Part shown: positions 1 through 64,000 of the stretch, one piece after another | How positions within the stretch are numbered: the first letter of the stretch is position 1 | How the letters are laid out: the number at the start of each line of letters is the position of its first letter | Assembly (NCBI RefSeq): GCF_001375555.1 | Contig: NZ_CTDZ01000009.1 | Span: forward strand, 1,977,758 to 2,041,757 | Length of the DNA stretch: 64,000 nucleotides | Origin: Numidum massiliense | GTDB taxonomy: Bacteria; Bacillota; Bacilli; Thermoactinomycetales; Novibacillaceae | Direction: 5' to 3' | Program-made: the position numbers and the translations under genes | Notes under the pieces: model-generated | The model's database searches: none | What the model saw: the letters and a program-made list of their open reading frames with translations, nothing else | Told to the model about the DNA's origin: nothing

Positions 1-92
1 ACAATCGGTAGAACACAAACGAGTCCCAACGCGATCAAAAACATATAGTTAACGATTAAAAAAACTTTGCGCGGCCAAGACAAGCTACGCAT
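1..92 (-). CDS. ABC transporter permease, N-terminal fragment (runs off the window)
   Basis: Only the first 30 codons are present. The reading starts MRSLSWPRKVFLIVNYMF and continues into a hydrophobic stretch ending at the window edge, as in the N-terminus of the second (LplC/YtcP-like) permease of oligosaccharide ABC importers. I chose the ATG at 92 rather than the in-frame ATG at 98 because the GGGGAG ribosome binding site lies six bases before 92 and touches 98. It follows the LplB-like permease by 21 bp, so both are probably in one leftward operon. The family call is inferred mainly from context. Confidence 0.6.
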   Translation of the reverse strand, partial: MRSLSWPRKVFLIVNYMFLIALGLVCVLPI

Positions 93-113
93 CGTCATCT
101 CCCCTCAATCGTA

Positions 114-1016
114 TTAAAAGATGCGATAATTGGCAAAACGGTGTGCGAACCAGTAAGATGTAGAGATAAGCACTAACGAAATAGCCGATTTGAAGAGACC
201 GATTGCCGTTGAAATGCTGTACTGCGCATTGACGATGCCGACGCGGTACACGAGCGTATCGATAATATCGCCTGTTTCATATGTGACGGGGCTGTACAAG
301 TTAAAAATTTGGTCAAAACCTGCGTTCAACACGTTACCTAAACTGAGCGTCGCCAACAGCATAATGATCGGAAACATGCCGGGCAACGTAATGTGTACCG
401 TTTGCTTCCAACGGGAGGCACCGTCGACGACCGCCGCTTCGTACAACGACGGATTGATCGACGTAATGGCCGCGAGGTAAATAATCGTATTAAAGCCGAA
501 TTCCTTCCATATGTCACTAACGATTATCGTGAACGGAAACCACTGGTTATCCCCCAAAAAGAAAATCGGTTCCACCCCGAACAGGCCGAGTAGCTGGTTG
601 ACTATCCCGTTGGAAGGGGAGAGGATCCCTTTGAGAATGCCAGCTAAAATGACCCAAGATAAAAAATGGGGTAAATAAATGAGTGTCTGTACACCTCGTT
701 TGAGGAAAGAAATCCTCACTTCGTTCAATAGTAAAGCAATGACGATCGGCACGGCTAAGTTGCCGACGATTTTAAGCGTGGCAATGACGAGTGTATTTCG
801 TAGTACGAGCGGAAACTCCGGCATCATAAACACGTATTTAAAATTGTCCAGCCCCACCCACGGCGAACCGAAAAACCCTTGAAAGCCGGAGAACTTCTTG
901 AAGGCGATCATAATGCCGAACATCGGGTAGTAGCTGTAAATGAGCACGAGAACGACTGCAGGAAGAAGCATTAAATGGAACATATAGTACCGCTTGAAAT
1001 GGTTCATAAGTCGCAC
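114..1016 (-). CDS. ABC transporter permease, LplB/YtcP family
   Basis: Inner-membrane permease of about 300 residues, the usual length for this class, with about six hydrophobic segments. It carries the cytoplasmic EAA loop that docks the ATPase (YEAAVVDGASRWKQ, about residue 193). Such permeases import oligosaccharides or modified sugars together with a binding lipoprotein and a second permease. The start is GTG, seven bases after GGAGGTG. The binding lipoprotein lies just upstream and the second permease just downstream, giving order binding protein, LplB-like, LplC-like. No ATPase gene is seen; a shared MsmX-like ATPase elsewhere is expected for such clusters. The substrate is not known. 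Confidence 0.9.
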   Translation of the reverse strand: MRLMNHFKRYYMFHLMLLPAVVLVLIYSYYPMFGIMIAFKKFSGFQGFFGSPWVGLDNFKYVFMMPEFPLVLRNTLVIATLKIVGNLAVPIVIALLLNEVRISFLKRGVQTLIYLPHFLSWVILAGILKGILSPSNGIVNQLLGLFGVEPIFFLGDNQWFPFTIIVSDIWKEFGFNTIIYLAAITSINPSLYEAAVVDGASRWKQTVHITLPGMFPIIMLLATLSLGNVLNAGFDQIFNLYSPVTYETGDIIDTLVYRVGIVNAQYSISTAIGLFKSAISLVLISTSYWFAHRFANYRIF

Positions 1017-1119
1017 ACCATCTCACCTCCCTTCGTCGCTACCTTTCCGTAAGACGCCGATCTCCCCAGTTCGGGTCGTATAGAGCGGGTGGATCAACAT
1101 AACCGTTCGACGGGCGGGA

Positions 1120-2793
1120 TTATTTCTGTTCCGCTAACCAATCGTTCACTTCTTTCGTCATTTGTTCCCCGCCGAGTTTTTTCCAATCGGCCACGAACGT
1201 GTCGAAGTGGTCGAGCGGCGCTTCGCCCATAATAATTTTCGTGTACACTTCTTCCGACATTTGATCCAACGACGCCTTTTTTTCCACCATCGTCTGCGAG
1301 GGCACCCCGTAAAATTCAGAGACAATCTTGTCGTCCATGTTATCTTTTTTAATGATGTCAAAGGCGTCAAACTGGCGCGCTGTCCCCCACCCTTTCACTA
1401 AATCGCCGTCGTTGTACGCCTTAATGTTGTCGTAACCAGCTTTTTGTTCACTGTTCAACTGCGACGTATCGCCGGAAGCGAGGGCTGCGCGCACGGCATC
1501 GAGGTTGTCGGGGATGTCTTTCGTCGTGGGCCAAGATTGCACGAGCGGATATTTGAAATACTCGACTCCGTCTGGGCTCGTTCCGTATTTGCTAGAATCA
1601 GCCGTCTCACCCCACAGCTTTTCCTGAAAGACATTTAACAGTTTCACGACGACCTCTGGGTGTGCGTATCCTTTTTTTACGACGATAAAATTGTCCACAT
1701 CCTGCCGTACCGCCTGTACCGCAGGCTTCTTTCCATCCACCGCCACGGCAGAAAACGGTTTCATATGATCTAACGCCTTATTTTTCGAAACGTCCATCGG
1801 ATAGTAGGACGCCCAGTTAGCACCGTAAAACATCCCCACTTTATCGTTAACGATATCCTCCCCGAGCTTATCCCAGCCCTTCACTGCCCACTCGCGGTCA
1901 ATTAAACCGGCTTGGTACATCTCCCGCAATTTGGCTAGCGCTTCCTTTACTTCCGGCTGAATGCTTCCGTAAACAATTTTCCCCGCAGCGTCTTTCACCC
2001 ACATTCCAGGATACGCGTTGAATCCGGCAAACCAGCCACCCAAATCGCCAATTCCGCCGTTCGTTATTTGTGGCCCTTGGCTAATGCCGAGGCCAAACGT
2101 ATCTTTTTTACCGCTACCGTTAGGATCTTTTTGCACGAACGCTTCGGCAATTTTCACGACATCGTCGATCGACTTCGGCGCGTCGAGTCCAACTTCTTTT
2201 AACCAATCGGTGCGAATCCAGAGCACATCGTTTTGCACGATCGAGCCGCTTAACGTTGGAATCGCTAACAATTTTCCGTCAAAAGTAGCCGCGCGCAACC
2301 CGCGCCCTTCGTCTTGATTCATCAACTCTTTCGTAAACGGAGCCGCGTACTGATCAAACACATCGCTTAAATCTTCCAGTTGATCTGCTTCCGCCAGTTG
2401 CTTTAACTGGGCACCGTTTACTTGTAAGACGTCGGGCAACTCATCTCCTGAAGCGATAATGACATTTAATTTTTTCGTGTACTCATCTGGCTTAGCCGTC
2501 GTCCAGTCGTAAACGACTTTGACGCCGAGTGTTTTCTCAAACTCACGCGTCCACACATTACTGTCGAGATCGTCTCCCGAATCGTAACGCCAACTCGTCT
2601 CTAACGCCCGCGCCGCGTGCACTTTGAGCATTGGCTCATACTTGCCAAACGGGTCTCCCGCCTTTGCGCGAGGCGCCACCTTCTCCACCTGTGACGGATC
2701 GGTCGTCCCTGTGCCACTGCAAGCCGTCAACACGAGTAACAACACCGCAAAAACAGTGACGCCAACATTCGCCGTCCACTGCTTCCAACCCAC
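1120..2793 (-). CDS. extracellular solute-binding lipoprotein (LplA-like, carbohydrate uptake)
   Basis: Secreted lipoprotein of about 557 residues. It has a hydrophobic signal segment ending in the lipobox LTAC, so the Cys should be lipidated and the protein anchored on the outer membrane face. The body is a type-1 extracellular binding fold (for example WIRTDWLKEVGLDAP and PYGTSPDGVEYF-like segments), and its length is typical of the LplA/YtcQ group, which is longer than the usual 420 residues. I place the start at the GTG at 2793, nine bases after AGGAGG; an in-frame TTG at 2811 precedes that site and is less likely. It heads the leftward operon with the two permeases. Confidence 0.88.
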   Translation of the reverse strand: MGWKQWTANVGVTVFAVLLLVLTACSGTGTTDPSQVEKVAPRAKAGDPFGKYEPMLKVHAARALETSWRYDSGDDLDSNVWTREFEKTLGVKVVYDWTTAKPDEYTKKLNVIIASGDELPDVLQVNGAQLKQLAEADQLEDLSDVFDQYAAPFTKELMNQDEGRGLRAATFDGKLLAIPTLSGSIVQNDVLWIRTDWLKEVGLDAPKSIDDVVKIAEAFVQKDPNGSGKKDTFGLGISQGPQITNGGIGDLGGWFAGFNAYPGMWVKDAAGKIVYGSIQPEVKEALAKLREMYQAGLIDREWAVKGWDKLGEDIVNDKVGMFYGANWASYYPMDVSKNKALDHMKPFSAVAVDGKKPAVQAVRQDVDNFIVVKKGYAHPEVVVKLLNVFQEKLWGETADSSKYGTSPDGVEYFKYPLVQSWPTTKDIPDNLDAVRAALASGDTSQLNSEQKAGYDNIKAYNDGDLVKGWGTARQFDAFDIIKKDNMDDKIVSEFYGVPSQTMVEKKASLDQMSEEVYTKIIMGEAPLDHFDTFVADWKKLGGEQMTKEVNDWLAEQK

Positions 2794-2811
2794 TCCCTTC
2801 ACCCTCCTCAA

Positions 2812-3143
2812 GCGTCATTTTGACATCGTTCGCTTCTCGCTTACAATATATCATGGGTAAGTGCACGCCACTACTACCCGATTTGTACACTGACTATCTT
2901 TTTTATACTACTTTTCAATCATACGGTTCTTAACGGTCGCGACGTATCAAGCGCTACATAGTGTGCACACGCAAGAGGTAATAGCATCAACAGCATCTAA
3001 ACAACGACCACCACAATCCGACAGCACGCGAACAAAATCTAGCCAGCAATGCAACTCTCGCTGCATAAGACGATGCGCATGCATAGAACGAACGACAGAC
3101 ATGCGTCGCATAAAGAAATAGAAACTAACCTTAAAGCTAACCT
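2812..3143. other. intergenic, no gene seen
   Basis: This stretch separates the LplA-like operon from the acetyltransferase gene. On the minus strand it contains an AT-rich segment with TTGAAA and TATAAA-like hexamers near 2900, which could be the promoter of the binding-protein operon, but spacing and sequence are not convincing. No open frame with a ribosome binding site was found. Confidence 0.5.
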
Positions 3144-3180
3144 AAAAAAAGAGCTCTCTTTCGCGACCAGCTCTTTTTTT
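3144..3180 (-). terminator. Rho-independent terminator after the acetyltransferase gene
   Basis: Inverted repeat AAAAAGAGCT / AGCTCTTTTT with a 13-base loop and flanking A and T runs, starting 2 bp after the acetyltransferase stop. It can work in both directions but sits correctly for the leftward gene. Confidence 0.85.
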
Positions 3181-3181
3181 G

Positions 3182-3709
3182 TTACAATTTCTTCACCATA
3201 TGTATATCTTTCGATTCTAACGCAAACAATTCTGGATCCACATCCTCCGTGACTTCACTGCCCAAACTCCCGTAAAAGTTGACGGCCGATTCCGTTTCCG
3301 TCGAGGAAATGTATACATACTTGGCGCCCCGTCTAGCCGCTTCCTTACATAACGCCTCCATTATTTTCCTACCAATCCCTCGCCGGCGATACGCTCTAGA
3401 GACATACATGAGATCAACTTGTAGTTGATCGTTATTTTTTCCTCTAAATTTGTGCGCGAGCACACCAAACCCGACCAAGCGCTCGTGATCAAAAGCGCCG
3501 ATCGCTTTGCCTCCGTTTTCAATTTCACGCTTGCAGCGGTTGATGAGAGACATTAATTCCGCTTCTTCCCAAGTCGGACACTCGTGCCCCGCCTTAATCT
3601 CTTGCATTTCCCCTTCACGCATTTCATAAATGCGTTCAATCCATTCGGACCGATCGATGTCTCTTATTTTGTCGGCTTCCTTAAGTTCTAACTCTCGGAA
3701 TGTAATCAT
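3182..3709 (-). CDS. GNAT-family N-acetyltransferase
   Basis: Protein of 175 residues with the GNAT fold. The acetyl-CoA binding motif A is seen as YRRRGIGRKIMEALCKEA (about residues 106-123), after the beta strand VDLMYVSRAYRR, and the C-terminal part holds a VNFYGSLGSEV segment typical of the family. The substrate cannot be predicted. The ATG is eight bases after AGGGGG. It is transcribed alone, with its own terminator downstream, and does not appear functionally linked to the sugar transporters on both sides. Confidence 0.88.
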   Translation of the reverse strand: MITFRELELKEADKIRDIDRSEWIERIYEMREGEMQEIKAGHECPTWEEAELMSLINRCKREIENGGKAIGAFDHERLVGFGVLAHKFRGKNNDQLQVDLMYVSRAYRRRGIGRKIMEALCKEAARRGAKYVYISSTETESAVNFYGSLGSEVTEDVDPELFALESKDIHMVKKL

Positions 3710-4008
3710 CTATATGGCCCCCTATTCTATAATCGTTTATGCCGCCATCTGCATAGTCGTCCGGGGTGCAACACGCCCCAGCGCCTGTCCCGTACCTTGC
3801 GGTTTCTCTATACAGACGATGCGCGTCTCTGAAAATCGAACATACAATTGATAGTTTTCTTTTTACGTCGCTTCGATCACTTTTTATTGTACGTCGCCGA
3901 ATAGGCGGATGTAAAGATCTCGATGGACATCGCCCGTCACCACTTCGATGAGAGGAGATTCCCTCCTCCTATCTGGGGACAAACACTTCTTTTTTTCATT
4001 GAGCCCAC
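3710..4008. other. intergenic, no gene seen
   Basis: About 300 bp between the acetyltransferase start and the end of the upstream binding-protein gene. It contains a short purine-rich inverted repeat near 3950-3980 (GAGGAG versus CTCCTC) without a T run. No gene or clear promoter recognised. Confidence 0.4.
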
Positions 4009-5394
4009 TTACTTTTGATTTTTCGACCACTCAACAGCTTCTTGTTGCATCTTACTTAACAACTTTTTTATGTCTGGTGCTTTACCGCTGGCAGCATCGC
4101 TTATAAACCCGTTAATTTGCGGAACCATCTTACTGTTGTAAAACGGGTTCGCCTCGTCCATTAACGTCGGATTAGCGTGCTCGGCAATTTCCATTGCCTT
4201 CTTGGTGTACACATCCTTTGAATCAGTAAAGTCCGCCTCTTTTAACGTCGGAGTCATGAGGAAATTTTCATAGTTATGCCTTTGTGTCTCATACCCCGCT
4301 AAAAACTTCATAACTTCCCAAGCAGAATCGACATCTTTCACGTCTTTTGCCATAATGACTGGATCCATCGCAACCCAACCTTCTCCGTTAGGGCCTAAGT
4401 TAAGTACAGGCACGAATCGCTCGATTAGCTCTGTATTGCCGGAACTGCGATATTCAGTAAAGGCAGAACCGCCACCGTTGTCTAAGGCAATCGCCACGTC
4501 ATTATTTTCAAGGCCAAAGTTTTCTATCCCCTGTCCGTTAACGAAAGCTTTTGGCGCGTATTTGGCGGCTTCCTCCAACCATGCTAGTACTTTCTTCATC
4601 TCGGGTGTGTCGATTTTCCATTCAATATTTTTTAGGTCATCGAGTGACCCAATCCCGCCATCCACCTTGTAAGCATACGATAGGGCAACAAACGTCGATT
4701 GATTAATATTGTTGCCGCTAAACCAGAGACCGTAGTTCTTTTTACCGGTCTTCGGATTTTTACCAGTCATTCGTTTCGCCTTTTCTAGTACTTCTTCCGG
4801 AGTCGGATGATCGGACAAATATTCGACTCCCCAATCGTCAAAAATCTTTTTATCGTACACGATCGCACGTTTTCCGAGGACAGTCGGGAGACCAAACTGT
4901 TTCGTCCCATCAAGTGACCGCGTGCTGTAAGAATTCTCCCACAGTCCTTTTAAATAAATATCCGGATTAAAATCTTTATCTTGCTCGATTAAATCGTCAA
5001 TATCTCGCAAAAGCCCCTGTTGATAAAACTGTGAAGCAAAAGCACCACCTGTATACAGCACGTCGACATCTTTGGACAACAATAGTGCCTTCTGTTTAGC
5101 CTGTGCATTCTCCCACGGAATTTGTGTGACCTCGAGTTTTATGTTCGGGTACATTTGATTAAACGTTTCTTTGACAAATGTATTAAATCCGATTGATTTT
5201 GCCCCTGTCAACGCGTCAATTCCGTCATCCAATTGCCAACCGGCCAAGGCTACTCTAACTGTGCCAGAGATATCAGACACTTTGTCAACTTTCTTAGAAT
5301 TACGGTTTCTATCAGCGACCGGATCAGTCGATGAACACGCTATTAACGAAACTAGTAAGACAGCGATGATCCCGACAACAGTGCACTTTTTCAT
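4009..5394 (-). CDS. sugar ABC transporter substrate-binding lipoprotein
   Basis: Lipoprotein of 461 residues with a signal segment and lipobox LIAC at residues 17-20, followed by an extracellular binding domain of the MalE/UgpB type (motifs YTGGAFASQFYQQG, FGLPTVLGKRAIVYDKK, DPVIMAKD). Length is normal for the family. The ATG follows GGGGAG by six bases. It is the third gene of a leftward operon after two permeases. This order, with the binding protein last, differs from the neighbouring Lpl-type cluster, so the two transporters are independent. Likely substrate is a mono- or oligosaccharide; I cannot say which. Confidence 0.9.
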   Translation of the reverse strand: MKKCTVVGIIAVLLVSLIACSSTDPVADRNRNSKKVDKVSDISGTVRVALAGWQLDDGIDALTGAKSIGFNTFVKETFNQMYPNIKLEVTQIPWENAQAKQKALLLSKDVDVLYTGGAFASQFYQQGLLRDIDDLIEQDKDFNPDIYLKGLWENSYSTRSLDGTKQFGLPTVLGKRAIVYDKKIFDDWGVEYLSDHPTPEEVLEKAKRMTGKNPKTGKKNYGLWFSGNNINQSTFVALSYAYKVDGGIGSLDDLKNIEWKIDTPEMKKVLAWLEEAAKYAPKAFVNGQGIENFGLENNDVAIALDNGGGSAFTEYRSSGNTELIERFVPVLNLGPNGEGWVAMDPVIMAKDVKDVDSAWEVMKFLAGYETQRHNYENFLMTPTLKEADFTDSKDVYTKKAMEIAEHANPTLMDEANPFYNSKMVPQINGFISDAASGKAPDIKKLLSKMQQEAVEWSKNQK

Positions 5395-5487
5395 TTCGCT
5401 CTCCCCATTTCGAATGATAAATTAATTACAAACATCTCCTTAAACACACGATAAATGCAAATAGACTGTTTCACCTCCTCCATGGCA

Positions 5488-6360
5488 TTAGTACTTAATA
5501 CCCGTTTGGGCAATGCTCTCGACAATGTAACGTTGCAAAAAGATATAAACAATCATTACCGGAAGCAAGCTTACAGTCGTGGCCGCCATTATGACAGAAG
5601 GTAGGTTGTTGAGTCCCTGATTGTAAGTAAACATCGCTAAACCTAATTGAATCGTATATTTGCTCGGGTCGTTTAATACGAGTAGTGGCCAGAGCAAATC
5701 GTTCCATACCGCTAAAAACTGTAAAATAATCATCGTGGCAACAATCGGTTGACACAACGGAAAATAAATGCGCCAAAAAACTGTACGTTCTCGTGCCCCG
5801 TCAATAATTGCCGCTTCGCGTAAACTCGAAGGCAGTTGGTCAATAAACTGCTTGGTAAGAAAAGTCCCGAACGCATAGTTTAAAGCGGGCAAATAAAACG
5901 CCCAGTACGTATCGAGTAATTTAAGTTTGGCAAACAGTAAATACTGCGGGATCATCGTCATTTCAAACGGGATCATCATCGTACTTAACGCCAAAATGAG
6001 TACGAACGTCGCGCCTTTAAAATGTAGTTTCGATAGGGCGTAACCGGAGAGCAACGCCGACACAATACTTACGACAATGACACCGAAAGCAATGACCGTA
6101 GAGTTTATCATGTAACGAAGCATGTCGATGTTCATAAACGCCATTTCATATGTTCGCAACGAAAATTCCTGCGGCCAAAAACGAATCGGGTACGGTATGT
6201 TCAACCGAGCGTCCCAGTCGAAACTCGTCGTGACCATCCAAATAAACGGAATAACAATAATGAGTGAACCTAGCGATAACACAGTTAACAACAATTTATT
6301 TGTGAATGATCTGGTTTTTCTTATCGAGGGCGTTCTTACATAACACTTCACATTTTCCAT
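5488..6360 (-). CDS. carbohydrate ABC transporter permease (MalG/UgpE type)
   Basis: Membrane protein of 290 residues with six hydrophobic segments and a clear EAA loop (LREAAIIDGARERTVFWRI, about residues 182-200), as in MalG-type permeases. The ATG follows AGGAGG by seven bases. It starts 16 bp after the stop of the MalF-type permease and is followed by the binding lipoprotein, so the three make one importer. No ATPase gene is present in the cluster. Confidence 0.92.
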   Translation of the reverse strand: MENVKCYVRTPSIRKTRSFTNKLLLTVLSLGSLIIVIPFIWMVTTSFDWDARLNIPYPIRFWPQEFSLRTYEMAFMNIDMLRYMINSTVIAFGVIVVSIVSALLSGYALSKLHFKGATFVLILALSTMMIPFEMTMIPQYLLFAKLKLLDTYWAFYLPALNYAFGTFLTKQFIDQLPSSLREAAIIDGARERTVFWRIYFPLCQPIVATMIILQFLAVWNDLLWPLLVLNDPSKYTIQLGLAMFTYNQGLNNLPSVIMAATTVSLLPVMIVYIFLQRYIVESIAQTGIKY

Positions 6361-6376
6361 AGCGGTGCCTCCTCGC

Positions 6377-7309
6377 TCAATCCATCTGGCGCCTTTTATT
6401 GATGATTAACATCGCGACTGTTAGAATTAAAATAATGAAGAACAGTAAATACGAAGCTGCCGTTGCAATCCCCATTTCCGAAGATAAAAATGCGTTTCGA
6501 TAAATATACAGAACCGCAGTCATTAACGTACCGGACGGGTTGCCAGCAGTACCTCCGATGAGCCACACATCGGTAAATCGCTTCATGGCGCCGATGATCC
6601 CGATAACGACCATGAATAAAAAAATCGGGCGCAAATACGGAATCGTTATGTACCACCATTTTTTTACCCCGCCTGCACCGTCAACTTCCGCCGCCTCGTA
6701 CAAATTGCGTGGCACACTTTGCAATGCAGCAAAAAATATAATCGTATTGTATCCGAGTGCTCCCCATAAGCTCATCATGACGATACTGTTTTTTGAAAAA
6801 CGCGGGTCAATGAACCAACCGATCGGTTCGATACCAATTAAACCGAGCGCATAGTTTAAAAGGCCACCTTCTTCGGGATAAAAAAGAAAAGAAAATAATA
6901 TGCTCGTCGCAACTGCTGACACGACATTCGGAAGGAAGAAAACGCTTTTAAAAAAGTTTTTGCATCTATTCCATGGCAAACTGTTAATTAAGGTAGCTAA
7001 AATAAACGACAAAGCAATCCCTAACGCAACCGAGAAAACGCCCATATACATCGTGTTATACATCGATTTCCAAAAAACTTCGTCAGCCAAAACTAGCTTG
7101 TAATTATCTAACCCGACCCACGTACCCGTAACCCCGTTCGTATTTTGAAAACTGAGCAGTAAAGCTGCAACCATAGGGTACAAAGCGAAGACAAACACTC
7201 CGATTAAGAGGGGTGTGACAAACAAATAGCCGCTCCAATCATTACGGGAAAAGAATCTTTTTTTTCGCCGTGAAACAGATGAAACTGATTGTTGCAGTTG
7301 AGGTTCCAT
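6377..7309 (-). CDS. carbohydrate ABC transporter permease (MalF/UgpA type)
   Basis: First gene of the leftward sugar importer operon. Six hydrophobic segments and the EAA loop LYEAAEVDGAGGVKKWWYI identify a MalF/UgpA-type permease. I use the ATG at 7309, eight bases after AAAGGTGG; the in-frame GTG at 7321 overlaps that site. About 310 residues, normal for the family. It pairs with the downstream MalG-type permease. Confidence 0.92.
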   Translation of the reverse strand: MEPQLQQSVSSVSRRKKRFFSRNDWSGYLFVTPLLIGVFVFALYPMVAALLLSFQNTNGVTGTWVGLDNYKLVLADEVFWKSMYNTMYMGVFSVALGIALSFILATLINSLPWNRCKNFFKSVFFLPNVVSAVATSILFSFLFYPEEGGLLNYALGLIGIEPIGWFIDPRFSKNSIVMMSLWGALGYNTIIFFAALQSVPRNLYEAAEVDGAGGVKKWWYITIPYLRPIFLFMVVIGIIGAMKRFTDVWLIGGTAGNPSGTLMTAVLYIYRNAFLSSEMGIATAASYLLFFIILILTVAMLIINKRRQMD

Positions 7310-7657
7310 TGACAGAGCCACCTTTCTTTTCTCTCTTTAACATCTCATACCATTGTACCAACGACATAAAATGCGCTTAAGCTAAGACTGAAGCGAGTTG
7401 CAACAAGCTAGTACGCCCGATCCCTCCATATGTATGCCCTTTCAAAGGGTGATAAAGTTTGCTATAAATTGAAAGCATGCTGTTGGGTAAAGATTATCAC
7501 AAACTACTATCCAATGTAAAGGGTTTTTTTTTCGTTGTTTATGGATTAGGTGAAGAGCTCGTTCAAAGTGATGTGAAAAAGGACGATCAGTGACCGTGTT
7601 TTACTACTAACCTCAATGGGTTTGATCAATCGGTTCCGGTCTTCTTTTGCGAAATAA
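7310..7657. other. intergenic with probable promoter region of the sugar importer
   Basis: No gene seen. A 7-bp inverted repeat GTGATAA/TTATCAC lies at about 7450-7501 around an AT-rich core. It could be an operator or promoter region for the leftward importer, but I could not identify a confident -35/-10 pair. Confidence 0.35.
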
Positions 7658-7686
7658 CAAAAAGGACAGTGCGATGACTGTCCTTT
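7658..7686 (-). terminator. Rho-independent terminator after the serine hydrolase gene
   Basis: Perfect inverted repeat AAAGGACAGT / ACTGTCCTTT with a six-base loop, followed on the minus strand by TTGTTATTT, about 60 bp after the serine hydrolase stop. Confidence 0.85.
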
Positions 7687-7749
7687 AGTACCATTCGTTT
7701 TTTCGCGCGAGGCCCCTCTCCATGTCGCGGGACTACGAGGATACACGTC

Positions 7750-8778
7750 TCATTTGTGGGGAAATAAGCATGCCTCTACCGTTTGGCTCACCTTGTAAGC
7801 ACCGATGCTTTTATTTGATGCGACAACTGACTTCGTACCTGACGCTGGATAAAACGACGAATGAAAACTGACCCCCGGGTCATACCCCATCACGTGGTAC
7901 TTAAAGATGTCATCATCTTTTTTTCTGATCCAAACCCCATACCCGTAATACTCGTTACCTTCCTCGTGAATGTGCGGCGTTAACAGAACATCGGTGAGTT
8001 CTTCACTGAGCAACTTACGGTCGACTAGCGCCTCCCATAACTTCACCATCTCCGGAGCCGTGACGAATGCGCCGCCATCTGCCCCGCCTTTGACTGGTAT
8101 CGCGTAACTATTCGTTCGCCATGTCCCATCTTTTTCATCGATGTAGCCAAGTGCCGTGTTACCCGGCAGCCGATCTAACGAGAAATACCCGGATTGTGCC
8201 ATTCCGCTCGGTTCAAACACATTTTTATCAATATAATCAGAAAACGATAGACCTGTATGCTCCTCGATAATTAATCCCAAAATGATATATCCCGCATTAT
8301 TGTAGTGGAACCTTTCCCCCGGTTTAAACATCATCGGTGCGTTGGCAAACAGCGGCAGAAAGTCTTGCAACTTGCGGATCGCGTACATCGGCCGTTCTTT
8401 CCATAAGTCTTCATAATCATCCATGACATCTTCGTCAAAATAGTCCGGGATACCCGAGCTATGCGTTAATAAGTGATGAATCGTCACATCACCCGCGAAG
8501 GTCGGAAATTCAATATGTAAACAATCGCTTAATTGGCTTTGAAAGGAAATGATCCCTCGCTCAACTAACTGACAGATCCCGATCGCCGTAAATAACTTAC
8601 AACCGGAAGCGATACCAAATCGAGTCGTTATATTGTTCGAAATACGCTCTGCACGATTCGCATAGCCAAACGTCACTTTCGCGATTGATTCGTTATGATC
8701 TTTAACAAGCACTACTCCCGAGAAATTCGTATCTGTAGCAACTTTAGCAACCTCTTCGACAATATTTTGATGCAACAT
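7750..8778 (-). CDS. serine hydrolase, class C beta-lactamase-like family
   Basis: Protein of 342 residues of the beta-lactamase/D-alanyl-D-alanine carboxypeptidase superfamily. The nucleophile motif SxxK is seen as SGCK (about residues 57-60), the Tyr motif as YNN (about residue 160), and the third motif as HVMGYDPG near the C-terminus, in place of KTG. No signal peptide is visible, so it may be cytoplasmic, and it is probably an esterase or peptidase rather than a resistance enzyme. I chose the ATG at 8778, six bases after GGGGG, instead of the TTG one codon upstream. It is transcribed alone and has its own terminator. Confidence 0.85.
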   Translation of the reverse strand: MLHQNIVEEVAKVATDTNFSGVVLVKDHNESIAKVTFGYANRAERISNNITTRFGIASGCKLFTAIGICQLVERGIISFQSQLSDCLHIEFPTFAGDVTIHHLLTHSSGIPDYFDEDVMDDYEDLWKERPMYAIRKLQDFLPLFANAPMMFKPGERFHYNNAGYIILGLIIEEHTGLSFSDYIDKNVFEPSGMAQSGYFSLDRLPGNTALGYIDEKDGTWRTNSYAIPVKGGADGGAFVTAPEMVKLWEALVDRKLLSEELTDVLLTPHIHEEGNEYYGYGVWIRKKDDDIFKYHVMGYDPGVSFHSSFYPASGTKSVVASNKSIGAYKVSQTVEACLFPHK

Positions 8779-9350
8779 CAATCGCCCCCATCTTATTAGA
8801 GTGACATAACACTATGCCCCATCCCCCATTTTTAACACTTGTCACCCTTATATAAAGTTTATAAACGGATTATACCATACCATTTTATTCATTGAGTTGT
8901 TTTATTCACAGTATACAATAATCTAAAGGAAGAGAATTTAGCTGGTTATATATCGACCCAGAGCAGACGGAGACGATCTATAATGCACACGAACAACAGA
9001 TTAAACAAATGGCGCTGACGTTTTAAGTTGCTAAGGCGGAGGAGTTCCAAGCATAAGTAGTGTTACACGACCCTCCGCCTAAACGTCTCGGCTTTCATAA
9101 TGACCTTGACGATGTAATCATACGTCTTTTCCGGGGAAAATGTTTACTTCGGAAAGCAAGTAACTTTCTACGTACCGGTTCCGGCCATACTACCCTCTTC
9201 TCAAAATCACGCGGTGAGATCGAGCGAAGAAGTTCTTCCGTTGCCTTCCGATCTCCCGACTTATAAGCTGCCTGACTTATAAGCTGCTTGGCTTTGAATA
9301 AGCCGATGATCTTGCTATCGGACTCGACTCCTAAGGCAATTGAAGGGGGC
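8779..9350. other. intergenic with a short coding remnant
   Basis: About 570 bp. On the plus strand near 8933-9027 a 33-codon open stretch (ends EQQIKQMALTF then TAA) lacks a start and a ribosome binding site. It looks like the 3' end of a decayed gene that I cannot name. Beside it, at about 9034-9077, lies an inverted repeat AGGCGGAGG / CCTCCGCCT with a long loop and no T run. Nothing else was recognised. Confidence 0.3.
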
Positions 9351-12300
9351 TTATTGCCACTTCAAAAGCAACCATTCCGCATCTTCCCTCAGCGCATCAT
9401 ACGCCTTCTCCGAAATCAATTCTTTTTTCTTCTGCTGGTCGAGCATCTCTGTAAACTTCTTCGTATGCTTGACGACTTTCGCTACCTCCCCTTTTTCCTC
9501 AAAACGACTGACAGTGGTTATGTGAGCCGATAAGGCACTCGCGGCTCCGTGGTTCTTAAACTCACCCTCCGCCTCGAAACGCTCCACACTCGCCTTTATT
9601 TTATCGGCACTCATAGCGATCGATTTCTTGAAGAAAGCGACCTTCTTTGCCAGTTGGCTGTTTAACAGGTGATACTCGAAGCCAATGTCTTGCCTCGCCA
9701 AGTATGTTTGCAACTCTTCCAGCGCAGCGGATAGCTCAGCCCGTTCAAACTCACCGCCCAGTTCGGCAGGTACGTCTTGCAGCAAACGTTCCGCCTCTCG
9801 GATCGACCTTTTTGCAGCGGCAAAATGGTACGCTTCAATCTCATAGATGCTGTACCCGTACTTCGTCGCCCGTTTAGACATTGCCACCTTTAAAAACTTA
9901 GCATTCTTGGCGTGGACGTCCTGCAAACCGATCACGTCAATGTTTCCTTTTTTTGGGTCGTGCCTGTGGGTATACACCTTTTCAAACGTTTTCCCGTCAT
10001 TGGAAAGGAATACATCATATTTTTCCGCACGGGCCGTTTCCCAATAAATTTTTACCGTGTCCAAATCGTACCGATCGTCTAACTCGACCATGACCCATTG
10101 GTTGTCTTTCTCTTCTTCGGAAATACCTTTGTACTGCGATCCCCACCGCGTGCCAAAATCGCCATCCGTGAGGTGAGACGCTTTTTGGGCATCGTTGTAT
10201 TCCGAAGAGGCCGTCACTTTTTGTCCGCGAGCCACATTGCGCGGAACGACGATCGATCGTTTAAAATCGTCCAGTCGGTCGTTGAGCTGCCCCGTCAATA
10301 CGTCGTAAGTGAATAAATCTTTATCTGCTTCGGATAAAAATGTTTTTAACTCGTCTTTAGCCGCTACTAACTGCTCTCTTTCCTTGGCACCACCTGCTTC
10401 TTGCGGAACGAGATCGAGCAATTCCTCAGCTTCGTCGATTAGCTTTTCTCCATCTTTGAAGTCGACCGCGCCAAAAGCTTCTAACTGAAAGATACTGTAG
10501 CCATACTGAGTTGCCCTTTCCGACATCGCGACTTTCAAATACTTCACATTGGCGTCCAACGGAATCGTGTCCAGCAGCCCGTGCCCGGGATCGTACGTGT
10601 GGTTATACACTTCCTCAAACGTTTCCCCGTCGGTGGAAACGAGTAGCTTGTACTTTTTCGCTCGCGCCGCTTCCCAGTGAAGCTTCACTTCGTGTAATTG
10701 ATACGGTTGGTCAAATTCGACTAGCACCCATTGATTGTCTTTCTCCTCTTCGGAGATGCCTTTGTACTGCGACCCCCAGCGAGTCCCGAAATTGCCGTCG
10801 GTGATGTGTGCCACTTTTTGCGTCTGGTCGTATTCCGAGGAAGCAGTCACTTTTTGTCGGTAAGCGACATTCTTTTTTAAGCTGTTCGTAAGCGCCTGAT
10901 TCATTAAGGTGATGTTGTCGATCTCACCTTTGACTCCTTTTCCGATTTGTTCTAAAGGTAACACGAAGGATGTGGAGTCATTCGCGCGCCCTCCCAACTT
11001 GTTCACTTGCTTAGCAGTTGACACTTTTTTCCCGTCGACGTACAACGCGGTTTCTTTGTTGTCACCAATCAACAGGACGTGATGCCACTTGTTCTCCGGA
11101 AGGGCATAATCGTGACGAAACGTATAATTTTCGAACTTGGTTTTGCTATTTTCCGATGTCGGCTCATTTCTTTCGTAGCCCAACTTCCCCGTCTCGTCGA
11201 CAGTTAAATAGAAGGCGCCATCTTTGCCGGAAAAAAGTGTCGCGTCGTCACGGGAACCTTCATCTAACTTAATGTCAAAGGCCACACTGTACGGGTACCC
11301 AATCCCCGAAACCGGCAGTTCCAAGTAGCTATTCCCATCGAGTTGGAACGTTTTTCCACCGCGGCTGTCGACAATCTTGCCGCCTTTTAGTTTCGCATCG
11401 TAGCCGTTACTTGTTACATCTTTCACGATCCCTTTGTTCACGGATTCAAAATCGTATTTAAGCACGATCGGCGTCTTCGATTCGACAAACCTGGCCGGAT
11501 TGGACAAAGGCGTTTTGTTTTGCACCGCTTTGACGCGTTTCATAAATTGATCGGCCGTTTGCCCCGCCGTTTTTTCCCCGTACCACGTTTTTTCCGACAC
11601 GAGCATAACGGCATCTTTCATCCGGTCAAAAATGTCATAGCTCGATAGCCCTCCTGTGTAGGCGGTTAAATCGTTCCACAATGCGAACTCAGCGCCTTTC
11701 GTTTGCGGATGAGCAAAAGGCATCGTCGCACCACCTTTTCCTCCCATTCGATAGGCGGACCAAAAATTGTTGACCTCCCAGGTATCGTATTTGTCCTTTA
11801 TATCTAAGTAATCGGGAAAACCTGCATTGCCGAGGGGCACGATATATAAGTCGCCTCCGGCAGTATTGATCACATCGTAACCTAACGCGTACATTTCTTT
11901 CACGTCTGACCAGTAGGGCGCCCAAATGTTCATCGTCGCTTCACTGCTCACTGGTGTATCGCCGTCAAAACCGTTTTTTCCGAGGGAACCCCACAGCCTC
12001 GTTTCATAACCTTTCCCGTTGACGTAGTTGATGAAGTGGTCCGTATAATGACGCATCTGTTCCGAATACGCTTTATCGTATTCGTCTGTTCCGATATGGA
12101 ATTTCGTGCTTTGCACGACACGGTTCTCGTCCTTGGGGCTTGTCCCAAGAAACTCATCAAAGAGCGATTCGATAAACGGGTAAACGAGAGCCCGTTTTTC
12201 CGGTGTGGTGATGTCTAGCGCTCCGCGCTTCAACATCATGTCCGCGTTCACTGCTCGAAAACTTTCCGCGTGATACGGCGTATCAATTTCGGTGACGACG

Positions 12301-13367
12301 TCAATGCCGTATTTTTTCATCTCCTTTTGAAACACAATGTATTCTTCTTGCGGGTAATAGCCGTCTTTCGCATTGATTTCTGGGTACTGTTTACTTTCTA
12401 CGCGAAAGGCTTCGTAGTTTGCCCCCGCCCGAAAGTCGTTAATGTGCATTTGCAGCTCATTCAGTTTAAACCACGCCATATATTCAGCCATCTCTTGCAC
12501 ATACTGGAGCGGGATGTACATTCTACCGACGTCCAACATGCCGGATCGTACCTCGTACTTCGGATAGTCCCGGGCGATGCCCTTCGGGAGGGTTAGTTTA
12601 TCTTTCGATTGGTACAAAATTTGCGTGATCGACATGCCACCGTAATTGATTCCTTGAGGCTTAGGGGCACTAACGACAATTTGATCCGTTATGTCGAGGG
12701 TGTATCCTTCGTTCCCTAAATGCTTTTGCGAAGGGTTGATCGTTAAGTAAATGTCCCCTTTTTTTGGCTTAGCGCCAACCGCGACCGGAATGTCCTTGTC
12801 CAACATTTTTTTAAAATAGTTCCTTATGAGGTTAGCTTCGTCCACGATCGAATCAGCTGCGGATCGGTCGACAACGAGACGGGATTTTTTAGACAGCTTG
12901 AATTCCCCACGATGACCTTTCCATTCCCGTAAGCCGGGGATGACATTCGGAATGGGATTATCGCCGGATTTGGCACTGTGCTTACCTTTCACTTTCACTG
13001 GAATGTCCTCAGCGGATACAGCGACGTCTTTGCTATCCCCTTTGTTCGTCACTTTGTATAAAACGTTTACATTCATGTCACTAATCGGCTGGTAAAAGCT
13101 TAAATCTCGCGCAATAATTTGTTGATTGTCTGAGCCGAATAAGGATACTTCATACTGCGGATCGGGAGAAGCAGGTAGAATGACGGATTTTCCGTCTGGG
13201 GAAATTTCTGGTTGCTTGTCACTGATGAAATCGAGAACGTCTTGGGCACTTTGGAATGTGTGATCGGCATTTTTCGCTGTTGCTGCTGTAACCGGGAGTA
13301 CACTCGTCACGAGGAGACAGGCGATTAGGACTAGGAGAAAGATGTGTTGCCGTTGTGCGACTTTCAT
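9351..13367 (-). CDS. secreted multidomain beta-N-acetylhexosaminidase (GH20) with LamG and two F5/8C modules
   Basis: Extracellular enzyme of 1338 residues expected to remove terminal N-acetylhexosamine. The start is the ATG at 13367, six bases after GGAGGGTG; it opens a signal peptide (MKVAQRQHIFLLVLIAC, cleavage near residue 31). Order of parts: N-terminal region, GH20 auxiliary domain (about 150-260), TIM barrel (about 270-600) with the catalytic pair in FHIGTDEYD (Asp428-Glu429), LamG-like domain (about 634-830), two discoidin/F5-8C (CBM32-like) modules (about 833-965 and 1044-1180) sharing FGTRWGSQYKGISEEEKDNQ, each followed by a helical linker, and a charged helical tail. No LPXTG or SLH anchor is seen. 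It follows the EIICB gene, so it likely supplies amino sugars to that transporter. Confidence 0.9.
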   Translation of the reverse strand: MKVAQRQHIFLLVLIACLLVTSVLPVTAATAKNADHTFQSAQDVLDFISDKQPEISPDGKSVILPASPDPQYEVSLFGSDNQQIIARDLSFYQPISDMNVNVLYKVTNKGDSKDVAVSAEDIPVKVKGKHSAKSGDNPIPNVIPGLREWKGHRGEFKLSKKSRLVVDRSAADSIVDEANLIRNYFKKMLDKDIPVAVGAKPKKGDIYLTINPSQKHLGNEGYTLDITDQIVVSAPKPQGINYGGMSITQILYQSKDKLTLPKGIARDYPKYEVRSGMLDVGRMYIPLQYVQEMAEYMAWFKLNELQMHINDFRAGANYEAFRVESKQYPEINAKDGYYPQEEYIVFQKEMKKYGIDVVTEIDTPYHAESFRAVNADMMLKRGALDITTPEKRALVYPFIESLFDEFLGTSPKDENRVVQSTKFHIGTDEYDKAYSEQMRHYTDHFINYVNGKGYETRLWGSLGKNGFDGDTPVSSEATMNIWAPYWSDVKEMYALGYDVINTAGGDLYIVPLGNAGFPDYLDIKDKYDTWEVNNFWSAYRMGGKGGATMPFAHPQTKGAEFALWNDLTAYTGGLSSYDIFDRMKDAVMLVSEKTWYGEKTAGQTADQFMKRVKAVQNKTPLSNPARFVESKTPIVLKYDFESVNKGIVKDVTSNGYDAKLKGGKIVDSRGGKTFQLDGNSYLELPVSGIGYPYSVAFDIKLDEGSRDDATLFSGKDGAFYLTVDETGKLGYERNEPTSENSKTKFENYTFRHDYALPENKWHHVLLIGDNKETALYVDGKKVSTAKQVNKLGGRANDSTSFVLPLEQIGKGVKGEIDNITLMNQALTNSLKKNVAYRQKVTASSEYDQTQKVAHITDGNFGTRWGSQYKGISEEEKDNQWVLVEFDQPYQLHEVKLHWEAARAKKYKLLVSTDGETFEEVYNHTYDPGHGLLDTIPLDANVKYLKVAMSERATQYGYSIFQLEAFGAVDFKDGEKLIDEAEELLDLVPQEAGGAKEREQLVAAKDELKTFLSEADKDLFTYDVLTGQLNDRLDDFKRSIVVPRNVARGQKVTASSEYNDAQKASHLTDGDFGTRWGSQYKGISEEEKDNQWVMVELDDRYDLDTVKIYWETARAEKYDVFLSNDGKTFEKVYTHRHDPKKGNIDVIGLQDVHAKNAKFLKVAMSKRATKYGYSIYEIEAYHFAAAKRSIREAERLLQDVPAELGGEFERAELSAALEELQTYLARQDIGFEYHLLNSQLAKKVAFFKKSIAMSADKIKASVERFEAEGEFKNHGAASALSAHITTVSRFEEKGEVAKVVKHTKKFTEMLDQQKKKELISEKAYDALREDAEWLLLKWQ

Positions 13368-13401
13368 CGTGGGCACCCTCCACTTATTGATTTTTTTGCG
13401 G

Positions 13402-13461
13402 TCAGCGGCAATGTTAGCCCCCTGCGACAGATTGCCACGTGTCACCGGGGGCTGCCGCTGA
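13402..13461 (-). promoter_or_regulatory. strong hairpin between EIICB and GH20 genes
   Basis: Arms TCAGCGGCA / TGCCGCTGA with an inner GCCCCC / GGGGGC helix. On the transcribed minus strand it is followed by an A run, not a T run, so it is not a standard terminator. It may lower read-through or set differential mRNA stability of nagE and hexosaminidase. Confidence 0.5.
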
Positions 13462-13512
13462 TCTGTTACCGACAGTTAACGCTCCCTACGTCGTCTTATT
13501 GCTTCTTAAACC

Positions 13513-15018
13513 TTAACTACGCATCTTAATGATTTCATCGGCAACGAACTGCACTTGTGTCCCTACGATGACTTGAATGCTATGTTTGCCGACAACATTA
13601 ATGCCTGGTACGCCTGTGTTTCTAATTTGTTGTTGGTCGACAGCATCCATGTCGTTCACTTCAACTCTTAGCCGCGTCGTACAATTGTCGACAGACACGA
13701 CGTTCGCATCTCCGCCCAAGGCGGCATAAATTTCTGCAGCTAGTTGTGCCGTTTTGTCACCTGTTGCACTGCCCGCTGCTGGCGCGCGACTTGCATCTGC
13801 ACCCGCTGTGGCTCCTGCTCCTACGCCTGCTCCTGCAACGGTCCCATTGTCATCTACGGTATCTGGTTCACGCCCCGGTGTCGCTAGGTCGAACTTAACG
13901 ATTAGAAAGCGGAACAGGAAGTAGTAGATGACCGCAAACACGAGCCCTTGCACGATTAACATATAGGGTTGGTTCGCCATTGGCAATCGCGAACTGAGCA
14001 CGAAGTCGACGAAGCCGGCGCTAAAGCCAAATCCTGCTGTCCAGTGAAAGAGGGCGGCGATCGCTAAGGACAAACCGGTCAAGATGGCATGCACGACATA
14101 CAAGGCCGGTGCTAAGAACATGAAGGAAAACTCGAGCGGCTCAGTTACACCGGTAAAGAAAGCCGCGAAGCCTGCCGCTAACATTAATGAAGCTGCTTGT
14201 TTTTTCCGCTTTGATTTCGCCGTATGGTACATCGCCAGCGCGGCAGCAGGTAAACCAAACATCATGATCGGGAAGTAGCCGGCCTGATACATTCCGGTAA
14301 TCCCTTTGACCCCTTCATTGGCCCAGAAGTTACCGATATCGTTAATGCCTGCGACGTCAAACCAAAAGACAGAGTTAAGTGCATGGTGTAACCCGGTCGG
14401 AATGAGCAGTCGGTTGAAGAAACCGTATAACCCGGCACCGACGGCACCTAGTTTACTAATCGACGTACCGAAAGTGACTAACCAAGTATAAATGACTGGC
14501 CAGACGAAAAACAGCACGACAGATGCGGCTAACATCGCCACCGAAGACATAATCGGCACGAGTCGTTTCCCGCTAAAGAAAGCTAACGCATCCGGGAGCC
14601 TGACATGACTGAACCTATTGTACATATTGGCGGCGATAATACCAGATAGAATCCCGATAAACGCATTACCGATTTTTGCAAAGGCTGGATCGACCGCTTC
14701 TGGTTTAATGCCTTGCAACAACGCGACGGTGTCAGTCGAAAGAAGCGTTGTCACAACGAGGAAAGCTACTAAACCACTAAGTGCGGCTGAACCGTCCCTT
14801 TCTTTTGCCATCCCCAACGCAACCCCGACGGCAAACAAAATAGGGATATTGTCAATAATGGCTGACCCTGCTTTGATCATGAACGCGGCAAACGCACTGC
14901 CCGACCCCCAACCTGACGGGTCAATCCAATAACCGATACCCATTAACACGGCCGCAGCTGGCAAAACGGCAACCGGCAGCATTAATGAACGACCGAGTCG
15001 CTGAAAATACTTCATCAT
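13513..15018 (-). CDS. nagP: PTS transporter EIICB, N-acetylglucosamine type
   Basis: Membrane protein of 501 residues that takes up and phosphorylates a sugar, most likely N-acetylglucosamine. The EIIC part fills residues 1-385 (motif GFFNRLLIPTGLHHALNSVF and FTGVTEPLEFSFMF), then an Ala/Gly-rich linker, then the EIIB domain with the phosphorylated Cys in DNCTTRLR (about residue 443). There is no fused EIIA; a separate EIIA gene begins the operon. ATG is eight bases after AGGAGGT. The neighbouring GH20 hexosaminidase supports the amino-sugar assignment over glucose. Confidence 0.9.
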   Translation of the reverse strand: MMKYFQRLGRSLMLPVAVLPAAAVLMGIGYWIDPSGWGSGSAFAAFMIKAGSAIIDNIPILFAVGVALGMAKERDGSAALSGLVAFLVVTTLLSTDTVALLQGIKPEAVDPAFAKIGNAFIGILSGIIAANMYNRFSHVRLPDALAFFSGKRLVPIMSSVAMLAASVVLFFVWPVIYTWLVTFGTSISKLGAVGAGLYGFFNRLLIPTGLHHALNSVFWFDVAGINDIGNFWANEGVKGITGMYQAGYFPIMMFGLPAAALAMYHTAKSKRKKQAASLMLAAGFAAFFTGVTEPLEFSFMFLAPALYVVHAILTGLSLAIAALFHWTAGFGFSAGFVDFVLSSRLPMANQPYMLIVQGLVFAVIYYFLFRFLIVKFDLATPGREPDTVDDNGTVAGAGVGAGATAGADASRAPAAGSATGDKTAQLAAEIYAALGGDANVVSVDNCTTRLRVEVNDMDAVDQQQIRNTGVPGINVVGKHSIQVIVGTQVQFVADEIIKMRS

Positions 15019-15375
15019 TTTGAAGTACCTCCTACTTTAAATTTTTTAACAAATAAGGGAAAGCAGATACATTGCAAGATTATCCGTCGTAAGCCCGACA
15101 CACGTGGCTGGCTTTCGCACGTCCGACGACAAACTATTTTGGTGAGATCCCTTTCAAAATCACATTGTTCCTCACCCACCTTCGTGTTGATCGATCCCTG
15201 TACTGTGTTCAAGCGTTGTTTCTGTACGATGTTCTTAACCGTGATCTGAGCGATCGACCCGTACACTTTACCTGTCATTAGTTCCGTACGGTATTTCCAC
15301 CATGTTCCCAAGCAATGTTCTTTGCGCGTTCTTTTCGCGTACCCGAAGGACGTGTACTTAGGTCACTTCGGTCAC
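15019..15375. other. intergenic between antiterminator and EIICB genes
   Basis: Transcribed on the minus strand. It holds the weak RAT-like stem described separately at 15259-15291 and, nearer to the EIICB gene (about 15070-15130), a hairpin with arms GTCGT / ACGAC and AAGCC / GGCTT. The latter lacks a T run. No gene recognised. Confidence 0.45.
15259..15291 (-). promoter_or_regulatory. possible second RAT (antiterminator target)
   Basis: On the minus strand CCGTAC and GTACGG close a loop containing ACTAATGACAGGTAAAGTG, which resembles the inner part of the RAT upstream of EIIA (ACTGACTTGATCAGGCATG). No overlapping terminator was found, so the assignment is weak. Confidence 0.25.
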
Positions 15376-16194
15376 TTACGGTTGTCTTAATCTTTCGATG
15401 TGTAGCGTAATATAGCCCAACTCTTGCTCCGGCAGATCGACGCCGTAAGCTGACAGCAGATGCTTTTTTACTTCGAGCGCACACTCGTAAGCAAGAGGGA
15501 ATTTCTTCTTAATCATATCCATCATTTCATCGTCGAGCGTATGCAGTTCGTAATGCTTCATTCTCTCCAAGGCAAAGCGCAAATGCGTAATGAGACGCTG
15601 GTAAGCAATGTCGTCTTCTTCAATCGTAATGTTCAAAAAGTGCTTGATCGTTTGCACCATGTCCCGAATGATCGTCGTCTGCCGAATCGTCTCGCGAAAA
15701 TCGCCCGCTTGCGGCTTCATCGTATGAATGTGCAGAGCGATAAAAGCCGCTTCATCGACCGGCATGGCGACGCGACACTTTTCTTCGATGTGCCGAATCG
15801 CCCATAGCCCAATCTCGAATTCCTTTTTGTATAAAATTTTAATTTCGTGTAACAACTTATTTTTTAGACTAATACCTTGCTTTTCTCGTTCAATTGCAAA
15901 GGAAAGGTGGTCCGTGAGCACAAGGTGGATATGTTCCGACAGCTTCGTTCCGAGCGTCTCCTCAGCATACGAAATAATTTCTTCCGAAATCGTAAAATGC
16001 TCAACCGGGATGCGGCTCAAAAGTTGCTGCAGCTTCTCGTTCTCCCGCATGACGAAAATCTTTTCGATTTTGTGTGCGCTAACGACGTCATTTTTTCGTT
16101 TGTTAAACGCAATTCCGGCTCCAATGGCAATTTTCTCCTGATCACCGTCCATGACGACGACCGCGTTGTTATTCAAGATCTTCTTTATTTTCAT
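15376..16194 (-). CDS. BglG/LicT/GlcT-family transcription antiterminator
   Basis: RNA-binding regulator of 272 residues. The N-terminal CAT domain starts MKIKKILNNNAVVVMDGD and is followed by two PTS regulation domains with conserved His (HIHLVLTDHLSFAI, HIEEKCRVAMP, LITHLRFALERMKHYE, LGYITLHIERL). When active it binds a RAT hairpin and prevents termination; PTS phosphorylation of the PRDs sets activity. I use the ATG at 16194, eight bases after AAAGGTGG; an in-frame upstream extension lacks a binding site. A clear RAT/terminator lies in front of the EIIA gene that begins this operon, so the operon is autoregulated. Confidence 0.9.
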   Translation of the reverse strand: MKIKKILNNNAVVVMDGDQEKIAIGAGIAFNKRKNDVVSAHKIEKIFVMRENEKLQQLLSRIPVEHFTISEEIISYAEETLGTKLSEHIHLVLTDHLSFAIEREKQGISLKNKLLHEIKILYKKEFEIGLWAIRHIEEKCRVAMPVDEAAFIALHIHTMKPQAGDFRETIRQTTIIRDMVQTIKHFLNITIEEDDIAYQRLITHLRFALERMKHYELHTLDDEMMDMIKKKFPLAYECALEVKKHLLSAYGVDLPEQELGYITLHIERLRQP

Positions 16195-16375
16195 TGGAAC
16201 CACCACCTTTTTTTGCTGTACGCTAAACGCCACCGACGTTCAGTCGTACGATTGTTGCTCACGTAACCTTTTACATTCCAAAACTGTTCCTATTGTTAAC
16301 TATTCATATTGCTAACTGCTCATTTTCCTCTGTTCTGTTGCTAACTGCCCATTCCTGACTGCTCTAAGCGATGCA

Positions 16376-16861
16376 CTATTTGGCAGAAGTTGCAATAACC
16401 GTCTCGCCCGCGACACCTTTCTTGTCCCCGGTAAACGTGTACTGCTTACCAGTCTCTTGGCCATTCGTAATGACGATCGGCGTAATGGTGCTTTCCGCGT
16501 TTGTACGAATATATTCCCAATCGACGGCCATCAGTCGCTGTCCGGCAGAAACGTCATCGCCCTTCTGTACGAGGACGTCAAACCCTTTTCCTTCTAAAGC
16601 GACCGTCTCTAAACCGACGTGAACGAGAACTTCCGTGCCGTCCTTGCTACGAATGCCGATCGCGTGCTGCGTGTCCGCGACTAAAATGACGGTCCCGTCG
16701 ACTGGGGCGCATATGTCGCCACCTTCTGGAATGACAGCAACGCCTTCGCCCATCATTTTTTGACTGAAGACGGGATCGGGCACTTCCTCGAGCGGAATAA
16801 CCTCTCCGTTAACTGGCGCATATATTTTTAGGGTTTCCTTTTTAAACAGATTGAATAACAT
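16376..16861 (-). CDS. PTS glucose-type EIIA protein
   Basis: Cytoplasmic phosphocarrier of 161 residues. It passes phosphate from HPr to the EIIB domain of the downstream transporter. The two active-site His are in DTQHAIGIRS and EVLVHVGLETVAL (phosphorylated His in the second), and GEVIPLEEVPDPVF is the typical N-terminal region. The start is the ATG at 16861, eight bases after AGGAGC; the first ATG of the frame at 16885 lies before this site. It is the first gene of the operon EIIA, antiterminator, EIICB, GH20, and its leader carries the RAT switch. Confidence 0.92.
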   Translation of the reverse strand: MLFNLFKKETLKIYAPVNGEVIPLEEVPDPVFSQKMMGEGVAVIPEGGDICAPVDGTVILVADTQHAIGIRSKDGTEVLVHVGLETVALEGKGFDVLVQKGDDVSAGQRLMAVDWEYIRTNAESTITPIVITNGQETGKQYTFTGDKKGVAGETVIATSAK

Positions 16862-16938
16862 GTCTCTTAGCTCCTCTCGTTTCATTCGTCGGTGTCACAC
16901 GAAACTTATGGTGTCGTGATCCGATTGGATTGGCAATT

Positions 16939-16997
16939 AAAAAAGGCATGGCGGGAAAGAAAAGGCGCTTAAGACCTTCTCATTTACCACCATGCCT
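16939..16997 (-). terminator. leader terminator controlled by antitermination
   Basis: On the minus strand AGGCATGG pairs with CCATGCC, extended by GG/CC, and ends in TTTTTT. The 5' arm of this stem overlaps the RAT at 16988-17016, so formation of the RAT stem excludes the terminator. It lies between the promoter at 17042-17070 and the EIIA gene. Confidence 0.88.
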
Positions 16998-17016
16998 GAT
17001 CAAGTCAGTAACATGT
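16988..17016 (-). promoter_or_regulatory. RAT, ribonucleic antiterminator of the GlcT/LicT type
   Basis: Minus strand reads CATGTTACTGACTTGATCAG followed by GCATGGTG. It is close to the known GlcT target of the B. subtilis ptsG leader as I remember it (GTTACTGATTCGATCAGGCA core). It overlaps the left arm of the terminator, the classical arrangement for BglG-family control. Confidence 0.88.
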
Positions 17017-17041
17017 GATGCAATATGATGTTGTTAAATCA

Positions 17042-17070
17042 AGCATAGCATTCACTAACCGAAAAAGCAA
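17042..17070 (-). promoter_or_regulatory. sigma-A promoter of the EIIA operon
   Basis: Minus strand TTGCTT, 17-base spacer, TATGCT. It sits about 30 bases before the RAT, which gives a short leader in the expected place. Confidence 0.7.
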
Positions 17071-17158
17071 CCTCATTGCGGCTTCTTGCTCGTTTCGCCA
17101 TATTTGTTAACTCGTTCAGCGAATTGATCCGCGCCGAGTGGGCAGTATATTGTATGAT

Positions 17159-18058
17159 CTAGTTTTTCAAAAAGTCTGGCTGGGCAAAACTCGGGTTCGG
17201 GTAGGTATAAAATCCTTCTCCTGTTTCCCGGCCGAGCTTCCCTTGGTCGATGTACTCCGTCTTCATTAACTCAGCCAGTTTTGCAAACTCTTCATTACCT
17301 GTCGCCTTCGCCTTGGCCTGCACGATATTATATGCGGTCTCGATACCGACAATGTCCAAAATACCAAACGGACCGAACGGAGCCCCCGTGGCGATCATCC
17401 ACGTCTTATCGATCGTCTCCGGGTCAGAAACCTCGCGCAACAACAGCAGCTGCGCAGATTCCAACAAGGGAACTAGTAACGAATTCAATATATAACCGGA
17501 CTGCTCTTTGTACAACGGCAAGGCAACCATGCCGATCGCCCGGGAAAATGCCATCACGTCGTCAAACACGTTCATATCCGTTCCCGGGTGTTTCATTACT
17601 TCAGCCGTATTGTTGACCCAAATATTGTTCGCGAAATGTAACGCCAAAAACTTTTCCGGTCGACCTGTCGCCTCCGCAAATTGGCTCGGCAGTAACGTCG
17701 AAGAGTTTGTGGCAAAAACGGTCTTTTCCGGCGCTAATTTCCCTAGTTTTGTGTAAAAATCCTTCTTAATTTGCACAACTTCCGGAATCGCTTCAATGAC
17801 GAGATCTGCTTCTGCAACCGATTTTGCCAAATCGCTACTGAAGGAGATCCGATTGTAGGCCGCGTCGAGTTCTTCTTCGGTCGCTCCTAAATCTTTTTCA
17901 TAAGGGTGCTTCAATCGGTTAATTCTTTCTTTAGCACCTAGCAACGCTTCGTCATTAATGTCGTATACAGTAACATCGAATCCTTTGAAAGCCGTTTGAA
18001 ACGCAATTTGACTGCCTAACACACCGCTGCCGGCAACAGTAACATGTTTGTAGTCCAT
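17159..18058 (-). CDS. 3-hydroxyacyl-CoA dehydrogenase family protein
   Basis: NAD-dependent enzyme of 299 residues. The N-terminal Rossmann fold is seen in VTVAGSGVLGSQIAFQTAF (residues 6-24) with the acidic residue of the second strand in VYDIND. The catalytic region includes NSSTLLPSQFAE and LHFANNIWVNNTAEVM (His of the catalytic dyad in LHF), and the C-terminal domain has GYILNSLLVPLL and GPFGILDIVG. It probably oxidises a 3-hydroxyacyl-CoA; related single-gene forms in Bacillales have unclear substrates. ATG follows GGGGGAAAA. It is a lone gene with a 21-bp tandem repeat in its leader. Confidence 0.88.
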   Translation of the reverse strand: MDYKHVTVAGSGVLGSQIAFQTAFKGFDVTVYDINDEALLGAKERINRLKHPYEKDLGATEEELDAAYNRISFSSDLAKSVAEADLVIEAIPEVVQIKKDFYTKLGKLAPEKTVFATNSSTLLPSQFAEATGRPEKFLALHFANNIWVNNTAEVMKHPGTDMNVFDDVMAFSRAIGMVALPLYKEQSGYILNSLLVPLLESAQLLLLREVSDPETIDKTWMIATGAPFGPFGILDIVGIETAYNIVQAKAKATGNEEFAKLAELMKTEYIDQGKLGRETGEGFYTYPNPSFAQPDFLKN

Positions 18059-18101
18059 GGGAATTTTCCCCCTTATACTTTTTGGTGTGTGCTTGTGCTG
18101 T

Positions 18102-18164
18102 TCCGGTGAATAGAACCACGTGTTCGGTGAATAAAACCACGTGTCCGGTGAATAGAACCACGCG
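18102..18164. repeat. three tandem copies of a 21-bp repeat
   Basis: Unit close to TCCGGTGAATAGAACCACGTG, present three times without gaps, with one to three differences between copies. It lies 44-106 bp upstream of the 3-hydroxyacyl-CoA dehydrogenase start, in its probable leader or promoter region. Confidence 0.9.
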
Positions 18165-18634
18165 AATATAGTTAATACGTTTCCTTTTCCTGTTAATTTT
18201 AGAAAGGTAAACGTATTTTTAGCTTAAATTGTTGTATATGTCTCTGTCAAGACACTGGAGATCTACTCTACCGTCTTCCCTGCAATACTTACGCAGTTTG
18301 TCACACTTTTGACCTTATGGCCACATGATATGAAATAATTTCAAATAATTGTTATTTTATGATATATAGTTGGAAAGACCAATCACTAACAGCACGAAAA
18401 AAAAGAGCTTCTTAGATGAAAATTAAACAATTGCAAATGTCGCTGTCACTCTCGAAGTATTAAAGGGACAGTTCGATAAAACTATCGTTACCATCTTTAT
18501 GGATCCGGAAAAAAGAACGTGATTTGTGTGACTAAGGGTAAGGACTCTGGTACGTGGCACGGCATTAAATAAGACCCGCTATCTGTGGCCACGTTTTCTG
18601 CCAAGAACTAGAGCCAACAGTAAAATGTATCTAT
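18165..18634. other. intergenic with a decayed coding remnant
   Basis: AT-rich. On the plus strand between about 18430 and 18572 there is coding-like sequence in two frames: one reads TLEVLKGQFDK, and after a shift the other reads NYRYHLYGSGKKNVICVTKG and ends in HGIK then TAA at 18570. This suggests a frameshifted 3' end of an unidentified gene pointing rightwards. No ribosome binding site or start seen. Confidence 0.35.
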
Positions 18635-19156
18635 TTAAAACTCGCGAATCACTTCAAGAGTTTTAAATACAGAGGGTGGATTTGCTTTAGACGCATAAAA
18701 AAGCGGACTCTCCAAGTTAGACATTTTAAATACTTGTCCCCCCTGGAAATCTACAAAATTCTTTAGCTGACTTAATAATTCCGGGGTATACACCTTGTCA
18801 AAGGACTCACTCGGAAAGGTCAACATTAAATAAGTAGGGTCATCATCGCTTTCTCTACAAATATACACATTATAATCAAATGCAGCCGTTGTAAAATCTT
18901 CAGGAAGACTATAAATCTCTAACGAATTAATCTCCTCCTTCCTTTCAAGAGATTTTAGAAGTCTTTTTTCGGCTCTGTTTATAGTCAATATTTTCCCACT
19001 ACGAAATGATTCCCCCGATATCCCTAAATAATTTGGAGGAAAATTTATTGAAGCAGCCAAATCGATGCAATAGTTATAAAAATTCAACCATGACTGGGTA
19101 TCTGATGGCTCTATTTCTCCGTATAATACAATTGATGTTGTTAGTTTATCTTCCAT
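18635..19156 (-). CDS. probable immunity protein of a polymorphic toxin
   Basis: Protein of 173 residues, no signal peptide or membrane segment, acidic and AT-rich compared with the flanking core genes. Its ATG lies inside the last codons of the upstream toxin fragment (11-bp overlap), the arrangement expected for a toxin-immunity pair. I do not recognise its family. It would neutralise the C-terminal domain of the toxin encoded by 19146-19811. Confidence 0.55.
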   Translation of the reverse strand: MEDKLTTSIVLYGEIEPSDTQSWLNFYNYCIDLAASINFPPNYLGISGESFRSGKILTINRAEKRLLKSLERKEEINSLEIYSLPEDFTTAAFDYNVYICRESDDDPTYLMLTFPSESFDKVYTPELLSQLKNFVDFQGGQVFKMSNLESPLFYASKANPPSVFKTLEVIREF

Positions 19157-19811
19157 TTTTTAATACATCTTTTAATTTCTTTAAGGATTCTTTATTACCA
19201 ATCTTGGGAATTCTTCCATTATCCCTTAACCAAGTATCCCCGCTCTCAATAATCCTCAACCGCTGCCCATCTTGCCTACTCGGGCTATCCGGCGAGGTCG
19301 GTCGATTCTGCCACGCCTGCTTAAGAACGGAAGATAAGCGTTTCGCGTATTTCTTTATGGACTCATTCACCTTGCGCTTCGGCATCGTACCTTTCTTCTT
19401 TAGGTGATCGCCCATCTTAGAAATTCGGGATAAATTTTTCTTTACCTTTTTAAGTCCTTTAGCTGTTTTTAGAAGCTTAACGCTACCAGCAGCACCGCGG
19501 CCCGCCTTGCCCAATTTGGCAAGCTTTAACCATTTCGCTGGGGGTATTACCGCTAAAAGCGACATGCCGACGGATTCCCACCACTCAGCTTCGGACAATT
19601 TTTCGCCTGTACGCGGGTCCTTACCTTCAAATGCGCGATAAAAATCGTTGACCCCAGTTATTTCCCCTGCCGCGTTAATGACGTCTTCGACAGTTAGTCC
19701 GTCGGTTCCTGCCACTTCCGTCGTGACATTAATCGGGTGGATCTCTCGGATTTGTCGGATGAAAGGGGTAACCTCATGATCGTATAAATACTGGTTAACG
19801 TTTGCAATCTG
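19146..19811 (-). pseudogene. C-terminal fragment of a polymorphic toxin with a pre-toxin TG domain
   Basis: The open frame runs from a TAG at 19812-19814 without a ribosome binding site or signal peptide. The readable part has the pre-toxin TG-type segment (VNDFYRAFEGKDPRTGEKLS, then EAEWWESVGMSLLAVIPPAK), a basic helical region rich in Lys, and a C-terminal toxin domain of about 80 residues ending KKLKDVLKNGR. The N-terminal secretion module is missing, so it is a remnant. The immunity gene follows with an overlap. The toxin activity cannot be told from sequence. Confidence 0.65.
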
Positions 19812-19965
19812 CTAAGTCTGTTACGAGATCTCTACCTCATATCTTAAGTTAGTCGTACAGTTTGTTACAATTAACCTAGGATATGATAGAATTAAACAAA
19901 TGGACGAATACTCCGATAGAGAATTCGTCCCTATATTTAGTCATACCCTGTCATGACCAAATTTA

Positions 19966-20307
19966 CTAAAAATCGTCGGGATCCGCCCATTCAAAATCGT
20001 CTTCAGTTAATTCCTGGCGTTCATTTAGCATTTCCATGAAGTATTTTAGTGTGTTTTCCAATGCCTCTTCTACAGTTGCACCATGACCAGCCTCCCCATC
20101 GGGCGAACCATCTTCTAAGTTCTTTAGTATAAGATTGGTATAACCCGTAAAAATACCATCAGTAGATTCAATTATTTTAACCTTAAACTTCGAAAAGGGG
20201 GTTTTTTGTAATTCCCATACATCAAATTCCGCTACACACCTCTCAACACGCGCTATACCCTTGACATTAACATGTATGTTGTCTTCGTCGTAAACGCTAT
20301 AATTCAT
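19966..20307 (-). CDS. hypothetical protein, possible immunity protein
   Basis: Acidic protein of 113 residues starting MNYSVYDEDNIHVNVKGIAR. The ATG at 20307 is six bases after AGGGGATG, better than the first ATG of the frame (20349). No named domain recognised; the pattern of short beta strands followed by a helix with EEALENTLKYFMEMLNE looks like a small alpha/beta immunity or DUF protein. It lies between a SUFU-type immunity gene and a toxin fragment, all AT-rich and in one direction. Confidence 0.5.
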   Translation of the reverse strand: MNYSVYDEDNIHVNVKGIARVERCVAEFDVWELQKTPFSKFKVKIIESTDGIFTGYTNLILKNLEDGSPDGEAGHGATVEEALENTLKYFMEMLNERQELTEDDFEWADPDDF

Positions 20308-20372
20308 TAGCAACATCCCCTGTTTAAAATTATCCCGATTCTGCCGCATGGGAATTCATTAAAAATAAAAAA

Positions 20373-20951
20373 TCACAGAACAGAACCACGCTCAATATCA
20401 AATATATCTATTTGTTCATCCTCAAATAAAGACTCTAATTGATCCGTTCCATTTTCTTTTGCAAATAAATACTCCTTCTCTGAAATCGGAACTGCCAATA
20501 ACCATACTACCAATTTATTTGGAAAATCAATCCGCTTTAGCGACTCATCCCATAAAAAAGGAGGCGCGAACATAACATGCTCCATCTCACTATTCTTGTA
20601 ATACATGTTGATCACACCTCTAAAGATCGTGCCTGGAGCGCACGAATATCCCGAGTTTATAATGTTGAAAGCACAAGTTGATAACACGTTAGGGAAATAT
20701 TCGGCTTTCGTAGCATAAGCTCCAACGATCTCTATTTGTAAAGGTTTTTCTTCAACGACATAATTAATCGAGTGATCCGATAAACCGATTGTCGAAAACG
20801 ATGTGATCCCCTCATATGGTCTATTGACAGCAGATAAAATGTCTACACTCGAATTATCGTCATTATCCCAATACCTGTATACTTTCAGTTCACCTCCAAA
20901 AGCCTGCGATGCCATTTTTGCAATCGTCTTACTCTCATTTGAAATGCTCAT
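20373..20951 (-). CDS. suppressor-of-fused (SUFU) domain protein, likely immunity protein
   Basis: Protein of 192 residues. Features fitting the bacterial SUFU family are the N-terminal SVDILSAVNRPYEGITSFST segment, GLSDHSINYVVEEKPLQIEI and the C-terminal VVWLLAVPISEKEYLFAKEN with DQLESLFEDEQIDIFD. SUFU proteins are common immunity proteins of secreted polymorphic toxins. The ATG at 20951 follows GGAGGAG by eight bases. No cognate toxin gene is adjacent, so it is probably an orphan. Confidence 0.75.
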   Translation of the reverse strand: MSISNESKTIAKMASQAFGGELKVYRYWDNDDNSSVDILSAVNRPYEGITSFSTIGLSDHSINYVVEEKPLQIEIVGAYATKAEYFPNVLSTCAFNIINSGYSCAPGTIFRGVINMYYKNSEMEHVMFAPPFLWDESLKRIDFPNKLVVWLLAVPISEKEYLFAKENGTDQLESLFEDEQIDIFDIERGSVL

Positions 20952-21173
20952 CGATTTACTCCTCCGGGATGATGTCTTTATTTGCGCGCTCAATATCCTA
21001 TTTCAGATACTATGAAGGGTATTTTAATTCTTTATTTGAGTATACCCTTTATGACTTCTATTCGATGATGGAAGTTCCGGACGATAATGATTTGGATCAT
21101 TATGCTCGTCCAGAAATTTCTTTCTCGATTCTTGTTAGAAGAACGGACTACTTATGCTATAATTCACAGGCGT

Positions 21174-21599
21174 CTATAATTTTCCAATAGAAAAAACTAA
21201 CTTATCAAAATCAGTATCGAAGCCGTAGTCATTACAACTATAAATCAACTCGTTACCCTTTTGCTCAAGTAACATTCCTGACGAATATGATTGCGAACTC
21301 CTACCGTACTCTCCCTCCCATATATTGTAAAAACTAAGAAGTCCATTTTTAGTATAACATTTTATCACTGATTCCTTTGGTGCCGTATCTTCCCAAAGAC
21401 TAATGGACTTATAAAGATTGCCCATTACCTCAATGCCTTGATCTGTCCTTAACCATATCCCTTGTCGACGGGGAGAATTTTTGCATATAAACCTTACTTT
21501 CACCTCTTGGCCATTTGATACCGGTTGAGCTTCCCATAGAATGACATTATTTCTCCCCCTTTCGAAAAATGCGTTATTTAAAATTCGTTCATAGTACAT
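21174..21599 (-). CDS. hypothetical protein, probable immunity protein
   Basis: Protein of 141 residues, mostly beta, without a signal or membrane segment. The ATG at 21599 is nine bases after GGAAGGAG. It starts 5 bp after the stop of a short upstream frame that looks like a toxin tail, so the pair may be a toxin-immunity remnant. I do not recognise the family. Confidence 0.5.
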   Translation of the reverse strand: MYYERILNNAFFERGRNNVILWEAQPVSNGQEVKVRFICKNSPRRQGIWLRTDQGIEVMGNLYKSISLWEDTAPKESVIKCYTKNGLLSFYNIWEGEYGRSSQSYSSGMLLEQKGNELIYSCNDYGFDTDFDKLVFSIGKL

Positions 21600-21603
21600 T
21601 TTT

Positions 21604-21837
21604 CTATTCTCCTTCCGGTCGCGGTCCTTTATAATGTCTGTGAGGGTCAATTTCAGCGTAAGATGTCATAAATGCGGCGGGGGAAATGAGCGGAGTTAAC
21701 GATTTGTATCGCAGCTTTGATGGTAGGGATCCGCGTTCGGGTAAGTAACTTTCACCAGAAGAATGGTGGGAAGTCGGCTGGTCGATCTTGACGATCTTCC
21801 CACCTTCGAAATGGTTGAAGCTAGGCAAAATGGGCAA
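21604..21837 (-). pseudogene. possible C-terminal remnant of a toxin
   Basis: Open frame of 77 codons with protein-like composition ending SYAEIDPHRHYKGPRPEGE, no credible start, and its 3' end carrying the ribosome binding site of the next gene. Position directly before an immunity-like gene suggests the tail of a polymorphic toxin. This is inference from layout. Confidence 0.35.
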
Positions 21838-22186
21838 AGCGGGATCCGATCGGTAACATTGTTTTCAACTCCTTATGGCTGGGTGCTAATGTTAAATAGC
21901 TAAACGAACATTGAACAAATGGTTTTCTTCACACAACAACCGAGGGTGCTTCGTTGTACCAATGCACCACTTGCTTTCTCGTGCCTGATCGTGTGGCAAG
22001 CCCAATTGGTATCGCTATCAAACGGATCACGCTGATCACGAGTTTACTAGTCCGCGCTATGTATATGGCTCCTCGCATTAAGTAACTGGTTAGTGTTTGT
22101 TTTCTTGGTAGTCTCACGATTATGCTGTACATTTTACTATAGTCATAAAACGTTTAAAAGGGGAAATTGGAAAATGATTATTAAAT
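21838..22186. other. intergenic, no supported gene
   Basis: A 67-codon frame on the minus strand (21929-22132) has no ribosome binding site and an unusual composition; I do not accept it. The stretch marks the change from AT-rich immunity genes back to GC-richer sequence. Confidence 0.4.
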
Positions 22187-22558
22187 TTATGTGTTGCCAT
22201 TTTGCATCCCTTTTAAAAAATCCGTTAGGGGGAGCATAACAACAGCCCGCCTAACGGTCAACACGATGAGTGCCGACGCGCGCGGCAACCCGTATTTGTC
22301 CGGGGCACTGCCGACCCACTTCATGCCAGCGATGTTGACTCTACCGCCGACATACCCGGGCATGCCGTTAATACGTCCTCGCTCCCCTTCACTGTCCAAA
22401 TCGCCCCAACGAAGCACCACCTTCGGCGGAAGCACGTAATCCCCCGCCACATGCAGTGCCAACACGTGTGCCAAATCAGCCATTACCGCACGCATCGACA
22501 TACCGCCACAGCGGATGACGTCGCTTTGCGATAGGTACAATAACTCATGGGCAAACAT
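22187..22558 (-). pseudogene. truncated ornithine cyclodeaminase/mu-crystallin family gene (N-terminal part)
   Basis: A good start (ATG at 22558, AGGAGG six bases before) opens a protein resembling the N-terminal third of ornithine cyclodeaminase/SbnB-like enzymes: LYLSQSDVIRCGGMSMRAVM, PPKVVLRWGD, GRINGMPGYVGG, MKWVGSAPDKYGLPRASALI. Family members have about 330 residues; here similarity ends after about 100 and the frame runs into a terminator hairpin, giving 123 residues without the NAD-binding domain. It is most likely a deletion remnant left with its original terminator. Confidence 0.75.
22215..22257 (-). terminator. Rho-independent terminator inside the truncated cyclodeaminase frame
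   Basis: Perfect arms CCGTTAGG / CCTAACGG with a 20-base interior and TTTTTT on the minus strand. It overlaps the last codons of the truncated frame, supporting a deletion that removed the gene's 3' part. Confidence 0.85.
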
Positions 22559-22937
22559 TGATCTTCCTCCTCGTATGAACCTTATAATTCTGGTGACGAA
22601 CGACTCTCTACTCCCGGATCAACAACTCTCCTGACGAACGTCGACTATATTTAGGGTATACTTAGGGAATCTTTCGAAATATGGGCGGCTGCTTAACCCT
22701 AGTTAGTCCACCAACTGTGTGTTGCATGGATGCGTCACATGTATGCACCGCAACAACTTTCGACTGCATGGCGTCCGTTGATCATCGGGCAACCGTTGCT
22801 GGCGCCATTGACCGTTGATCGTCATCATACCTAGTTGTAGTTGATAGCATCATTGATAACGCATATTAATGACGACCTTCGCGGGTTCGAGTGACCACAG
22901 CCGGTGCCGACAGCCAAAACTCACCCAGTACCTTCGT
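22559..22937. other. intergenic, no gene seen
   Basis: About 380 bp between the GltS-type transporter and the truncated cyclodeaminase gene. Several imperfect repeats of GTTGAT/ATCAAC type occur near 22790-22850, but no gene, promoter or terminator is convincing. Confidence 0.4.
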
Positions 22938-24011
22938 TCAGTTAGCGACTGTACGACTCACCTTCCGTACGACCGGACTCACCCAATACCCCGTCACCCG
23001 CGCCAACACACATAACCCGATCCCCACCGCCAAAAACACGAGGCCAACCGGCAACGCCCCGTACGTCGCCCCGACGATGAGAAATTCAAGCGCCAACCCT
23101 TGAATGCGCTGAAACGTCGCCCGATCGACCGCCGCTGCCCAGCGCGTCTTGCCGAGCAACAGCTGCACGATTAAACCCCCGACCATCGCCAGCGGGAACA
23201 ACGGCATCCCCGCAATCCACTGGCCGATCACAACTTGCATCCCCCAACCGATCAAAATCGCTAGCGAAATTAGTGCCGCATGAAAGGCAAATGACTCAAT
23301 GGCATCTTTATTGAGCGTCACCTTCGCCCCGACAGACTGCTTGTCCCGCGGCAGAAGGTCGCCTGCTTGTGTCACCTTCAGCTCCTGCACATTTTTTACG
23401 ACCGACGTGTACCCTTTACGCACCCCGTAGTTAATGAGGATCATGCCGACGACAATACCGACGAGTAGGCCAACCGTCGCCGACGTCATCCCGAGCGGCC
23501 CTCCGTCCGACCAACCGAGCGTGTCGAACACGTCGACCATCCCACCGGCCGTCCCGTGCCCGCCGGAAAACCCGATTTCCACAATGGATCCAAACATCCC
23601 GTTCACGTCCCACAACGGCGTGAGTAGTAGCGCCGTAAGGATAAACGGGATCGACACTTGCAGACACTCACCGATATACCCGAAATAAAGCTGTGGCATA
23701 ATGATATTGCCAACCTTTTTCGGATTGGGCACCGTCATCCCCATCAGCATCGGCGCAAACACAACGGTGATGAGCGCCCCCGGCAGTGCCCCCCAACTTT
23801 CCGTCATCTCGGCGGGCAACACCCCTAATCCGTACGGCCCGAGCACGAGCCCTAACGTTCCCGCGATAAGGGCAGCGGAAATGAAAAACTTCTGAAACAG
23901 CTTCACCTTCACGCGCAAAACCACCCCGACGAGCAACAACACCCCTAACACCGCCACGTAAAACAACAGCGTCTCTACGTTGGCGGACGTGATTTTTTCC
24001 GATGGAAACAC
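22938..24011 (-). CDS. sodium/glutamate symporter (GltS) family membrane protein
   Basis: Polytopic membrane protein of 357 residues with about ten hydrophobic segments. Family features are the glycine-rich GFSGGHGTAGGMVDVFDTLG and MTVPNPKKVGNIIMPQLYFG. The N-terminal portion is shorter than in E. coli GltS. The start is GTG at 24011, seven bases after GGGAGGAA; in-frame sequence upstream to 24173 is not protein-like. The truncated cyclodeaminase gene follows, so the two may once have worked on the same amino acid. Substrate is uncertain. Confidence 0.82.
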   Translation of the reverse strand: MFPSEKITSANVETLLFYVAVLGVLLLVGVVLRVKVKLFQKFFISAALIAGTLGLVLGPYGLGVLPAEMTESWGALPGALITVVFAPMLMGMTVPNPKKVGNIIMPQLYFGYIGECLQVSIPFILTALLLTPLWDVNGMFGSIVEIGFSGGHGTAGGMVDVFDTLGWSDGGPLGMTSATVGLLVGIVVGMILINYGVRKGYTSVVKNVQELKVTQAGDLLPRDKQSVGAKVTLNKDAIESFAFHAALISLAILIGWGMQVVIGQWIAGMPLFPLAMVGGLIVQLLLGKTRWAAAVDRATFQRIQGLALEFLIVGATYGALPVGLVFLAVGIGLCVLARVTGYWVSPVVRKVSRTVAN

Positions 24012-24380
24012 GAAAAGATTCCTCCCAATAAGTGATGATGTTTCCTTAAAATGAGCGCGCCAACTGAACGTCCACACGTCTCTGTTTATAGACCCCTTTG
24101 TGATCGTGGTTTTGTTAACGATCCTTGAACGTTGCAGCCTTTGCTTGCACGCTGTTTTCAACCCCGTTACCAAACTTGATAAACCGTTAACCCGTTGATA
24201 GGTTGACCTGCAATATGCAACGAACGCTTTGCCTTTCTGACCTTACCGATTGCAGTGACTCATTATCGTGACACATCGCTATGACAGATCATGCCCACAG
24301 ATCACTGCTTTAATTTGTGATTTCCGATTTGCTACTTATCGCTCTACCCATCGCATCCCCCCTTTCCCTTGATCCACGGC
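24012..24380. other. intergenic, no gene seen
   Basis: Upstream region of the GltS-type gene. No convincing -35/-10 pair or open frame with a ribosome binding site. The stretch ends at the repeat copy starting at 24381. Confidence 0.4.
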
Positions 24381-24523
24381 TAACCATTTCCAATGAGTCA
24401 TTCGTTGTTCATGAAAGATTCCTGTTACAACGCACCAGTTTGTTTAGTTCAGCAACACACCAATCGTCGACTTTTGTTAAGTAAAAAAGCGCGACGTGGC
24501 ACTGTAACGCGTGTGCCGTTTTT
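24381..24523 (-). pseudogene. 3' fragment of a small XRE-type regulator gene (repeat copy 1)
   Basis: About 143 bp that closely match 25228-25375, the 3' end of the intact small regulator gene. On the minus strand it reads AHALQCHVALFYLTKVDDWC and continues VAELNKLVRCNRNLS to a TGA. The intact copy has one extra base after LFYLT and stops early, so this fragment keeps what looks like the older, longer C-terminus. The part coding for the helix-turn-helix is absent. The same DNA can form a GGCAC/GTGCC hairpin flanked by A and T runs, so it may also serve as a terminator. Confidence 0.55.
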
Positions 24524-24541
24524 ATACAAAACGTATAAAAA
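24519..24541. promoter_or_regulatory. perfect palindrome, candidate operator
   Basis: TTTTTATAC, five bases, GTATAAAAA. It lies about 160 bp upstream of the XRE regulator gene at 24702, and further TTTTTATAC-like half sites occur at about 24560. It could be the binding site of that regulator. Confidence 0.35.
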
Positions 24542-24701
24542 CAAACGTTTAACCCATACTTTTTATACATATAGAGTAAGTAGTGGTTCTATATTAATTC
24601 TTCGTTATGTATAAGTCAAGCTATATTTGTACTTTTTGTATATTTTTCTCATCACGTTTATTCCATTGTCTACAATACGAAGAAAGAGGAGGTAGATTTA
24701 G

Positions 24702-25112
24702 ATGGAACTTGGCGATAGATTACGATTATTGCGGGAAAGACAAGGCTTAACCCAGCTCGCTCTCGCAAACAAGTTACACCTCCCAAATCAAAATATTTCT
24801 AACTACGAGCGTGGTTTCAGACAACCAGATTATGAAACCCTTCAGTTATTGGCCGATTTTTTTGATGTTACGATTGACTATTTAATTACTGGTCAAGAAG
24901 ACAAAAGGACTTGTACAGTTTCCGTTGCTGATCAAGTGGTCGAACTTACGGTAAACGAGTATAAGTTACTCCTCGAAATGAAAAAACATCCGGAATTTGA
25001 AGCATTGCTTCACGAACTTTCCAAGGAGCCTGAACGCAATATTAATAGGCTCATTAGAATGTGGGCTTTTATTAAATCCGAATTGGAAATGGATCAGCGA
25101 GAAGAAGGATAA
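24702..25112 (+). CDS. XRE-family transcriptional regulator
   Basis: Protein of 136 residues. The N-terminal helix-turn-helix (about residues 5-60: LRLLRERQGLTQLALANKLH, ISNYERGFRQPDYETLQLLA) is a standard Cro/CI type, followed by DYLITG, a hallmark of SinR/ImmR-like proteins, and a helical C-terminal half. ATG follows GAGGAGGT by eight bases. It is flanked by the two copies of a 145-bp repeat, so it may have come in by a duplication or insertion event. Probably represses its own promoter. Confidence 0.9.
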   Translation: MELGDRLRLLRERQGLTQLALANKLHLPNQNISNYERGFRQPDYETLQLLADFFDVTIDYLITGQEDKRTCTVSVADQVVELTVNEYKLLLEMKKHPEFEALLHELSKEPERNINRLIRMWAFIKSELEMDQREEG

Positions 25113-25227
25113 CCGTTTAACCCTGTACTCGTTATCCCCCCTTACTTCATCGACCGTTGTTGCTATTGTTTACTTAACTATGTATAAATTGTTTTTTATG
25201 AAAGCCATATTTATTTCAATCTATAAC

Positions 25228-25375
25228 TAACCATTTCCAATGAGTCATTTGTTTTTCATGACAGTCCGCTACTACAAACGCACCAGTCTGTTCAGTTCAG
25301 CGACACACCAATCGTCGACTTTTCGTTAAATAAAAAAGTGCGACGTGGCATTCTAACGCGTGTGCCACTTTTTTT
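25228..25375. repeat. repeat copy 2 (matches 24381-24523)
   Basis: About 145 bp with roughly 85 percent identity to copy 1 by eye, both starting TAACCATTTCCAATGAGTCA and ending in the GTGTGCC hairpin plus T run. Same orientation. The two copies bracket the XRE gene 24702-25112. Confidence 0.85.
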
Positions 25376-25509
25376 GCCGTTTCCTTACCCGGAGTTTTGC
25401 TGCCGCTTTCAATTTGCGAGTAGTAACTGCGGGAGATTCCGGCAAGGCAAGCGACGTGTTGTTGGGTTAGGCCTTTGGACTTGCGTGTGTCGATAAGCCA
25501 TTGGCGCAT
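25297..25509 (-). CDS. small XRE-family regulator with frameshifted C-terminus
   Basis: Protein of 70 residues from the ATG at 25509, seven bases after GAGGAGG. It is mostly a helix-turn-helix (MRQWLIDTRKSKGLTQQHVA, GISRSYYSQIESGSKTPGKE). The last 24 residues are coded inside the 148-bp repeat (copy 2, 25228-25375). Compared with copy 1 there is one extra base in the A run of the LFYLTK codons, which replaces a longer C-terminus by SRRLVCR and a stop. The HTH is intact, so the protein may still bind DNA. The gene end also forms a hairpin with AAAAAAGTG / CACTTTTTT ends. Confidence 0.7.
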   Translation of the reverse strand: MRQWLIDTRKSKGLTQQHVACLAGISRSYYSQIESGSKTPGKETAKKVAHALECHVALFYLTKSRRLVCR

Positions 25510-25551
25510 GGGAGAGCCTCCTCTTCTCACTGTGTGGTATAGAATCGAATG

Positions 25552-25564
25552 ACCAATTATTGGT
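25552..25564. promoter_or_regulatory. palindromic candidate operator
   Basis: Perfect ACCAAT-T-ATTGGT, 43 bp upstream of the small XRE gene on the minus strand and in the divergent region facing the next XRE gene. Probably an autoregulatory site. Confidence 0.4.
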
Positions 25565-25802
25565 TATGATAGGATAGAGCACTAGAGCACCTTATACAAT
25601 CGTGATCGAAACCGTAAATAATAAATCCTAACGCATTTAGTCGAATTGATAGACGCGTATTCTTTAGATACTAACTACGTGTGGTCAACTTACGTTTATT
25701 ATATTGAATCATACTCAATTCTCCAACACATAAGTTGGATTAAATTCATAAATTACATCGCATCAGTCTTTCCGATATGATTAAAGATGAATATCATTCA
25801 AG

Positions 25803-26120
25803 TTGGTGACTCCAGTGATTGAAGTTGGAAAACGAATTAAAGAGTTACGCGAACAAGCAGGTCTTTCTGGCCGTATGCTGGCTAAACTAGCTAAACTTGA
25901 TCCGTCACAAATTTCAAAAATCGAAAACGGTGCAGCCAAACCATCTTTAGATGCGTTGGATCGGATATGTCAGACGTTAGACATTACAATTTCGGAATTT
26001 TTTTCTACAGAATCTGATCCTCTGCCTCCCGACCTAGTTCAACTATTGAAGACAACTAAGCAACTGACACCGGAACAGAGAAAGTTGTTAAACGAACTTT
26101 TAAGGTCGTTTGAAAAGTAA
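25803..26120 (+). CDS. XRE-family transcriptional regulator
   Basis: Protein of about 105 residues. HTH at residues 8-62 (IKELREQAGLSGRMLAKLAK, PSQISKIENGAAKPSLDALD), then a helical tail KTTKQLTPEQRKLLNELLRS typical of small phage or element regulators. The exact start is uncertain: TTG at 25803, GTG at 25806 and GTG at 25815 are in frame and none has a strong ribosome binding site. It is divergent from the small XRE gene and precedes a VbhA-like antitoxin gene. Confidence 0.85.
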   Translation: MVTPVIEVGKRIKELREQAGLSGRMLAKLAKLDPSQISKIENGAAKPSLDALDRICQTLDITISEFFSTESDPLPPDLVQLLKTTKQLTPEQRKLLNELLRSFEK

Positions 26121-26283
26121 TGTTAGATGAATCTTAGAGGGAATGCGGATAAATGTGGGAATTTATAAAGGTGCAATGTGATGAAAACGAATAGCCGCAA
26201 ACATTTTTAGCTCGCCACAAAAAGAACGAAATGACAATGGCGCGGTTTGAATAATTATGTTATTCATAAAGGATGATGAAGAA

Positions 26284-26466
26284 ATGAATAAATATTGTGT
26301 TGCCAATACTACAAAAGCCGAAAGAGAAAGATTTGTTGCTAATGCTGAAGCGATTAACGCTCTCGGAGCTGAACCATTAACGAAAGAAAATCGGGCTTTA
26401 TTACAAAGCTATATTGATGGTGAAAATGAAATTGATGAAGTGTTGCAAATGGTTATTCTTAAATAA
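26284..26466 (+). CDS. VbhA-like antitoxin domain protein
   Basis: Small protein of 60 residues, start ATG at 26284 eight bases after AAAGGATG. The pattern RERFVANAEAINALGAEPLT followed by LLQSYIDGENEIDEVLQMVI fits the three-helix VbhA family of antitoxins that inhibit Fic toxins. No fic gene is present nearby, so it is an orphan or acts in another role. It may be cotranscribed with the 24-residue frame that follows. Confidence 0.5.
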   Translation: MNKYCVANTTKAERERFVANAEAINALGAEPLTKENRALLQSYIDGENEIDEVLQMVILK

Positions 26467-26489
26467 AAAAATGAAGGAGTGATAAAAAA

Positions 26490-26564
26490 ATGAAAGCTAT
26501 AGTCGATTTAAAGGAGCTAGAAGCGTTTTTAATCTATTTAGTGAAGACCTATCCTAACAATTAA
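26490..26564 (+). CDS. 24-residue peptide or truncated gene start
   Basis: ATG at 26490 with AAGGAG ten bases before it, 23 bp after the VbhA-like gene. It reads MKAIVDLKELEAFLIYLVKT then YPNN and a stop. The good ribosome binding site and spacing suggest it was or is translated. It may be the start of a gene whose rest was lost. Confidence 0.35.
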   Translation: MKAIVDLKELEAFLIYLVKTYPNN

Positions 26565-26639
26565 GCGTATTTCTCTATATTCCTGCCATCTAAAAGGACA
26601 CAACAAAAAACCTCAAAAATTTTTCCGTTCCTAGCAGGA

Positions 26640-26680
26640 ATTTCCCATTCCTCGTCGAATGATTCTACTAACCGATATTT
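26640..26680. repeat. conserved upstream element of receptor cassette A
   Basis: Contains TCGTCGAATGATTCTACTAA, closely similar to 28368-28418 and 30961-31011. It lies 25-65 bp before the receptor start, where a promoter or autoregulatory operator would be expected. Confidence 0.6.
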
Positions 26681-26705
26681 CTACCAGAGAATGGGGGTTA
26701 TTGAA

Positions 26706-28031
26706 ATGGGGATCGATCCGATCACGCTGGGAGCACTCATCCGTAAACGCCGCAAAGACATGGGGCTGACATTGAACGATCTGGCAAGTGACAGCATTTC
26801 CGTTCCGACGATCAGCAACATCGAGCGCGGCATCACGGGCAATCTCGCCAGTGAGAAGGTCGCCTACATCCGTGAAAAACTTGAATTAACGGACGAACTG
26901 GTTGAAAAAATGCTGAAGACAACAGAAGAGGAGGACGAGCGCCTCGCGAGAGAAATCGCTAACGTGAGGTACTTAGCCGGGCTAAATTTACTTAGTGAAG
27001 CGCGCCAAGCAGTAAGCGCTTTAGAAAACGATGACAAGTTAGGCGATTACCCTCGTTACGCGACGACAACCCAACTGCTGAAGGGGATCGTCTTGCGCAA
27101 ACAGGGGCAGTACGAGAGAGCTAAGAATGCGTTCCAGCAGGTATTGCGCCTCCTACGCGAAGATCCGCTAGATGAGCCGAACAACCTCGCTGCCGAAGCG
27201 TACTTTAATTTGTCCATTATCGCGGCATTGGACGATCAGGATTACGGGAAAGCAATTGAGTATGCGGAGATGGCGCTCGACGTGTTCCAGAATGATGGCG
27301 ATGAACTGCAGCTAGAAGGACATGTGCTGTACAATATCGCAAACTATCACTTCCATCTGGAACAGTATGGCCAAGCCTACAAATATGCCATCGATGCGAG
27401 ACCGAAATGCGAACAACACCATGACACGAAGACCTTCCTATTGACGTTCAATATCGAAGGGTTGACGCTTTCTGCACAGCATTTGTACAGCCGGGCAGCA
27501 AAAGTATTTCGGAAGGCGATTAACTTGTCGCGATCGTATTACGCCGATCCGTGGCTTGGCAGCATTCTCTATCTTAACTTGGGTGACACGCTATACCGTG
27601 AGAAAGCGTATGAGCAATCGTTGCAATGTTACGATATTTCCTATAGGCTTTGTAAAGAAACGAAAGACGAGCATCAACGCGCCACACTTTATTATTCTTA
27701 CGGCGAGGTCTATCTCGCAATGGGGGAATACGAACGGGCAACAGAATTCGCGGATAAATCCTTCGAGCTTGCGAAAAAGTTTCACTTCACTTCAGAGTAT
27801 TTACCGCTTCTGTTGCTGAAGGCGAATATTGCCCTAGAACAAGGCTCTACTAAAGTAACAACTCTGTGCGAAGAAGGGATTCGCCTTGCTGAAAAAAGCC
27901 AGTTGTTCAACAAAATGAAGGACTTTCATTTCGTTTTGGCGAATTACTACGAGAGGTCAGGCAACAAAGAAGCATTTCATCAACAAACGCAACATATGTA
28001 TCAGGTAGAATCTTTAATTCGCGGGAGGTAA
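26706..28031 (+). CDS. RRNPP-type quorum-sensing receptor (HTH plus TPR), cassette A
   Basis: Protein of 441 residues. An XRE-type HTH at residues 1-60 (LGALIRKRRKDMGLTLNDLA, SVPTISNIERGITG) is followed by about nine TPR-like helix pairs (for example ALDVFQNDGDELQLEGHVLY, KAYEQSLQCYDISYRLCKET, ATLYYSYGEVYLAMGEYERA). This is the architecture of PlcR, NprR and related regulators that bind a processed secreted peptide in the TPR groove. I use the ATG at 26706, eight bases after GGGGG; an in-frame ATG at 26691 has a weaker site. A short secreted peptide gene follows after 5 bp, as expected for a cognate signal. Two broken paralogous copies lie downstream. Confidence 0.88.
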   Translation: MGIDPITLGALIRKRRKDMGLTLNDLASDSISVPTISNIERGITGNLASEKVAYIREKLELTDELVEKMLKTTEEEDERLAREIANVRYLAGLNLLSEARQAVSALENDDKLGDYPRYATTTQLLKGIVLRKQGQYERAKNAFQQVLRLLREDPLDEPNNLAAEAYFNLSIIAALDDQDYGKAIEYAEMALDVFQNDGDELQLEGHVLYNIANYHFHLEQYGQAYKYAIDARPKCEQHHDTKTFLLTFNIEGLTLSAQHLYSRAAKVFRKAINLSRSYYADPWLGSILYLNLGDTLYREKAYEQSLQCYDISYRLCKETKDEHQRATLYYSYGEVYLAMGEYERATEFADKSFELAKKFHFTSEYLPLLLLKANIALEQGSTKVTTLCEEGIRLAEKSQLFNKMKDFHFVLANYYERSGNKEAFHQQTQHMYQVESLIRGR

Positions 28032-28036
28032 ACGTT

Positions 28037-28183
28037 GTGAAAAAAATCATCGCTTCAGTCGTCGTAATTGCCGTCTTAGTCTTGCCCATGACTGCGTTTG
28101 CCGGTACGAGAGCCCCAATTGTGATGTCGCACAGCATCGGGGTAGATACTCCACAGGAGTATAAGCTCCCAGACAACAAGTAG
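28037..28183 (+). CDS. secreted signalling pro-peptide of cassette A
   Basis: 48 codons starting GTG, seven bases after GGAGGT, 5 bp after the receptor stop. It has a positively charged start (KKII), a hydrophobic core (ASVVVIAVLVLPMTAFA) with an AFA cleavage motif, and a hydrophilic C-terminal part of about 26 residues ending VDTPQEYKLPDNK. Size, position and layout match Phr/NprX-type precursors, from which a short C-terminal or internal peptide is released, re-imported by an Opp transporter and bound by the receptor. Which residues form the mature signal is unknown. Confidence 0.8.
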   Translation: MKKIIASVVVIAVLVLPMTAFAGTRAPIVMSHSIGVDTPQEYKLPDNK

Positions 28184-28308
28184 CGTAGAAGTAACGTTGA
28201 ATAAAATATCCACATGCTAATTAATTCCGCAGCATGAGAGGGTTAATGGACATATTGGCTTAATACATTATTTAACGCTCAACACCTTTATGTCCTACAA
28301 CTTGTGAT

Positions 28309-28353
28309 CCGTAAAGCGAACAGTGTATTAGTCGTTCGCTTTACGGTTTTTTC
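28309..28353 (+). terminator. Rho-independent terminator of cassette A
   Basis: Perfect 13-bp arms CCGTAAAGCGAAC / GTTCGCTTTACGG with a 12-base loop and TTTTTT. Confidence 0.93.
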
Positions 28354-28367
28354 TGTGGCCTTGACTA

Positions 28368-28418
28368 CAGAAGGTGTTTCACACCTCTCCGTCGAATCCT
28401 TCTACTAACAATACTTTT
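28368..28418. repeat. conserved upstream element, remnant of cassette B leader
   Basis: Near identical to 30961-31011 (CAGAAGG.GTTTCACACCT, CCGTCGAATCCTTCTACTAA). It holds an inverted repeat AGAAGG / CCTTCT. No receptor start follows it here because the 5' half of cassette B has been replaced by other genes. Confidence 0.75.
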
Positions 28419-28480
28419 GGCTCATTGTAAAATGGAATGCAACAAAAGAAAAAAAGACAAGCCACGGTTATAACATCCAA

Positions 28481-28963
28481 TTAGTATTCGGGACTGGATA
28501 AATCCGTGACATCGCAGTTATTTAACAAAATTTTTTTTAGAAAGGATAAAGCTTCCACGGTGACCACTAATTCACCTTTTGGTGATAGACAAAAATGGTG
28601 ACCAGACCAGTTTTTAAAGGTCTCCCCTTCAATATCTACCGTACCAAGAGGGATAAATCTTCGAAAGGGAGGGAGTTCCCTATCCGGATATAGTTCATGA
28701 AATGCATCGGACGTTGTAATCAAGCAATCCTCTAATCGATAATCTCTAAAGGTACTCTCTACCAATTTTTCCTCTAATTGTTTCGAAATTATGAAACATG
28801 GAGCTGACTCAAGAAGGTCGTCCCCGAGCCACCCTTCAAATTCATAATGTAAATAGTTTACCTTATCAGATACGCCTTGCACTGCACCATCTTTAACTGT
28901 TCCATATACTGTCTTCTCTCCATGTCCACCCGCTACTTCAGGTTCCAAAAAGTACAAGTTCAT
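28481..28963 (-). CDS. immunity protein, Imm43-like
   Basis: Protein of 160 residues without a signal peptide. The segments LHYEFEGWLGDDLLESAPCF and LYPDRELPPFRRFIPLGTVD resemble Imm43/Imm11-type immunity proteins of polymorphic toxins. There is no good ribosome binding site before the ATG at 28963, and an IS110 remnant begins only about 12 bp upstream, so the original promoter and toxin were probably lost. It sits in the cargo that replaced the 5' half of receptor cassette B. Confidence 0.55.
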   Translation of the reverse strand: MNLYFLEPEVAGGHGEKTVYGTVKDGAVQGVSDKVNYLHYEFEGWLGDDLLESAPCFIISKQLEEKLVESTFRDYRLEDCLITTSDAFHELYPDRELPPFRRFIPLGTVDIEGETFKNWSGHHFCLSPKGELVVTVEALSFLKKILLNNCDVTDLSSPEY

Positions 28964-28974
28964 TTACAGTTAAT

Positions 28975-29313
28975 AGGCAACAAATCATCCGCTTGGCAGG
29001 GTTGGATCTCAAAGAGAATAGCTCAGGCAAGAAGAAGGGGAAAACGGGTATTAGTAAACGAGGACGTGCAAGGTTACGTGCCCTGCTATTCCGATGGGTT
29101 CTCCCGATGGTCGCTAAAAATGCCGAGTTTAAAGCGATGCATCGTTACTACACGACACGTCGTCACAATCCCCTGAAAAAGAAGTAATCGCTTATTGCCT
29201 TGTGCTGCAAACTGATCAAAGTTCTGCATACGCTCGGTACGAGGCAGATTGCGTATGATGCGAAGGATGTTCTGGGTCCAGTGCGCCAGCAACAGTTACA
29301 GATGGCTGCTTAA
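28975..29313 (+). pseudogene. 3' remnant of an IS110-family transposase
   Basis: Reads IIRLAGLDLKENSSGKKKGK, ISKRGRARLRALLFRWVLPM, then a nonsense TAA after NPLKKK and, in the same frame, LIALCCKLIKVLHTLGTRQI to the natural stop at 29311-29313. This is the C-terminal Transposase_20 region of IS110/IS1111 transposases. The N-terminal RuvC-like domain is absent and one sense codon has become a stop, so the element is dead. Confidence 0.85.
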
Positions 29314-29482
29314 AACGAATTAGCCAATCGTCGTGTGACCTTAAGTTTTTCCGTAGTATCATAGCATAATGACTGGGGGAATATGGAACTTAGTGGAGGA
29401 AGTCATTTGTCCGTGTATTAATCAATAATCTAAAACATTTAGGAGAATATAAACCCCAATACCATTAATATTGTATTAACAA

Positions 29483-29846
29483 TCACTGCTTTACGATTGT
29501 TAACTCCCCTATATTGCTAAGATCAAATTTCGATTTGCCTTTGTTTTCCTTAAACCATTTGGCTAACAACGTATCGTACAGCATGTAATGCCGATATTCC
29601 TCTATTGTACGCTTCGTGATGCCGTGTTTCTTAAGGAATTTTGTAACTTCATACGGCCTTTCGATAATAATGCCATCCCCATTGGCATTTTCAGTGTAGA
29701 TTTTAATTGGTAATTCCTTCAACTCCTTATTATTAGCATGATACTCAACGTTTAACTGCACACTTATCCTTTTAGTAACTTCTTTATTATAACTTAGGAA
29801 TATTTTCCTTTTGCTTTTGTAGAAATATATATTATAACTATCCCCT
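29483..29846 (-). pseudogene. C-terminal fragment, TipC-like immunity protein
   Basis: About 118 codons without a start; the frame upstream is antisense to the receptor cassette B fragment and not part of the gene. Readable segments KIFLSYNKEVTKRISVQLNV, IIIERPYEVTKFLKKHGITK and RHYMLYDTLLAKWFKENKGK recall the C-terminal half of TipC-family immunity proteins. The junction with cassette B is at about 29846. AT-rich compared with flanking receptor DNA. Confidence 0.4.
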
Positions 29847-30561
29847 AGGACATGTGCTGTACAATATCGCAAGCTTTTACTTCCATTCGGAGCAGTACGG
29901 TCAGGCATACAAATATGCCATCGACGCACGCGCAAAATGCGAACAGATGCACGACATGAGGGTTTTTCTATTTACGTATAACCTAGAAGCACGGACACTC
30001 TCAGAACAGCACCTTTACGACAAGGGCGTGGAAGTTTTTAAGAAAGCGATTAACTTGTCCCGTACACGCTACCCAGACCCATGGCTTGGAAGTATCTTGT
30101 ATCTCAATCTAGGCGACACGCACTACCGTGACAAAGCGTACGAGCAAGCGCTACAGTGTTACGATATCGCATACAGACTGTGCAAAGAAACAAAAGACGA
30201 GCAACAGCGCGCCACTCTTTATTATTCGTACGGTGAGGTCTATCTTGCAATGGGAGATGTAGAAAAGGCGACTGATTATGCAGATAAAGCTTTCGAGCAT
30301 AAGAAGAAGTTCCGCTACAACTCGGAGTATTTGCCGCTTCTGTTACTAAAAGCGAACATTGCGCTGGAACAAAACTCTTCCGAGGTCGCATCCATCTGCG
30401 AAGAAGGTAATCGACTAGCGGAAACAAGTAAGTTGTTCTCCAAAAAGAAGGACTTTCACTTCGTTTTGGCGAATTACTATAAGCGGACAGGCAACCGAGA
30501 AGCATTTCATCAGGAAACGAAACATATGTATGATATAGAATCATTAATTCGCAGGAGGTAA
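29847..30561 (+). pseudogene. RRNPP-type receptor, cassette B, 3' fragment (TPR part only)
   Basis: Starts abruptly at a point matching 27317 of cassette A and reads LYNIASFYFHSEQYGQAYKY through nearly the whole C-terminal TPR region to LIRRR. It is clearly paralogous to cassette A (identical stretches such as GSILYLNLGDT and ATLYYSYGEVYLAMG). The HTH and the first TPRs are missing, replaced by the segment from about 28420. An internal ATG at 29854 without a ribosome binding site could give at most a TPR-only protein. Confidence 0.88.
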
Positions 30562-30566
30562 ACGTT

Positions 30567-30692
30567 GTGAAAAAAATTATCGCCTCAGTCGTCGTAATTG
30601 CTGTCTTAGTCTTACCCATGACTGCGTTTGCCGGTGGGAGAATGCCTGTTGTGGAGAATCACCAAGCGTATGTGCATATAGACAGCAAGTAG
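30567..30692 (+). CDS. secreted signalling pro-peptide of cassette B
   Basis: 41 codons, GTG start with GGAGGT seven bases before it and 5 bp after the receptor fragment, exactly as in cassette A. The first 23 residues (KKIIASVVVIAVLVLPMTAF, then AG) are the same as in peptide A, but the remaining C-terminal part (GRMPVVENHQAYVHIDSK) is different. The signal would therefore differ. It can still be translated if a promoter reads through the truncated receptor; no intact receptor partner remains in the window. Confidence 0.75.
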   Translation: MKKIIASVVVIAVLVLPMTAFAGGRMPVVENHQAYVHIDSK

Positions 30693-30792
30693 CGAATTGA
30701 ATAGGACGACCTTGCAAAAATAATGCACTGAGATTTTTTGAGCATTATCGTGTACATCTTTCCGTGTACAGCAACTTTACGTTCAAAGAAAT

Positions 30793-30845
30793 AATAATCC
30801 GATGGGCGGACATGTATTAGCAGTCAGCTTATCGGATTATTTTTG
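30793..30845 (+). terminator. Rho-independent terminator of cassette B
   Basis: Perfect 11-bp arms AATAATCCGAT / ATCGGATTATT followed by TTTT, about 100 bp after the peptide gene, the same relative place as in cassette A but with unrelated sequence. Confidence 0.85.
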
Positions 30846-30960
30846 GATAGAAGGGAATTTGACATTGGTGTGTGAATCTCCCTCTCAGTATTAGAACTAT
30901 TTATCAATAATCATGCTTACTAAAAACTACACAGCAAAAGTTAAACAACTTCTCTGACTG

Positions 30961-31011
30961 CAGAAGGAGTTTCACACCTCCCCGTCGAATCCTTCTACTA
31001 ACAATACTTTT
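30961..31011. repeat. conserved upstream element of cassette C
   Basis: Near identical to 28368-28418 and similar to 26640-26680. It precedes the HTH part of cassette C by about 20 bp, confirming that the element belongs to the receptor 5' region. Confidence 0.75.
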
Positions 31012-31028
31012 TTACCAAAAATTTTTTT

Positions 31029-31412
31029 GGGGTCATTGACAGGGAGATCAATCCGATCACGCTTGGTTCACTTATTCGTAAGCATCGTAAGGACATGGGG
31101 CTGACATTGAACGATTTAGCAAGTGACAGCATTTCCGTCCCAACAATCAGCAATATCGGGCGCGGCATTACGGGCAACCTAGCCAGTAAGAAAGTGGCTT
31201 ACATCCGTGAAAAACTCGTGTTAACCGACGAAAAAGTACATCAGCTGCTAAAGAACACCAAAGAGGAGAACGAACGCTTCGCACAAAAAATCGCCAACGT
31301 TAGATACCTAGTTGAGCTAAACCTGCTAAGTGAAGCGCGTCAAGAGATAAGCGCTTTACAAGCTGACGACAAGTTAGGCGATTATCGGCGTTACACGACG
31401 ACGATACGTCTC
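31029..31412 (+). pseudogene. RRNPP-type receptor, cassette C, 5' fragment (HTH and first TPRs)
   Basis: Matches cassette A from its codon after the first ATG (GVI..., INPITLGSLIRKHRKDMG, LNDLASDSISVPTISNIGRG) to DYRRYTTTIRLSL, then joins the 3' end of a DUF6119 gene. Both candidate start codons are lost (ATG changed to TTT and AGG); the next ATG is at 31095, inside the HTH. The conserved E of NIERG is G. Its TPR half and peptide gene are missing, so the cassette is dead. Confidence 0.88.
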
Positions 31413-32941
31413 TCACTCTTTGTAACTCAACACCACCTTTGGGATATACCTTGCATTTATCACTTGACGTCTCCATTCGTTAATTTTCATTAAGAATATT
31501 AATGACTTGAAATCAGCCAAATTATTAACGTCACTTTTTCTATCCAAAATCAACCATATGCAGATACATTTTGGTACAATAGATTTGGAATCAATCTCAA
31601 TGCACCTTCTGTTATCCTGAAGATACTTCACAGCGGCTAATGATTGATCGATAACATAATTCAATTTTTGTGGTGTGCCTATTTTCACAAAGTACAATGT
31701 TTCATCTTTATATAGATCCGTGATCTCAAGTTTAAATTTATCATATTTTGTAATATCCCTATCAAGATTTCGGTATCCGACACCTTTAGCAATCACTTCA
31801 TTAAAATACCTCTCTGCATACCACTTTTTTTCTCTTCCTCACTCAATTTACTCTTCCATACTTTATATTCCTTTGAGTTGAAATTAAATTCTTTTCTGAC
31901 CTCAAATTCAATGTTGGAAACACTATTGATTAAGTAATCAACATAATTATCATTGAATTTAACCCATTTATCATCCTGTAAAAAATAATTATCCTCATCT
32001 ATATAATCGATGAAATATTTTAACCTCCTTGTGAATCCTTTGTTACTTTCATCGACAGCTTTGATTTTTATATCATTGATTGATTCGACTGATAGTTCTA
32101 TACCTGCCCTCGAAATAACCTCTGTTAAATCTTCTATTGATCCGTCCACGTCAATTTCAAAGTTCCTCCTACCATTTAAAAATAATGAGTATTCTTTAAG
32201 GAATACAAATTCTACACCCGATAAATCCTGTGTTTCTATATTCAATATCAAGTTGTTGTTGATCAAATTATCAACTAACCGTTTATCCAGCTCCTGTATT
32301 TCTTTTTTGTCCTGTACTTCAACGGCATACGGAATAGCGAATCGTGGCTCCTTCTTTAATTCTGATTCCAAGGCCTCTATGAATTCTGGTAGATCTGTTG
32401 GCCGCATATCCTTAATGTTAAATGTTACCGAATTACCACAATCTATCTTCTTCCCCCATTTTTGGTCTGTCGTCTTTCCCTTAAGAAAGTTTATCGCTTC
32501 GCCGCTATCTACCTCTATGGAAGTATTACTCTGATACGTGACAATGCTTTTTCTCCTAGAGCCCCCAAATAATCTCGAATTCTTCATGTCGATATGATTG
32601 TCGTCAATTAGCCGAGTGCCAATTTCAATGCCAAAATCCAGCTCACAAAACTCCTTTAAGTAAAAATGAGTTTTTCCCAAACTAATGACATAACAATAAT
32701 CATCACATGTGATTACTAATGCTCCAAAATAGTTTTGATTTGCTAGTTCATTACTCCCACTAAAGAAATCTTTATATAAATCTGCCCACCATATAGACGA
32801 TGAGCTCTTCGCAAAGTAAAAACACATTGAAACACCATTTAATTTTTTATCACTTGAACGCTCTAAACCTACGGAACTAAACTTTTCGGCTAGGTCTATC
32901 TCTCTTTCTTTCTTTATCTTGTAAAGGTTGAACTTGTACAT
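31413..32941 (-). pseudogene. DUF6119 (TIGR04141, sporadically distributed) protein, one frameshift
   Basis: Two overlapping frames form one gene: 31793-32941 (N-terminal 382 residues; RLFGGSRRKSIVTYQSNTSI, SGEAINFLKGKTTD, CGNSVTFNI) and 31413-31796 (GVGYRNLDRDITKYDKFKLE, VKIGTPQKLNYVIDQSLAAV). One extra A in the seven-base A run at 31825-31831 would restore EEEKKKWYAERYFNEVIAKG across the join. The family has no certain function and is often found near restriction and defence genes. It is AT-rich and sits beside an hsdR fragment. The ATG at 32941 has a GGAGAGGAT site. Frameshift could be a real mutation, slippage or a sequencing error. Confidence 0.75.
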
Positions 32942-33012
32942 TGATGATCCTCTCCTTTAATTTATTGAGTGGCAGGATAGGATTCCTGCCACACCCTCAA
33001 TGCAGACTAACC

Positions 33013-34731
33013 CTACACCCCCTCACTCGCCATCAATTCCGCCTGCTTCACCACCGTCTCTACCGCTTTCTTCTGCAAGTCCGGTGGGTAGCCGTACTCC
33101 TTCAACAGCCGGCGTACTGTGATGCGCATTTTGGCGCGGGACGATTCGCGGAGGTTCCAGTCGATGCTCATGTTCGCTTTGACCGCCTTCGTCAGTTCGT
33201 GGGCGATCAGGCGCAGTTTTTCATCGCTCATCACTTCTTGCGCCGATTCGTTCGTCGCGAGAGCGTCGTAGAAGGCGATTTCTTCGTCGCTCAGACCCGC
33301 TTCTTCGCCCCGCTTGTAGGCGGCGTTCATTTCTTTCGCTAACTCGATCAGTTCTTCGATTACTTTGGACGTTTCGATGGTGCGCTTATTGTATTTGTTG
33401 ATCGCGTCTTCGAGTAGCTCGGAAAATTTCTTTGCCTGCACGAGGTTGCGCCGCTGAATGTGTTTCACTTTCCCTTTTAGCAGACGGTTGAGTAGTTCAA
33501 CGGCGACGTTTTTGTTCGGCAAGGCGCGCACTTCGTCCAAAAACTGGTCCGACAAGATGGACAGGTCGGGCTTGTCCAAGCCGAGTGAGCCGTAGACGTC
33601 GACGACTTTTTCGGAGATGATCGAGTTGGACAGCAGTTGGTTAATTTGCGACTCGACTTGGTACAGTGTTTGTTTATCTTTTTTGCCTGCGGGCAGCAGT
33701 TTGACGATGCCGCTTTTGACCGCTTTAAAAAAGCCGATTTCTTCGTTCAGTTCTTCCGCTTCGGGCGTGGTGGCGCACAAGGCGTACGCTTTCGCCAGTT
33801 CGGTCACGAGGCGGAGGAACTCTTTCTTTTCTTCTTCGCCGCGGCCGATGACGAAGTCGACGGTTTCGACGATCGCTTGCATCCGTTCGGTCGGTTTGTC
33901 GGACTGGAACTTTCTGTAGTCGTGCCGGTAGAGCATGTCTTGGACGATTTCGAGTTTTTCCAGCATAAGGTCGACGGCGACCGATGTGTCGATGCCAGCG
34001 TTCGCTTTGTCGCTGTCGGTGTACTGTTTGAGCGCCTCTTTTAACATGTCGGCGATGCCGATGTAGTCGACGACGAGGCCACCCGGTTTGTCGCGAAAGA
34101 CGCGGTTGACGCGGGCAATTGCCTGCATGAGGTTGTGGCCACGCATCGGTTTGTCGATGTACATCGTGTGCAGTGACGGGACGTCGAAGCCGGTGAGCCA
34201 CATGTCGCGCACGATGACGAGTTTGAGCGGGTCGTCGTTGTCTTTCATCCGCTTGGCGAGTAGTTCCCGCCTCTTTTTGTTGCCGATGTACAGTTGCCAA
34301 TCCGCCGGGTCGCTGGCGTTGCCGGTCATGACGATTTTGATGACGCCTTTTTTGTCGTCGTCGGAATGCCAGTCGGGGCGGAGAGCAACGATTTCTTTGT
34401 ACAGGTCGATGGCGATGCGCCGCGACATGACGACGATCATTCCTTTGCCGAAGAGCGCTTCTTGCCTTTTTTCAAAATGGGCGACGATGTCGCGGGCGAG
34501 TGTGTGGACGCGGTCTTTTGCCCCGGCGAGCGCTTCCAAGCGCGACCACTTCGACTTCAGCTTTTCCCGCTGCATCGACTCTTGGTCTTCCGTTATTTCT
34601 TCGTAATCGTCGTCGATGGTGATGTCTTTCGGCATCGCCAACTTGACGATGCGGCTTTCGTAGTAAATTTTTACAGTGGCTCCGTCGGCAACCGCTTGCG
34701 TCATGTCGTACACGTCGGTCAGCGAACATTA
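33013..34731 (-). pseudogene. type I restriction endonuclease HsdR, C-terminal fragment
   Basis: About 570 residues of a protein that is normally about 1000. Present: the second helicase domain ([56 protein letters not shown]) and the helical C-terminal region. Missing: the N-terminal nuclease and the Walker A/B part of the motor. The frame starts just after a TAA at about 34732 without a start codon, at the sequence [20 protein letters not shown]. No hsdM or hsdS is in the window. It cannot restrict DNA. Confidence 0.9.
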
Positions 34732-34959
34732 GTTTTGATCCATTGATTCGTCTCTGCTTTTGTTTTGTGGATGGTGCTTAAATAAGAGGAAGGTTTAAGT
34801 ACCATTTATGAAAGTAAATTGAAAGCCAATACAGGAACATATGTTTGCATTTAGACTCCTGTTGTGGTAAGCTCATTATATGGAATTGGTAGATATGTTC
34901 GATAGATGATGCAAACATTCACGCGAGTCGTGGTATAATATTGGAGAGGGTTGAGGGTT

Positions 34960-35982
34960 GTGGCTGGAGCTAGAGAGGGCTGTAAGAAGGATCGGGTCAA
35001 TCGCGAACACGACGCTGGTTATCGCCGCATACTCTCGGTCAAACGAGTCTTTCTCGATTTTTTACGCGACTTCGTGACACGCGATTTGATGGCTCACATT
35101 GATCAAACGACGCTGCAAATAGTTCAGCAATCGTTTGTGTTACCGGATTTCAGTGGGAAAGAAGCCGATCTCGTCTATTCGACACTCATCGGTGAACCGA
35201 AAATGGTTCTGTACGTTTTAACGGAATTGCAATCGACCGTCGATTATCTCATGCCGTTTCGCCTTCACTTGTACATGACGGAAATTTGGCGCGAAGCTTA
35301 CAAAAACACAGATAGAAAAGTCTCAAGGCGCAAGAACTACCCCCTTCCCACTGTATTACCGATTGTTTTGTACAACGGCAAGCGACAATGGACGGCTGCG
35401 CGGGAATTTCGGGGAAAAGTACCTGGCGCCCACTATCTAACGAATAAAGCACTAAACTTTGACTACGTGTTGGTCGATGTCCAACGACTCCCGGATGAGG
35501 CGTTGTTAAAGCTAAACCACGTCATTGCTGCGATGTTCTTCCTTGACCGCGAATTAGACCTCAAAGAATTCGCCGAGAGGTTTAATCGGCTCGCACCTAA
35601 AATATCTCGCTGGTCACAGCAAGACCGCGACTTGCTACTCGGATGGCTTAAACACATCGTCATCAAGCGGCTGCCGCGAGAGGATCGGCCGATTACCGAG
35701 AAAATCATTTTATCGCTGATGGAGGGATCAATGATGGAGTCTGCTTTAGCGAAAGGGATTGAGAAGTCGATTAGAGATTATATTGCCCGAGGAAGGAAAG
35801 CAGGATTGAAAGCGGGAAGGACCGAAGGTGTTCAAGAAGGTGCCCGAAAAAAAGGACTTGAAATTGCCCAACGATTGCTTCAGCAAGGCATGACTACAGA
35901 TCAAGTCGCTGACCTAACGGGGCTGTCTCTTGCGGATGTGGACGATTTGAAGAAAAATCAACGGCTGCTTACCGACAGCTAA
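34960..35982 (+). CDS. Rpn-family recombination-promoting nuclease / putative transposase
   Basis: Protein of 340 residues of the Rpn (transposase_31, PD-(D/E)XK) family. The N-terminal nuclease region shows DFLRDFVTRDLMAHID, KEADLVYSTLIGEPKMVLYV and LTELQSTVDYLMPFRLHLYM, with the likely metal ligands Asp of EADLV and the E-x-Q of TELQS. The C-terminal part is helical with RAKGL-like Arg/Lys-rich repeats and a tail GMTTDQVADLTGLSLADVDD typical of the family. I use GTG at 34960, ten bases after GGAGAGG; TTG at 34951 overlaps that site. A TATAAT at 34934-34939 may be its -10 box. Confidence 0.85.
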   Translation: MAGAREGCKKDRVNREHDAGYRRILSVKRVFLDFLRDFVTRDLMAHIDQTTLQIVQQSFVLPDFSGKEADLVYSTLIGEPKMVLYVLTELQSTVDYLMPFRLHLYMTEIWREAYKNTDRKVSRRKNYPLPTVLPIVLYNGKRQWTAAREFRGKVPGAHYLTNKALNFDYVLVDVQRLPDEALLKLNHVIAAMFFLDRELDLKEFAERFNRLAPKISRWSQQDRDLLLGWLKHIVIKRLPREDRPITEKIILSLMEGSMMESALAKGIEKSIRDYIARGRKAGLKAGRTEGVQEGARKKGLEIAQRLLQQGMTTDQVADLTGLSLADVDDLKKNQRLLTDS

Positions 35983-36224
35983 CGACAGCAACGGGCGGCG
36001 ATCTTTGACGGTACCGTATGTCTGACTACGGGATGCTTTCTCTCCTTGTTCGTGTAGTCACGCGAATTTGTTGGCTATGATTTTTCCTAACATGTAAACA
36101 GTCACGTTTAAAATGGCGGAATATATGGACGACTATCAACCGATTTGATATCATTATGACTAATGATCCCATGTCGATCAAGCTCACTTGAAGAAAAATG
36201 AAGGTCAAGAAAGGAGGGATTAGC

Positions 36225-36596
36225 GTGAGCGATAAAATAGACTTGATTCTTGTCGAGCTGCAAAAACTGAATGCACGTGTGTCCACCGTTGAGTCCCATT
36301 TAACAGGAATGAAGCCACTGATCGACGACATCAAGCCACTTAAGGACGACGTTGCTGCGATGAAGCCGCTGATCGATGACATCAAGCCGCTCAAGGACGA
36401 CGTTGCTGCGATGAAGCCGCTAGTTGAGCAGATTCCTGCTATTGGACAAGCTGTGTTTGAAACGGCGGATCGGTTAGACGAGTTGCGTGTAGAAATTAAG
36501 TATGCTATTGAGAATACTAACGAAAACCGCCTTCAAATTTACAGAGTCAAACAACAAATGAAGATTGTTATGGAAGAGTTATCTTCCGAATCGTAA
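36225..36596 (+). CDS. repeat-containing coiled-coil protein
   Basis: Protein of 123 residues starting at GTG 36225, six bases after AAAGGAGGG. It opens MSDKIDLILVELQKLNARVS, then has two full 17-residue repeats MKPLIDDIKPLKDDVAA and a third partial copy, then a helical tail with QVFETADRLDELRVEIKYAI-like heptads. No signal peptide. It resembles small structural proteins often found beside Rpn-type or phage genes; function unknown. Confidence 0.7.
   Translation: MSDKIDLILVELQKLNARVSTVESHLTGMKPLIDDIKPLKDDVAAMKPLIDDIKPLKDDVAAMKPLVEQIPAIGQAVFETADRLDELRVEIKYAIENTNENRLQIYRVKQQMKIVMEELSSES
36309..36425 (+). repeat. 51-bp in-frame tandem repeat
   Basis: Units at 36309-36359 and 36360-36410, nearly identical, then a partial third unit. 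The unit codes for MKPLIDDIKPLKDDVAA. Copy number could change without breaking the frame. Confidence 0.92.
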
Positions 36597-36694
36597 ATTC
36601 GTTGCCAAATGAGAGCGGCGATTCATTTCTTATTCATTTCTTTATTAAGTATGCTGTCACATGAACAGAAGACAATCGCCGCTATATCTTCACA

Positions 36695-37111
36695 TCACTC
36701 GTATTTTTGTCCGTTAATCTCAAAACTCGTCGTCACTTCGGCGTTTAGCGATTGAGATACCGTACAGTATTTGTCGCGGGAAAGGTCTACCGCGCGCCGC
36801 ACTTTTGCTTCCGGAAGGTCTCCCGTTAGTTTGTAGTGGATATTCACGTGGGTAAAACGTTTCGGATACTCTTCCGCACGCTCCCCGGAAACCTCCATCT
36901 CAAACGATTCGACATTAAGCCGCATCCGCCGCAAAATATCGACGATATCGATCCCGGAGCAAGCACCCGTCGCGGCCAAAAGCGCCTCGGTCGGTCGAGG
37001 ACCCCGATTCTCGCCCCCCACTTCTTCAGAAGCGTCGAGCGTTAGATGATGGCCGGATTCAGTGATCGCTTCGAAGTTCATTTTCCCATGCCATTTCAAA
37101 TTCGTTTTCAT
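36695..37111 (-). CDS. OsmC family protein
   Basis: Protein of 138 residues of the OsmC/Ohr fold. The segment GPRPTEALLAATGACSGIDI (with the reactive Cys) and the second conserved Cys in DKYCTVSQSLNAEVT define the family. OsmC proteins reduce organic hydroperoxides; this YhfA-like subgroup is less well characterised. The start is uncertain: the ATG at 37111 fits homologues, while the TTG at 37123 has an AAGGA six bases before it. Lone gene. Confidence 0.85.
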   Translation of the reverse strand: MKTNLKWHGKMNFEAITESGHHLTLDASEEVGGENRGPRPTEALLAATGACSGIDIVDILRRMRLNVESFEMEVSGERAEEYPKRFTHVNIHYKLTGDLPEAKVRRAVDLSRDKYCTVSQSLNAEVTTSFEINGQKYE

Positions 37112-37261
37112 CGTGACGTGCAACCTCTTTCCTTAAATATTTTATTTGCATGATTTGCAACTAACGTGGTCGTTTACTGGATCGCTACTGTCGTCCATAT
37201 GTGTCATATGCCCCTATTATACCCTCTAGCGGTATTATTAGCAAAAAAAGATCACCACACA

Positions 37262-37714
37262 TTACAACTTCTTCACACTTTCTTTCACCGTCTTCTTCGC
37301 TCCTTCATCCCACACTTCATAAATCTCAAACGTCCCTTCTTCAAAAAACAGCGGGAACCTCCGCTTAAACCACCCTTGCATCGGCAGATTCATTGCTTCG
37401 GAAATCGGCACCCACTTAAGCTCTCCTTCCGGAGGAAATGGCAACAACTCTCCTTCGAACGATGTCGCTAAATAATTGAACACCATGTAGCGGAAGTTTT
37501 TTTGCGGGTCGACGTATTCGTCCAGACCTTTATAGACGAGATCCTTCACGCGCAGCCCCGTCTCTTCCCACTTTTCCCGGGCCGCCGCTTCTGTCAAACT
37601 CTCCGGAAACTCCACTTTCCCACCCGGTCCGAGATACCCCGGAAATCCGAGCTCACTCGGTCGGTTGACGAGTAGTACCTTGTCCCCGTCCTGTACGAGA
37701 CACATCGTATACAT
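37262..37714 (-). CDS. NUDIX hydrolase (8-oxo-dGTP diphosphatase type)
   Basis: Protein of 150 residues with the complete Nudix box GGKVEFPESLTEAAAREKWE then ETGL (about residues 31-54). It likely hydrolyses a nucleoside diphosphate derivative; the order and the MYTMCLVQDGDKVLLVNR start resemble the MutT/YtkD-like 8-oxo-dGTP group. No ribosome binding site precedes the ATG at 37714, because an insertion-sequence end lies only 9 bp upstream, so expression may be reduced or the original start lost. Confidence 0.85.
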   Translation of the reverse strand: MYTMCLVQDGDKVLLVNRPSELGFPGYLGPGGKVEFPESLTEAAAREKWEETGLRVKDLVYKGLDEYVDPQKNFRYMVFNYLATSFEGELLPFPPEGELKWVPISEAMNLPMQGWFKRRFPLFFEEGTFEIYEVWDEGAKKTVKESVKKL

Positions 37715-37722
37715 GGCAACGT

Positions 37723-37818
37723 GTATGTGTCAAGCTTTACTCGACGACCTTACAGGATCAAGGATTTAAAGACCTAAATATATCATTCCCTAACGTTCAC
37801 TTGTTGTTCGCCCTTGAG
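37723..37818. repeat. 96-bp direct repeat, copy 1 (ISLre2 end)
   Basis: Begins GTATGTGTCAAGCTTTACTC and ends CTTGTTGTTCGCCCTTGAG. It lies after the stop codon of the ISLre2 transposase, so it is probably that element's terminal non-coding region. Copy 2 is at 41043-41139 in the same orientation, differing by one inserted base. Confidence 0.85.
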
Positions 37819-37829
37819 GAATTAACTCT

Positions 37830-38017
37830 TCAAGGACGGCGATTAACCACCTTATCCAAATACCCAATACCACTTGAAGTTGATGCGGCACCTACTTGAA
37901 TCCTGCCAACTTGAACCCCAATGTGATCCGACTTACCTATTCGCCTCGCATGGCGTTTTAGTTTTTGTGTCACTTGGCGGTTGGGCCAGACAGTTAATAA
38001 TGCCTGTCTCCGGATAA
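37830..38017 (-). pseudogene. ISLre2-family transposase, 3' part (interrupted by IS3 element)
   Basis: Reads RRQALLTVWPNRQVTQKLKR then HIGVQVGRIQVGAASTSSGI and a stop at 37830. The tail resembles the GxxG(R/K)I..SS.G end of ISLre2 transposases. The rest of the gene lies on the other side of the IS3 insertion at 39501-40203. Confidence 0.6.
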
Positions 38018-38201
38018 ACCCCTTAAAACTGGACATACATAACTACAAGCTCACGTTATCTCTGGTTCTCGCTTCCTTTCGTCAATAGAAGTGTAGTCGC
38101 TTCAGACCTTCCGTCAAGGGTAAAGGCTACGCCCTCGCTTTCGCTCGCCCTTGACGTCACGTCTTACAGCGGCTGTTGGCTTGGAAGACGAAAGGGAAGG
38201 A

Positions 38202-39158
38202 TCAGAGTCGAACGGCTTTCGTGCGCAACGAAGATGTTTGATGCGCATGGAAAAACTGCGCGGGGCTCATGTCCCCAATACTACCGTGTATGCGGCGGTT
38301 GTTATAAAAGTCCATAAAGCCTATGACGGTACGATATGCTTCCTCGTACGTCTCAAAGGAATACTTGTTGAAGCATTCGTCCTCAACGATCCGATGAAAC
38401 GCCTCAATATGGGCATTTTTATTCGGTGTGTTCGGCGGAATACGTTCGTGCTCACAACCGTAGTGTTCACAAGCTTCTTCGAATACTTTAGATACGAACT
38501 GTGGACCATTGTCCGTCCGGATGATCGGCTTTTCTTGTGCCTCCTGAAGCCCGCGTGTCGAAAGCGCTCGTTGTAGCACCTGAACAGCGTCTTGACCTTC
38601 GCAAGCTAATCCAACATGATAGTCAATAATCGAACGGTCATAAACGTCAATGTAGGAAAGCAGGAAGAAAAAGCGGTTTTCTCCGGCAATGTACCCATAC
38701 TTGATGTCTGTTTCCCACAGCTCATTCGATCGCTCAACGAGGCGGTTACGTGCAAGGCGCCTAGGGTGGCGGATTCGCTTCCGTCGCTGCGGCAGTAAGA
38801 TGCCTAACCGTTTGCAGAGACGGTACACTTTTTTCTTATTAATGACTAAATCGTACGTCGAACGGAGCGCCACCGTTAATTTTCGGTACCCATACGCGTA
38901 GCCATCACCCGAGACGAGCTCCATAAGCCATTCTTTAATTTGTTCGTCGGACACTTTTTGCCCGCTGTTTGTGAAGGAGTAACCTGGTGCCGGTCTCCCC
39001 CCACTTACTTTCTTCTCCTTCACCCGATAGTGTTTCTGATAGTAATAGGTGGAACGCGGTACGTGGACAATCCGTAAAACGGTTTGGATCGGGTATCCCT
39101 TAGAAATCCACTTGTCCGCTACTTCAATCTTTTCAGCAAGTGAGGGTGCTGCTTTTTT
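38202..39158 (-). CDS. IS3-family transposase OrfB (made as OrfAB by -1 frameshift)
   Basis: Catalytic part of the transposase. The region from the slippery site reads APSLAEKIEVADKWISKGYP and STYYYQKHYRVKEKKVSGGR, then the rve integrase core with the DDE residues in ETDIKYGY, RTDNGPQF and NAHIEAFHRIVEDE. A later ATG at 39023 alone would give 273 residues. The stop is at 38202. Both frames are uninterrupted, so the enzyme may be active. Confidence 0.9.
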   Translation of the reverse strand, partial: KKAAPSLAEKIEVADKWISKGYPIQTVLRIVHVPRSTYYYQKHYRVKEKKVSGGRPAPGYSFTNSGQKVSDEQIKEWLMELVSGDGYAYGYRKLTVALRSTYDLVINKKKVYRLCKRLGILLPQRRKRIRHPRRLARNRLVERSNELWETDIKYGYIAGENRFFFLLSYIDVYDRSIIDYHVGLACEGQDAVQVLQRALSTRGLQEAQEKPIIRTDNGPQFVSKVFEEACEHYGCEHERIPPNTPNKNAHIEAFHRIVEDECFNKYSFETYEEAYRTVIGFMDFYNNRRIHGSIGDMSPAQFFHAHQTSSLRTKAVRL

Positions 39159-39430
39159 ACAAGATCACGCAAAATGGCAATTTCTAAATCCTTTTCGCCC
39201 AACAACCGTTTTAGCTGATCATTTTCCTGAGCAAGATCACTGAATTCGCGTGGTTGGGCGGATTCGATCGGGACGTCCCCGTAGTGCCCGTCCTTATATT
39301 CGCGAACCCATCGGTTAAGCAAGTTAGAACCGAGATCATAGCGGCGAGCAACTAGCGCTTGGTTACCAACCTCCATGGCTTCCTTTGCGACTTGGATTTT
39401 AAATTCCTTGGTGAACTGACGGCGTTTCAT
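39119..39430 (-). CDS. IS3-family transposase OrfA
   Basis: Protein of 103 residues. HTH of the transposase_8 type (RRQFTKEFKIQVAKEAMEVG, LVARRYDLGSNLLNRWVREY) followed by a leucine-zipper region ENDQLKRLLGEKDLEIAILR. It binds the IS ends and overlaps orfB, to which it is joined by frameshifting at 39152-39158. ATG follows GAAAGGGGCAG. Confidence 0.92.
   Translation of the reverse strand: MKRRQFTKEFKIQVAKEAMEVGNQALVARRYDLGSNLLNRWVREYKDGHYGDVPIESAQPREFSDLAQENDQLKRLLGEKDLEIAILRDLVKKQHPHLLKRLK
39152..39158 (-). other. -1 programmed frameshift slippery heptamer
   Basis: Minus strand A AAA AAG in the orfA frame, the classical X XXY YYZ type used by IS3 elements. A slip here moves the ribosome into the orfB frame (AAA GCA GCA CCC), which is open to the end. 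Confidence 0.8.
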
Positions 39431-39500
39431 TTGATTCTGCCCCTTTCATCACTAGTATAACTTAAAGTGTTTAGTGATGTCCAAGTTACTATAGGGGCTT

Positions 39501-40203
39501 AATAGTCTCAACGTCCCATTGGTAACGCCTTGTTGTACTTTCGCGATAGCTTGAGCCCCTTCTTCACTCCAGTACATGCCACGACGTTTCATGCGGTATG
39601 CCAGACGTCTCTGGTTCGATTCCATGCATCCCATCCTACGAGCATTTTTTGGCACGTCTGGACTAACCTCACGCCAGTCGCAGAGGATCTCCCAGTGCCC
39701 TTCAAGATACTTCTGCATGTTCTCGATACGCTTTTCCTCTCGCTCCGTCTCTGCATTTCCCTGTGCCGTATCAATCACCGCTTTAAACCTATCCTTATTT
39801 TTTTCGGATATTGCCTTTTCAATTTGAGGAATGAGCCTTGGCTGGCGGCTCAACCCGCGACGAATACTCCTCTTTACGTGAAAAGGATCCAATTGGCGGA
39901 CAACCGATGTCGCTTCAGAAAAGGTATTTTGAACGCGTTCCTCAGAGATCCATGAAGCCGCATCCGCATTAGTCGCCACATGTGTATGTGAGAGATCCCA
40001 ACGATGTCGAATCGCTGCATAACCTATTTCCCAAAAGTCATCCACCGATTCAACGGTAGAAAAGACGTGACGATCTGTTAACGAGACACGCTGTCCGTTT
40101 TGCTCCCACCCGGTATAGGCAAGCATATTTTTGATCTCTATTCCTTTGCCTCTCCCTTTGACGTATAAGCCATCCGCTTCGCAATATAAGTAGCTAACTC
40201 AGC
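39501..40203 (-). pseudogene. ISLre2-family transposase, central part
   Basis: Open from a TGA at about 40204 to the IS3 junction near 39501. Reads CEADGLYVKGRGKGIEIKNM, HRWDLSHTHVATNADAASWI, VVRQLDPFHVKRSIRRGLSR and GAQAIAKVQQGVTNGTLRLL, typical of ISLre2/UPF0236 transposases. The N-terminal 180-200 residues are missing and the C-terminus is separated by the IS3 element (37830-38017). Dead element. Confidence 0.85.
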
Positions 40204-40280
40204 CCCGAGCATCTGACGTCAAATAAATTGTTATTTCCCAAATAATTTGAATTAACCTTAATAATCACCCTTTTTTTGTT

Positions 40281-40886
40281 TTATAAGCTCTTCCTTATCC
40301 TTTGCTTAGAATTTCTTTTTCCTTTAGGTTTTAAATAAGAAATAACAACTAAAAAAATTAAAATGCAGAGACAAATTATAATACCACAAAACATCATTAA
40401 TCGATTATCCAAATATGCCTGATTTTTTAGCGGATGCAAATCAACTGATAAAAGGCTTGGAAAGGTATTATGAATTCTTAAACCTATAATGGTTGAACCT
40501 AGCAAAATAGCCAATATATTACCGACCCATTTCATGATGATCCAATAATAATTTGCAAATCCCCAATTTGTTCGTACTGCGATCCATATTCCAGTAATTA
40601 GACAACCAAACCCGCCTGGTATGATGAGAAAATTATCAAAAAACAAGATAAACTTATGGGCAGCATAAATTTGTTCATTACTAACTGACAGAGTAGTACC
40701 TATAGCCATCATTAATTCGCCTAACAATCCTGCAAAATATAAAATGACAAAGAAAACGTGGGCAATAATCCACCATTTCTTTTTATTGGACTTTAGCTGT
40801 CCTTCTTTTTTCGTACCAATAAAAACAAGAAGAAAGACTAAGGCCAAAATTGTAACAGTAATTGCTCCAATAATTATAATTTCCAT
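40281..40886 (-). CDS. DUF2269-like integral membrane protein
   Basis: Protein of 201 residues with five hydrophobic segments (for example ITVTILALVFLLVFIGTK, WWIIAHVFFVILYFAGLLGE, IIICLCILIFLVVISYLK) and a basic C-terminus. The pattern of His and Trp with PGGFGCLITGIWIAV fits the DUF2269 family, of unknown function. The ATG follows AAAGGAG by ten bases. AT-rich; it lies between IS remnants and may be cargo. Confidence 0.65.
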   Translation of the reverse strand: MEIIIIGAITVTILALVFLLVFIGTKKEGQLKSNKKKWWIIAHVFFVILYFAGLLGELMMAIGTTLSVSNEQIYAAHKFILFFDNFLIIPGGFGCLITGIWIAVRTNWGFANYYWIIMKWVGNILAILLGSTIIGLRIHNTFPSLLSVDLHPLKNQAYLDNRLMMFCGIIICLCILIFLVVISYLKPKGKRNSKQRIRKSL

Positions 40887-41042
40887 CGCGTTTTTACTCC
40901 TTTAACATTTTTTTTGCAACTTTTTAATTCATTAGTTAGCCATTCCAGCCATTCTAACTCCATAAGATTTTGCTGAAAAGGCTATCGTTTCAGGCACTAC
41001 GATAAGCAGCGATGCTTATCATTCTTGAGGTGATTTGAGTGC

Positions 41043-41139
41043 GTATGTGTCAAGCTTTACTCGACGACCTTACAGGATCAAGGATTTAAAGAACCTAAAT
41101 ATATCATTCCCTAACGTTCACTTGTTGTTCGCCCTTGAG
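41043..41139. repeat. 97-bp direct repeat, copy 2
   Basis: Matches 37723-37818 with one extra A. Here it is not joined to a transposase gene, so it is a solo end of an ISLre2-type element. The two copies enclose 3.2 kb. Confidence 0.85.
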
Positions 41140-41215
41140 CATTAGTAATACACCTTTTACAACTTCGGTAAGCTACATGCTGCCTATAAACGATCCGCCA
41201 GATGCTGCAAATGCA

Positions 41216-41719
41216 TCAAACGTTTGATTTCCGTCCAAAAAGCATGGCAATCCCTAGGATCATAATCGCGATCGGAACGATCGGCCACGCGATGGAAGCG
41301 TGAGTGAGCAACGTCCCGACGGAAAATACGACAAAAAACAAAAGCGATACCGCTGTCAAAATCGCAATTGGGATCAGCAAGCCTTTATGCCGGCCGCCGA
41401 ACCAATACAACTCGAACAAACCGACAGCAACAGCAAAAATACACCCAGGCCACATGTAACTCCAACCGTCGACGAGCGTCGCCACTTGAAAGACGATCCC
41501 CGTTGTCAGTAAGATGCCTCCCGGAACTAACACCCCCACCCCGCGGCGATCCAATAATGAAAAATACATCCAATGAAAAAACAGTCCTAAAGGTATCACA
41601 AACATACTTGGCCAAAATAGTGCAAACATCGTCCCCACACCGTCAATCTCGCCGCGGTTAAACAGCATGTACACACCTAACAACATAAGAAGCACACCAA
41701 AAACGTGACGTCCTTTCAT
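41216..41719 (-). CDS. multispanning membrane protein (LiaF/DUF5668-like)
   Basis: Protein of 167 residues with about six short hydrophobic segments arranged in GVLLMLLGVYMLFNRGEIDG, WPSMFVIPLGLFFHWMYF, LVPGGILLTTGIVFQ and WPIVPIAIMILGIAMLF repeats. This is the pattern of small LiaI/LiaF N-terminal or DUF5668-type proteins seen in cell-envelope stress loci. The ATG at 41719 follows AGGTGG by five bases. No partner gene adjacent. Confidence 0.7.
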   Translation of the reverse strand: MKGRHVFGVLLMLLGVYMLFNRGEIDGVGTMFALFWPSMFVIPLGLFFHWMYFSLLDRRGVGVLVPGGILLTTGIVFQVATLVDGWSYMWPGCIFAVAVGLFELYWFGGRHKGLLIPIAILTAVSLLFFVVFSVGTLLTHASIAWPIVPIAIMILGIAMLFGRKSNV

Positions 41720-41891
41720 TTCTTCCACCTGCCCAGTTCCACATTAGTAAGTAAATTCAGCATACCACAGTTGCGCATGGATTCCCTCCACCTTCGGACG
41801 TATTTTTCTCCCTTCCGCAGACGTATGTGGCGCCGGTCGCTGGAAAGAAAGCAAAGAAGTAAGTAGTAGGTAGAAGTGACAATCTACCTCG

Positions 41892-42794
41892 CTAGCCTCC
41901 GTTATAAGTACGGAACGTTTCATGCGTGAACGCAATAAACGTACGTAACGGAAGGGACATCCATTTATCTTTATGCCAAGCGATTTGCGTAAACATGGGC
42001 GGCGTATCGTTTTGCCACGCTAGCTCCTTCATCGTCCCCTCCGCCAAATCTGCCGCAACGACCATTGCCGGTAAAACAGCGACGCCGATCCCGGCGATAA
42101 CACACTGTTTAATCGCTTCGATACTGCCAAATTCGATTTTGTTTAACGGATAGACGTCAGCGGAATGAAAGCTGTCTTCCAGTAACGTGCGGTAGGAGCA
42201 ACCCGTTTCTGTCAACAAGAGCGTCTCCCGTGCCAAGTCTCGCGGATATACGGTCGTTCTTGTTAGTAGTGGATGGTTAGGGGCTGCGACCATTTTCAGT
42301 TGCTCTTGAATGAGCGATTCGACGATCAGTGTGTCGCTCGATTGATTTTTGTCTGTTATAAACGCAATGTCGAGCAAGCCTTGCTGCAGTTGCTCCCTCG
42401 CCATTTCATCTGAATGCGCCGGTTTAAACACGAGCTTCACATGTGGGAACGCGGTCTTGAACTTTTTTAAAATCGGCGGCAACCGATACGTACACTGACT
42501 TTCCTGCGCGCCGATGACCAAACGGCCAGTCGGTTGCTCCTCTTCGCCCACCACCGTCTTCGCTTCAGCGGCGAGCGCGAGCATTTTGTCGGCGTACACT
42601 GTAAACTGACGCCCTGCTTCCGTTAAGGTCAACCGCTTCCCCAACCGTTCAAACAACAATGTGCCTAGTTCCTGTTCTAGCGCTTTTATTTGCGCCGTCA
42701 CACTCGATTGAGCGAAATTCAATATTTTAGCAGTGTGTGTAAAATTCAAGTTCTCGCTTGCAATTTTAAACGTGAGCAGTTGTTTTATGTCCAC
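41892..42794 (-). CDS. LysR-family transcriptional regulator
   Basis: Protein of 300 residues. The winged HTH is at residues 1-60 (LTFKIASENLNFTHTAKILN, QSSVTAQIKALEQELGTLLF), followed by the effector-binding domain (RLVIGAQESQCTYRLPPILK, IEAIKQCVIAGIGVAVLPAM). The start is GTG with GGGAG ten bases upstream. It is divergent from the FMN reductase gene, and a minisatellite separates them. LysR proteins often control the divergent gene, so the reductase may be its target. Confidence 0.92.
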   Translation of the reverse strand: MDIKQLLTFKIASENLNFTHTAKILNFAQSSVTAQIKALEQELGTLLFERLGKRLTLTEAGRQFTVYADKMLALAAEAKTVVGEEEQPTGRLVIGAQESQCTYRLPPILKKFKTAFPHVKLVFKPAHSDEMAREQLQQGLLDIAFITDKNQSSDTLIVESLIQEQLKMVAAPNHPLLTRTTVYPRDLARETLLLTETGCSYRTLLEDSFHSADVYPLNKIEFGSIEAIKQCVIAGIGVAVLPAMVVAADLAEGTMKELAWQNDTPPMFTQIAWHKDKWMSLPLRTFIAFTHETFRTYNGG

Positions 42795-42957
42795 GACCGT
42801 CCAACTCCCAAATCGTTTTTTACGATTGATATAATCAAAATAATCATCTTTAGTAATGGATGGCTTTAGTATATCATTTGTTTAACGGCTTGCGATCGTC
42901 GACCCGGTTTGTCGATCGTAGGCAACGTCATACGTGTCGATCAGTAAAGCGAGCGAC

Positions 42958-43228
42958 AGTACAGGGAAGCAAGGTACATGTCGGTAAGAGTACAGGTAAG
43001 TAAGGGACATGTCGGTCAGGGTACGGGGAAGTAAGGTACATGCCGGTCAGGGTACAGGGAAGCAAGGTACATGCTGGTAAGAGTACAGGGAAGTAAGTAC
43101 ATGCCGGTAAGAGTACAGGAAAGTAAGAGACATGTCGGTCAGGGTACAGGGAAGTATGGTACATGCCGGTAAGAGTACAGGGAAGTAAGTACATGCCGGT
43201 AAGGGTACAGGGAAGTAAACGTACAGGT
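42958..43228. repeat. 31-bp minisatellite, about nine tandem units
   Basis: Unit close to GGTACAGGGAAGTAAGGTAC plus ATGCCGGTCAG; units start at about 42958, 42989, 43020, 43051, 43082, 43111, 43142, 43173 and 43202. Two units lack 2 bp. From 43228 to about 43300 it decays into shorter AGGTAAGTAAACT-type repeats ending just before the ribosome binding site of the FMN reductase gene. Each unit contains GTACATG and purine-rich AGGGAAG. Confidence 0.95.
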
Positions 43229-43325
43229 AAGAACGGCACAGGTTAAGCAAGGTACTAGTAAGTAAACTGCAGGTAAGTAAACTTTAGGTAAGTAAAGTAC
43301 AGTATGGTGAAGGAGTAGATGCATC

Positions 43326-43886
43326 GTGTCTCTTGCAGTCATTTACGGCGGCAGCCGTGAAAATGGCAATACCGAAACGCTAACCGAACGTGCGGTACAA
43401 AAATTAACTGTGGAAAAAATATATTTACGAGATTACGCGATTCAACCGATTGTAGACGAACGTCATGCCGCAGGTGGCTTTCAAGATGTGAACGATGAGT
43501 ATAACAGCATCATCGACCGCATCTTGCCCCACGACATCCTCATCTTTGCAACCCCGATCTATTGGTACAGTATGTCGGGGACGATGAAGACCTTTATCGA
43601 TCGCTGGTCACACACATTGCGAGATACGAAGTATCCCGACTTTAAAAATAGCATGCAGGCAAAAAAAACGTACGTCATTGCCGTCGGCGGCGACGAACCA
43701 TCCATTAAAGGCTTGCCGTTGATTCAGCAGTTTCGCTATATTTTCGACTTTATCGGGCTTTCATTCGCTGGCTATATAATCGGAGAAGGAAACAAACCGG
43801 GCGACATTTACAAAGATGCGAAGGCACTGTTTGCCGCCGAGCAGCTTAATCATACCTTGCGAGCGCTGTTGGAAACGCCTTTATAG
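43326..43886 (+). CDS. NAD(P)H-dependent FMN reductase / flavodoxin-fold oxidoreductase
   Basis: Protein of 186 residues. The FMN phosphate loop is seen in VIYGGSRENGNTETLTERAV (residues 5-24) and the flavin contact region in LIFATPIYWYSMSGTMKTFI, as in YwqN-type NADPH-dependent FMN reductases. The start is GTG 43326, ten bases after AAGGAG. It is divergent from a LysR gene and ends in its own terminator. Substrate unknown, probably a quinone or a small oxidant. Confidence 0.88.
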   Translation: MSLAVIYGGSRENGNTETLTERAVQKLTVEKIYLRDYAIQPIVDERHAAGGFQDVNDEYNSIIDRILPHDILIFATPIYWYSMSGTMKTFIDRWSHTLRDTKYPDFKNSMQAKKTYVIAVGGDEPSIKGLPLIQQFRYIFDFIGLSFAGYIIGEGNKPGDIYKDAKALFAAEQLNHTLRALLETPL

Positions 43887-43954
43887 GAATGAATCTGTCG
43901 AAACAGATGCAGCAAAAAATGAAGATTATACACCCTCACAATAAAGGAGTTAAG

Positions 43955-43990
43955 AGGCTATCTTGATCGATTCGGATAGCCTTCTTTTCT
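43955..43990 (+). terminator. Rho-independent terminator after the FMN reductase gene
   Basis: Arms AGGCTATC / GATAGCCT with a 12-base loop followed by TCTTTTCT. Confidence 0.85.
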
Positions 43991-44053
43991 GTGAAAAAAT
44001 ACGCAAACCCATTAATGGATGGATTTACAAGCCAAGATCATGTCAGTCTAACA

Positions 44054-44632
44054 TTACGCCGCTTCCTGCTTTCCACCTGTCACCGTCAGTAATCCTAAGT
44101 TGTGCAAGCGACGCCTGACGGCAACGCCGATAAATGAAGCCATAACGACTTTCAAAATATCGGTCCCGATGAATGGAACAACCCCTGCCAGCGCCGCTTC
44201 AGTCCAACCCATGCCAGTGACAAGCTTAAGCTGTACGATCCCGACAGCATAAATAACGATCGAACCGATTGCATTGGCGAAGACCGCCCACACAATACCT
44301 AGATTGTCCCGCCGTTGCATCAGCCATCCCGCAACGAAAGCTGCGATAATAAAACCGAAAATATAACCGCCCGACGGACCGATCAACGTTTGAAAACCGC
44401 CGCCAAATCCCGCGAACACGCGCACGCCGACCGCCCCGAGTAACACGTAGATGACCATCGATAACATACCATAAAACGGTCCAAGCACTGTCGCCGCCAA
44501 AAGGACCGCCAAGGTCTGTCCAGTTAACGGTACCGGCGAAAATGGAAGCGGGATCGTTATTTGTGCAAATACCGCCGTAATACCTGCAAAAAGTGCTGCC
44601 AAAACCTGCATACGCAATCGTCTTGAACCCAT
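44054..44632 (-). CDS. bioY: biotin transporter substrate-specificity component BioY
   Basis: Membrane protein of 192 residues, six hydrophobic segments. Family motifs are LPFSPVPLTGQTLAVLLA and GPSGGYIFGFIIAAFVAGWL. BioY binds biotin as the S component of an ECF transporter or alone. The start is ATG 44632, six bases after GAGGAGGA; in-frame sequence upstream is the leader. A BirA operator lies 52-87 bp upstream, so the gene should be repressed by biotinyl-BirA. Confidence 0.95.
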   Translation of the reverse strand: MGSRRLRMQVLAALFAGITAVFAQITIPLPFSPVPLTGQTLAVLLAATVLGPFYGMLSMVIYVLLGAVGVRVFAGFGGGFQTLIGPSGGYIFGFIIAAFVAGWLMQRRDNLGIVWAVFANAIGSIVIYAVGIVQLKLVTGMGWTEAALAGVVPFIGTDILKVVMASFIGVAVRRRLHNLGLLTVTGGKQEAA

Positions 44633-44683
44633 TAAGAATCCTCCTCTACTGATCGTCGTCCTGTCGTCGACCGTATGTAAACC

Positions 44684-44719
44684 TATTGTCAACCATTTAT
44701 TACATTTAGGTTGACAATA
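44684..44719 (-). promoter_or_regulatory. BirA operator (biotin box) of bioY
   Basis: Perfect inverted repeat TATTGTCAACC / GGTTGACAATA with a 14-base AT-rich spacer. It fits the Firmicute BirA site (TTGTTAACC-N14/15-GGTTAACAA type) with one symmetric change in each arm. Confidence 0.88.
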
Positions 44720-44821
44720 AAAGTGTAAAAGAAGCAACGCCAGTTGTCAATACGCGTTGCTTAAAATTTGTCCATATCCATCATCGTGTGAGTTGTAGCG
44801 AAACGTGACTGCGTGCTCTCT

Positions 44822-45142
44822 TTAGCGGATCCCTAATGCCATGCGAGCCATGCGCGACATGCGCTCTTTCGTCCACGGCGGATTCCAGACGATGTTCACC
44901 TCGACCTCTTTTACGCCTTCCACGTCGCTCACCGCCGCTTCAACCATTTGGTTGATCATCCCAGCGAGTGGACAGCCCATCGCCGTTAACGTCATCGTCA
45001 CCGTCACTTTTCCTTCGTCTGACACGTCGATACCGTAAACGAGTCCTAAGTCGACAATGTTAATCCCTAGCTCCGGATCGTCAACCTCGTACAAGCGCGC
45101 TTCCACTTCTTCTTTTATGTCATCTTTTTTCTGTTGTTCCAT
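44822..45142 (-). CDS. DUF59/MIP18-family metal-sulfur cluster assembly protein
   Basis: Protein of 106 residues. The segment YEVDDPELGINIVDLGLVYG and TLTAMGCPLAGMINQMVEAA (with the conserved Cys) identify the SufT/PaaD-like DUF59 fold, and WNPPWTKERMSRMARMALGI is the usual tail. Such proteins assist Fe-S cluster maturation in the cytosol. ATG 45142 follows GGGGAG by seven bases; the upstream in-frame ATG is not used. Confidence 0.9.
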   Translation of the reverse strand: MEQQKKDDIKEEVEARLYEVDDPELGINIVDLGLVYGIDVSDEGKVTVTMTLTAMGCPLAGMINQMVEAAVSDVEGVKEVEVNIVWNPPWTKERMSRMARMALGIR

Positions 45143-45329
45143 TTTTTCACTCCCCTTTGTGCGTTTACACACGACTATTTACTTATCGTATGACCAGTTG
45201 TCGGCTTTTTTATTAGAAGCCCTAATCGTTACTCCGATCGCCCTATTAACGTAACATACTTTACACTGTCAAACAAATTATAATAAAATAGGCGTCAGAC
45301 CACTTTTCGTAATTGCTGAAGGGACTGAC

Positions 45330-46142
45330 ATGAAGATGTACAAAGCATTGACAATCGCTGGCTCAGACAGCAGCGGTGGCGCAGGGATCCAAGCCGATTT
45401 GGAAGCTTTTCAAGAACTCGGCGTTTACGGGTTAACAGCACTGACGACGATTGTCGCCATGGATCCAGACAACTATTGGTTTCACCACGTATACCCGATT
45501 GATATAGAAATCGTGAAACAGCAACTAAAGACGAGCGTCACGGGGGTTGGCGTCGACGCTGTAAAAACGGGCATGCTCGGCTCGCCAGCCATCATCGAGC
45601 TTGCCGCGGAGGCGATTGAGGCGCACGGGTTAAAAAACGTCGTCATCGATCCGGTGATGGTATGTAAAGGTACGGACGACAGCGAAGAGCTACAGCCTGA
45701 AAACACAAAAAGCTTGCGGGAAATTCTCGTTCCGAAAGCGACGATCGTCACGCCGAACTTGTTTGAAGCAGCCAAATTGAGTCAAATGCCGCCGATCACG
45801 TCGCGTGAACAGATGAAGGAAGCGGCAGTTGCCATTCACGCCCTCGGCGCCAAAAACGTGTTCATTAAGGGCGGTAGCAAGCTTGACGCGGTCGACCTGC
45901 TGTACGACGGCAACGACTTCGAATGGCTGGAGACCGAGAAGCTCGATACGACGTACACCCACGGCGCTGGCTGCACAACTGCCGCAGCGATTACCGCCGA
46001 GCTGGCTAAAGGGCGTACGGTGAAAGAAGCAGTAAAAACGGCGAAACAATTCATTACGCAAGCGATTCGCCATTCGTTCAAATTGAATCAGTACGTCGGT
46101 GCCGTCAACCGCTTCGCCTATCGGACACACGGGGAACAGTAG
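45330..46142 (+). CDS. pdxK: pyridoxine/pyridoxal/pyridoxamine kinase (ThiD-like PdxK)
   Basis: Kinase of 270 residues of the ribokinase-like ThiD family: AGSDSSGGAGIQADLEAF at the N-terminus, VVIDPVMVCKG in the middle and the anion hole with catalytic Asp region THGAGCTTAAAITAEL at the C-terminus. The Cys of DPVMVCKG marks the Bacillus PdxK group rather than true HMP-P kinase, but ThiD activity cannot be excluded. ATG follows AAGGG by six bases. A terminator follows. Confidence 0.9.
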   Translation: MKMYKALTIAGSDSSGGAGIQADLEAFQELGVYGLTALTTIVAMDPDNYWFHHVYPIDIEIVKQQLKTSVTGVGVDAVKTGMLGSPAIIELAAEAIEAHGLKNVVIDPVMVCKGTDDSEELQPENTKSLREILVPKATIVTPNLFEAAKLSQMPPITSREQMKEAAVAIHALGAKNVFIKGGSKLDAVDLLYDGNDFEWLETEKLDTTYTHGAGCTTAAAITAELAKGRTVKEAVKTAKQFITQAIRHSFKLNQYVGAVNRFAYRTHGEQ

Positions 46143-46267
46143 TCCGGATTAACTGACACCATCCCTGCCGTGACTCTTACTTAAAAAAGTAAAAAGCTCC
46201 AGGCAACACATCCTTCGATCTGAGGGCTACACTTAAGCAAATGCCTTTCCTATCAAGCGATCGGCTA

Positions 46268-46298
46268 ACGAGGTAGAATATGCTCTACCTCGTTTTTA
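46268..46298 (+). terminator. Rho-independent terminator after pdxK
   Basis: Perfect arms ACGAGGTAGA / TCTACCTCGT with a six-base loop and TTTTAT. Confidence 0.9.
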
Positions 46299-46415
46299 TG
46301 GTTACGTTCGTTAGAAAATAAACAATTTGTACAGTAAGTGCCGACAATATGAGCGGTAACCAAACAGCGTCAGCGTCTCGTCACCGTGGACTCTCGATAG
46401 CAAACCGTTATAGTC

Positions 46416-47105
46416 TCAGTCGTTGTCGTGCAGCGTCGGCCACCGCACCCACGGTTCTTCCCGTGGCGGAAGTGATTCTACCTTCACGACGTCCTTTTTC
46501 GTCGGGTGGGCAAATTGCAGGGAATGGGCCCACAGTGCCAACTGCTGGCCGGGTCGGTTCACCCCTTGTCCATATTTTTGATCGCCGTACAACGGACAGC
46601 CACAGGCGGCAAGCTGCACGCGTATTTGATGGGAGCGTCCTGTGTGAAGCTGAATGGACAATAGACTAAAGTTGTCCCTTTGCCCAATTGTTTCGTAAGC
46701 GAGTACCGCTTTTTTCGCTTTTTTGTGAGATGGTGACACGGTAAACACTTTATTTTCCCGCTGATTTTTGACGAGATAGTGCTCTAGTACCGCTTGTTTC
46801 TCAGGGGGCGTTCCGTGTACGACGGCCAAATACTTCCGTTCAAGCGCCCTTCTGCGCAGCGCATCTGACAGGCGGGAAGCAGCCTTCGATGTTTTAGCGA
46901 ACACGATAACGCCGCCGACAGGGCGATCGAGACGGTGGACGAGCGCGAGAAACACATTCCCCGGCTTCTCATAGCGAATTTTTAAATCGTTTTTCAAAAC
47001 GGTCAGTAAATCGTCATCCCTTGAGCGATCTCGTTGTACGGGCACGTTAACCGGTTTTTCTACGACGAGTAGATGATTGTCTTCAAAAAAAATACGGATT
47101 TGCAT
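46416..47105 (-). CDS. RluA-family pseudouridine synthase
   Basis: Protein of 229 residues. The catalytic Asp is in VHRLDRPVGGVIVFAKT (about residue 60) and the family tail motif in LHTGRSHQIRVQLAACGCPL with GDQKYG. There is no S4 domain, as in RluA/TruC-type short members. It should modify uridine in rRNA or tRNA. The ATG is about 12 bases after AAGGAG. Lone gene, convergent with pdxK. Confidence 0.92.
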   Translation of the reverse strand: MQIRIFFEDNHLLVVEKPVNVPVQRDRSRDDDLLTVLKNDLKIRYEKPGNVFLALVHRLDRPVGGVIVFAKTSKAASRLSDALRRRALERKYLAVVHGTPPEKQAVLEHYLVKNQRENKVFTVSPSHKKAKKAVLAYETIGQRDNFSLLSIQLHTGRSHQIRVQLAACGCPLYGDQKYGQGVNRPGQQLALWAHSLQFAHPTKKDVVKVESLPPREEPWVRWPTLHDND

Positions 47106-47433
47106 GCAATACTAGAGCTCCTTCAACAACGTTCATGCTTCGATTGTACCGTATAAAATGAAAGGTATGCAACGACGAGGGGAATGACAAAGAAATCGTC
47201 GTCGAAATTAACGAAATAGGCGCTACATTCTAAATATGTTCATATAATTGTCGTATAATGTTAAAAATTATATCCTAATCTTTTGCCCAAAATCACTTAT
47301 ACTGTAAACGTATACTTCATTCATGATGACAGCGAACATTGAACATTTTTGCCACGATCCGATTAAAAGATTGCGCTCGTGACACAATGTATCATAACGA
47401 CATCATGACCAATCTACAAAGGAGACGAACCAA
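47106..47433. other. intergenic, promoter region of the alcohol dehydrogenase gene
   Basis: AT-rich with a TATAAT at about 47255 that lacks a good -35 hexamer at the right distance, and the cre-like site at 47302-47316. No gene seen. Confidence 0.45.
47302..47316 (+). promoter_or_regulatory. cre-like site (candidate CcpA operator)
   Basis: CTGTAAACGTATACT fits the cre consensus WTGNAANCGNWNNCW except for the first base. It is about 120 bp upstream of the alcohol dehydrogenase start. Confidence 0.4.
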
Positions 47434-48591
47434 TTGACACAATCTCGCAGCGATTTCCAAATGCCGTCGGTTAACATCTTTGGTCGCGGAAGCGTCAACG
47501 AAGCAGGTGAGCGGTTAAAAAATTTAGGATGTAAAAAAACGCTCATCGTCACCGACGAGGGACTGTTTAAATTAGGTGTAGCGGAAAATATAGCCAACAT
47601 TATTAAAAATGCTGGCCTCGAAGTATCGATCTTCCCGAAAGCGGAGCCAAACCCTACGGACAAGAACGTGGAAGAAGGGTTAGCTGCTTATCGCGGAGAA
47701 AACTGCGACTCCATCGTTTCTGTCGGCGGCGGTAGTTCGCACGATGCGGCGAAAGCAATCGGCTTAGTCGCAGCAAACGGCGGTTCCATCCACGACTACG
47801 AAGGTGTCGATCGCTCGGAAAAACCGATGGTGCCATTAGTAGCGATTAACACGACCGCCGGTACGGCAAGTGAAATGACGAAGTTCACCATCATTACCGA
47901 CACGAGCCGCAAAATTAAAATGGCCATTGTCGACAAACACGTCACTCCGATGCTGTCGATTAACGATGCTGATTTAATGGTCAAAATGCCGCCAGGGCTT
48001 ACAGCGGCTACCGGGCTCGACGCCTTAACCCACGCGGTTGAAGCTTACGTCTCTACAGCTGCTACGCCAATCACGGACGCTTGTGCGATTAAAGCGATGC
48101 AAATTATACCTACTTACTTACCGCGGGCCGTTGCCAACGGGGAAGACATCGAAGCGCGCGAACAAATGGTTTACGCTCAGTTTTTAGCGGGGATGGCATT
48201 CAACAACGCCTCACTCGGTTACGTCCACGCGATCGCCCACCAATTCGGCGGTTTTTACAACTTCCCGCACGGGGTGTGTAACGCCATCTTATTGCCGCAC
48301 GTCTGCCGCTTCAACCTCGTTGCGCGCGCGGATCGCTTTGCCGATATCGCCGCCGCCCTCGGAGAAAACGTCGCTGGACTGAGCACGCGCGAGGCCGCAG
48401 AAAAGGCGATTACGGCCATCGAACGTCTCGCAGTTGACTTAAACATCCCTGCAGGATTCAAACAAATGGGTGCAAAAGAAGAAGACATCGAGACGTTGGC
48501 CAAAAACGCCATGAACGACGCCACAGCGTTAACAAACCCGCGTAAGGCGACGCTCGAACAAGTGGCACAAATCATCCGCGAGGCGATGTAA
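47434..48591 (+). CDS. iron-containing alcohol dehydrogenase
   Basis: Protein of 385 residues of the group III Fe-dependent ADH family. Nucleotide-binding motif VSVGGGSSHDAAKAIGL (residues 90-106) and metal-ligand region GLDALTHAVEAYVS, HAIAHQFGGFYNFPHGVCNA (His ligands) are complete. It likely interconverts an alcohol and an aldehyde with NAD. Start is TTG 47434, nine bases after AAGGAG. A cre-like site lies upstream and a strong terminator follows. Confidence 0.94.
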   Translation: MTQSRSDFQMPSVNIFGRGSVNEAGERLKNLGCKKTLIVTDEGLFKLGVAENIANIIKNAGLEVSIFPKAEPNPTDKNVEEGLAAYRGENCDSIVSVGGGSSHDAAKAIGLVAANGGSIHDYEGVDRSEKPMVPLVAINTTAGTASEMTKFTIITDTSRKIKMAIVDKHVTPMLSINDADLMVKMPPGLTAATGLDALTHAVEAYVSTAATPITDACAIKAMQIIPTYLPRAVANGEDIEAREQMVYAQFLAGMAFNNASLGYVHAIAHQFGGFYNFPHGVCNAILLPHVCRFNLVARADRFADIAAALGENVAGLSTREAAEKAITAIERLAVDLNIPAGFKQMGAKEEDIETLAKNAMNDATALTNPRKATLEQVAQIIREAM

Positions 48592-48670
48592 CACTTGGCA
48601 CGCCTTTAAATAACACTCCGATCGTTCTTTGATCGGTGGAAAAGGAACGCGTTCATATGGAACAGATTTG

Positions 48671-48703
48671 AAAAGGACGGGATGTTCCCCCCGTCCTTTT
48701 TTT
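48671..48703 (+). terminator. Rho-independent terminator after the alcohol dehydrogenase gene
   Basis: Arms AAGGACGGG / CCCGTCCTT with an eight-base loop and a run of seven T. Confidence 0.93.
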
Positions 48704-48802
48704 ATTAGGAATTGGCATTATAACCTGCATCACTTGTTTTACCCTGTTCCCATTAGATATACTTTTTAGGAGAGCAAACCTTATTTTATCGAGGTGTGTC
48801 CC

Positions 48803-49879
48803 TTGTTTAACGAAATGACAGTAGTAGAAGCAGAACAACGGCGCCAAGCCGTGCGCTTCATCGACGTGCGTTCGCCCGGTGAATTTGCACAAGGAAGTAT
48901 ACCCGGGGCAATCAACGTTCCGTTATTGGACGATGAAGAACGCGCTCGCGTCGGCACGACGTATAAGCAGGTTGGCCGTGCAGAAGCGACCCGGTTAGCG
49001 ATGGATCTCGTGTCGCCGAAGATTCCACACTTCGTTCGCTGTATTGACTGCGAACTCTCTGGTGGACAAGCTCCGCTCATTTTTTGCTGGCGCGGCGGTA
49101 AACGCAGTGAGGCGATGGCGACGTTCGTCGATCTCGCCGGAACGCCAGTGTACCGTTTAACGGGCGGTTACCGCGCCTACCGCAACTACGTCGTCGAACG
49201 GCTAGCGTCGGCCCAGCTGAAAATGCCGTTGATTGTCCTCAACGGGCTAACCGGTGTCGGAAAGACAGATGTACTAGCACGTCTCGCTGCGCGAGGAGAA
49301 GCCGTGATCGATTTAGAACAACTCGCCGGCCACCGCGGTTCCGCCTTCGGTAGCTTGGGCGAAATCGAGCCGCGTAATCAAAAACAGTTCGACGCCCTTT
49401 TATGGGAAACAATCAAGCAGATTAACGATCGACCATACGTTTTTATTGAAGGAGAAAGTAAACGGATTGGGCGCGTCCTCGTCCCTGATTTTCTCATGGA
49501 CGCAAAACTGCACGGTGTACAGGTATACTTAGAAGCCCCACTCTCCGTGCGCGTCGCGCGCATCGTCGCGACGTACCACCCACAAGGGACGAACGAAGCG
49601 GCGTTTCAGCAAGACGTGCGAGAAGCGATCTCCCGCATCGAGAAGCGGTTAGCGCCGGATGTCCGCCAGACGCTGCACGAAGCAGTCACTGCCGCCGACT
49701 ATGAAGCGGTCGTCCAACTGTTGCTCACGAACTATTACGACCCGCGCTACGCCCATACGTTTAAACAGTACGACACGATGTACCGCCGCATCGATTCGAC
49801 TGACTTGGAAGCAGCGACTACCGCGTGTCACGAGGCCGCCCGGGAAATCACAGCTACACAATCCGCGCACGGCACGTGA
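48803..49879 (+). CDS. mnmH: tRNA 2-selenouridine synthase (MnmH/YbbB)
   Basis: Protein of 358 residues that converts 2-thiouridine to 2-selenouridine at the tRNA wobble position through a geranylated intermediate. An N-terminal rhodanese domain carries the active Cys in IFCWRGGKRSEAMA, and the C-terminal P-loop domain starts with VLNGLTGVGKTDVLARL, then FGSLGEIEPRNQKQFDALLW. Start is TTG 48803, six bases after GAGGTG; the GTG at 48794 lies in that site. It ends 2 bp from the convergent rocD gene. selD, needed to supply selenophosphate, is not in the window. Confidence 0.93.
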   Translation: MFNEMTVVEAEQRRQAVRFIDVRSPGEFAQGSIPGAINVPLLDDEERARVGTTYKQVGRAEATRLAMDLVSPKIPHFVRCIDCELSGGQAPLIFCWRGGKRSEAMATFVDLAGTPVYRLTGGYRAYRNYVVERLASAQLKMPLIVLNGLTGVGKTDVLARLAARGEAVIDLEQLAGHRGSAFGSLGEIEPRNQKQFDALLWETIKQINDRPYVFIEGESKRIGRVLVPDFLMDAKLHGVQVYLEAPLSVRVARIVATYHPQGTNEAAFQQDVREAISRIEKRLAPDVRQTLHEAVTAADYEAVVQLLLTNYYDPRYAHTFKQYDTMYRRIDSTDLEAATTACHEAAREITATQSAHGT

Positions 49880-49881
49880 CA

Positions 49882-51078
49882 CTACTTTACTGCCAACACG
49901 TGACGGATCTTATCGATCGCCCAATCGAGGTCCGCTTTTGAAATAATAAGCGGCGGTGCAAAGCGAATCACGTTTTCGTGCGTCTCCTTGCATAACAGCC
50001 CTTCCTCTTTCAACGCCTCACAGTACGCGCGCGCCGGTTCGTATAACTCGACCCCAATGAACAAGCCTTTGCCGCGGACTTCTTTAATGAGCGGATTGTC
50101 AATCGCCCGCAATTGTCGTTGGAAGTAGTCGCCGAGATCGAGCGAGCGCGCGACTAAGTTCTCCTCCTCGATCACTTCTAACGCCGCAACGGAAACGGCA
50201 CAGGCGAGCGGATTGCCGCCGAACGTCGATCCGTGCGAGCCCGGATTAAACACGCCTAAAATATCGTCGTTCGCCGCAACAGCCGAGATCGGGAATACGC
50301 CGCCGCCGAGTGCCTTACCTAAAATGTACATATCCGGGACGACACCTTCCCAGTCACAGGCGAACATTTTGCCCGAACGACCGAGGCCTGCTTGAATTTC
50401 ATCGGCGATGAAAAGCACGTTTTGTTCCTTACACAGGTCGTAAGCTTCCTTTAAAAACCCTTCCGGCGGGATGACGATGCCTGCTTCTCCTTGAATCGGC
50501 TCTAACAAGAAAGCGGCTGTGTGGGGTGTAATCGCTGCTTTAAGTGCTTCTATGTCCCCGTACGGAATGAGCTTAATGCCCGGAAGCATCGGTCCGAAGC
50601 CGCGCTTGTATTCCGCCTCTGACGACAGTGACACGGCCGTCATCGTGCGCCCGTGGAAGTTTCCTTCACAAGCAATGACGACTGCTTCGCCGTCCGGAAC
50701 ACCTTTTACATCGTACGCCCAGCGGCGCGCCGCTTTAAACGCCGTCTCTACCGCTTCCGCACCCGTGTTCATCGGCAGCACCATGTTTTTGCCCGTTAAC
50801 TGCGAGACCTTCTCGTAAAACTTTCCCAATTGGTCGTTGTGGAACGCGCGCGAGGTAAGGGTCACGCGCCCTGCTTGCTCGACTAACGCCTCAATAATTT
50901 TCGGGTGACGGTGTCCTTGGTTCACCGCGGAGTACGCACTTAACATATCGATGTACGTATTGCCTTCCGGATCTTTCACCCATACCCCGTCGGCTTCGGA
51001 AATGACGATCGGCAGCGGTAAGTAGTTTTGCGCCCCGTATTTTTCCGTCTGTTCAATAATTGCACGTGTGTCAGCCAA
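49882..51078 (-). CDS. rocD: ornithine aminotransferase
   Basis: PLP-dependent class III aminotransferase of 398 residues that converts ornithine and 2-oxoglutarate to glutamate-5-semialdehyde and glutamate. Motifs: [54 protein letters not shown] and the PLP lysine in [15 protein letters not shown]. The ARVTL..FHND region is typical of RocD/OAT. Start is TTG 51078, five bases after GGGGGAG. It is second in the operon rocA-rocD; product goes to RocA. A hairpin lies in the gap after rocA. Confidence 0.95.
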
Positions 51079-51107
51079 GACAGCTCCCCCTTTCCGTATT
51101 TAACCTA

Positions 51108-51141
51108 GAGCACCGTCCACACGCATGTGGACAGTGCCCTA
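51108..51141 (-). promoter_or_regulatory. intercistronic hairpin between rocA and rocD
   Basis: Strong stem GTCCACA / TGTGGAC with a four-base loop, extended by GGGCAC / GTGCTC. No T run follows, so it is more likely a processing or stabilising element than a terminator. Confidence 0.55.
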
Positions 51142-51242
51142 AGAGGATTCGTCGCTTTTTTTCGCTTCATTCGCTATACGTTGCGCTTAACGCGCAACCG
51201 CTATCCCATTGCTCGCAGGTGGCAGCATCAGAACATCGAGCT

Positions 51243-52790
51243 TTAAAGCATCTCCGATACGGTCTTACCTTGCATGTGCAAAAGGAGGTAATCTGGTCCG
51301 CCCGCTTTCGAGTCCGTTCCCGACATTTTGAAGCCGCCGAACGGTTGGTAACCGACGATCGCCCCCGTGCAGTTGCGGTTAAAGTACAAGTTGCCGACGT
51401 GGAAATCGCGTTTCGCCCGTTCGATGTATTCGCGGTTGTTCGTAATGACGGCGCCAGTCAATCCGTACTCGGTATTGTTCGCTATGTCGAGGGCTTCGTC
51501 AAAATTGTTCGCCTTAGCGATTGCGAGTACCGGACCGAAAATTTCTTCTTGCATGATGCGCGCATCCGGGCTGACATCGGCGAACACGGTCGGTTCGATA
51601 AAGTACCCTTTCGAGTCGTCGCTGTTCCCACCGACGACGAGACGCCCTTCTCCTTTGCCGATTTCAATGTAGCCCGTAATTTTGTCGAAAGCGGCGCGGT
51701 CGATGACTGGTCCCATGTAGTTGTCATACGTTACGGGGTCGCCGACCGTCAGCTGCTTCACGAGTGCTTCTACTTTGCCGAGTAATTCGTCGTACACGTC
51801 GGCGTGGACGACCGCGCGCGAGCCGGCTGAACATTTTTGCCCGGAAAAACCGAAGGCAGACACGACAATCGCTTCGGCCGCGACGTCGAGGTCGGCGTCT
51901 TTCTCTACGATAACCGTATCTTTACCGCCCATCTCGGCGATGACGCGCTTCAAGTGGAATTGTCCCGGGTGTACTTTTGCCGCCCGTTCGTAAATACGTA
52001 CACCGACGTCGCGCGACCCAGTAAACGTAATGAGCTTCGTTTTCGGGTGGTCGACGAGGAAGTCCCCTACTTCGGCCCCACTGCCGGGTACGTAGTTGAC
52101 GACTCCTTTCGGGAGACCCGCTTCTTCTAGTACTTCCACAAACTTAGCGGCGACGACCGGGGTCGCGCTCGCTGGTTTTAAGACGACCGTGTTACCGGTC
52201 ACAAGCGGCGCGACCGTCGTCCCACACATAATCGCAAAGGCGAAGTTCCACGGGGAGATGACGACTGTTACACCCATCGGCGTATAAAAGTACTCGTTGT
52301 GTTCCCCCACGCGACTGTTCACTGGCTTGCCTTCGGCGATGGCGAGCATTTGCCGGGCGTAATATTCCATAAAGTCGATCGCTTCCGCTGTATCGGCATC
52401 CGCCTCTTTCCACGGTTTGCCCGCTTCTTTCACTAAGTAAGCAGAAAACTCGTGTTTGCGCCGTCTGACGATCGCCGCCGCGCGGAAGAGGATGCCTGCG
52501 CGCGCTGCAGGGTCCCACTTACGCCACTCGGCAAACGCTTCATCGGCGGCGTTGATCGCTTTTTCCGCAATGTCGCGGGTTGCTTTCGACACAGTGCCGA
52601 TCACTTCTTCGCGATTAGCCGGGTTAGTCGAAACGATTTTCTCTTCCGTTTCGATGCGCTCCCCTCCGACGACGAGGTCATACTTCCCGCCGAGGGCTGC
52701 CTCAACTTTAGTTAGTGCCGCTTGAAACGCTTCGCGATTGTTCACATCGGAAAAATCGGTAAAAGGTTCGTGTTTGTATACAGATACCAT
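51243..52790 (-). CDS. rocA: L-glutamate gamma-semialdehyde dehydrogenase (1-pyrroline-5-carboxylate dehydrogenase)
   Basis: Aldehyde dehydrogenase of 515 residues, the usual RocA length, oxidising glutamate-5-semialdehyde to glutamate with NAD. Catalytic Cys in [16 protein letters not shown], general-base Glu in [19 protein letters not shown]-binding [15 protein letters not shown], and the C-terminal [22 protein letters not shown] is seven bases after GGAGG. It is the first gene after a sigma-54 promoter, with rocD downstream and the activator gene divergent. Confidence 0.95.
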
Positions 52791-52845
52791 TCATATCCCT
52801 CCACAACTTATATGTATCCAAGGTTTAGCATTCATCAAGTCTAAT

Positions 52846-52862
52846 TGCAAAATACGTGCCAA
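52846..52862 (-). promoter_or_regulatory. sigma-54 (SigL) promoter of rocA-rocD
   Basis: Minus strand TTGGCACGTATTTTGCA is a near-perfect -24/-12 pair (TGGCAC-N5-TTGCA). It lies about 56 bp before the rocA start and fits control by the divergent sigma-54 activator. Confidence 0.93.
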
Positions 52863-52990
52863 CTACTCTCGAACGTTGTAGGTAGGAGACAAAACGGCGC
52901 TAGACAAACAATTTCGCTCGTTTAAACCCGTTGGCGGTAAGGTGCGACCGCCCCCCACGACTGCAAAAATTTCCGCCTCTGCATGATACG

Positions 52991-53028
52991 TTTGCAGTTA
53001 AACGCAAAATGAGTTTGCACCTTTGCAA
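52991..53028. promoter_or_regulatory. two candidate upstream activator sites for RocR
   Basis: Palindromes TTTGCAGTTAAACGCAAA (52991-53008) and TTTGCACCTTTGCAA (53014-53028), about 130-180 bp upstream of the sigma-54 promoter and between the divergent genes. Both share TTTGC half sites, which suggests binding of the same activator. Confidence 0.55.
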
Positions 53029-53212
53029 GCGTTCACCTTATAATGAATGCATCACCTTGAGGCGATGCCGTATATGTCATGCCATGTACGGTAGCGATGC
53101 ACAGGGCGTCGTAAACGGCCATACGTAGACGTGAGGCAGACTTTAAGCCCGCTACCTTACAACGTAACATCTCCCTCCCAAATACGCAACTTAGAAAGGA
53201 GCAACGACGCTT

Positions 53213-54691
53213 ATGGCCATTCATCATCTATCACTCGCGAACGACCAACTGTCAGCGGTCGATCGCCTTCAACTTGAGCGGTTGTTCCGCATATACAAAA
53301 ATTTACTCGACGAAATCGACGTCGGGATCCACGTCATCGACAACAACGGTAAAACGATCATTTACAATAAAAAAATGATGCACATTGAAGCGATGGAACG
53401 GGAAGATGTACTCGACAAACGCGTCCACGACGTGTTTATGTTTACGGAGCAACAAGACAGCACGCTCATGCAAGCGCTCAAACACGGCAAAGTGACAAGT
53501 CACACGAAACAGACGTATTTCAACAACCGCGGGAAGGAAATCACGACCGTTAACAATACGCATCCGATTTATGAAGACGGAAACATCGTCGGCGCGATCG
53601 AAATTGCGCGCGACGTAACGAAAATCGAGCGGTTAATGCGGGAAAACCGCGCGCGGGGAAATACGCGTTACACGTTTAACAGCATTATCGGGCATAGCGC
53701 GGCGATCCGCGAAGTCGTCGACGTCGCTCAGCGAGCGACGCGGACAAACTCGTCGGTGCTCATCGTCGGTGAAACGGGCACGGGGAAGGAAATGTTTGCG
53801 CAAAGCATTCACAACTACAGTAACCGCGCCTCAGCACCTTTCGTTTCCCAAAACTGCGCCGCTTTGCCGGAACACCTCGTGGAAGGAATTTTATTCGGGA
53901 CGAAGCGCGGCGCCTTTACGGGTTCGACGGAGCGTCAAGGGTTGTTTGAGCAAGCAGAAGGTGGCAGCTTGCTGCTCGATGAAATTAACGCGCTCAATCC
54001 GAATTTGCAGGCCAAGTTGTTACGCGTCCTGCAAGAAAAAAGTGTACGCCGCATCGGGGGCACCCGCGATCAATTGATCGATGTACGCTTTTTGGCGACG
54101 ATCAACGAAGATCCGATCGAAGCAATTAATCACGCGCGCTTGCGCAAAGATTTGTATTACCGGCTCAGCGTCGTCACCTTGTTTATCCCCCCGCTGCGCG
54201 AGCGAAAGGAAGACATCGTAGACTTAGTCCATCATTTTATTGCGAAGTACAACGACTTATTCCAGATGGACGTCGCCCGTGTAAGTGACGACGTGCTCAA
54301 CTTGTTTTATGCGTATGACTGGCCGGGCAATGTGCGCGAACTCGAACACGTCATCGAAGGGGCGATGAACTTAATAGTCACGGAAGATACGCTGACGCTG
54401 TCACACCTGCCACCTCATTTTGCGCATAAATCGCGCATGCGGCTGGAGCCGTCGTCTTCGCCCAATCCCGCGCATGCTGTACGTCAACGCCCGCGCGGGC
54501 ATCTACGGGAGCTCGCAAACGTGCGGGAAAAGGAGCCAGAAACGTTACAAGAGCGTCTCGCGCGCGTGGAGACGAATTACTTGCGCGAAACACTTGCGCG
54601 GTGCGACTTCAATGTGACACGGGCAGCGAAAGAACTCGGCATTAGCCGGCAAAGTCTACAATACCGCCTGCGCAAATATAATATTAACTGA
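53213..54691 (+). CDS. rocR: sigma-54-dependent transcriptional activator, RocR-like
   Basis: Protein of 492 residues. PAS sensor domain at about residues 25-140 (EIDVGIHVIDNNGKTIIYNK), AAA+ domain with Walker A VGETGTGKEMFAQSIH, the sigma-54 contact loop GAFTGSTERQ, Walker B GGSLLLDEINAL and arginine-finger region RLRKDLYYRLSVV, then a Fis-type HTH LARCDFNVTRAAKELGISRQ. It should sense ornithine or citrulline by analogy with B. subtilis RocR and activate the divergent rocA-rocD promoter. The ATG is 11 bases after AAAGGAG. Confidence 0.9.
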   Translation: MAIHHLSLANDQLSAVDRLQLERLFRIYKNLLDEIDVGIHVIDNNGKTIIYNKKMMHIEAMEREDVLDKRVHDVFMFTEQQDSTLMQALKHGKVTSHTKQTYFNNRGKEITTVNNTHPIYEDGNIVGAIEIARDVTKIERLMRENRARGNTRYTFNSIIGHSAAIREVVDVAQRATRTNSSVLIVGETGTGKEMFAQSIHNYSNRASAPFVSQNCAALPEHLVEGILFGTKRGAFTGSTERQGLFEQAEGGSLLLDEINALNPNLQAKLLRVLQEKSVRRIGGTRDQLIDVRFLATINEDPIEAINHARLRKDLYYRLSVVTLFIPPLRERKEDIVDLVHHFIAKYNDLFQMDVARVSDDVLNLFYAYDWPGNVRELEHVIEGAMNLIVTEDTLTLSHLPPHFAHKSRMRLEPSSSPNPAHAVRQRPRGHLRELANVREKEPETLQERLARVETNYLRETLARCDFNVTRAAKELGISRQSLQYRLRKYNIN

Positions 54692-54750
54692 ATACGATAA
54701 CTAAAAGCATATGAACCGAACGAAAGGGGAAAACTGGGGGTGTAAAGGAT

Positions 54751-55209
54751 GTGACTACATTGAGGACGTTGCACAAATGGGATTACCGCATCCATCTCGT
54801 GTTCGCCGTAGCGATCGTCGCCATCCTGTTAGGTTTTAAACCGGATCAGTGGCTAAAGGCAGACGTCGTCACAGGAAAAATTGACGTCTACAAATTTGAT
54901 GATAACGTACAAACAAAATTACAGCCGTCGCAGTGGACGCAATATGAGCTGTCGAAAGTGCTACGCTCCGTCAAAACGATGAAAGTGTCGAGTTACCGCC
55001 AGCTTCCCCCGCGCTATTTGCTGTTCAACTTTGAACGTACGGTCGTACTAGACGATTCACCGGTCCCGTTTGCTTTTAAGCAAATGATTGTTACCTTACC
55101 CGACAGCACGTGGCAAAAACCGCAAATGTTACTGAAAAACCCGCAAGGACAGTGGCTCGAATACGACATGTCGCACCCGCTGACGATGTTGTTACGCGAC
55201 TATCGGTGA
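54751..55209 (+). CDS. hypothetical protein with one N-terminal membrane segment
   Basis: Protein of 152 residues: short basic start, one hydrophobic segment (YRIHLVFAVAIVAILLGF), then a mostly beta extracytoplasmic part (PRYLLFNFERTVVLDDSPVP, FKQMIVTLPDSTWQKPQMLL). The GTG start follows GGGGGTG by eight bases. It follows rocR by 59 bp in the same direction and ends at a terminator, so they may be cotranscribed. Family not recognised. Confidence 0.75.
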   Translation: MTTLRTLHKWDYRIHLVFAVAIVAILLGFKPDQWLKADVVTGKIDVYKFDDNVQTKLQPSQWTQYELSKVLRSVKTMKVSSYRQLPPRYLLFNFERTVVLDDSPVPFAFKQMIVTLPDSTWQKPQMLLKNPQGQWLEYDMSHPLTMLLRDYR

Positions 55210-55237
55210 ATGATGTGAGCCCCCTTGCATAACAGTT

Positions 55238-55289
55238 ACCGCAGCACGCGTCACGTGTTATCATACGTTTCGCATGCTGCGGTTTTTTT
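55238..55289. terminator. terminator between the hypothetical gene and greA
   Basis: Arms ACCGCAGCA / TGCTGCGGT with a 28-base interior and TTTTTTT on the plus strand. It serves the rightward gene and lies directly after greA on the other strand. Confidence 0.85.
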
Positions 55290-55315
55290 GCTTACTTATT
55301 ATGCAGTTTTTCGTG

Positions 55316-55792
55316 TCAACTGATCTCCAAAATTTTAAACTGGATCGTGCCGCCCGGTGCAGGTACAGTCACAACATCGCCAATCTGTTTGCCGATTAAC
55401 TCGGCACCGATCGGCGATTCATTCGAGATTTTTCCGTCGAACGGATCTGACTCCGCACTCCCGACAATCGTGTATTCTTCGGTGTCACCTTGCGGCACTT
55501 CTTGAATTTTTACTTTCGCGCCCACACCGACAATGTTTTTATCCTGTTCGTCTTGAGTAATGATCTTCGCATTGCGGAGCACGTTCTCCAACGTGTTGAT
55601 GCGCGATTCGATAAACGCCTGCTCTTCCTTCGCCGCATCGTATTCGGAGTTCTCGCTAAGATCGCCTTGTGCGATTGCTTCTTTCAACCTAATCGCTACC
55701 TCTTGGCGCTTAACCGTCTTCAGCTCATCCAACTCATCGTTAATCTTGGCTAACCCTGCTTCCGTTAGCAGTACTTCTTTTTTATCTACCAT
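55316..55792 (-). CDS. greA: transcription elongation factor GreA
   Basis: Protein of 158 residues, the normal length. N-terminal coiled coil with the acidic tip in IAQGDLSENSEYDAAKEEQA (catalytic D and E) and C-terminal domain with IVGSAESDPFDGKISNESPI and IGAELIGKQIGDVV. It stimulates RNA cleavage by stalled RNA polymerase. ATG follows AGGAGAGG. Confidence 0.97.
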   Translation of the reverse strand: MVDKKEVLLTEAGLAKINDELDELKTVKRQEVAIRLKEAIAQGDLSENSEYDAAKEEQAFIESRINTLENVLRNAKIITQDEQDKNIVGVGAKVKIQEVPQGDTEEYTIVGSAESDPFDGKISNESPIGAELIGKQIGDVVTVPAPGGTIQFKILEIS

Positions 55793-55908
55793 AACAACCT
55801 CTCCTTATGTATCATTTACCCGTCATTTCATTAATTGTTGTGAAAGAACTACACGTCCCTTAAATCTTCCCTAAAAAAGCGGATTTCATAACTTACCTCG
55901 ATTTATCG

Positions 55909-55937
55909 ATTCTGCCGCATCTCGCACAAATTTGCAA
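55909..55937 (-). promoter_or_regulatory. probable sigma-A promoter of greA
   Basis: Minus strand TTGCAA, 17-base spacer, CAGAAT, about 117 bp before the greA start. Confidence 0.5.
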
Positions 55938-56140
55938 GCATTTTTTAAAAAACATTTTGTGAACAATTTAAGTGATTACACAAAAAATCATTGGAAACAT
56001 GCAGCGTTAGTAGCCACTGGCGGCTAATTTCAACACTTTTTTGAATGTATTCCATTTTACTTTTCATTACTTACGTGCAGTTCTTCGACATATTGTAGCA
56101 CACAGTCGCGCGATGTCCAATAGTTTAGTCGCACAAATAC

Positions 56141-56168
56141 TTGCGTTAGCCGACCTTTCCGGTATACT
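56141..56168 (+). promoter_or_regulatory. probable sigma-A promoter of the DUF4870 gene
   Basis: TTGCGT, 16-base spacer, TATACT, about 70 bp before the start codon. The rest of the 55938-56238 gap shows no gene. Confidence 0.55.
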
Positions 56169-56238
56169 AAATAAGCGGGCAGCGGATGTACGGACCGTAT
56201 GCCTGCGATGCGCACGATACACGTAAAGGAGAATATGC

Positions 56239-56571
56239 ATGGAATCTCGTCCGTATGCTACATGGGAAAAACTACTCGCCGCCCTCTGTCACCTAGTGCC
56301 AATCGTCGGGCCACTCCTCACGTTGTTGTTCGGAAGAAAATCGGCGTTTGTCCGCCGCCACGCGCAAGAAGCGGTCGTGTTCCAAATTTCGTGCCTCATT
56401 GCCTTAACAATTTCTGCCTTCTTGGCGATCATCCTCGTCGGTTATTTGTTAATCGTCTTCTTCTCCCTCGTCTACTGCGTGTCCACGATATACGCCATTG
56501 TGCTTTCACTTAAAGGAAAACCGTACACGTATCCGGTGGCGACATACGTCACCGACCAGTTGTTTGCCTGA
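56239..56571 (+). CDS. DUF4870 domain membrane protein
   Basis: Protein of 110 residues with three hydrophobic segments: LLAALCHLVPIVGPLLTLLF, then the cytoplasmic FVRRHAQEAVVFQ (typical of DUF4870), then ISCLIALTISAFLAIILVGY and the last segment around LLIVFFSLVYCVSTIYAIVL. Function unknown. ATG follows AAAGGAG by seven bases. Confidence 0.88.
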   Translation: MESRPYATWEKLLAALCHLVPIVGPLLTLLFGRKSAFVRRHAQEAVVFQISCLIALTISAFLAIILVGYLLIVFFSLVYCVSTIYAIVLSLKGKPYTYPVATYVTDQLFA

Positions 56572-56766
56572 TGGTTCTCGCGGTGCTAGCCTCCGCGGAG
56601 CCCCCCAACCCGTTGTGCTAAAGCGCTTGCGCGTGGGAAGGGTATCCCTATGCGACGCCACTTATGCGCAAACAAGCATGATGGCAAACGCGTCAAACAT
56701 GGCAAACATGGCAATCATGTCAAAAATTATGTCAAAATTTACAGGCGATTAACGTGCCCATATGTT

Positions 56767-57360
56767 TTAACGGTGCCTCGGAAGGAGAAGCGGCGTCAAA
56801 ATAAAGCCGGTCACTAATCCACCGACGTGTGCCGCTAAATCAATGCCGGAACTCAAACTCATCAGTAAGTTAATCCCGACTAACACGAGAATGCCTTTCC
56901 CCGAATCCCCGTCGACGTACCGCCGCACGCGCAAGTACAAATACATGTAAAAACCGAATAAGCCATAAATCGCCCCAGACGCACCGGCACTAGTCGAATA
57001 CCAATTAAACAGATAGCTCGCCACGTTGCCACCTATGCCAGCGACGACGTAAAACAGGGCGAAGCGCGTGTGACCGAGTAGCCATTCTACCGTAGGGCCA
57101 AACACATACAAGGCAAAACCGTTAAAAAACAAGTGCTCAACCCCGATGTGGAGAAAAATCGGCGTAATGAGCCGCCACCATTGGCCGTCGTCAATGAGGA
57201 AACCGACTTTAGCCCCAAAGCGCGTAAGTACTTCCGTCTCCGTCGATCCCCCACTGAAGGTCATCGCCAAAAAAAGGATCACGTTAATGCCTAAAATCAC
57301 TGTGATGACAGGAAATTGTGTGCGAAAGGCGCGAAACGTCGGCGCAGGCATTCGAAACAA
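56767..57360 (-). CDS. rhomboid-family intramembrane serine protease
   Basis: Membrane protein of 197 residues with six hydrophobic segments. The catalytic Ser is in TSAGASGAIYGLFGFY and the His in IDLAAHVGGLVTGFIL; the HLFFNGFALYVFGPTVE loop is also typical. It cleaves membrane-spanning substrates. Start is TTG 57360, with GGAGG eight bases upstream inside the end of psd; the two genes are directly adjacent and probably translationally coupled. Confidence 0.93.
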   Translation of the reverse strand: MFRMPAPTFRAFRTQFPVITVILGINVILFLAMTFSGGSTETEVLTRFGAKVGFLIDDGQWWRLITPIFLHIGVEHLFFNGFALYVFGPTVEWLLGHTRFALFYVVAGIGGNVASYLFNWYSTSAGASGAIYGLFGFYMYLYLRVRRYVDGDSGKGILVLVGINLLMSLSSGIDLAAHVGGLVTGFILTPLLLPRHR

Positions 57361-58218
57361 TTACTTCCCCTCCTTCAGGGACAATACGTGGGCAATCGGT
57401 TCTCCGACGCGGACAGCTTCCCCTGCTTTAATCCTTGGTAAAAACGTTACACATTGCGGCGGAAACAACAGAATAACGGTAGAGCCGAATTCAAAACGAC
57501 CGAGTTCTTCGCCCTTGTGCACGGCGATTGCCGGTTCGTACAGGCGTTCCGCTGGACGAGCGCCTTTCACATTCGTCCCGATCGTCGGGTCGTAGTCTAC
57601 TTTAATACTTCCGACGTTTGTCGCCCCGACTTTTACTAACGCGACTGTGCCGCAGTCCGTCAGTAAATATGAAATGAGCCGCTCATTGCGTACGTACAGC
57701 TGCCTCACGAGCCGAATGCCCCGCTCGTTTACCGGATACAGCTCGCCCGGTATATAACGCATCGCCTCGATGCCAGCGGCGATTGGCGCGTGAATGCGGT
57801 GGTAGTCGCGCGGACTTAAATAAAGGGTAATAAAAGACCCGTTGTAAAAAGAGGCGGCTCGCGCCTCATCGCCCCCCAACAATTGTTCAACCGTGTATGC
57901 ATACCCTTTAGCTTGGATCAATTGATTGTCGCGAATCGTCCCCCGTTCAGCAACCGTCCCGTCGACCGGACTGACAATCCGCTCGGGATGTGTGTCAATC
58001 GGACGTGCGTCGGCACGAAGGCGGCGAATAAAGAAATCGAGCAATGAGTCAAACTCCGAAACGTCTTTCACTACATCGCGCGTATCGATGCGATACATTT
58101 TAATGTACAGTGGTATGAGACGCCTGGACCACTTGCGGCGCATTAGCCGTCCGAACTGACGCGACACCCATCGTTTCGGTAACCACTGCATTAATTTAAG
58201 CCAACATTTATCGTTCAT
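57361..58218 (-). CDS. psd: phosphatidylserine decarboxylase proenzyme
   Basis: Protein of 285 residues that forms phosphatidylethanolamine. Residues RIVSPVDGTVAERG and YLSPRDYHRIHAPIAAG carry the conserved Asp and His; the self-cleavage site that creates the pyruvoyl group is in FEFGSTVILLFPP (Ser of GST). The N-terminal part is shorter than in Gram-negative enzymes. The ribosome binding site is weak (GATGGTG). It is cotranscribed with the rhomboid gene. pssA is not in the window. Confidence 0.95.
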   Translation of the reverse strand: MNDKCWLKLMQWLPKRWVSRQFGRLMRRKWSRRLIPLYIKMYRIDTRDVVKDVSEFDSLLDFFIRRLRADARPIDTHPERIVSPVDGTVAERGTIRDNQLIQAKGYAYTVEQLLGGDEARAASFYNGSFITLYLSPRDYHRIHAPIAAGIEAMRYIPGELYPVNERGIRLVRQLYVRNERLISYLLTDCGTVALVKVGATNVGSIKVDYDPTIGTNVKGARPAERLYEPAIAVHKGEELGRFEFGSTVILLFPPQCVTFLPRIKAGEAVRVGEPIAHVLSLKEGK

Positions 58219-58281
58219 TTTATCACACCATCGTCAATCATTCGTTCCCATGTATTCATATTGTGATCCTCGCCGCGTGTC

Positions 58282-59085
58282 TTATGTCGCCTCTCCATCT
58301 TCAGGAAACGACTGCTGTAGCTCTTTGATCGCTGCTTGCAGCTGTTTGCGCAGCTCGCGCTCCACGTCCCACTGGGCCATGTTTTTCGTACGTGCAATGA
58401 TGCGTAATACTGTCTTATCCGCCTCGGCACTCTCGACGCCGACGACATCCGGCCCTTCGACGATGTCGGGAGTCCGCTGCTTCAAGTCGTCGCACGCCGC
58501 TTGTAGGACGCGAATTGCTTCATCCGTATCGTAACTGTACGGAATCGTCATGTCGACGAGTGCGCGCCTATTGCCGCGCGAATGGTTCGTCAATGTACTG
58601 ACGTTGCGGTTTGGCACGAAGTGCAGATCGCCGTTAAAGTCCCGTACCTTCAGTAAGCGCAAACCGACTTCTTCCACAATGCCCGACACCCCGGCGACGG
58701 TCACATATTCATCGACGTTCACTTGGTCCTCGAGTAACACAAAAAAACCGGTGACGATGTCACTGACGAGCCCTTGGGCGCCAAAGCTGATCGCGAGGCC
58801 TAGGATGCCGACACTCGCGATAATTGCCGACGTCGCGACGCCGAATTTGTCGAGAATCGCGACGACGGCGATAAAGAAAATCGTGTAGCCGATCGCACTC
58901 GTCGTCAGCGATTGCAATGTTTTGTAGCGGTGGGCTTGTCCGTTGCTTACTTGGGCGCCGCGGGCGAGTGCGCCTGTCGCGACTTTTTTTGCGACGACGT
59001 TTGCGACGAGCGCGACGAGGGCGATCATGACGGAATCGATCACCGGTTGCCAAAAGGATAGTTGTGCGATATTCCAACCCCACAT
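58282..59085 (-). CDS. small-conductance mechanosensitive channel, MscS family
   Basis: Protein of 267 residues. Three hydrophobic segments with the pore helix region IIASVGILGLAISFGAQGLV, then the MscS beta domain (LLEDQVNVDEYVTVAGVSGI, VRDFNGDLHFVPNRNVSTLT) and the C-terminal alpha-beta domain. It opens on osmotic downshock. The ATG has GGAGTT 12 bases upstream, longer than usual. It precedes psd in the same direction with a 63-bp gap. Confidence 0.92.
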   Translation of the reverse strand: MWGWNIAQLSFWQPVIDSVMIALVALVANVVAKKVATGALARGAQVSNGQAHRYKTLQSLTTSAIGYTIFFIAVVAILDKFGVATSAIIASVGILGLAISFGAQGLVSDIVTGFFVLLEDQVNVDEYVTVAGVSGIVEEVGLRLLKVRDFNGDLHFVPNRNVSTLTNHSRGNRRALVDMTIPYSYDTDEAIRVLQAACDDLKQRTPDIVEGPDVVGVESAEADKTVLRIIARTKNMAQWDVERELRKQLQAAIKELQQSFPEDGEAT

Positions 59086-59235
59086 AGACGCGAAATCAAC
59101 TCCTATTCACTGCTGCAAATTGTACATTACTACTATCATAAAGTTTATCGGCAATACTTTCCATAAAAAAGTAAAAAAACTTGGTGTTATTTTATGAGAC
59201 TTGGTTACAATAACCGTCAACGGAGGTGATACCAA

Positions 59236-59409
59236 GTGGCTTTTCAACCGAAAGGTGCTGCGAAGACAAATGCCAATAAGGTTCGCCAACAGAACCGCGC
59301 AGCCTCACAAGGCGCTAGCGATGCTGAATTTGCTTCCGAAACGGATGCGCAACACGTACGGCAACAAAATCAACAGGCTGAATCGAAAAAGCAACAAAAC
59401 CAACAGTAA
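59236..59409 (+). CDS. gamma-type small acid-soluble spore protein (SASP)
   Basis: 57 codons, GTG start seven bases after GGAGGTGAT. Gln/Asn/Ala-rich: NANKVRQQNRAASQGASDAE, FASETDAQHVRQQNQQAESK, ending KQQNQQ. The repeat of (V)RQQN and the GPR-protease-type site EFASETDAQ are the marks of SspE/gamma-SASP, an amino-acid store in the spore core degraded at germination. It shows that the organism sporulates. It ends in a strong terminator. A SigG promoter was not clearly found. Confidence 0.92.
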   Translation: MAFQPKGAAKTNANKVRQQNRAASQGASDAEFASETDAQHVRQQNQQAESKKQQNQQ

Positions 59410-59425
59410 CTGTGCGTAAAATACG

Positions 59426-59460
59426 AGGGGCCCCTCTTCTAGCGAAGGGCCCCTTTCAAC
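59426..59460 (+). terminator. Rho-independent terminator after the gamma-SASP gene
   Basis: Perfect GC-rich arms AGGGGCCC / GGGCCCCT with a 13-base loop followed by TTTC. The T run is short. Confidence 0.75.
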
Positions 59461-59528
59461 CGTTCTGCATTGCGCTAGTCGTACAAAGGGGTCGCATGTA
59501 TATATCTCCTCTATCAGATGCGCCCACG

Positions 59529-61499
59529 TTATTTCTTACCCTTGTGCATAAATTGTTCTTCGTACAGTTGAATTAACTTAAGCACGATCGGCCCGGCCCC
59601 TAGGGAACCGTAGCCGCCCTCCGGCACAATCGCCGAGACGGCGACTTGCGGGTCATCAGCCGGGTAATAGGCGAGCATGACCGCATTTTCAACAATGCGA
59701 CCGCCGACGATTTGCTCAGACGTCCCCGTTTTCGCCGCTGCCGGTTTAGAAAGTACCATTAAATCTCTTCCCGTTCCTTCGGGGGTATTAGCGACTAACT
59801 TCATCCCGGCAATGATCGTATCAAACGCCTCCGGCTTCACGTCCTTCGCTTCACTCATCACTTTCGGCTTTAGCTTCTTCACGACCTTGCCGTCGGCGCT
59901 AACGATTTTGTCCACCACTTGGGGCTGCATCCGTTTGCCGCGGTTGGCGACAGTGGCCGCGTATTGCGCCAGTTGGATCGCTGTAGCCCGGTTGTACTGT
60001 CCGAACGACGCTTGAATGAGCGCCCCTTGTACACTCGTCGTCTTCGCAACGGCCATATACTCTTCTTCACCGCTACTCTCGCCAGGTAAATCGATCCCCG
60101 TCTCTGTAAACAAGCCAAATATGCGTGCGTATTTGCCTAACCGCTGCAAACTGTCGCCTTTTTCGCCACCCGTTTTGCCGTACAGTTTATTAGCGCCCCA
60201 CGCCATGTACGTATTGGATGACTTCTGCAGAGCTGTTTTCGGGGTAAGAAAGCCTAATGAAGCGAATCCAGCGTTCGTAATCGGTGGCGTCCCGTTGGCA
60301 TATTTGAAATATTGCGGATCCGACCACCCCGTATTTGGTCCAATCACCCCTTCGTTAATCAACGTAAAAATAGTAATCGGTTTAAACGTCGACCCCATCG
60401 GCAAAATAGACGACGGATGGTTAAAAATCTCCTTTTCCGGGTCACTTGCACGGCGCACGTCTGGAGGCGCATGTCCAATCGCCCCGTTGTTCATCACATA
60501 CTGCATTTCTTTACGGTAGAGCTTATCGGAGACCCCTTTATTCCATATGTTCGGGTCGTAGTCAGGGTAACTGATCAGTGCGCGCACTTTCCCCGTTTTC
60601 ACATCCATGACCGAGGCGTATGCCGTTTGCGGTGGATATTGATTGTCCCGCAAATGCTTTTCGATAAACTTCTCGCCTTCTAGCTGGATCCGTTCGTCGA
60701 TGTTTAAATAGAGCGAGTTGCCGATTTCCGGGTTTTTGTGGTCCACTTCTTCGATGATTTTCCCGAGGTGATCGACACGTACACTCGTCGACCCGTGCTT
60801 GCCGCGCAAGTAGTCTTGATAGGAAAATTCGATGCCGTCATTACCGACTTGCTCCCAATCTAAGTACGCACTTGGGTTCTTCTTCTTAATTTTTTCGTAT
60901 TTCGTCAGCGATTGCGATCCGGCAAACGGACGGACGTAGCCGATCGTTTGCACCGCAACGGTATCTTTGCGGTAACGGCGCAACGGCTCCATGACGACGT
61001 TGACGCCGGGGTAATCTTGCGGGCGCTCGCGGATTTTCGCCACTTGCGACTCTTTAAGGTAGTCCTTAATTTTTTTCGGCGAAAAAGCCGGTTGGATGCG
61101 GCCGCGTGCCTTGCCCTTAATATCGATGCCGACGTCCATCGCTTCGATCACTTTCTCCGGCTTCATCTTCAGCAGTTTGGCCAACCGTTTCGCCATAGCG
61201 ATCTTTTCTTCATCCGATTCGCCCGTTTCGATATACATCGCGGCAAAGATCGGTTCGTTCGAAACGAGTGGCTCCCCCTTACGGTCGTAAATGACACCCC
61301 GCGGTGCCGTTATCGGTATCTCCTTAACGTCGTTCTCGCGCGCGATTTTCGAATAGTGATCGCCTTTCACGAGCTGCACGGCACCGACATTCAAATACAA
61401 CACGGTAAATAATATAAAAATGAAAAACCAAAGTAAGTGCAGCCGATTGAACAACATTTTTTTTCGTTTAATGTGTAACTTTTTTTCTTTATCTATCAT
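59529..61499 (-). CDS. penicillin-binding protein 2 (class B transpeptidase)
   Basis: Protein of 656 residues. One N-terminal membrane anchor (LHLLWFFIFILFTVLYLNVG), dimerisation domain (ITAPRGVIYDRKGEPLVSNE), and transpeptidase domain with SxxK in LPMGSTFKPITIF, SxN in QKSSNTYMAWG and KTG in AAAKTGTSEQIV. It cross-links peptidoglycan; the class is that of PbpA/PBP2 involved in elongation or spore wall synthesis, and which one is not certain. The ATG follows AAAGGG by ten bases. Confidence 0.93.
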   Translation of the reverse strand: MIDKEKKLHIKRKKMLFNRLHLLWFFIFILFTVLYLNVGAVQLVKGDHYSKIARENDVKEIPITAPRGVIYDRKGEPLVSNEPIFAAMYIETGESDEEKIAMAKRLAKLLKMKPEKVIEAMDVGIDIKGKARGRIQPAFSPKKIKDYLKESQVAKIRERPQDYPGVNVVMEPLRRYRKDTVAVQTIGYVRPFAGSQSLTKYEKIKKKNPSAYLDWEQVGNDGIEFSYQDYLRGKHGSTSVRVDHLGKIIEEVDHKNPEIGNSLYLNIDERIQLEGEKFIEKHLRDNQYPPQTAYASVMDVKTGKVRALISYPDYDPNIWNKGVSDKLYRKEMQYVMNNGAIGHAPPDVRRASDPEKEIFNHPSSILPMGSTFKPITIFTLINEGVIGPNTGWSDPQYFKYANGTPPITNAGFASLGFLTPKTALQKSSNTYMAWGANKLYGKTGGEKGDSLQRLGKYARIFGLFTETGIDLPGESSGEEEYMAVAKTTSVQGALIQASFGQYNRATAIQLAQYAATVANRGKRMQPQVVDKIVSADGKVVKKLKPKVMSEAKDVKPEAFDTIIAGMKLVANTPEGTGRDLMVLSKPAAAKTGTSEQIVGGRIVENAVMLAYYPADDPQVAVSAIVPEGGYGSLGAGPIVLKLIQLYEEQFMHKGKK

Positions 61500-61580
61500 T
61501 TGTACGTCGCCCTTTTAATTTGTAAAGTGCCTATTACATCATATCACAAGTCGTCCTCCTTAGTATAACGGTACAAACGC

Positions 61581-61617
61581 AAAAAAGGTTCGATCCATCT
61601 CACCAATCGAACCCTTT
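61581..61617 (-). terminator. Rho-independent terminator after the subtilase gene
   Basis: Arms AAGGGTTCGAT / ATCGAACCTT with an 11-base loop and TTTTTT on the minus strand, about 110 bp after the subtilase stop. Confidence 0.85.
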
Positions 61618-61727
61618 TAGGGCGATGTGACGCGCACACGTGTAGGCGATCTTGCCTGTTTCGTTAAGCGTGACTTTTCTTCACTTCGGACTCATGCAGT
61701 TGCTGATTCACGCAGACACATACGAGC

Positions 61728-62873
61728 TCAGCCACTGACTGCTTTTACTGAGCTGTAGGCGTCAATCATGCCCATTTTGCGGCTCGATATGCCGGCGATC
61801 GGTCGACTGCCCCCTTGCATGATCGCGTCGACGTCCGCAGGGGTAAGCTCCGGATGCAAGGCAAGCAAAAGTGCGGCAGTGCCCGCGACGTGAGGAACGG
61901 CCATCGACGTGCCGCTCAACTCTCGCGTGCTGCCGTTGTTCCATGCCGACACGACTTTGTCACCCGGAGCCGCCAAGCTCACCTCGCGCCCAATGTTACT
62001 AAACGCCGCCAGTTGGTTGTTCTTACCCGTCGCCGTCACGGCGATCGTTTCTGGATAACGCGCTGGGAAGTCCAACTTCCCTTTCGTCCCTTGGTTGCCT
62101 GCGGCCGCCACCATGACGATGCCGCGGCTGCGCGCTTTTTGAATCGCGTATTTAAGGCTCTCGCTCATTTTATCCATGCCGAAACTCATATTAATCACCT
62201 GCATGCGGTTGTCGATGCACCAGTTGATCGCTGTGAGTAAGTCGGACAAATTAGCTGTACCTTTGCGGTTAAACGCCTTTACTGCGTACAAATGGGCGCG
62301 TGGCGCAACGCCGATCACGCCGCTCGCATTTTTGCGGCCGGCGATCGTCCCGGCGACGTGCGTCCCGTGGCCGTTGTAATCATACGGGGAAAACAGGGGC
62401 GACAAGATGTTCACACCACCGCGGTAATTGCGTTCAATGGCAGCGTGGTCGTAAGCGACACCGGTGTCGATCACCGCCACTTTCACCCCTTTGCCCATTG
62501 AGTGCCGCCACGCTTGCGGAGCGTTGATACGCTCAATTCCCCAAGGAATTTGCTTCAACGTTTGCGCAACTTTTCCTTTGAGCGGTTCATCAATTTTTAT
62601 TTCAATATCGGGCTCCGAAATAATAAACCCTGGATGACGTCGTGCAAATTGCCTCGCCCACCTTTCTTGAGGGAAGTCGCCCACAATGGCTCCAATGTGT
62701 TTTAAGTAACGGTAGGAGCGACATCCGAATTGTTTTATATTGTGCAAACTCCAACGAATTCGGTCATCGTCCTTTAAATAAAAAATATGCCGGCACTGCT
62801 CTTTCTGCGAGAAAAAATGGCGCGGTCTTTCGTCGTACGGCTCGCCCGGCAGCCAGTTTCCGAAAGCAAACAT
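61728..62873 (-). CDS. S8 family peptidase (subtilisin-like) without a signal peptide
   Basis: Protein of 381 residues. Catalytic triad: Asp in KVAVIDTGVAYDH, His in YNGHGTHVAGTIAG, Ser in LSGTSMAVPHVAG; oxyanion Asn in MVAAAGNQGTKG. About 100 residues precede the catalytic domain and resemble an inhibitor-like propeptide (ARRHPGFIISEPDIEIKIDE), but no hydrophobic signal segment is present, so it may be intracellular or exported by another route. The ATG at 62873 follows GAGGAG by ten bases; the upstream ATG of the frame lies before that site. Lone gene. Confidence 0.9.
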   Translation of the reverse strand: MFAFGNWLPGEPYDERPRHFFSQKEQCRHIFYLKDDDRIRWSLHNIKQFGCRSYRYLKHIGAIVGDFPQERWARQFARRHPGFIISEPDIEIKIDEPLKGKVAQTLKQIPWGIERINAPQAWRHSMGKGVKVAVIDTGVAYDHAAIERNYRGGVNILSPLFSPYDYNGHGTHVAGTIAGRKNASGVIGVAPRAHLYAVKAFNRKGTANLSDLLTAINWCIDNRMQVINMSFGMDKMSESLKYAIQKARSRGIVMVAAAGNQGTKGKLDFPARYPETIAVTATGKNNQLAAFSNIGREVSLAAPGDKVVSAWNNGSTRELSGTSMAVPHVAGTAALLLALHPELTPADVDAIMQGGSRPIAGISSRKMGMIDAYSSVKAVSG

Positions 62874-62963
62874 TGCGCGGTCACTCCTCTTCACCATTTA
62901 ATTTCTGCCCGAATATATTGAAACCGACTCTAAACGGTAATCATCGACAGGAGGTGTCACACG

Positions 62964-63359
62964 ATGCAGACGAGGCGAGGATCAGGAAGACATCGCACAT
63001 ACCGTTCTCGCCGGCAACGACACACAAGGCGCGTCACCGCACCACGCAGTGACACGAGAGCTAATCGATCAAAAATTAGTGTCGCGGATCGCATCGAAGA
63101 GGTGCATATTTTATGCCGCGAAATTTCTTCTGCAGTGGCAAACGTCGAAACGTGGATGAATGCAGTCTTTAACGTCACGCGAGCTATTCGCGACAAGAAG
63201 GCGCTCAAAGATATCGTTGCGGCCATTTCATCTTTAGAAATGCACGATAACCAAGATGAGTTGAATGAAGCGGCGACAGACGATGGGGGTGAATCGACCG
63301 ACAATGCGCGATACCGGTCGAATGTCGTGCAATACTTGTTAGATAAAATAAGTCGGTAA
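62964..63359 (+). CDS. hypothetical protein with Arg-rich N-terminus
   Basis: Protein of 131 residues. ATG is eight bases after AGGAGGT. The first 37 residues are very rich in Arg (RRGSGRHRTYRSRRQRHTRR), which suggests nucleic-acid or spore-coat association; the rest is helical (VADRIEEVHILCREISSAVA, KDIVAAISSLEMHDNQDELN). Family not recognised. It is divergent from the subtilase and ends at a strong terminator. Confidence 0.75.
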   Translation: MQTRRGSGRHRTYRSRRQRHTRRVTAPRSDTRANRSKISVADRIEEVHILCREISSAVANVETWMNAVFNVTRAIRDKKALKDIVAAISSLEMHDNQDELNEAATDDGGESTDNARYRSNVVQYLLDKISR

Positions 63360-63374
63360 TTAAGGGAAAAAGTT

Positions 63375-63401
63375 GGGCTACGTTCTGGTAGCCCTTTTTT
63401 T
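63375..63401 (+). terminator. Rho-independent terminator between two convergent genes
   Basis: Perfect arms GGGCTAC / GTAGCCC with a six-base loop and a run of seven T. It ends directly at the stop of the leftward gene at 63403. Confidence 0.92.
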
Positions 63402-63402
63402 G

Positions 63403-63753
63403 TTAGCGCCGCTTGCGCCGTTTTTTCGTCACTTTGCTCCCTTTGTTCAACGTTTTGTCGATTTGGCTCGCTTGCGTTTCGTTAATGATCTTTTGGTTTT
63501 TTAACGCTTCCAGTGCTTTGTCTGGTCCCCCGGAGTTTTTTACCATATCTGCGATGCTTTTGATTTGTTCGTTACTGACAGGCGCATTCGTAATTTGCCG
63601 CAAATAGTTAAACAACCCTTCCGTGCCGCGGGTTTCCTTCGCCCTTTTGGCATCGTATAAAATGCGGTCTAATTTTTTCTCTGTCATCACGTCTTGGCCT
63701 AACACAGAGTTTATTAAGTTGGCGAAGTCCTTTTTCGACGGTCGTCCTTCCAC
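63403..63753 (-). CDS. hypothetical protein with basic C-terminus
   Basis: Protein of 116 residues, helical, ending in TLNKGSKVTKKRRKRR. Start is GTG 63753, seven bases after AGGAGGT. No signal or membrane segment; the basic tail could bind nucleic acid. A plausible spore-associated protein of Bacillales, but I do not recognise the family. Confidence 0.75.
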   Translation of the reverse strand: MEGRPSKKDFANLINSVLGQDVMTEKKLDRILYDAKRAKETRGTEGLFNYLRQITNAPVSNEQIKSIADMVKNSGGPDKALEALKNQKIINETQASQIDKTLNKGSKVTKKRRKRR

Positions 63754-63874
63754 GTCACTTACCTCCTTTTCCTTTAACTATGTTACGAACCTATACAAAA
63801 AAGAGTGATAGACATTTCCCTATCTAGTCGCAATTAGGCCGGTAAAACGTACCCGCGACGAGAAAAATGCGCAC

Positions 63875-63901
63875 AAAAAAAACCGCTGGTCGTCAGCGGT
63901 T
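63875..63901 (-). terminator. Rho-independent terminator of a gene entering from the right
   Basis: Perfect arms AACCGCTG / CAGCGGTT with a five-base loop and a run of eight T on the minus strand. Confidence 0.9.
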
Positions 63902-63933
63902 CGCGCATAAGCGAGTTCGGTTATTTTTGTTTG

Positions 63934-64000
63934 TCACTTTTTTAGATCGCAAGCTGCCGGTTTATCGAATGTCAAGTCCGTACCGACTTTGTGGGCGCGA
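63934..64000 (-). CDS. C-terminal end of an unidentified gene (runs off the window)
   Basis: Reads RAHKVGTDLTFDKPAACDLK then K and TGA at 63934-63936. The frame is open to the window edge and a strong terminator follows 33 bp after the stop, which supports a real gene. Too short to identify. Confidence 0.45.
   Translation of the reverse strand, partial: RAHKVGTDLTFDKPAACDLKK

Follow-up and report, generated by a model that had tools for sequence, protein, structure and literature searches.

A probable RRNPP-type quorum-sensing locus of NprR-like architecture in Numidum massiliense, with one intact cassette out of three

Our analysis points to an RRNPP-type quorum-sensing locus of NprR-like architecture that once comprised three tandem receptor-peptide cassettes, A, B and C, of which only A is intact; we put the probability of this reading at about 0.85. 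The locus lies in a window of 64,000 nucleotides, positions 1,977,758-2,041,757 of contig 9 of the Numidum massiliense genome (3.76 Mb). A preliminary description had proposed an HTH-TPR receptor A (26706-28031) followed 5 bp later by a secreted peptide gene, a 3' receptor fragment B with its own peptide gene (29847-30692) and a 5' receptor fragment C (31029-31412). All of these were recovered, and the features of the locus, in window coordinates, are as follows.

26636-26660 (+): sigma-H-type promoter of cassette A, AGGAATTTCCCATTCCTCGTCGAAT, by sequence pattern; same form before spoVG
26706-28031 (+): receptor A, HTH-TPR, intact, 441 aa, NprR-like predicted fold (ORF, domains, model, structure match)
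28037-28183 (+): propeptide gene A, GTG start, 48 aa, predicted Sec signal, tail after AFA GTRAPIVMSHSIGVDTPQEYKLPDNK (ORF, paralogue comparison)
28309-28352 (+): strong intrinsic terminator of cassette A (-19.9 kcal/mol, z -4.6)
28362-28438 (+): remnant of the cassette B promoter and leader; 57 nt (28362-28418) are 95% identical to the C promoter
28440-29846 (no strand): foreign segment of about 1.4 kb replacing the first 204 codons of B, left junction presumed
28481-28963 (-): protein of the phage family phrog_32682 inside the foreign segment
from 29483 (-): TipC-type immunity gene in the foreign segment, truncated, its N-terminal part missing at the junction
29847-30561 (+): receptor fragment B, residues 205-441 (protein match 29848-30558 at 75%)
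30567-30692 (+): propeptide gene B, GTG start, 41 aa, intact, separated from the cassette promoter (ORF, paralogue comparison)
30793-30845 (+): strong intrinsic terminator of cassette B (-25.8 kcal/mol, z -6.4)
30965-30990 (+): sigma-H-type promoter of cassette C, AGGAGTTTCACACCTCCCCGTCGAAT, by sequence pattern
31029-31412 (+): receptor fragment C, residues 3-124 (protein match 31047-31412 at 79%; DNA similarity from 31029)

ATG 26706 is favoured as the start of receptor A, since a G-rich ribosome-binding stretch upstream of it is kept in the paralogues. The protein carries an N-terminal HTH_3 domain (8.9e-7, above the cut-off), as expected of RRNPP receptors except Rap, together with TPR_12 (3e-23) and many further TPR matches. 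In its AlphaFold2 model (mean pLDDT 91.8), residues 5-58 form an HTH bundle, 18 helices lie between 63 and 440, and nine TPR hairpins come after the HTH; by TPR families and model, the C-terminal body lies within the range of 5-9 TPRs known for RRNPP receptors. The best solved structure was NprR of B. thuringiensis (5dbk_A; VIA-align Z 29.6, rmsd 5.1, 353 aligned), and receptor A has the HTH plus Rap-like nine-TPR body that characterizes NprR. Fold matches to NprR and Rap span the whole TPR part, and over residues 72-441 these two rank as the nearest solved relatives. Rap structures and LGN, a eukaryotic TPR protein, score within about one or two Z units of NprR, and because LGN comes this close the fold alone is not decisive. 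Identity between receptor A and NprR is only about 15%. A phmmer search of the PDB with receptor A returned generic TPR proteins only; a profile of 40 receptor sequences was needed to match NprR (7e-13) and RapF (7e-11) by sequence. The receptors are under purifying selection, with a dN/dS of about 0.1.

Both propeptide genes of the window begin 5 bp past the stop of the preceding receptor or fragment (28031 for receptor A), gene A with the ribosome-binding site GGAGG. Further propeptide genes follow the receptors at L009 (two), L010, L011, L012 (two, the second with CTG at the expected start position), L013, L015 and L018 as well as the receptor fragment at L021. Hence, 12 propeptide genes, A and B included, occur in the genome; at receptors L014 and L016 no recognisable peptide gene was found. 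The 12 propeptides share one signal, approximately MKKxIASxVVxALLxxPxTAFA, and differ in their tails, most of which show a basic residue and a proline shortly behind AFA. The tails carry [R/K]xP[I/V] in part, which is a resemblance only to the NprX core SKPDIVG. A gene for a short secreted propeptide adjacent to the receptor is a hallmark of RRNPP systems; the Sec signal is predicted here from the sequence. Since the pairing recurs at many sites of the genome and in the nearest relative, it is not a chance arrangement. No specific co-evolution of receptors and tails emerged, because the receptor-tail correlation (0.48) was no stronger than that between receptor and signal (0.70). Propeptide B matched the AimP model weakly (16.9 bits, below the cut-off of 35). 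At L021 (1051-1589), an intact propeptide gene with a duplicated core (DRTPPGHG, DMTPPATKH) accompanies receptor remnants in head-to-head orientation, of which the plus strand encodes the first 51 residues and the minus strand the last 68; internal peptide duplication has been reported for phr and nprX genes (PMC5199041). As far as sequence and model can tell, the fold, the ranking of NprR first by structure, the profile matches to NprR and RapF and the conserved downstream peptide genes thus support the proposed multiplied RRNPP-type locus.

The promoter copy at 28362-28418 most likely represents what is left of the original 5'-end of B. As it marks where this cassette began, A, B and C once formed a true tandem array with one intact member, as had been suggested. 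Fragment C is a pseudogene, since its start codon is lost (AGG for ATG) and the invariant Glu40 is replaced by Gly; its 3' part is missing as well. Inspection by eye indicated a possible IS110-type transposase remnant at 28980-29310, within the segment that breaks B. At the junction of fragment C ends a TIGR04141/DUF6119 gene (31413-32941, minus strand), present as two overlapping ORFs split at 31793-31796. Upstream of cassette A, a 69-aa ORF (26257-26466, plus strand) showed a sub-threshold match to the antitoxin VbhA (E 0.0044). The region 22938-26120 holds a membrane-protein gene, GltS-like by eye without a Pfam match, and short XRE regulators; together with the cassette this trio is repeated at L073 and L079, which suggests a duplicated segment.

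The pattern AGGAnnn-N11/12-nnnGAAT was found 65-92 bp upstream of the start in 12 of the 15 receptor upstream regions tested in this genome. As these regions are related by descent, they do not represent 12 independent events. The pattern was absent before L014, L016, L020 and the copy L023 of the nearest related genome, and in the B remnant. A strict version, AGGAWTT-N10-13-GTCGAAT, occurs eight times genome-wide, six of them before receptors, and never in the reversed control. The spoVG gene, a classic sigma-H gene in Bacillus subtilis, is preceded in this genome by GCAGGATTTTCACCATCTTTGTTGAAT, which has the same form as the cassette promoters, and a sigH gene is present (368 bits). From their promoters, the cassettes look as if they were switched on at the onset of starvation or sporulation. 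Most phr genes and nprX of Bacillus have sigma-H promoters that serve the peptide gene (PMC4147580). An additional internal sigma-H promoter before the peptide genes (27919, 30449) was not supported, since synonymous conservation ranked only 62nd among 370 windows and L009a, L012a and L013 carry a disrupted site. Likewise, no regulon was found for a common operator, TASTAACANNATTTT, after the promoter, because 13 genome matches faced 12 in the reversed control.

The cassette family comprises about fifteen modules in the genome, with 14 full-length receptors (L012b and L013 are each interrupted by one in-frame stop) and several fragments. Within the tandem pair L012a/b the DNA is identical through codon 132, and over the same stretch L009a/b share 93-98% identity, while over most of the TPR part both pairs drop to 63-88%. 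Correspondingly, dS amounts to 0.25 (L009) and 0.0 (L012) in the HTH and to 0.93 and 0.47, respectively, beyond it. Protein-level selection alone would not reduce dS, and gene conversion at the 5'-ends of the tandem receptor genes is therefore likely. Among all parts of the receptor, the HTH varies least across the paralogues, and this near-invariance next to divergent TPR and peptide ends suggests that the paralogues may read different peptides but bind similar DNA. At L074 (1871-4866), receptor L010 is followed on its own strand by genes for a DUF6792 protein and a lipoprotein; a paralogue of this lipoprotein lies near L009 (L088, 6391-7041).

In the nearest genome, from the same family (G001), a propeptide gene encoding this type of signal comes after three receptor copies, including one 3' fragment. 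Thus, the homologous small genes downstream of receptor homologues, whose absence from relatives would have spoken against the preliminary description, do occur. In the tree, L020 pairs with L070 of G001, L016 with L069 of G001, and the A clade, which has ten full-length members in this genome, pairs with a single G001 copy. These pairings point to three old lineages, of which the A clade expanded after the split. The order from nrdR/dnaB/dnaI-like genes to a thrS-like gene is conserved by eye around L020 (L083) and its partner L070 (L094), indicating an old, vertically kept copy. In the collection of genome contigs, receptor A as a single query had no matches, and the receptor alignment retrieved only distant relatives, mostly from Thermoactinomycetaceae-type genera.

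By its sequence features, the locus is of the NprR/Alo type and probably works like these systems, a kind of quorum sensing already known. With NprR-NprX of the Bacillus cereus group it shares the HTH with nine TPR-type hairpins, a downstream Sec-signal propeptide and the link to sigma-H. It differs in its many paralogues, in the low identity, in tails that resemble but do not equal SKPDIVG and in the position of the sigma-H-type site, here before the receptor; the B. thuringiensis gene under sigma-H direction is nprX (PMC4147580). According to its published description, AloR-AloP of Paenibacillus polymyxa likewise comprises numerous chromosomal HTH-TPR receptors, with a propeptide gene downstream of each (PMC7425212). 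Alo propeptides measure 32-50 aa, some Alo loci are orphaned or degenerate, and the system has been reported essentially only from Paenibacillaceae (PMC7425212). Since multiplied Alo loci are known, with up to 40 receptors in one Paenibacillus (PMC7425212), multiplication itself is not new. Several Alo loci have a spo0E-like gene downstream, but none was recognised by eye among the neighbouring ORFs here. Rap-Phr systems of Bacillus share the TPR fold, sigma-H-type phr promoters and internal peptide duplication as in L021; unlike receptor A, Rap proteins lack an HTH. PlcR-PapR and AimR-AimP also combine an HTH-TPR receptor with a downstream propeptide. PlcR, however, is shorter, with five TPRs against 441 residues and nine hairpins in receptor A, and is the poorer structural match (TM 0.42 by query length). 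The suggestion that the locus may never have been described in this organism agrees with the literature searched.

Each cassette once had the order promoter, receptor gene, propeptide gene and terminator, and we infer the following mechanism. Sigma-H RNA polymerase would co-transcribe receptor and propeptide genes as cells enter stationary phase or sporulation. After Sec-dependent export, processing of the propeptide would release a short signal out of the tail behind AFA, possibly near [T/D/G]RxP[I/V], which an oligopeptide permease would re-import. Within the cell, this signal would enter the TPR groove of its receptor, thereby altering receptor assembly and DNA binding and, presumably, the regulation of target genes.

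The main role of the receptors could instead be that of Rap-like or NprR-like phosphatases in the sporulation phosphorelay, with the HTH being secondary and the peptides relieving inhibition of sporulation. The Rap and NprR relationship over residues 72-441, the double role of NprR in the phosphorelay and in DNA-binding regulation (PMC5349214) and the sigma-H-type control, which links the cassettes to the sporulation transition, all fit this idea. Nevertheless, we consider it unlikely, as the strong conservation of the HTH among the paralogues argues that DNA binding matters. Much less probable still is that these HTH-TPR proteins are ordinary regulators sensing something besides the adjacent peptide, the small ORFs serving another role. 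Although peptide binding is something we infer and generic TPR proteins match the fold too, fixed gene order, tight spacing, a conserved signal with divergent tails and sigma-H control together form the RRNPP pattern.

The surroundings of the cassettes raise a different question. All four restriction/BREX anchors from genome-wide searches, namely the truncated HsdR of the window, an HsdR fragment at 780 kb, an intact type III system at 2.717 Mb and the BREX gene pglX, lie 0.9-2.5 kb from a cassette. Since stretches no more than 5 kb from a cassette make up about 4.8% of the contig, the chance of four out of four is about 5e-6, a value that overstates the link to defence because the test was post hoc, the families were self-chosen and variable genes cluster. 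The L012 pair sits between pglX and pglZ on the BREX strand, with brxA, brxB and brxC upstream, and LXG and TipC-type genes also occur near cassettes. The BREX locus itself (G000:C9:2269000-2282000; L076, L086, L087) reads brxA-brxB-brxC-pglX ... pglZ, nearly all on one strand; between pglX and pglZ it holds the tandem receptor-peptide pair, an IS3-like transposase pair and repeated membrane-protein genes. The type I restriction gene hsdR of the window (33013-34713, minus strand) has lost its N-terminal half (profile 467-1023 of 1029), an HsdR N-terminal domain was found nowhere in the genome, and PglX was the only HsdM-type N6_Mtase found in the genome.

Control of the surrounding restriction, BREX and LXG/TipC-type islands by the cassettes, so that immunity and antagonism track cell density, would suit the anchor distances and the position of the L012 pair on the BREX strand. 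We rate it as quite doubtful, since the test was post hoc among genes that cluster anyway, most restriction genes near cassettes are fragments, the defence genes do not share the cassette promoter pattern, and inspection by eye revealed no restriction, BREX or toxin neighbours at the four G001 loci. No paper linking RRNPP systems to BREX was found in the literature searched, and we regard the association with defence islands as a lead only. A broader scenario is similarly speculative and improbable: a burst of peptide-sensing cassettes with one DNA-binding half, homogenised by gene conversion among tandem copies, may have spread through defence and toxin islands, giving density- and starvation-dependent control of BREX, restriction and interbacterial-toxin genes.

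The quorum-sensing reading of NprR-like architecture, which we prefer, would extend large Alo-like families to a lineage in which none has been described in the literature searched. Because the cassettes neighbour BREX and restriction genes, it can be tested directly whether phage defence is under quorum control. Furthermore, with near-identical HTH ends, divergent peptide-sensing ends and recent fragments, the cassettes form a within-genome series that may be useful for studying how signalling specificity diverges.

Follow-up and report, generated by a model that had tools for sequence, protein, structure and literature searches.

A proposed chromosomal family of RRNPP-type receptor-pheromone operons in Numidum massiliense with probable sequence exchange between paralogues

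The analysed stretch of DNA (the window) comprises 64,000 nucleotides of a contig of Numidum massiliense, a species that NCBI assigns to Bacillaceae, and contains receptor A, peptide A, a receptor fragment (B), peptide B and a further receptor fragment (C), all in the same direction and on the forward strand. Receptor A (26691-28031) is an intact protein of 446 aa with HTH_3 and TPR domains. It is preceded by a sigma-H-like promoter at 26634-26660 (GCAGGAATT-N11-GTCGAAT; RNAGGAWWW / RNNGAATWW is given as the sigma-H consensus in the available text of PMC8510167). The gene for the 48-aa precursor of peptide A follows at 28037-28183; it has a GTG start and a ribosome binding site that overlaps the receptor stop codon. 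A terminator-like hairpin with a T run is located 3' of this gene (28309-28352).

Copy B begins with a promoter remnant (28366-28422), which resembles the promoter before copy C and matches neither the strict nor the relaxed sigma-H pattern. Codons 1-209 of receptor B are replaced by foreign DNA (28423-29847). Because this stretch holds a 160-aa ORF of no recognised family (28481-28963, reverse strand), a scrap of an IS110 transposase gene (28993-29187, forward strand) and a TipC-family immunity gene (29483 to about 29840, or to 29935, reverse strand; NCBIfam E 1.7e-19) that has lost its own N-terminus at the junction, an insertion followed by a deletion fits what is seen. Only the C-terminal half of receptor B is left, as an open frame corresponding to A codons 210-446 (29848-30561), followed by the gene for the 41-aa precursor of peptide B (GTG start; 30567-30692) and a second terminator-like hairpin with a T run (30793-30845). 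Copy C has a promoter with a relaxed sigma-H-like match (30963-30990) and an N-terminal receptor fragment (A codons 2 to about 129; about 31029-31415), which breaks off at approximately codon 129, next to a TIGR04141 gene and a type I restriction gene that is itself truncated. Since the receptors of B and C are truncated, A alone in the window forms a complete system; copy B, with its 5'-truncated receptor, is no working pair, and what is left of B and C is the broken remainder of a tandem array.

Both peptide genes lie where the sequence-only reading had placed them, and in both the GTG start is preceded by the same GGAGGTAAACGTT, overlapping the receptor stop. Their first 23 residues are identical, as had been reported, with four differences, all of them silent, in the first 66 bases; the likeness of the receptor 3' ends was also borne out (85% DNA identity over codons 406-446). 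The view that the mature parts are unrelated and diverge completely has to be given up. Aligned in frame, the tails agree at 9 of 19 residues (GTRAPIVMSH.......QEYKLPDNK in A and GGRMPVVENH.......QAYVHIDSK in B, the dots marking a 7-codon indel), and the alignment score of 30 compares with a shuffle mean of -10.5 (P=0.0002). The two tails are therefore diverged, with a 7-codon indel, and not unrelated. A frameshift as the source of the tail difference was excluded, as the match lies in the common reading frame and negative scores were obtained for the two others.

Receptor A matched the Pfam HTH_3 model over residues 17-49 (29.3 bits, cut-off 23), and Pfam TPR models were matched as well. NprR was the RRNPP member reached by a sequence profile of the receptor (4gpk, 5dbk; E 8e-6, profile positions 295-428 only). 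An AlphaFold2 model was built from a three-row alignment (mean pLDDT 71), in which residues 1-77, the HTH region included, are unreliable (pLDDT <50). Its fold matched RapI (Z 23.7), NprR (Z 22.6) and PlcR (Z 17.6), and eukaryotic LGN/Pins (Z 24.7), tied with the RRNPP members, was among the strongest matches. The modelled fold fits an RRNPP assignment without proving it; the assignment is made because of the domain order and the neighbouring peptide. On these grounds, A and B are placed in an RRNPP-type pheromone-receptor family, as putative functional kin of NprR and of the Alo systems of Paenibacillus.

Searched against its own genome, receptor A gave 21 matches. Eight loci carry an open receptor with a peptide gene (A, L002, L003, L004, L005, L007, L010, L014), four a broken or partial receptor with a peptide gene (B, L006, L008, L018), four an open receptor without a peptide of this family (L009, L012, L015, L017) and five a receptor fragment without a peptide (L013, L016, which is copy C, L019, L020, L021). 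In L006 there is a stop near the receptor end and the peptide starts with CTG; the receptor of L008 has an internal stop, and that of L018 is a 3' fragment. A small adjacent gene for a putative secreted pro-peptide, secretion being judged from sequence alone, is found at 12 of the 21 receptor-family loci. A peptide profile detected 12 strong loci in the genome, every one of them behind a receptor or a receptor 3' part, and no free-standing peptide gene. Proline occupies tail position 5 in 11 of the 12 peptides (position 6 in the twelfth) and the last residue is lysine in all 12 (permutation P=5e-5 in both cases). The occurrence of 12 such peptides, each directly behind a receptor, supports the proposal that A and B are precursors of signals, in which the export part is constant and the part carrying specificity varies.

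Two further arrangements were observed in this genome. A receptor 3' end with its peptide (L018) and a receptor 5' end (L019) are separated by 0.2 kb and oriented head to head on opposite strands (G000:C9:186434-187091), which appears to be the mark of an inversion or rearrangement. On the reverse strand, right behind the distant receptor of L017 (28% identical to A), a 31-residue ORF missed by the peptide profile ends in YPIVM, which recalls PIVM of peptide A.

The distribution of the family was examined across the order. In the one other genome of the taxonomic family that was covered, from a sister genus (G001), the profile detected three clear peptides, two of the three with proline at position 5 and none of the three with a terminal lysine, and no clear match was obtained in the 19 further order-level genomes (19/19). 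A crude peptide scan, which is blind to peptides of another type, found mostly none behind the receptors of 26 other order-level genomes (1.5 kb flank) and of G018 and G028. Distant HTH-TPR receptors are abundant, with a match in 41 of 41 genomes. By these searches, the peptide-receptor family is clearly detectable only in this genome and in one sister genus. A contig scan of named relatives yielded 12 loci, of which only that of Baia soyae is from this order; the rest are mostly HTH-only and from Alphaproteobacteria. In another genus of the order, a receptor is followed by a candidate peptide ORF (L036:2783-2998) with four NPGEY repeats, resembling multi-copy pheromone precursors. Phage and plasmid origins were considered and rejected: receptor A had no match in 50,697 phage records, none of 46 pattern hits in viral contigs (IMG/VR) was confirmed, and its seven plasmid matches were all cyanobacterial TPR proteins with less than 30% identity.

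The receptor precedes the peptide gene in 12 of 12 cases, most of them behind a sigma-H-like promoter, and in most copies the ribosome site of the peptide overlaps the receptor stop. Terminator-like hairpins were located 3' of 9 of the 11 peptides examined, those of p4, p5, p7 and p10 being weak or badly placed; none was found after p14 and p18. Of 18 receptor starts (16 readable ones from this genome, remnant B and one G001 receptor), 11 have a strict sigma-H-like site (RNAGGAWWW-N11-14-RNNGAAT) at a distance of up to 170 bases upstream, compared to 13 of 2896 background tiles, which include the receptor sites themselves. A receptor-specific operator was also considered for the conserved upstream element and rejected. 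The element agrees with the sigma-H consensus, and of the eight sites that a tighter motif hits in the genome, two precede unrelated genes, whose ORFs look by eye like a glycosidase and a citrate synthase. Such placement would be expected of a sigma factor but not of a private operator. From the promoter sequences we infer that sigma-H drives the receptor-peptide operons.

The condition of copy B raises the question of decay, to which the sequence-only reading had itself pointed as a possible refutation. The frameshift part of that objection falls away, while decay of copy B as a unit is borne out to the extent that its receptor is broken and its peptide ORF intact. That the tail of peptide B is itself a product of decay, the peptide being a drifting pseudogene, is possible though rather doubtful. 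The 5' truncation of receptor B would favour it, as would the position of the promoter, approximately 1.4 kb off behind foreign DNA, but the tail is in frame and retains Pro5, the histidine and Asp-x-Lys-stop, and both the ribosome site and the terminator are kept. Equally different tails are found in other intact pairs, and the truncation may be recent.

Silent sites revealed a patchy divergence between paralogues, which in the receptor core approaches saturation. Between A and B it is 0.28 in codons 211-226, 0.66-0.82 in codons 227-404, 0.21-0.27 in codons 405-446 and 0.24 in the signal; same-residue codons are identical in 42 of 51 cases in the 3' flank and signal compared to 68 of 131 in the core (P=9.8e-5). 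The tandem copies R6 and R7 have zero silent divergence over codons 1-135, i.e. the 5' third (126/126 same-residue codons identical), and 0.35-0.69 in the core (80/131; P=3e-18). For R2 and R3 the corresponding counts are 113/128 in the 5' part and 54/107 in the core (P=1.3e-10). With P values that are uncorrected and come from 45 non-independent pairs, the flank-versus-core pattern was seen at P<0.05 in nine of the ten pairings of A, B, R2, R3 and R4 (the exception being R3-R4, P=0.17) and in 7 of the 35 other pairs, including A-R5, A-R8, B-R5, R2-R10, R3-R5 and R7-R8, none of them stronger than 0.0012. A permutation test of silent-site segments gave P=0.0003 for segments 30-126 (R2/R3) and 17-216 (R6/R7) and P=0.0033 for the run 399-422 (B/R3); for A/B alone it was not significant (P=0.91-0.93).

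A tree of the 5' part groups R2 with R3 as sisters (100/99). In the core they stand apart, the AU test of this splitting being borderline (p 0.079 for DNA, 0.041 for protein), and R6 and R7 remain sisters in the core, so that for R6/R7 an old duplication followed by conversion does as good a job as import of a cassette. Since selection at the protein level cannot yield such silent patterns, recombination or gene conversion between paralogues is the best reading of them and would account for part of the alikeness of receptor ends and signals. The common signal of A and B may reflect homogenisation as well as constraint; since the signal of R2/R3 has diverged at silent sites (0.71), it may have been converted or may merely be young.

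Part of the low divergence at the 3' side may be due to constraint, as codons 426-446 have somewhat low silent divergence even against R8 (0.21-0.38 in several pairs). That the common receptor end and signal are owed as a whole to constraint on silent sites (ribosome site, coupling, mRNA structure) instead of recombination is quite unlikely, since in codons 405-425 the divergence is low only among A, B, R2, R3 and partly R4 and R5 (0.09-0.55; R3/R4 0.71) and mostly 0.6-1.1 in other pairs, and the 5' identity of the tandem pairs is left unexplained. A scenario of duplication alone, in which selection diversifies the mature peptide and purifies the signal and recombination plays no part, is very improbable: it agrees with an A/B tail pN in excess of that of the receptor core (0.37 vs 0.10-0.21) and with a signal pN of 0, but selection on proteins cannot give R6/R7 zero silent divergence over codons 1-135 next to a core at 0.35-0.69, and the A/B tail omega of 0.95 is not above 1.

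The diversifying selection that had been proposed from the first look at A and B is not demonstrated. The mature parts have pN 0.366 and pS 0.379 over about 19 codons, and as copy B has no intact receptor, the A/B pair is a poor witness for such selection. In most other tail comparisons silent sites are saturated and the tails are short (16-35 residues), which precludes a test of positive selection. Core distance and tail distance are correlated over 10 systems (Spearman 0.71, Mantel P=1e-4), a value that falls to 0.41 (P=0.026) with L014 added. It should be noted that in nine systems the N-half tracks the tail about equally well (0.66, compared to 0.67 for the core); the core-tail correlation is therefore evidence of common descent at least and of coevolution at most.

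Drawing on the family, its gene order, the promoter matches and the mosaic silent-site pattern, we consider it likely that A and B belong to a chromosomal family of RRNPP-type pheromone-receptor operons with sequence exchange between paralogues. In each operon a sigma-H-like promoter would be followed by the HTH-TPR receptor, a secreted pre-pro-peptide coupled translationally to the receptor stop, and a terminator. Secretion, maturation, binding and regulation are drawn from analogy with NprR, PlcR, Rap and Alo: the precursor would be exported by Sec, cleaved after AFA and trimmed further, and the short peptide would be re-imported, bind the TPR superhelix and alter DNA binding by the receptor. 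Each pair would have its own signal on a common plan, with proline at tail position 5 and lysine at the end. Recombination or gene conversion would keep two segments common to copies, the 5' part of the receptor on the one hand and its 3' end with the signal peptide on the other, and leave the TPR core and the tail divergent.

A bolder extension is that this is a cassette system rewiring social signals, in which the output module (promoter and HTH) and the joint (receptor 3' end and signal peptide) anchor recombination around two linked variable parts, the TPR core and the message peptide, B-like partial copies (core half and peptide, without HTH) act as silent donors, and the neighbouring restriction/BREX genes are possibly under cell-density control. 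We regard it as unlikely; if true, the signal heard and the signal sent would change in one event with the target genes unchanged.

The three multi-copy receptor loci each adjoin restriction-type defence genes (L088:11466-16997, L090:11367-16310 and window positions 33013-34713): next to R6/R7 are BREX PglX and BrxC, next to R2/R3 a type III restriction-modification pair, and next to A/B/C the truncated type I restriction gene. By eye, a transporter-like ORF (MFPSEKITSANVETLLFY...) and small HTH genes were noticed near R10, R2/R3 and A (L083, L090 and window positions 22938-26466), as was an ORF starting MFAHELLYLSQSD near R10 and R2/R3. These common neighbours suggest duplicated segments.

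How specificity changes in paralogous signalling pairs without cross-talk is an open question, on which this family bears. Its dozen or so pairs have diverged to different degrees and carry clear exchange tracts, so that one can ask directly whether the receptor core and the peptide move together; R2/R3 and R6/R7 are natural chimaeras, with a common DNA-binding half and a different sensing half.

The NprR-NprX system of the Bacillus cereus group is alike in that a secreted pro-peptide is encoded behind an HTH and TPR receptor whose length is similar. Residues 80-441 of the receptor model align with NprR at approximately 13% identity in the structural alignment; no NprX sequence was found here. 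NprR is known as one system per genome, in contrast to the at least eight open pairs in N. massiliense. For the AimR-AimP systems of phages there is a weak likeness, peptide B matching the AimP_fam model below its cut-off (E 0.0054, 16.9 bits, cut-off 35) and peptide A giving no match to it.

The diversity of RRNPP systems has been described (available text of PMC9765709, PMC10075063, PMC7425212 and PMC5199041). Compared by description, the AloR-AloP systems of Paenibacillus likewise form a large paralogous set in which an HTH-TPR receptor is followed by a secreted peptide, with 16 paralogues in P. polymyxa and at least 27 in P. terrae, some peptides being absent or degenerate (PMC7425212, available text); among the described RRNPP systems this set is the nearest in scale. 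The available text does not use the word 'recombination' and names no promoter class, which sets the Alo description apart from the present case. Rap-Phr of Bacillus is also multi-copy, with the receptor followed by the peptide and a diverging signal specificity, but Rap has a three-helix N-terminal domain and no HTH. In the accessible part of PMC5199041, changes of Rap-Phr specificity are attributed to horizontal transfer and peptide duplication, with no evidence of Rap divergence via recombination between homologues, unlike the recombination read here. A literature search, mostly of journals open without subscription, found nothing on pheromones of N. massiliense or on gene conversion among receptors of this type. 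Systems of this kind are already known; the swapping of pieces between receptors, as read from their sequences, appears to be an unusual and testable evolutionary pattern.
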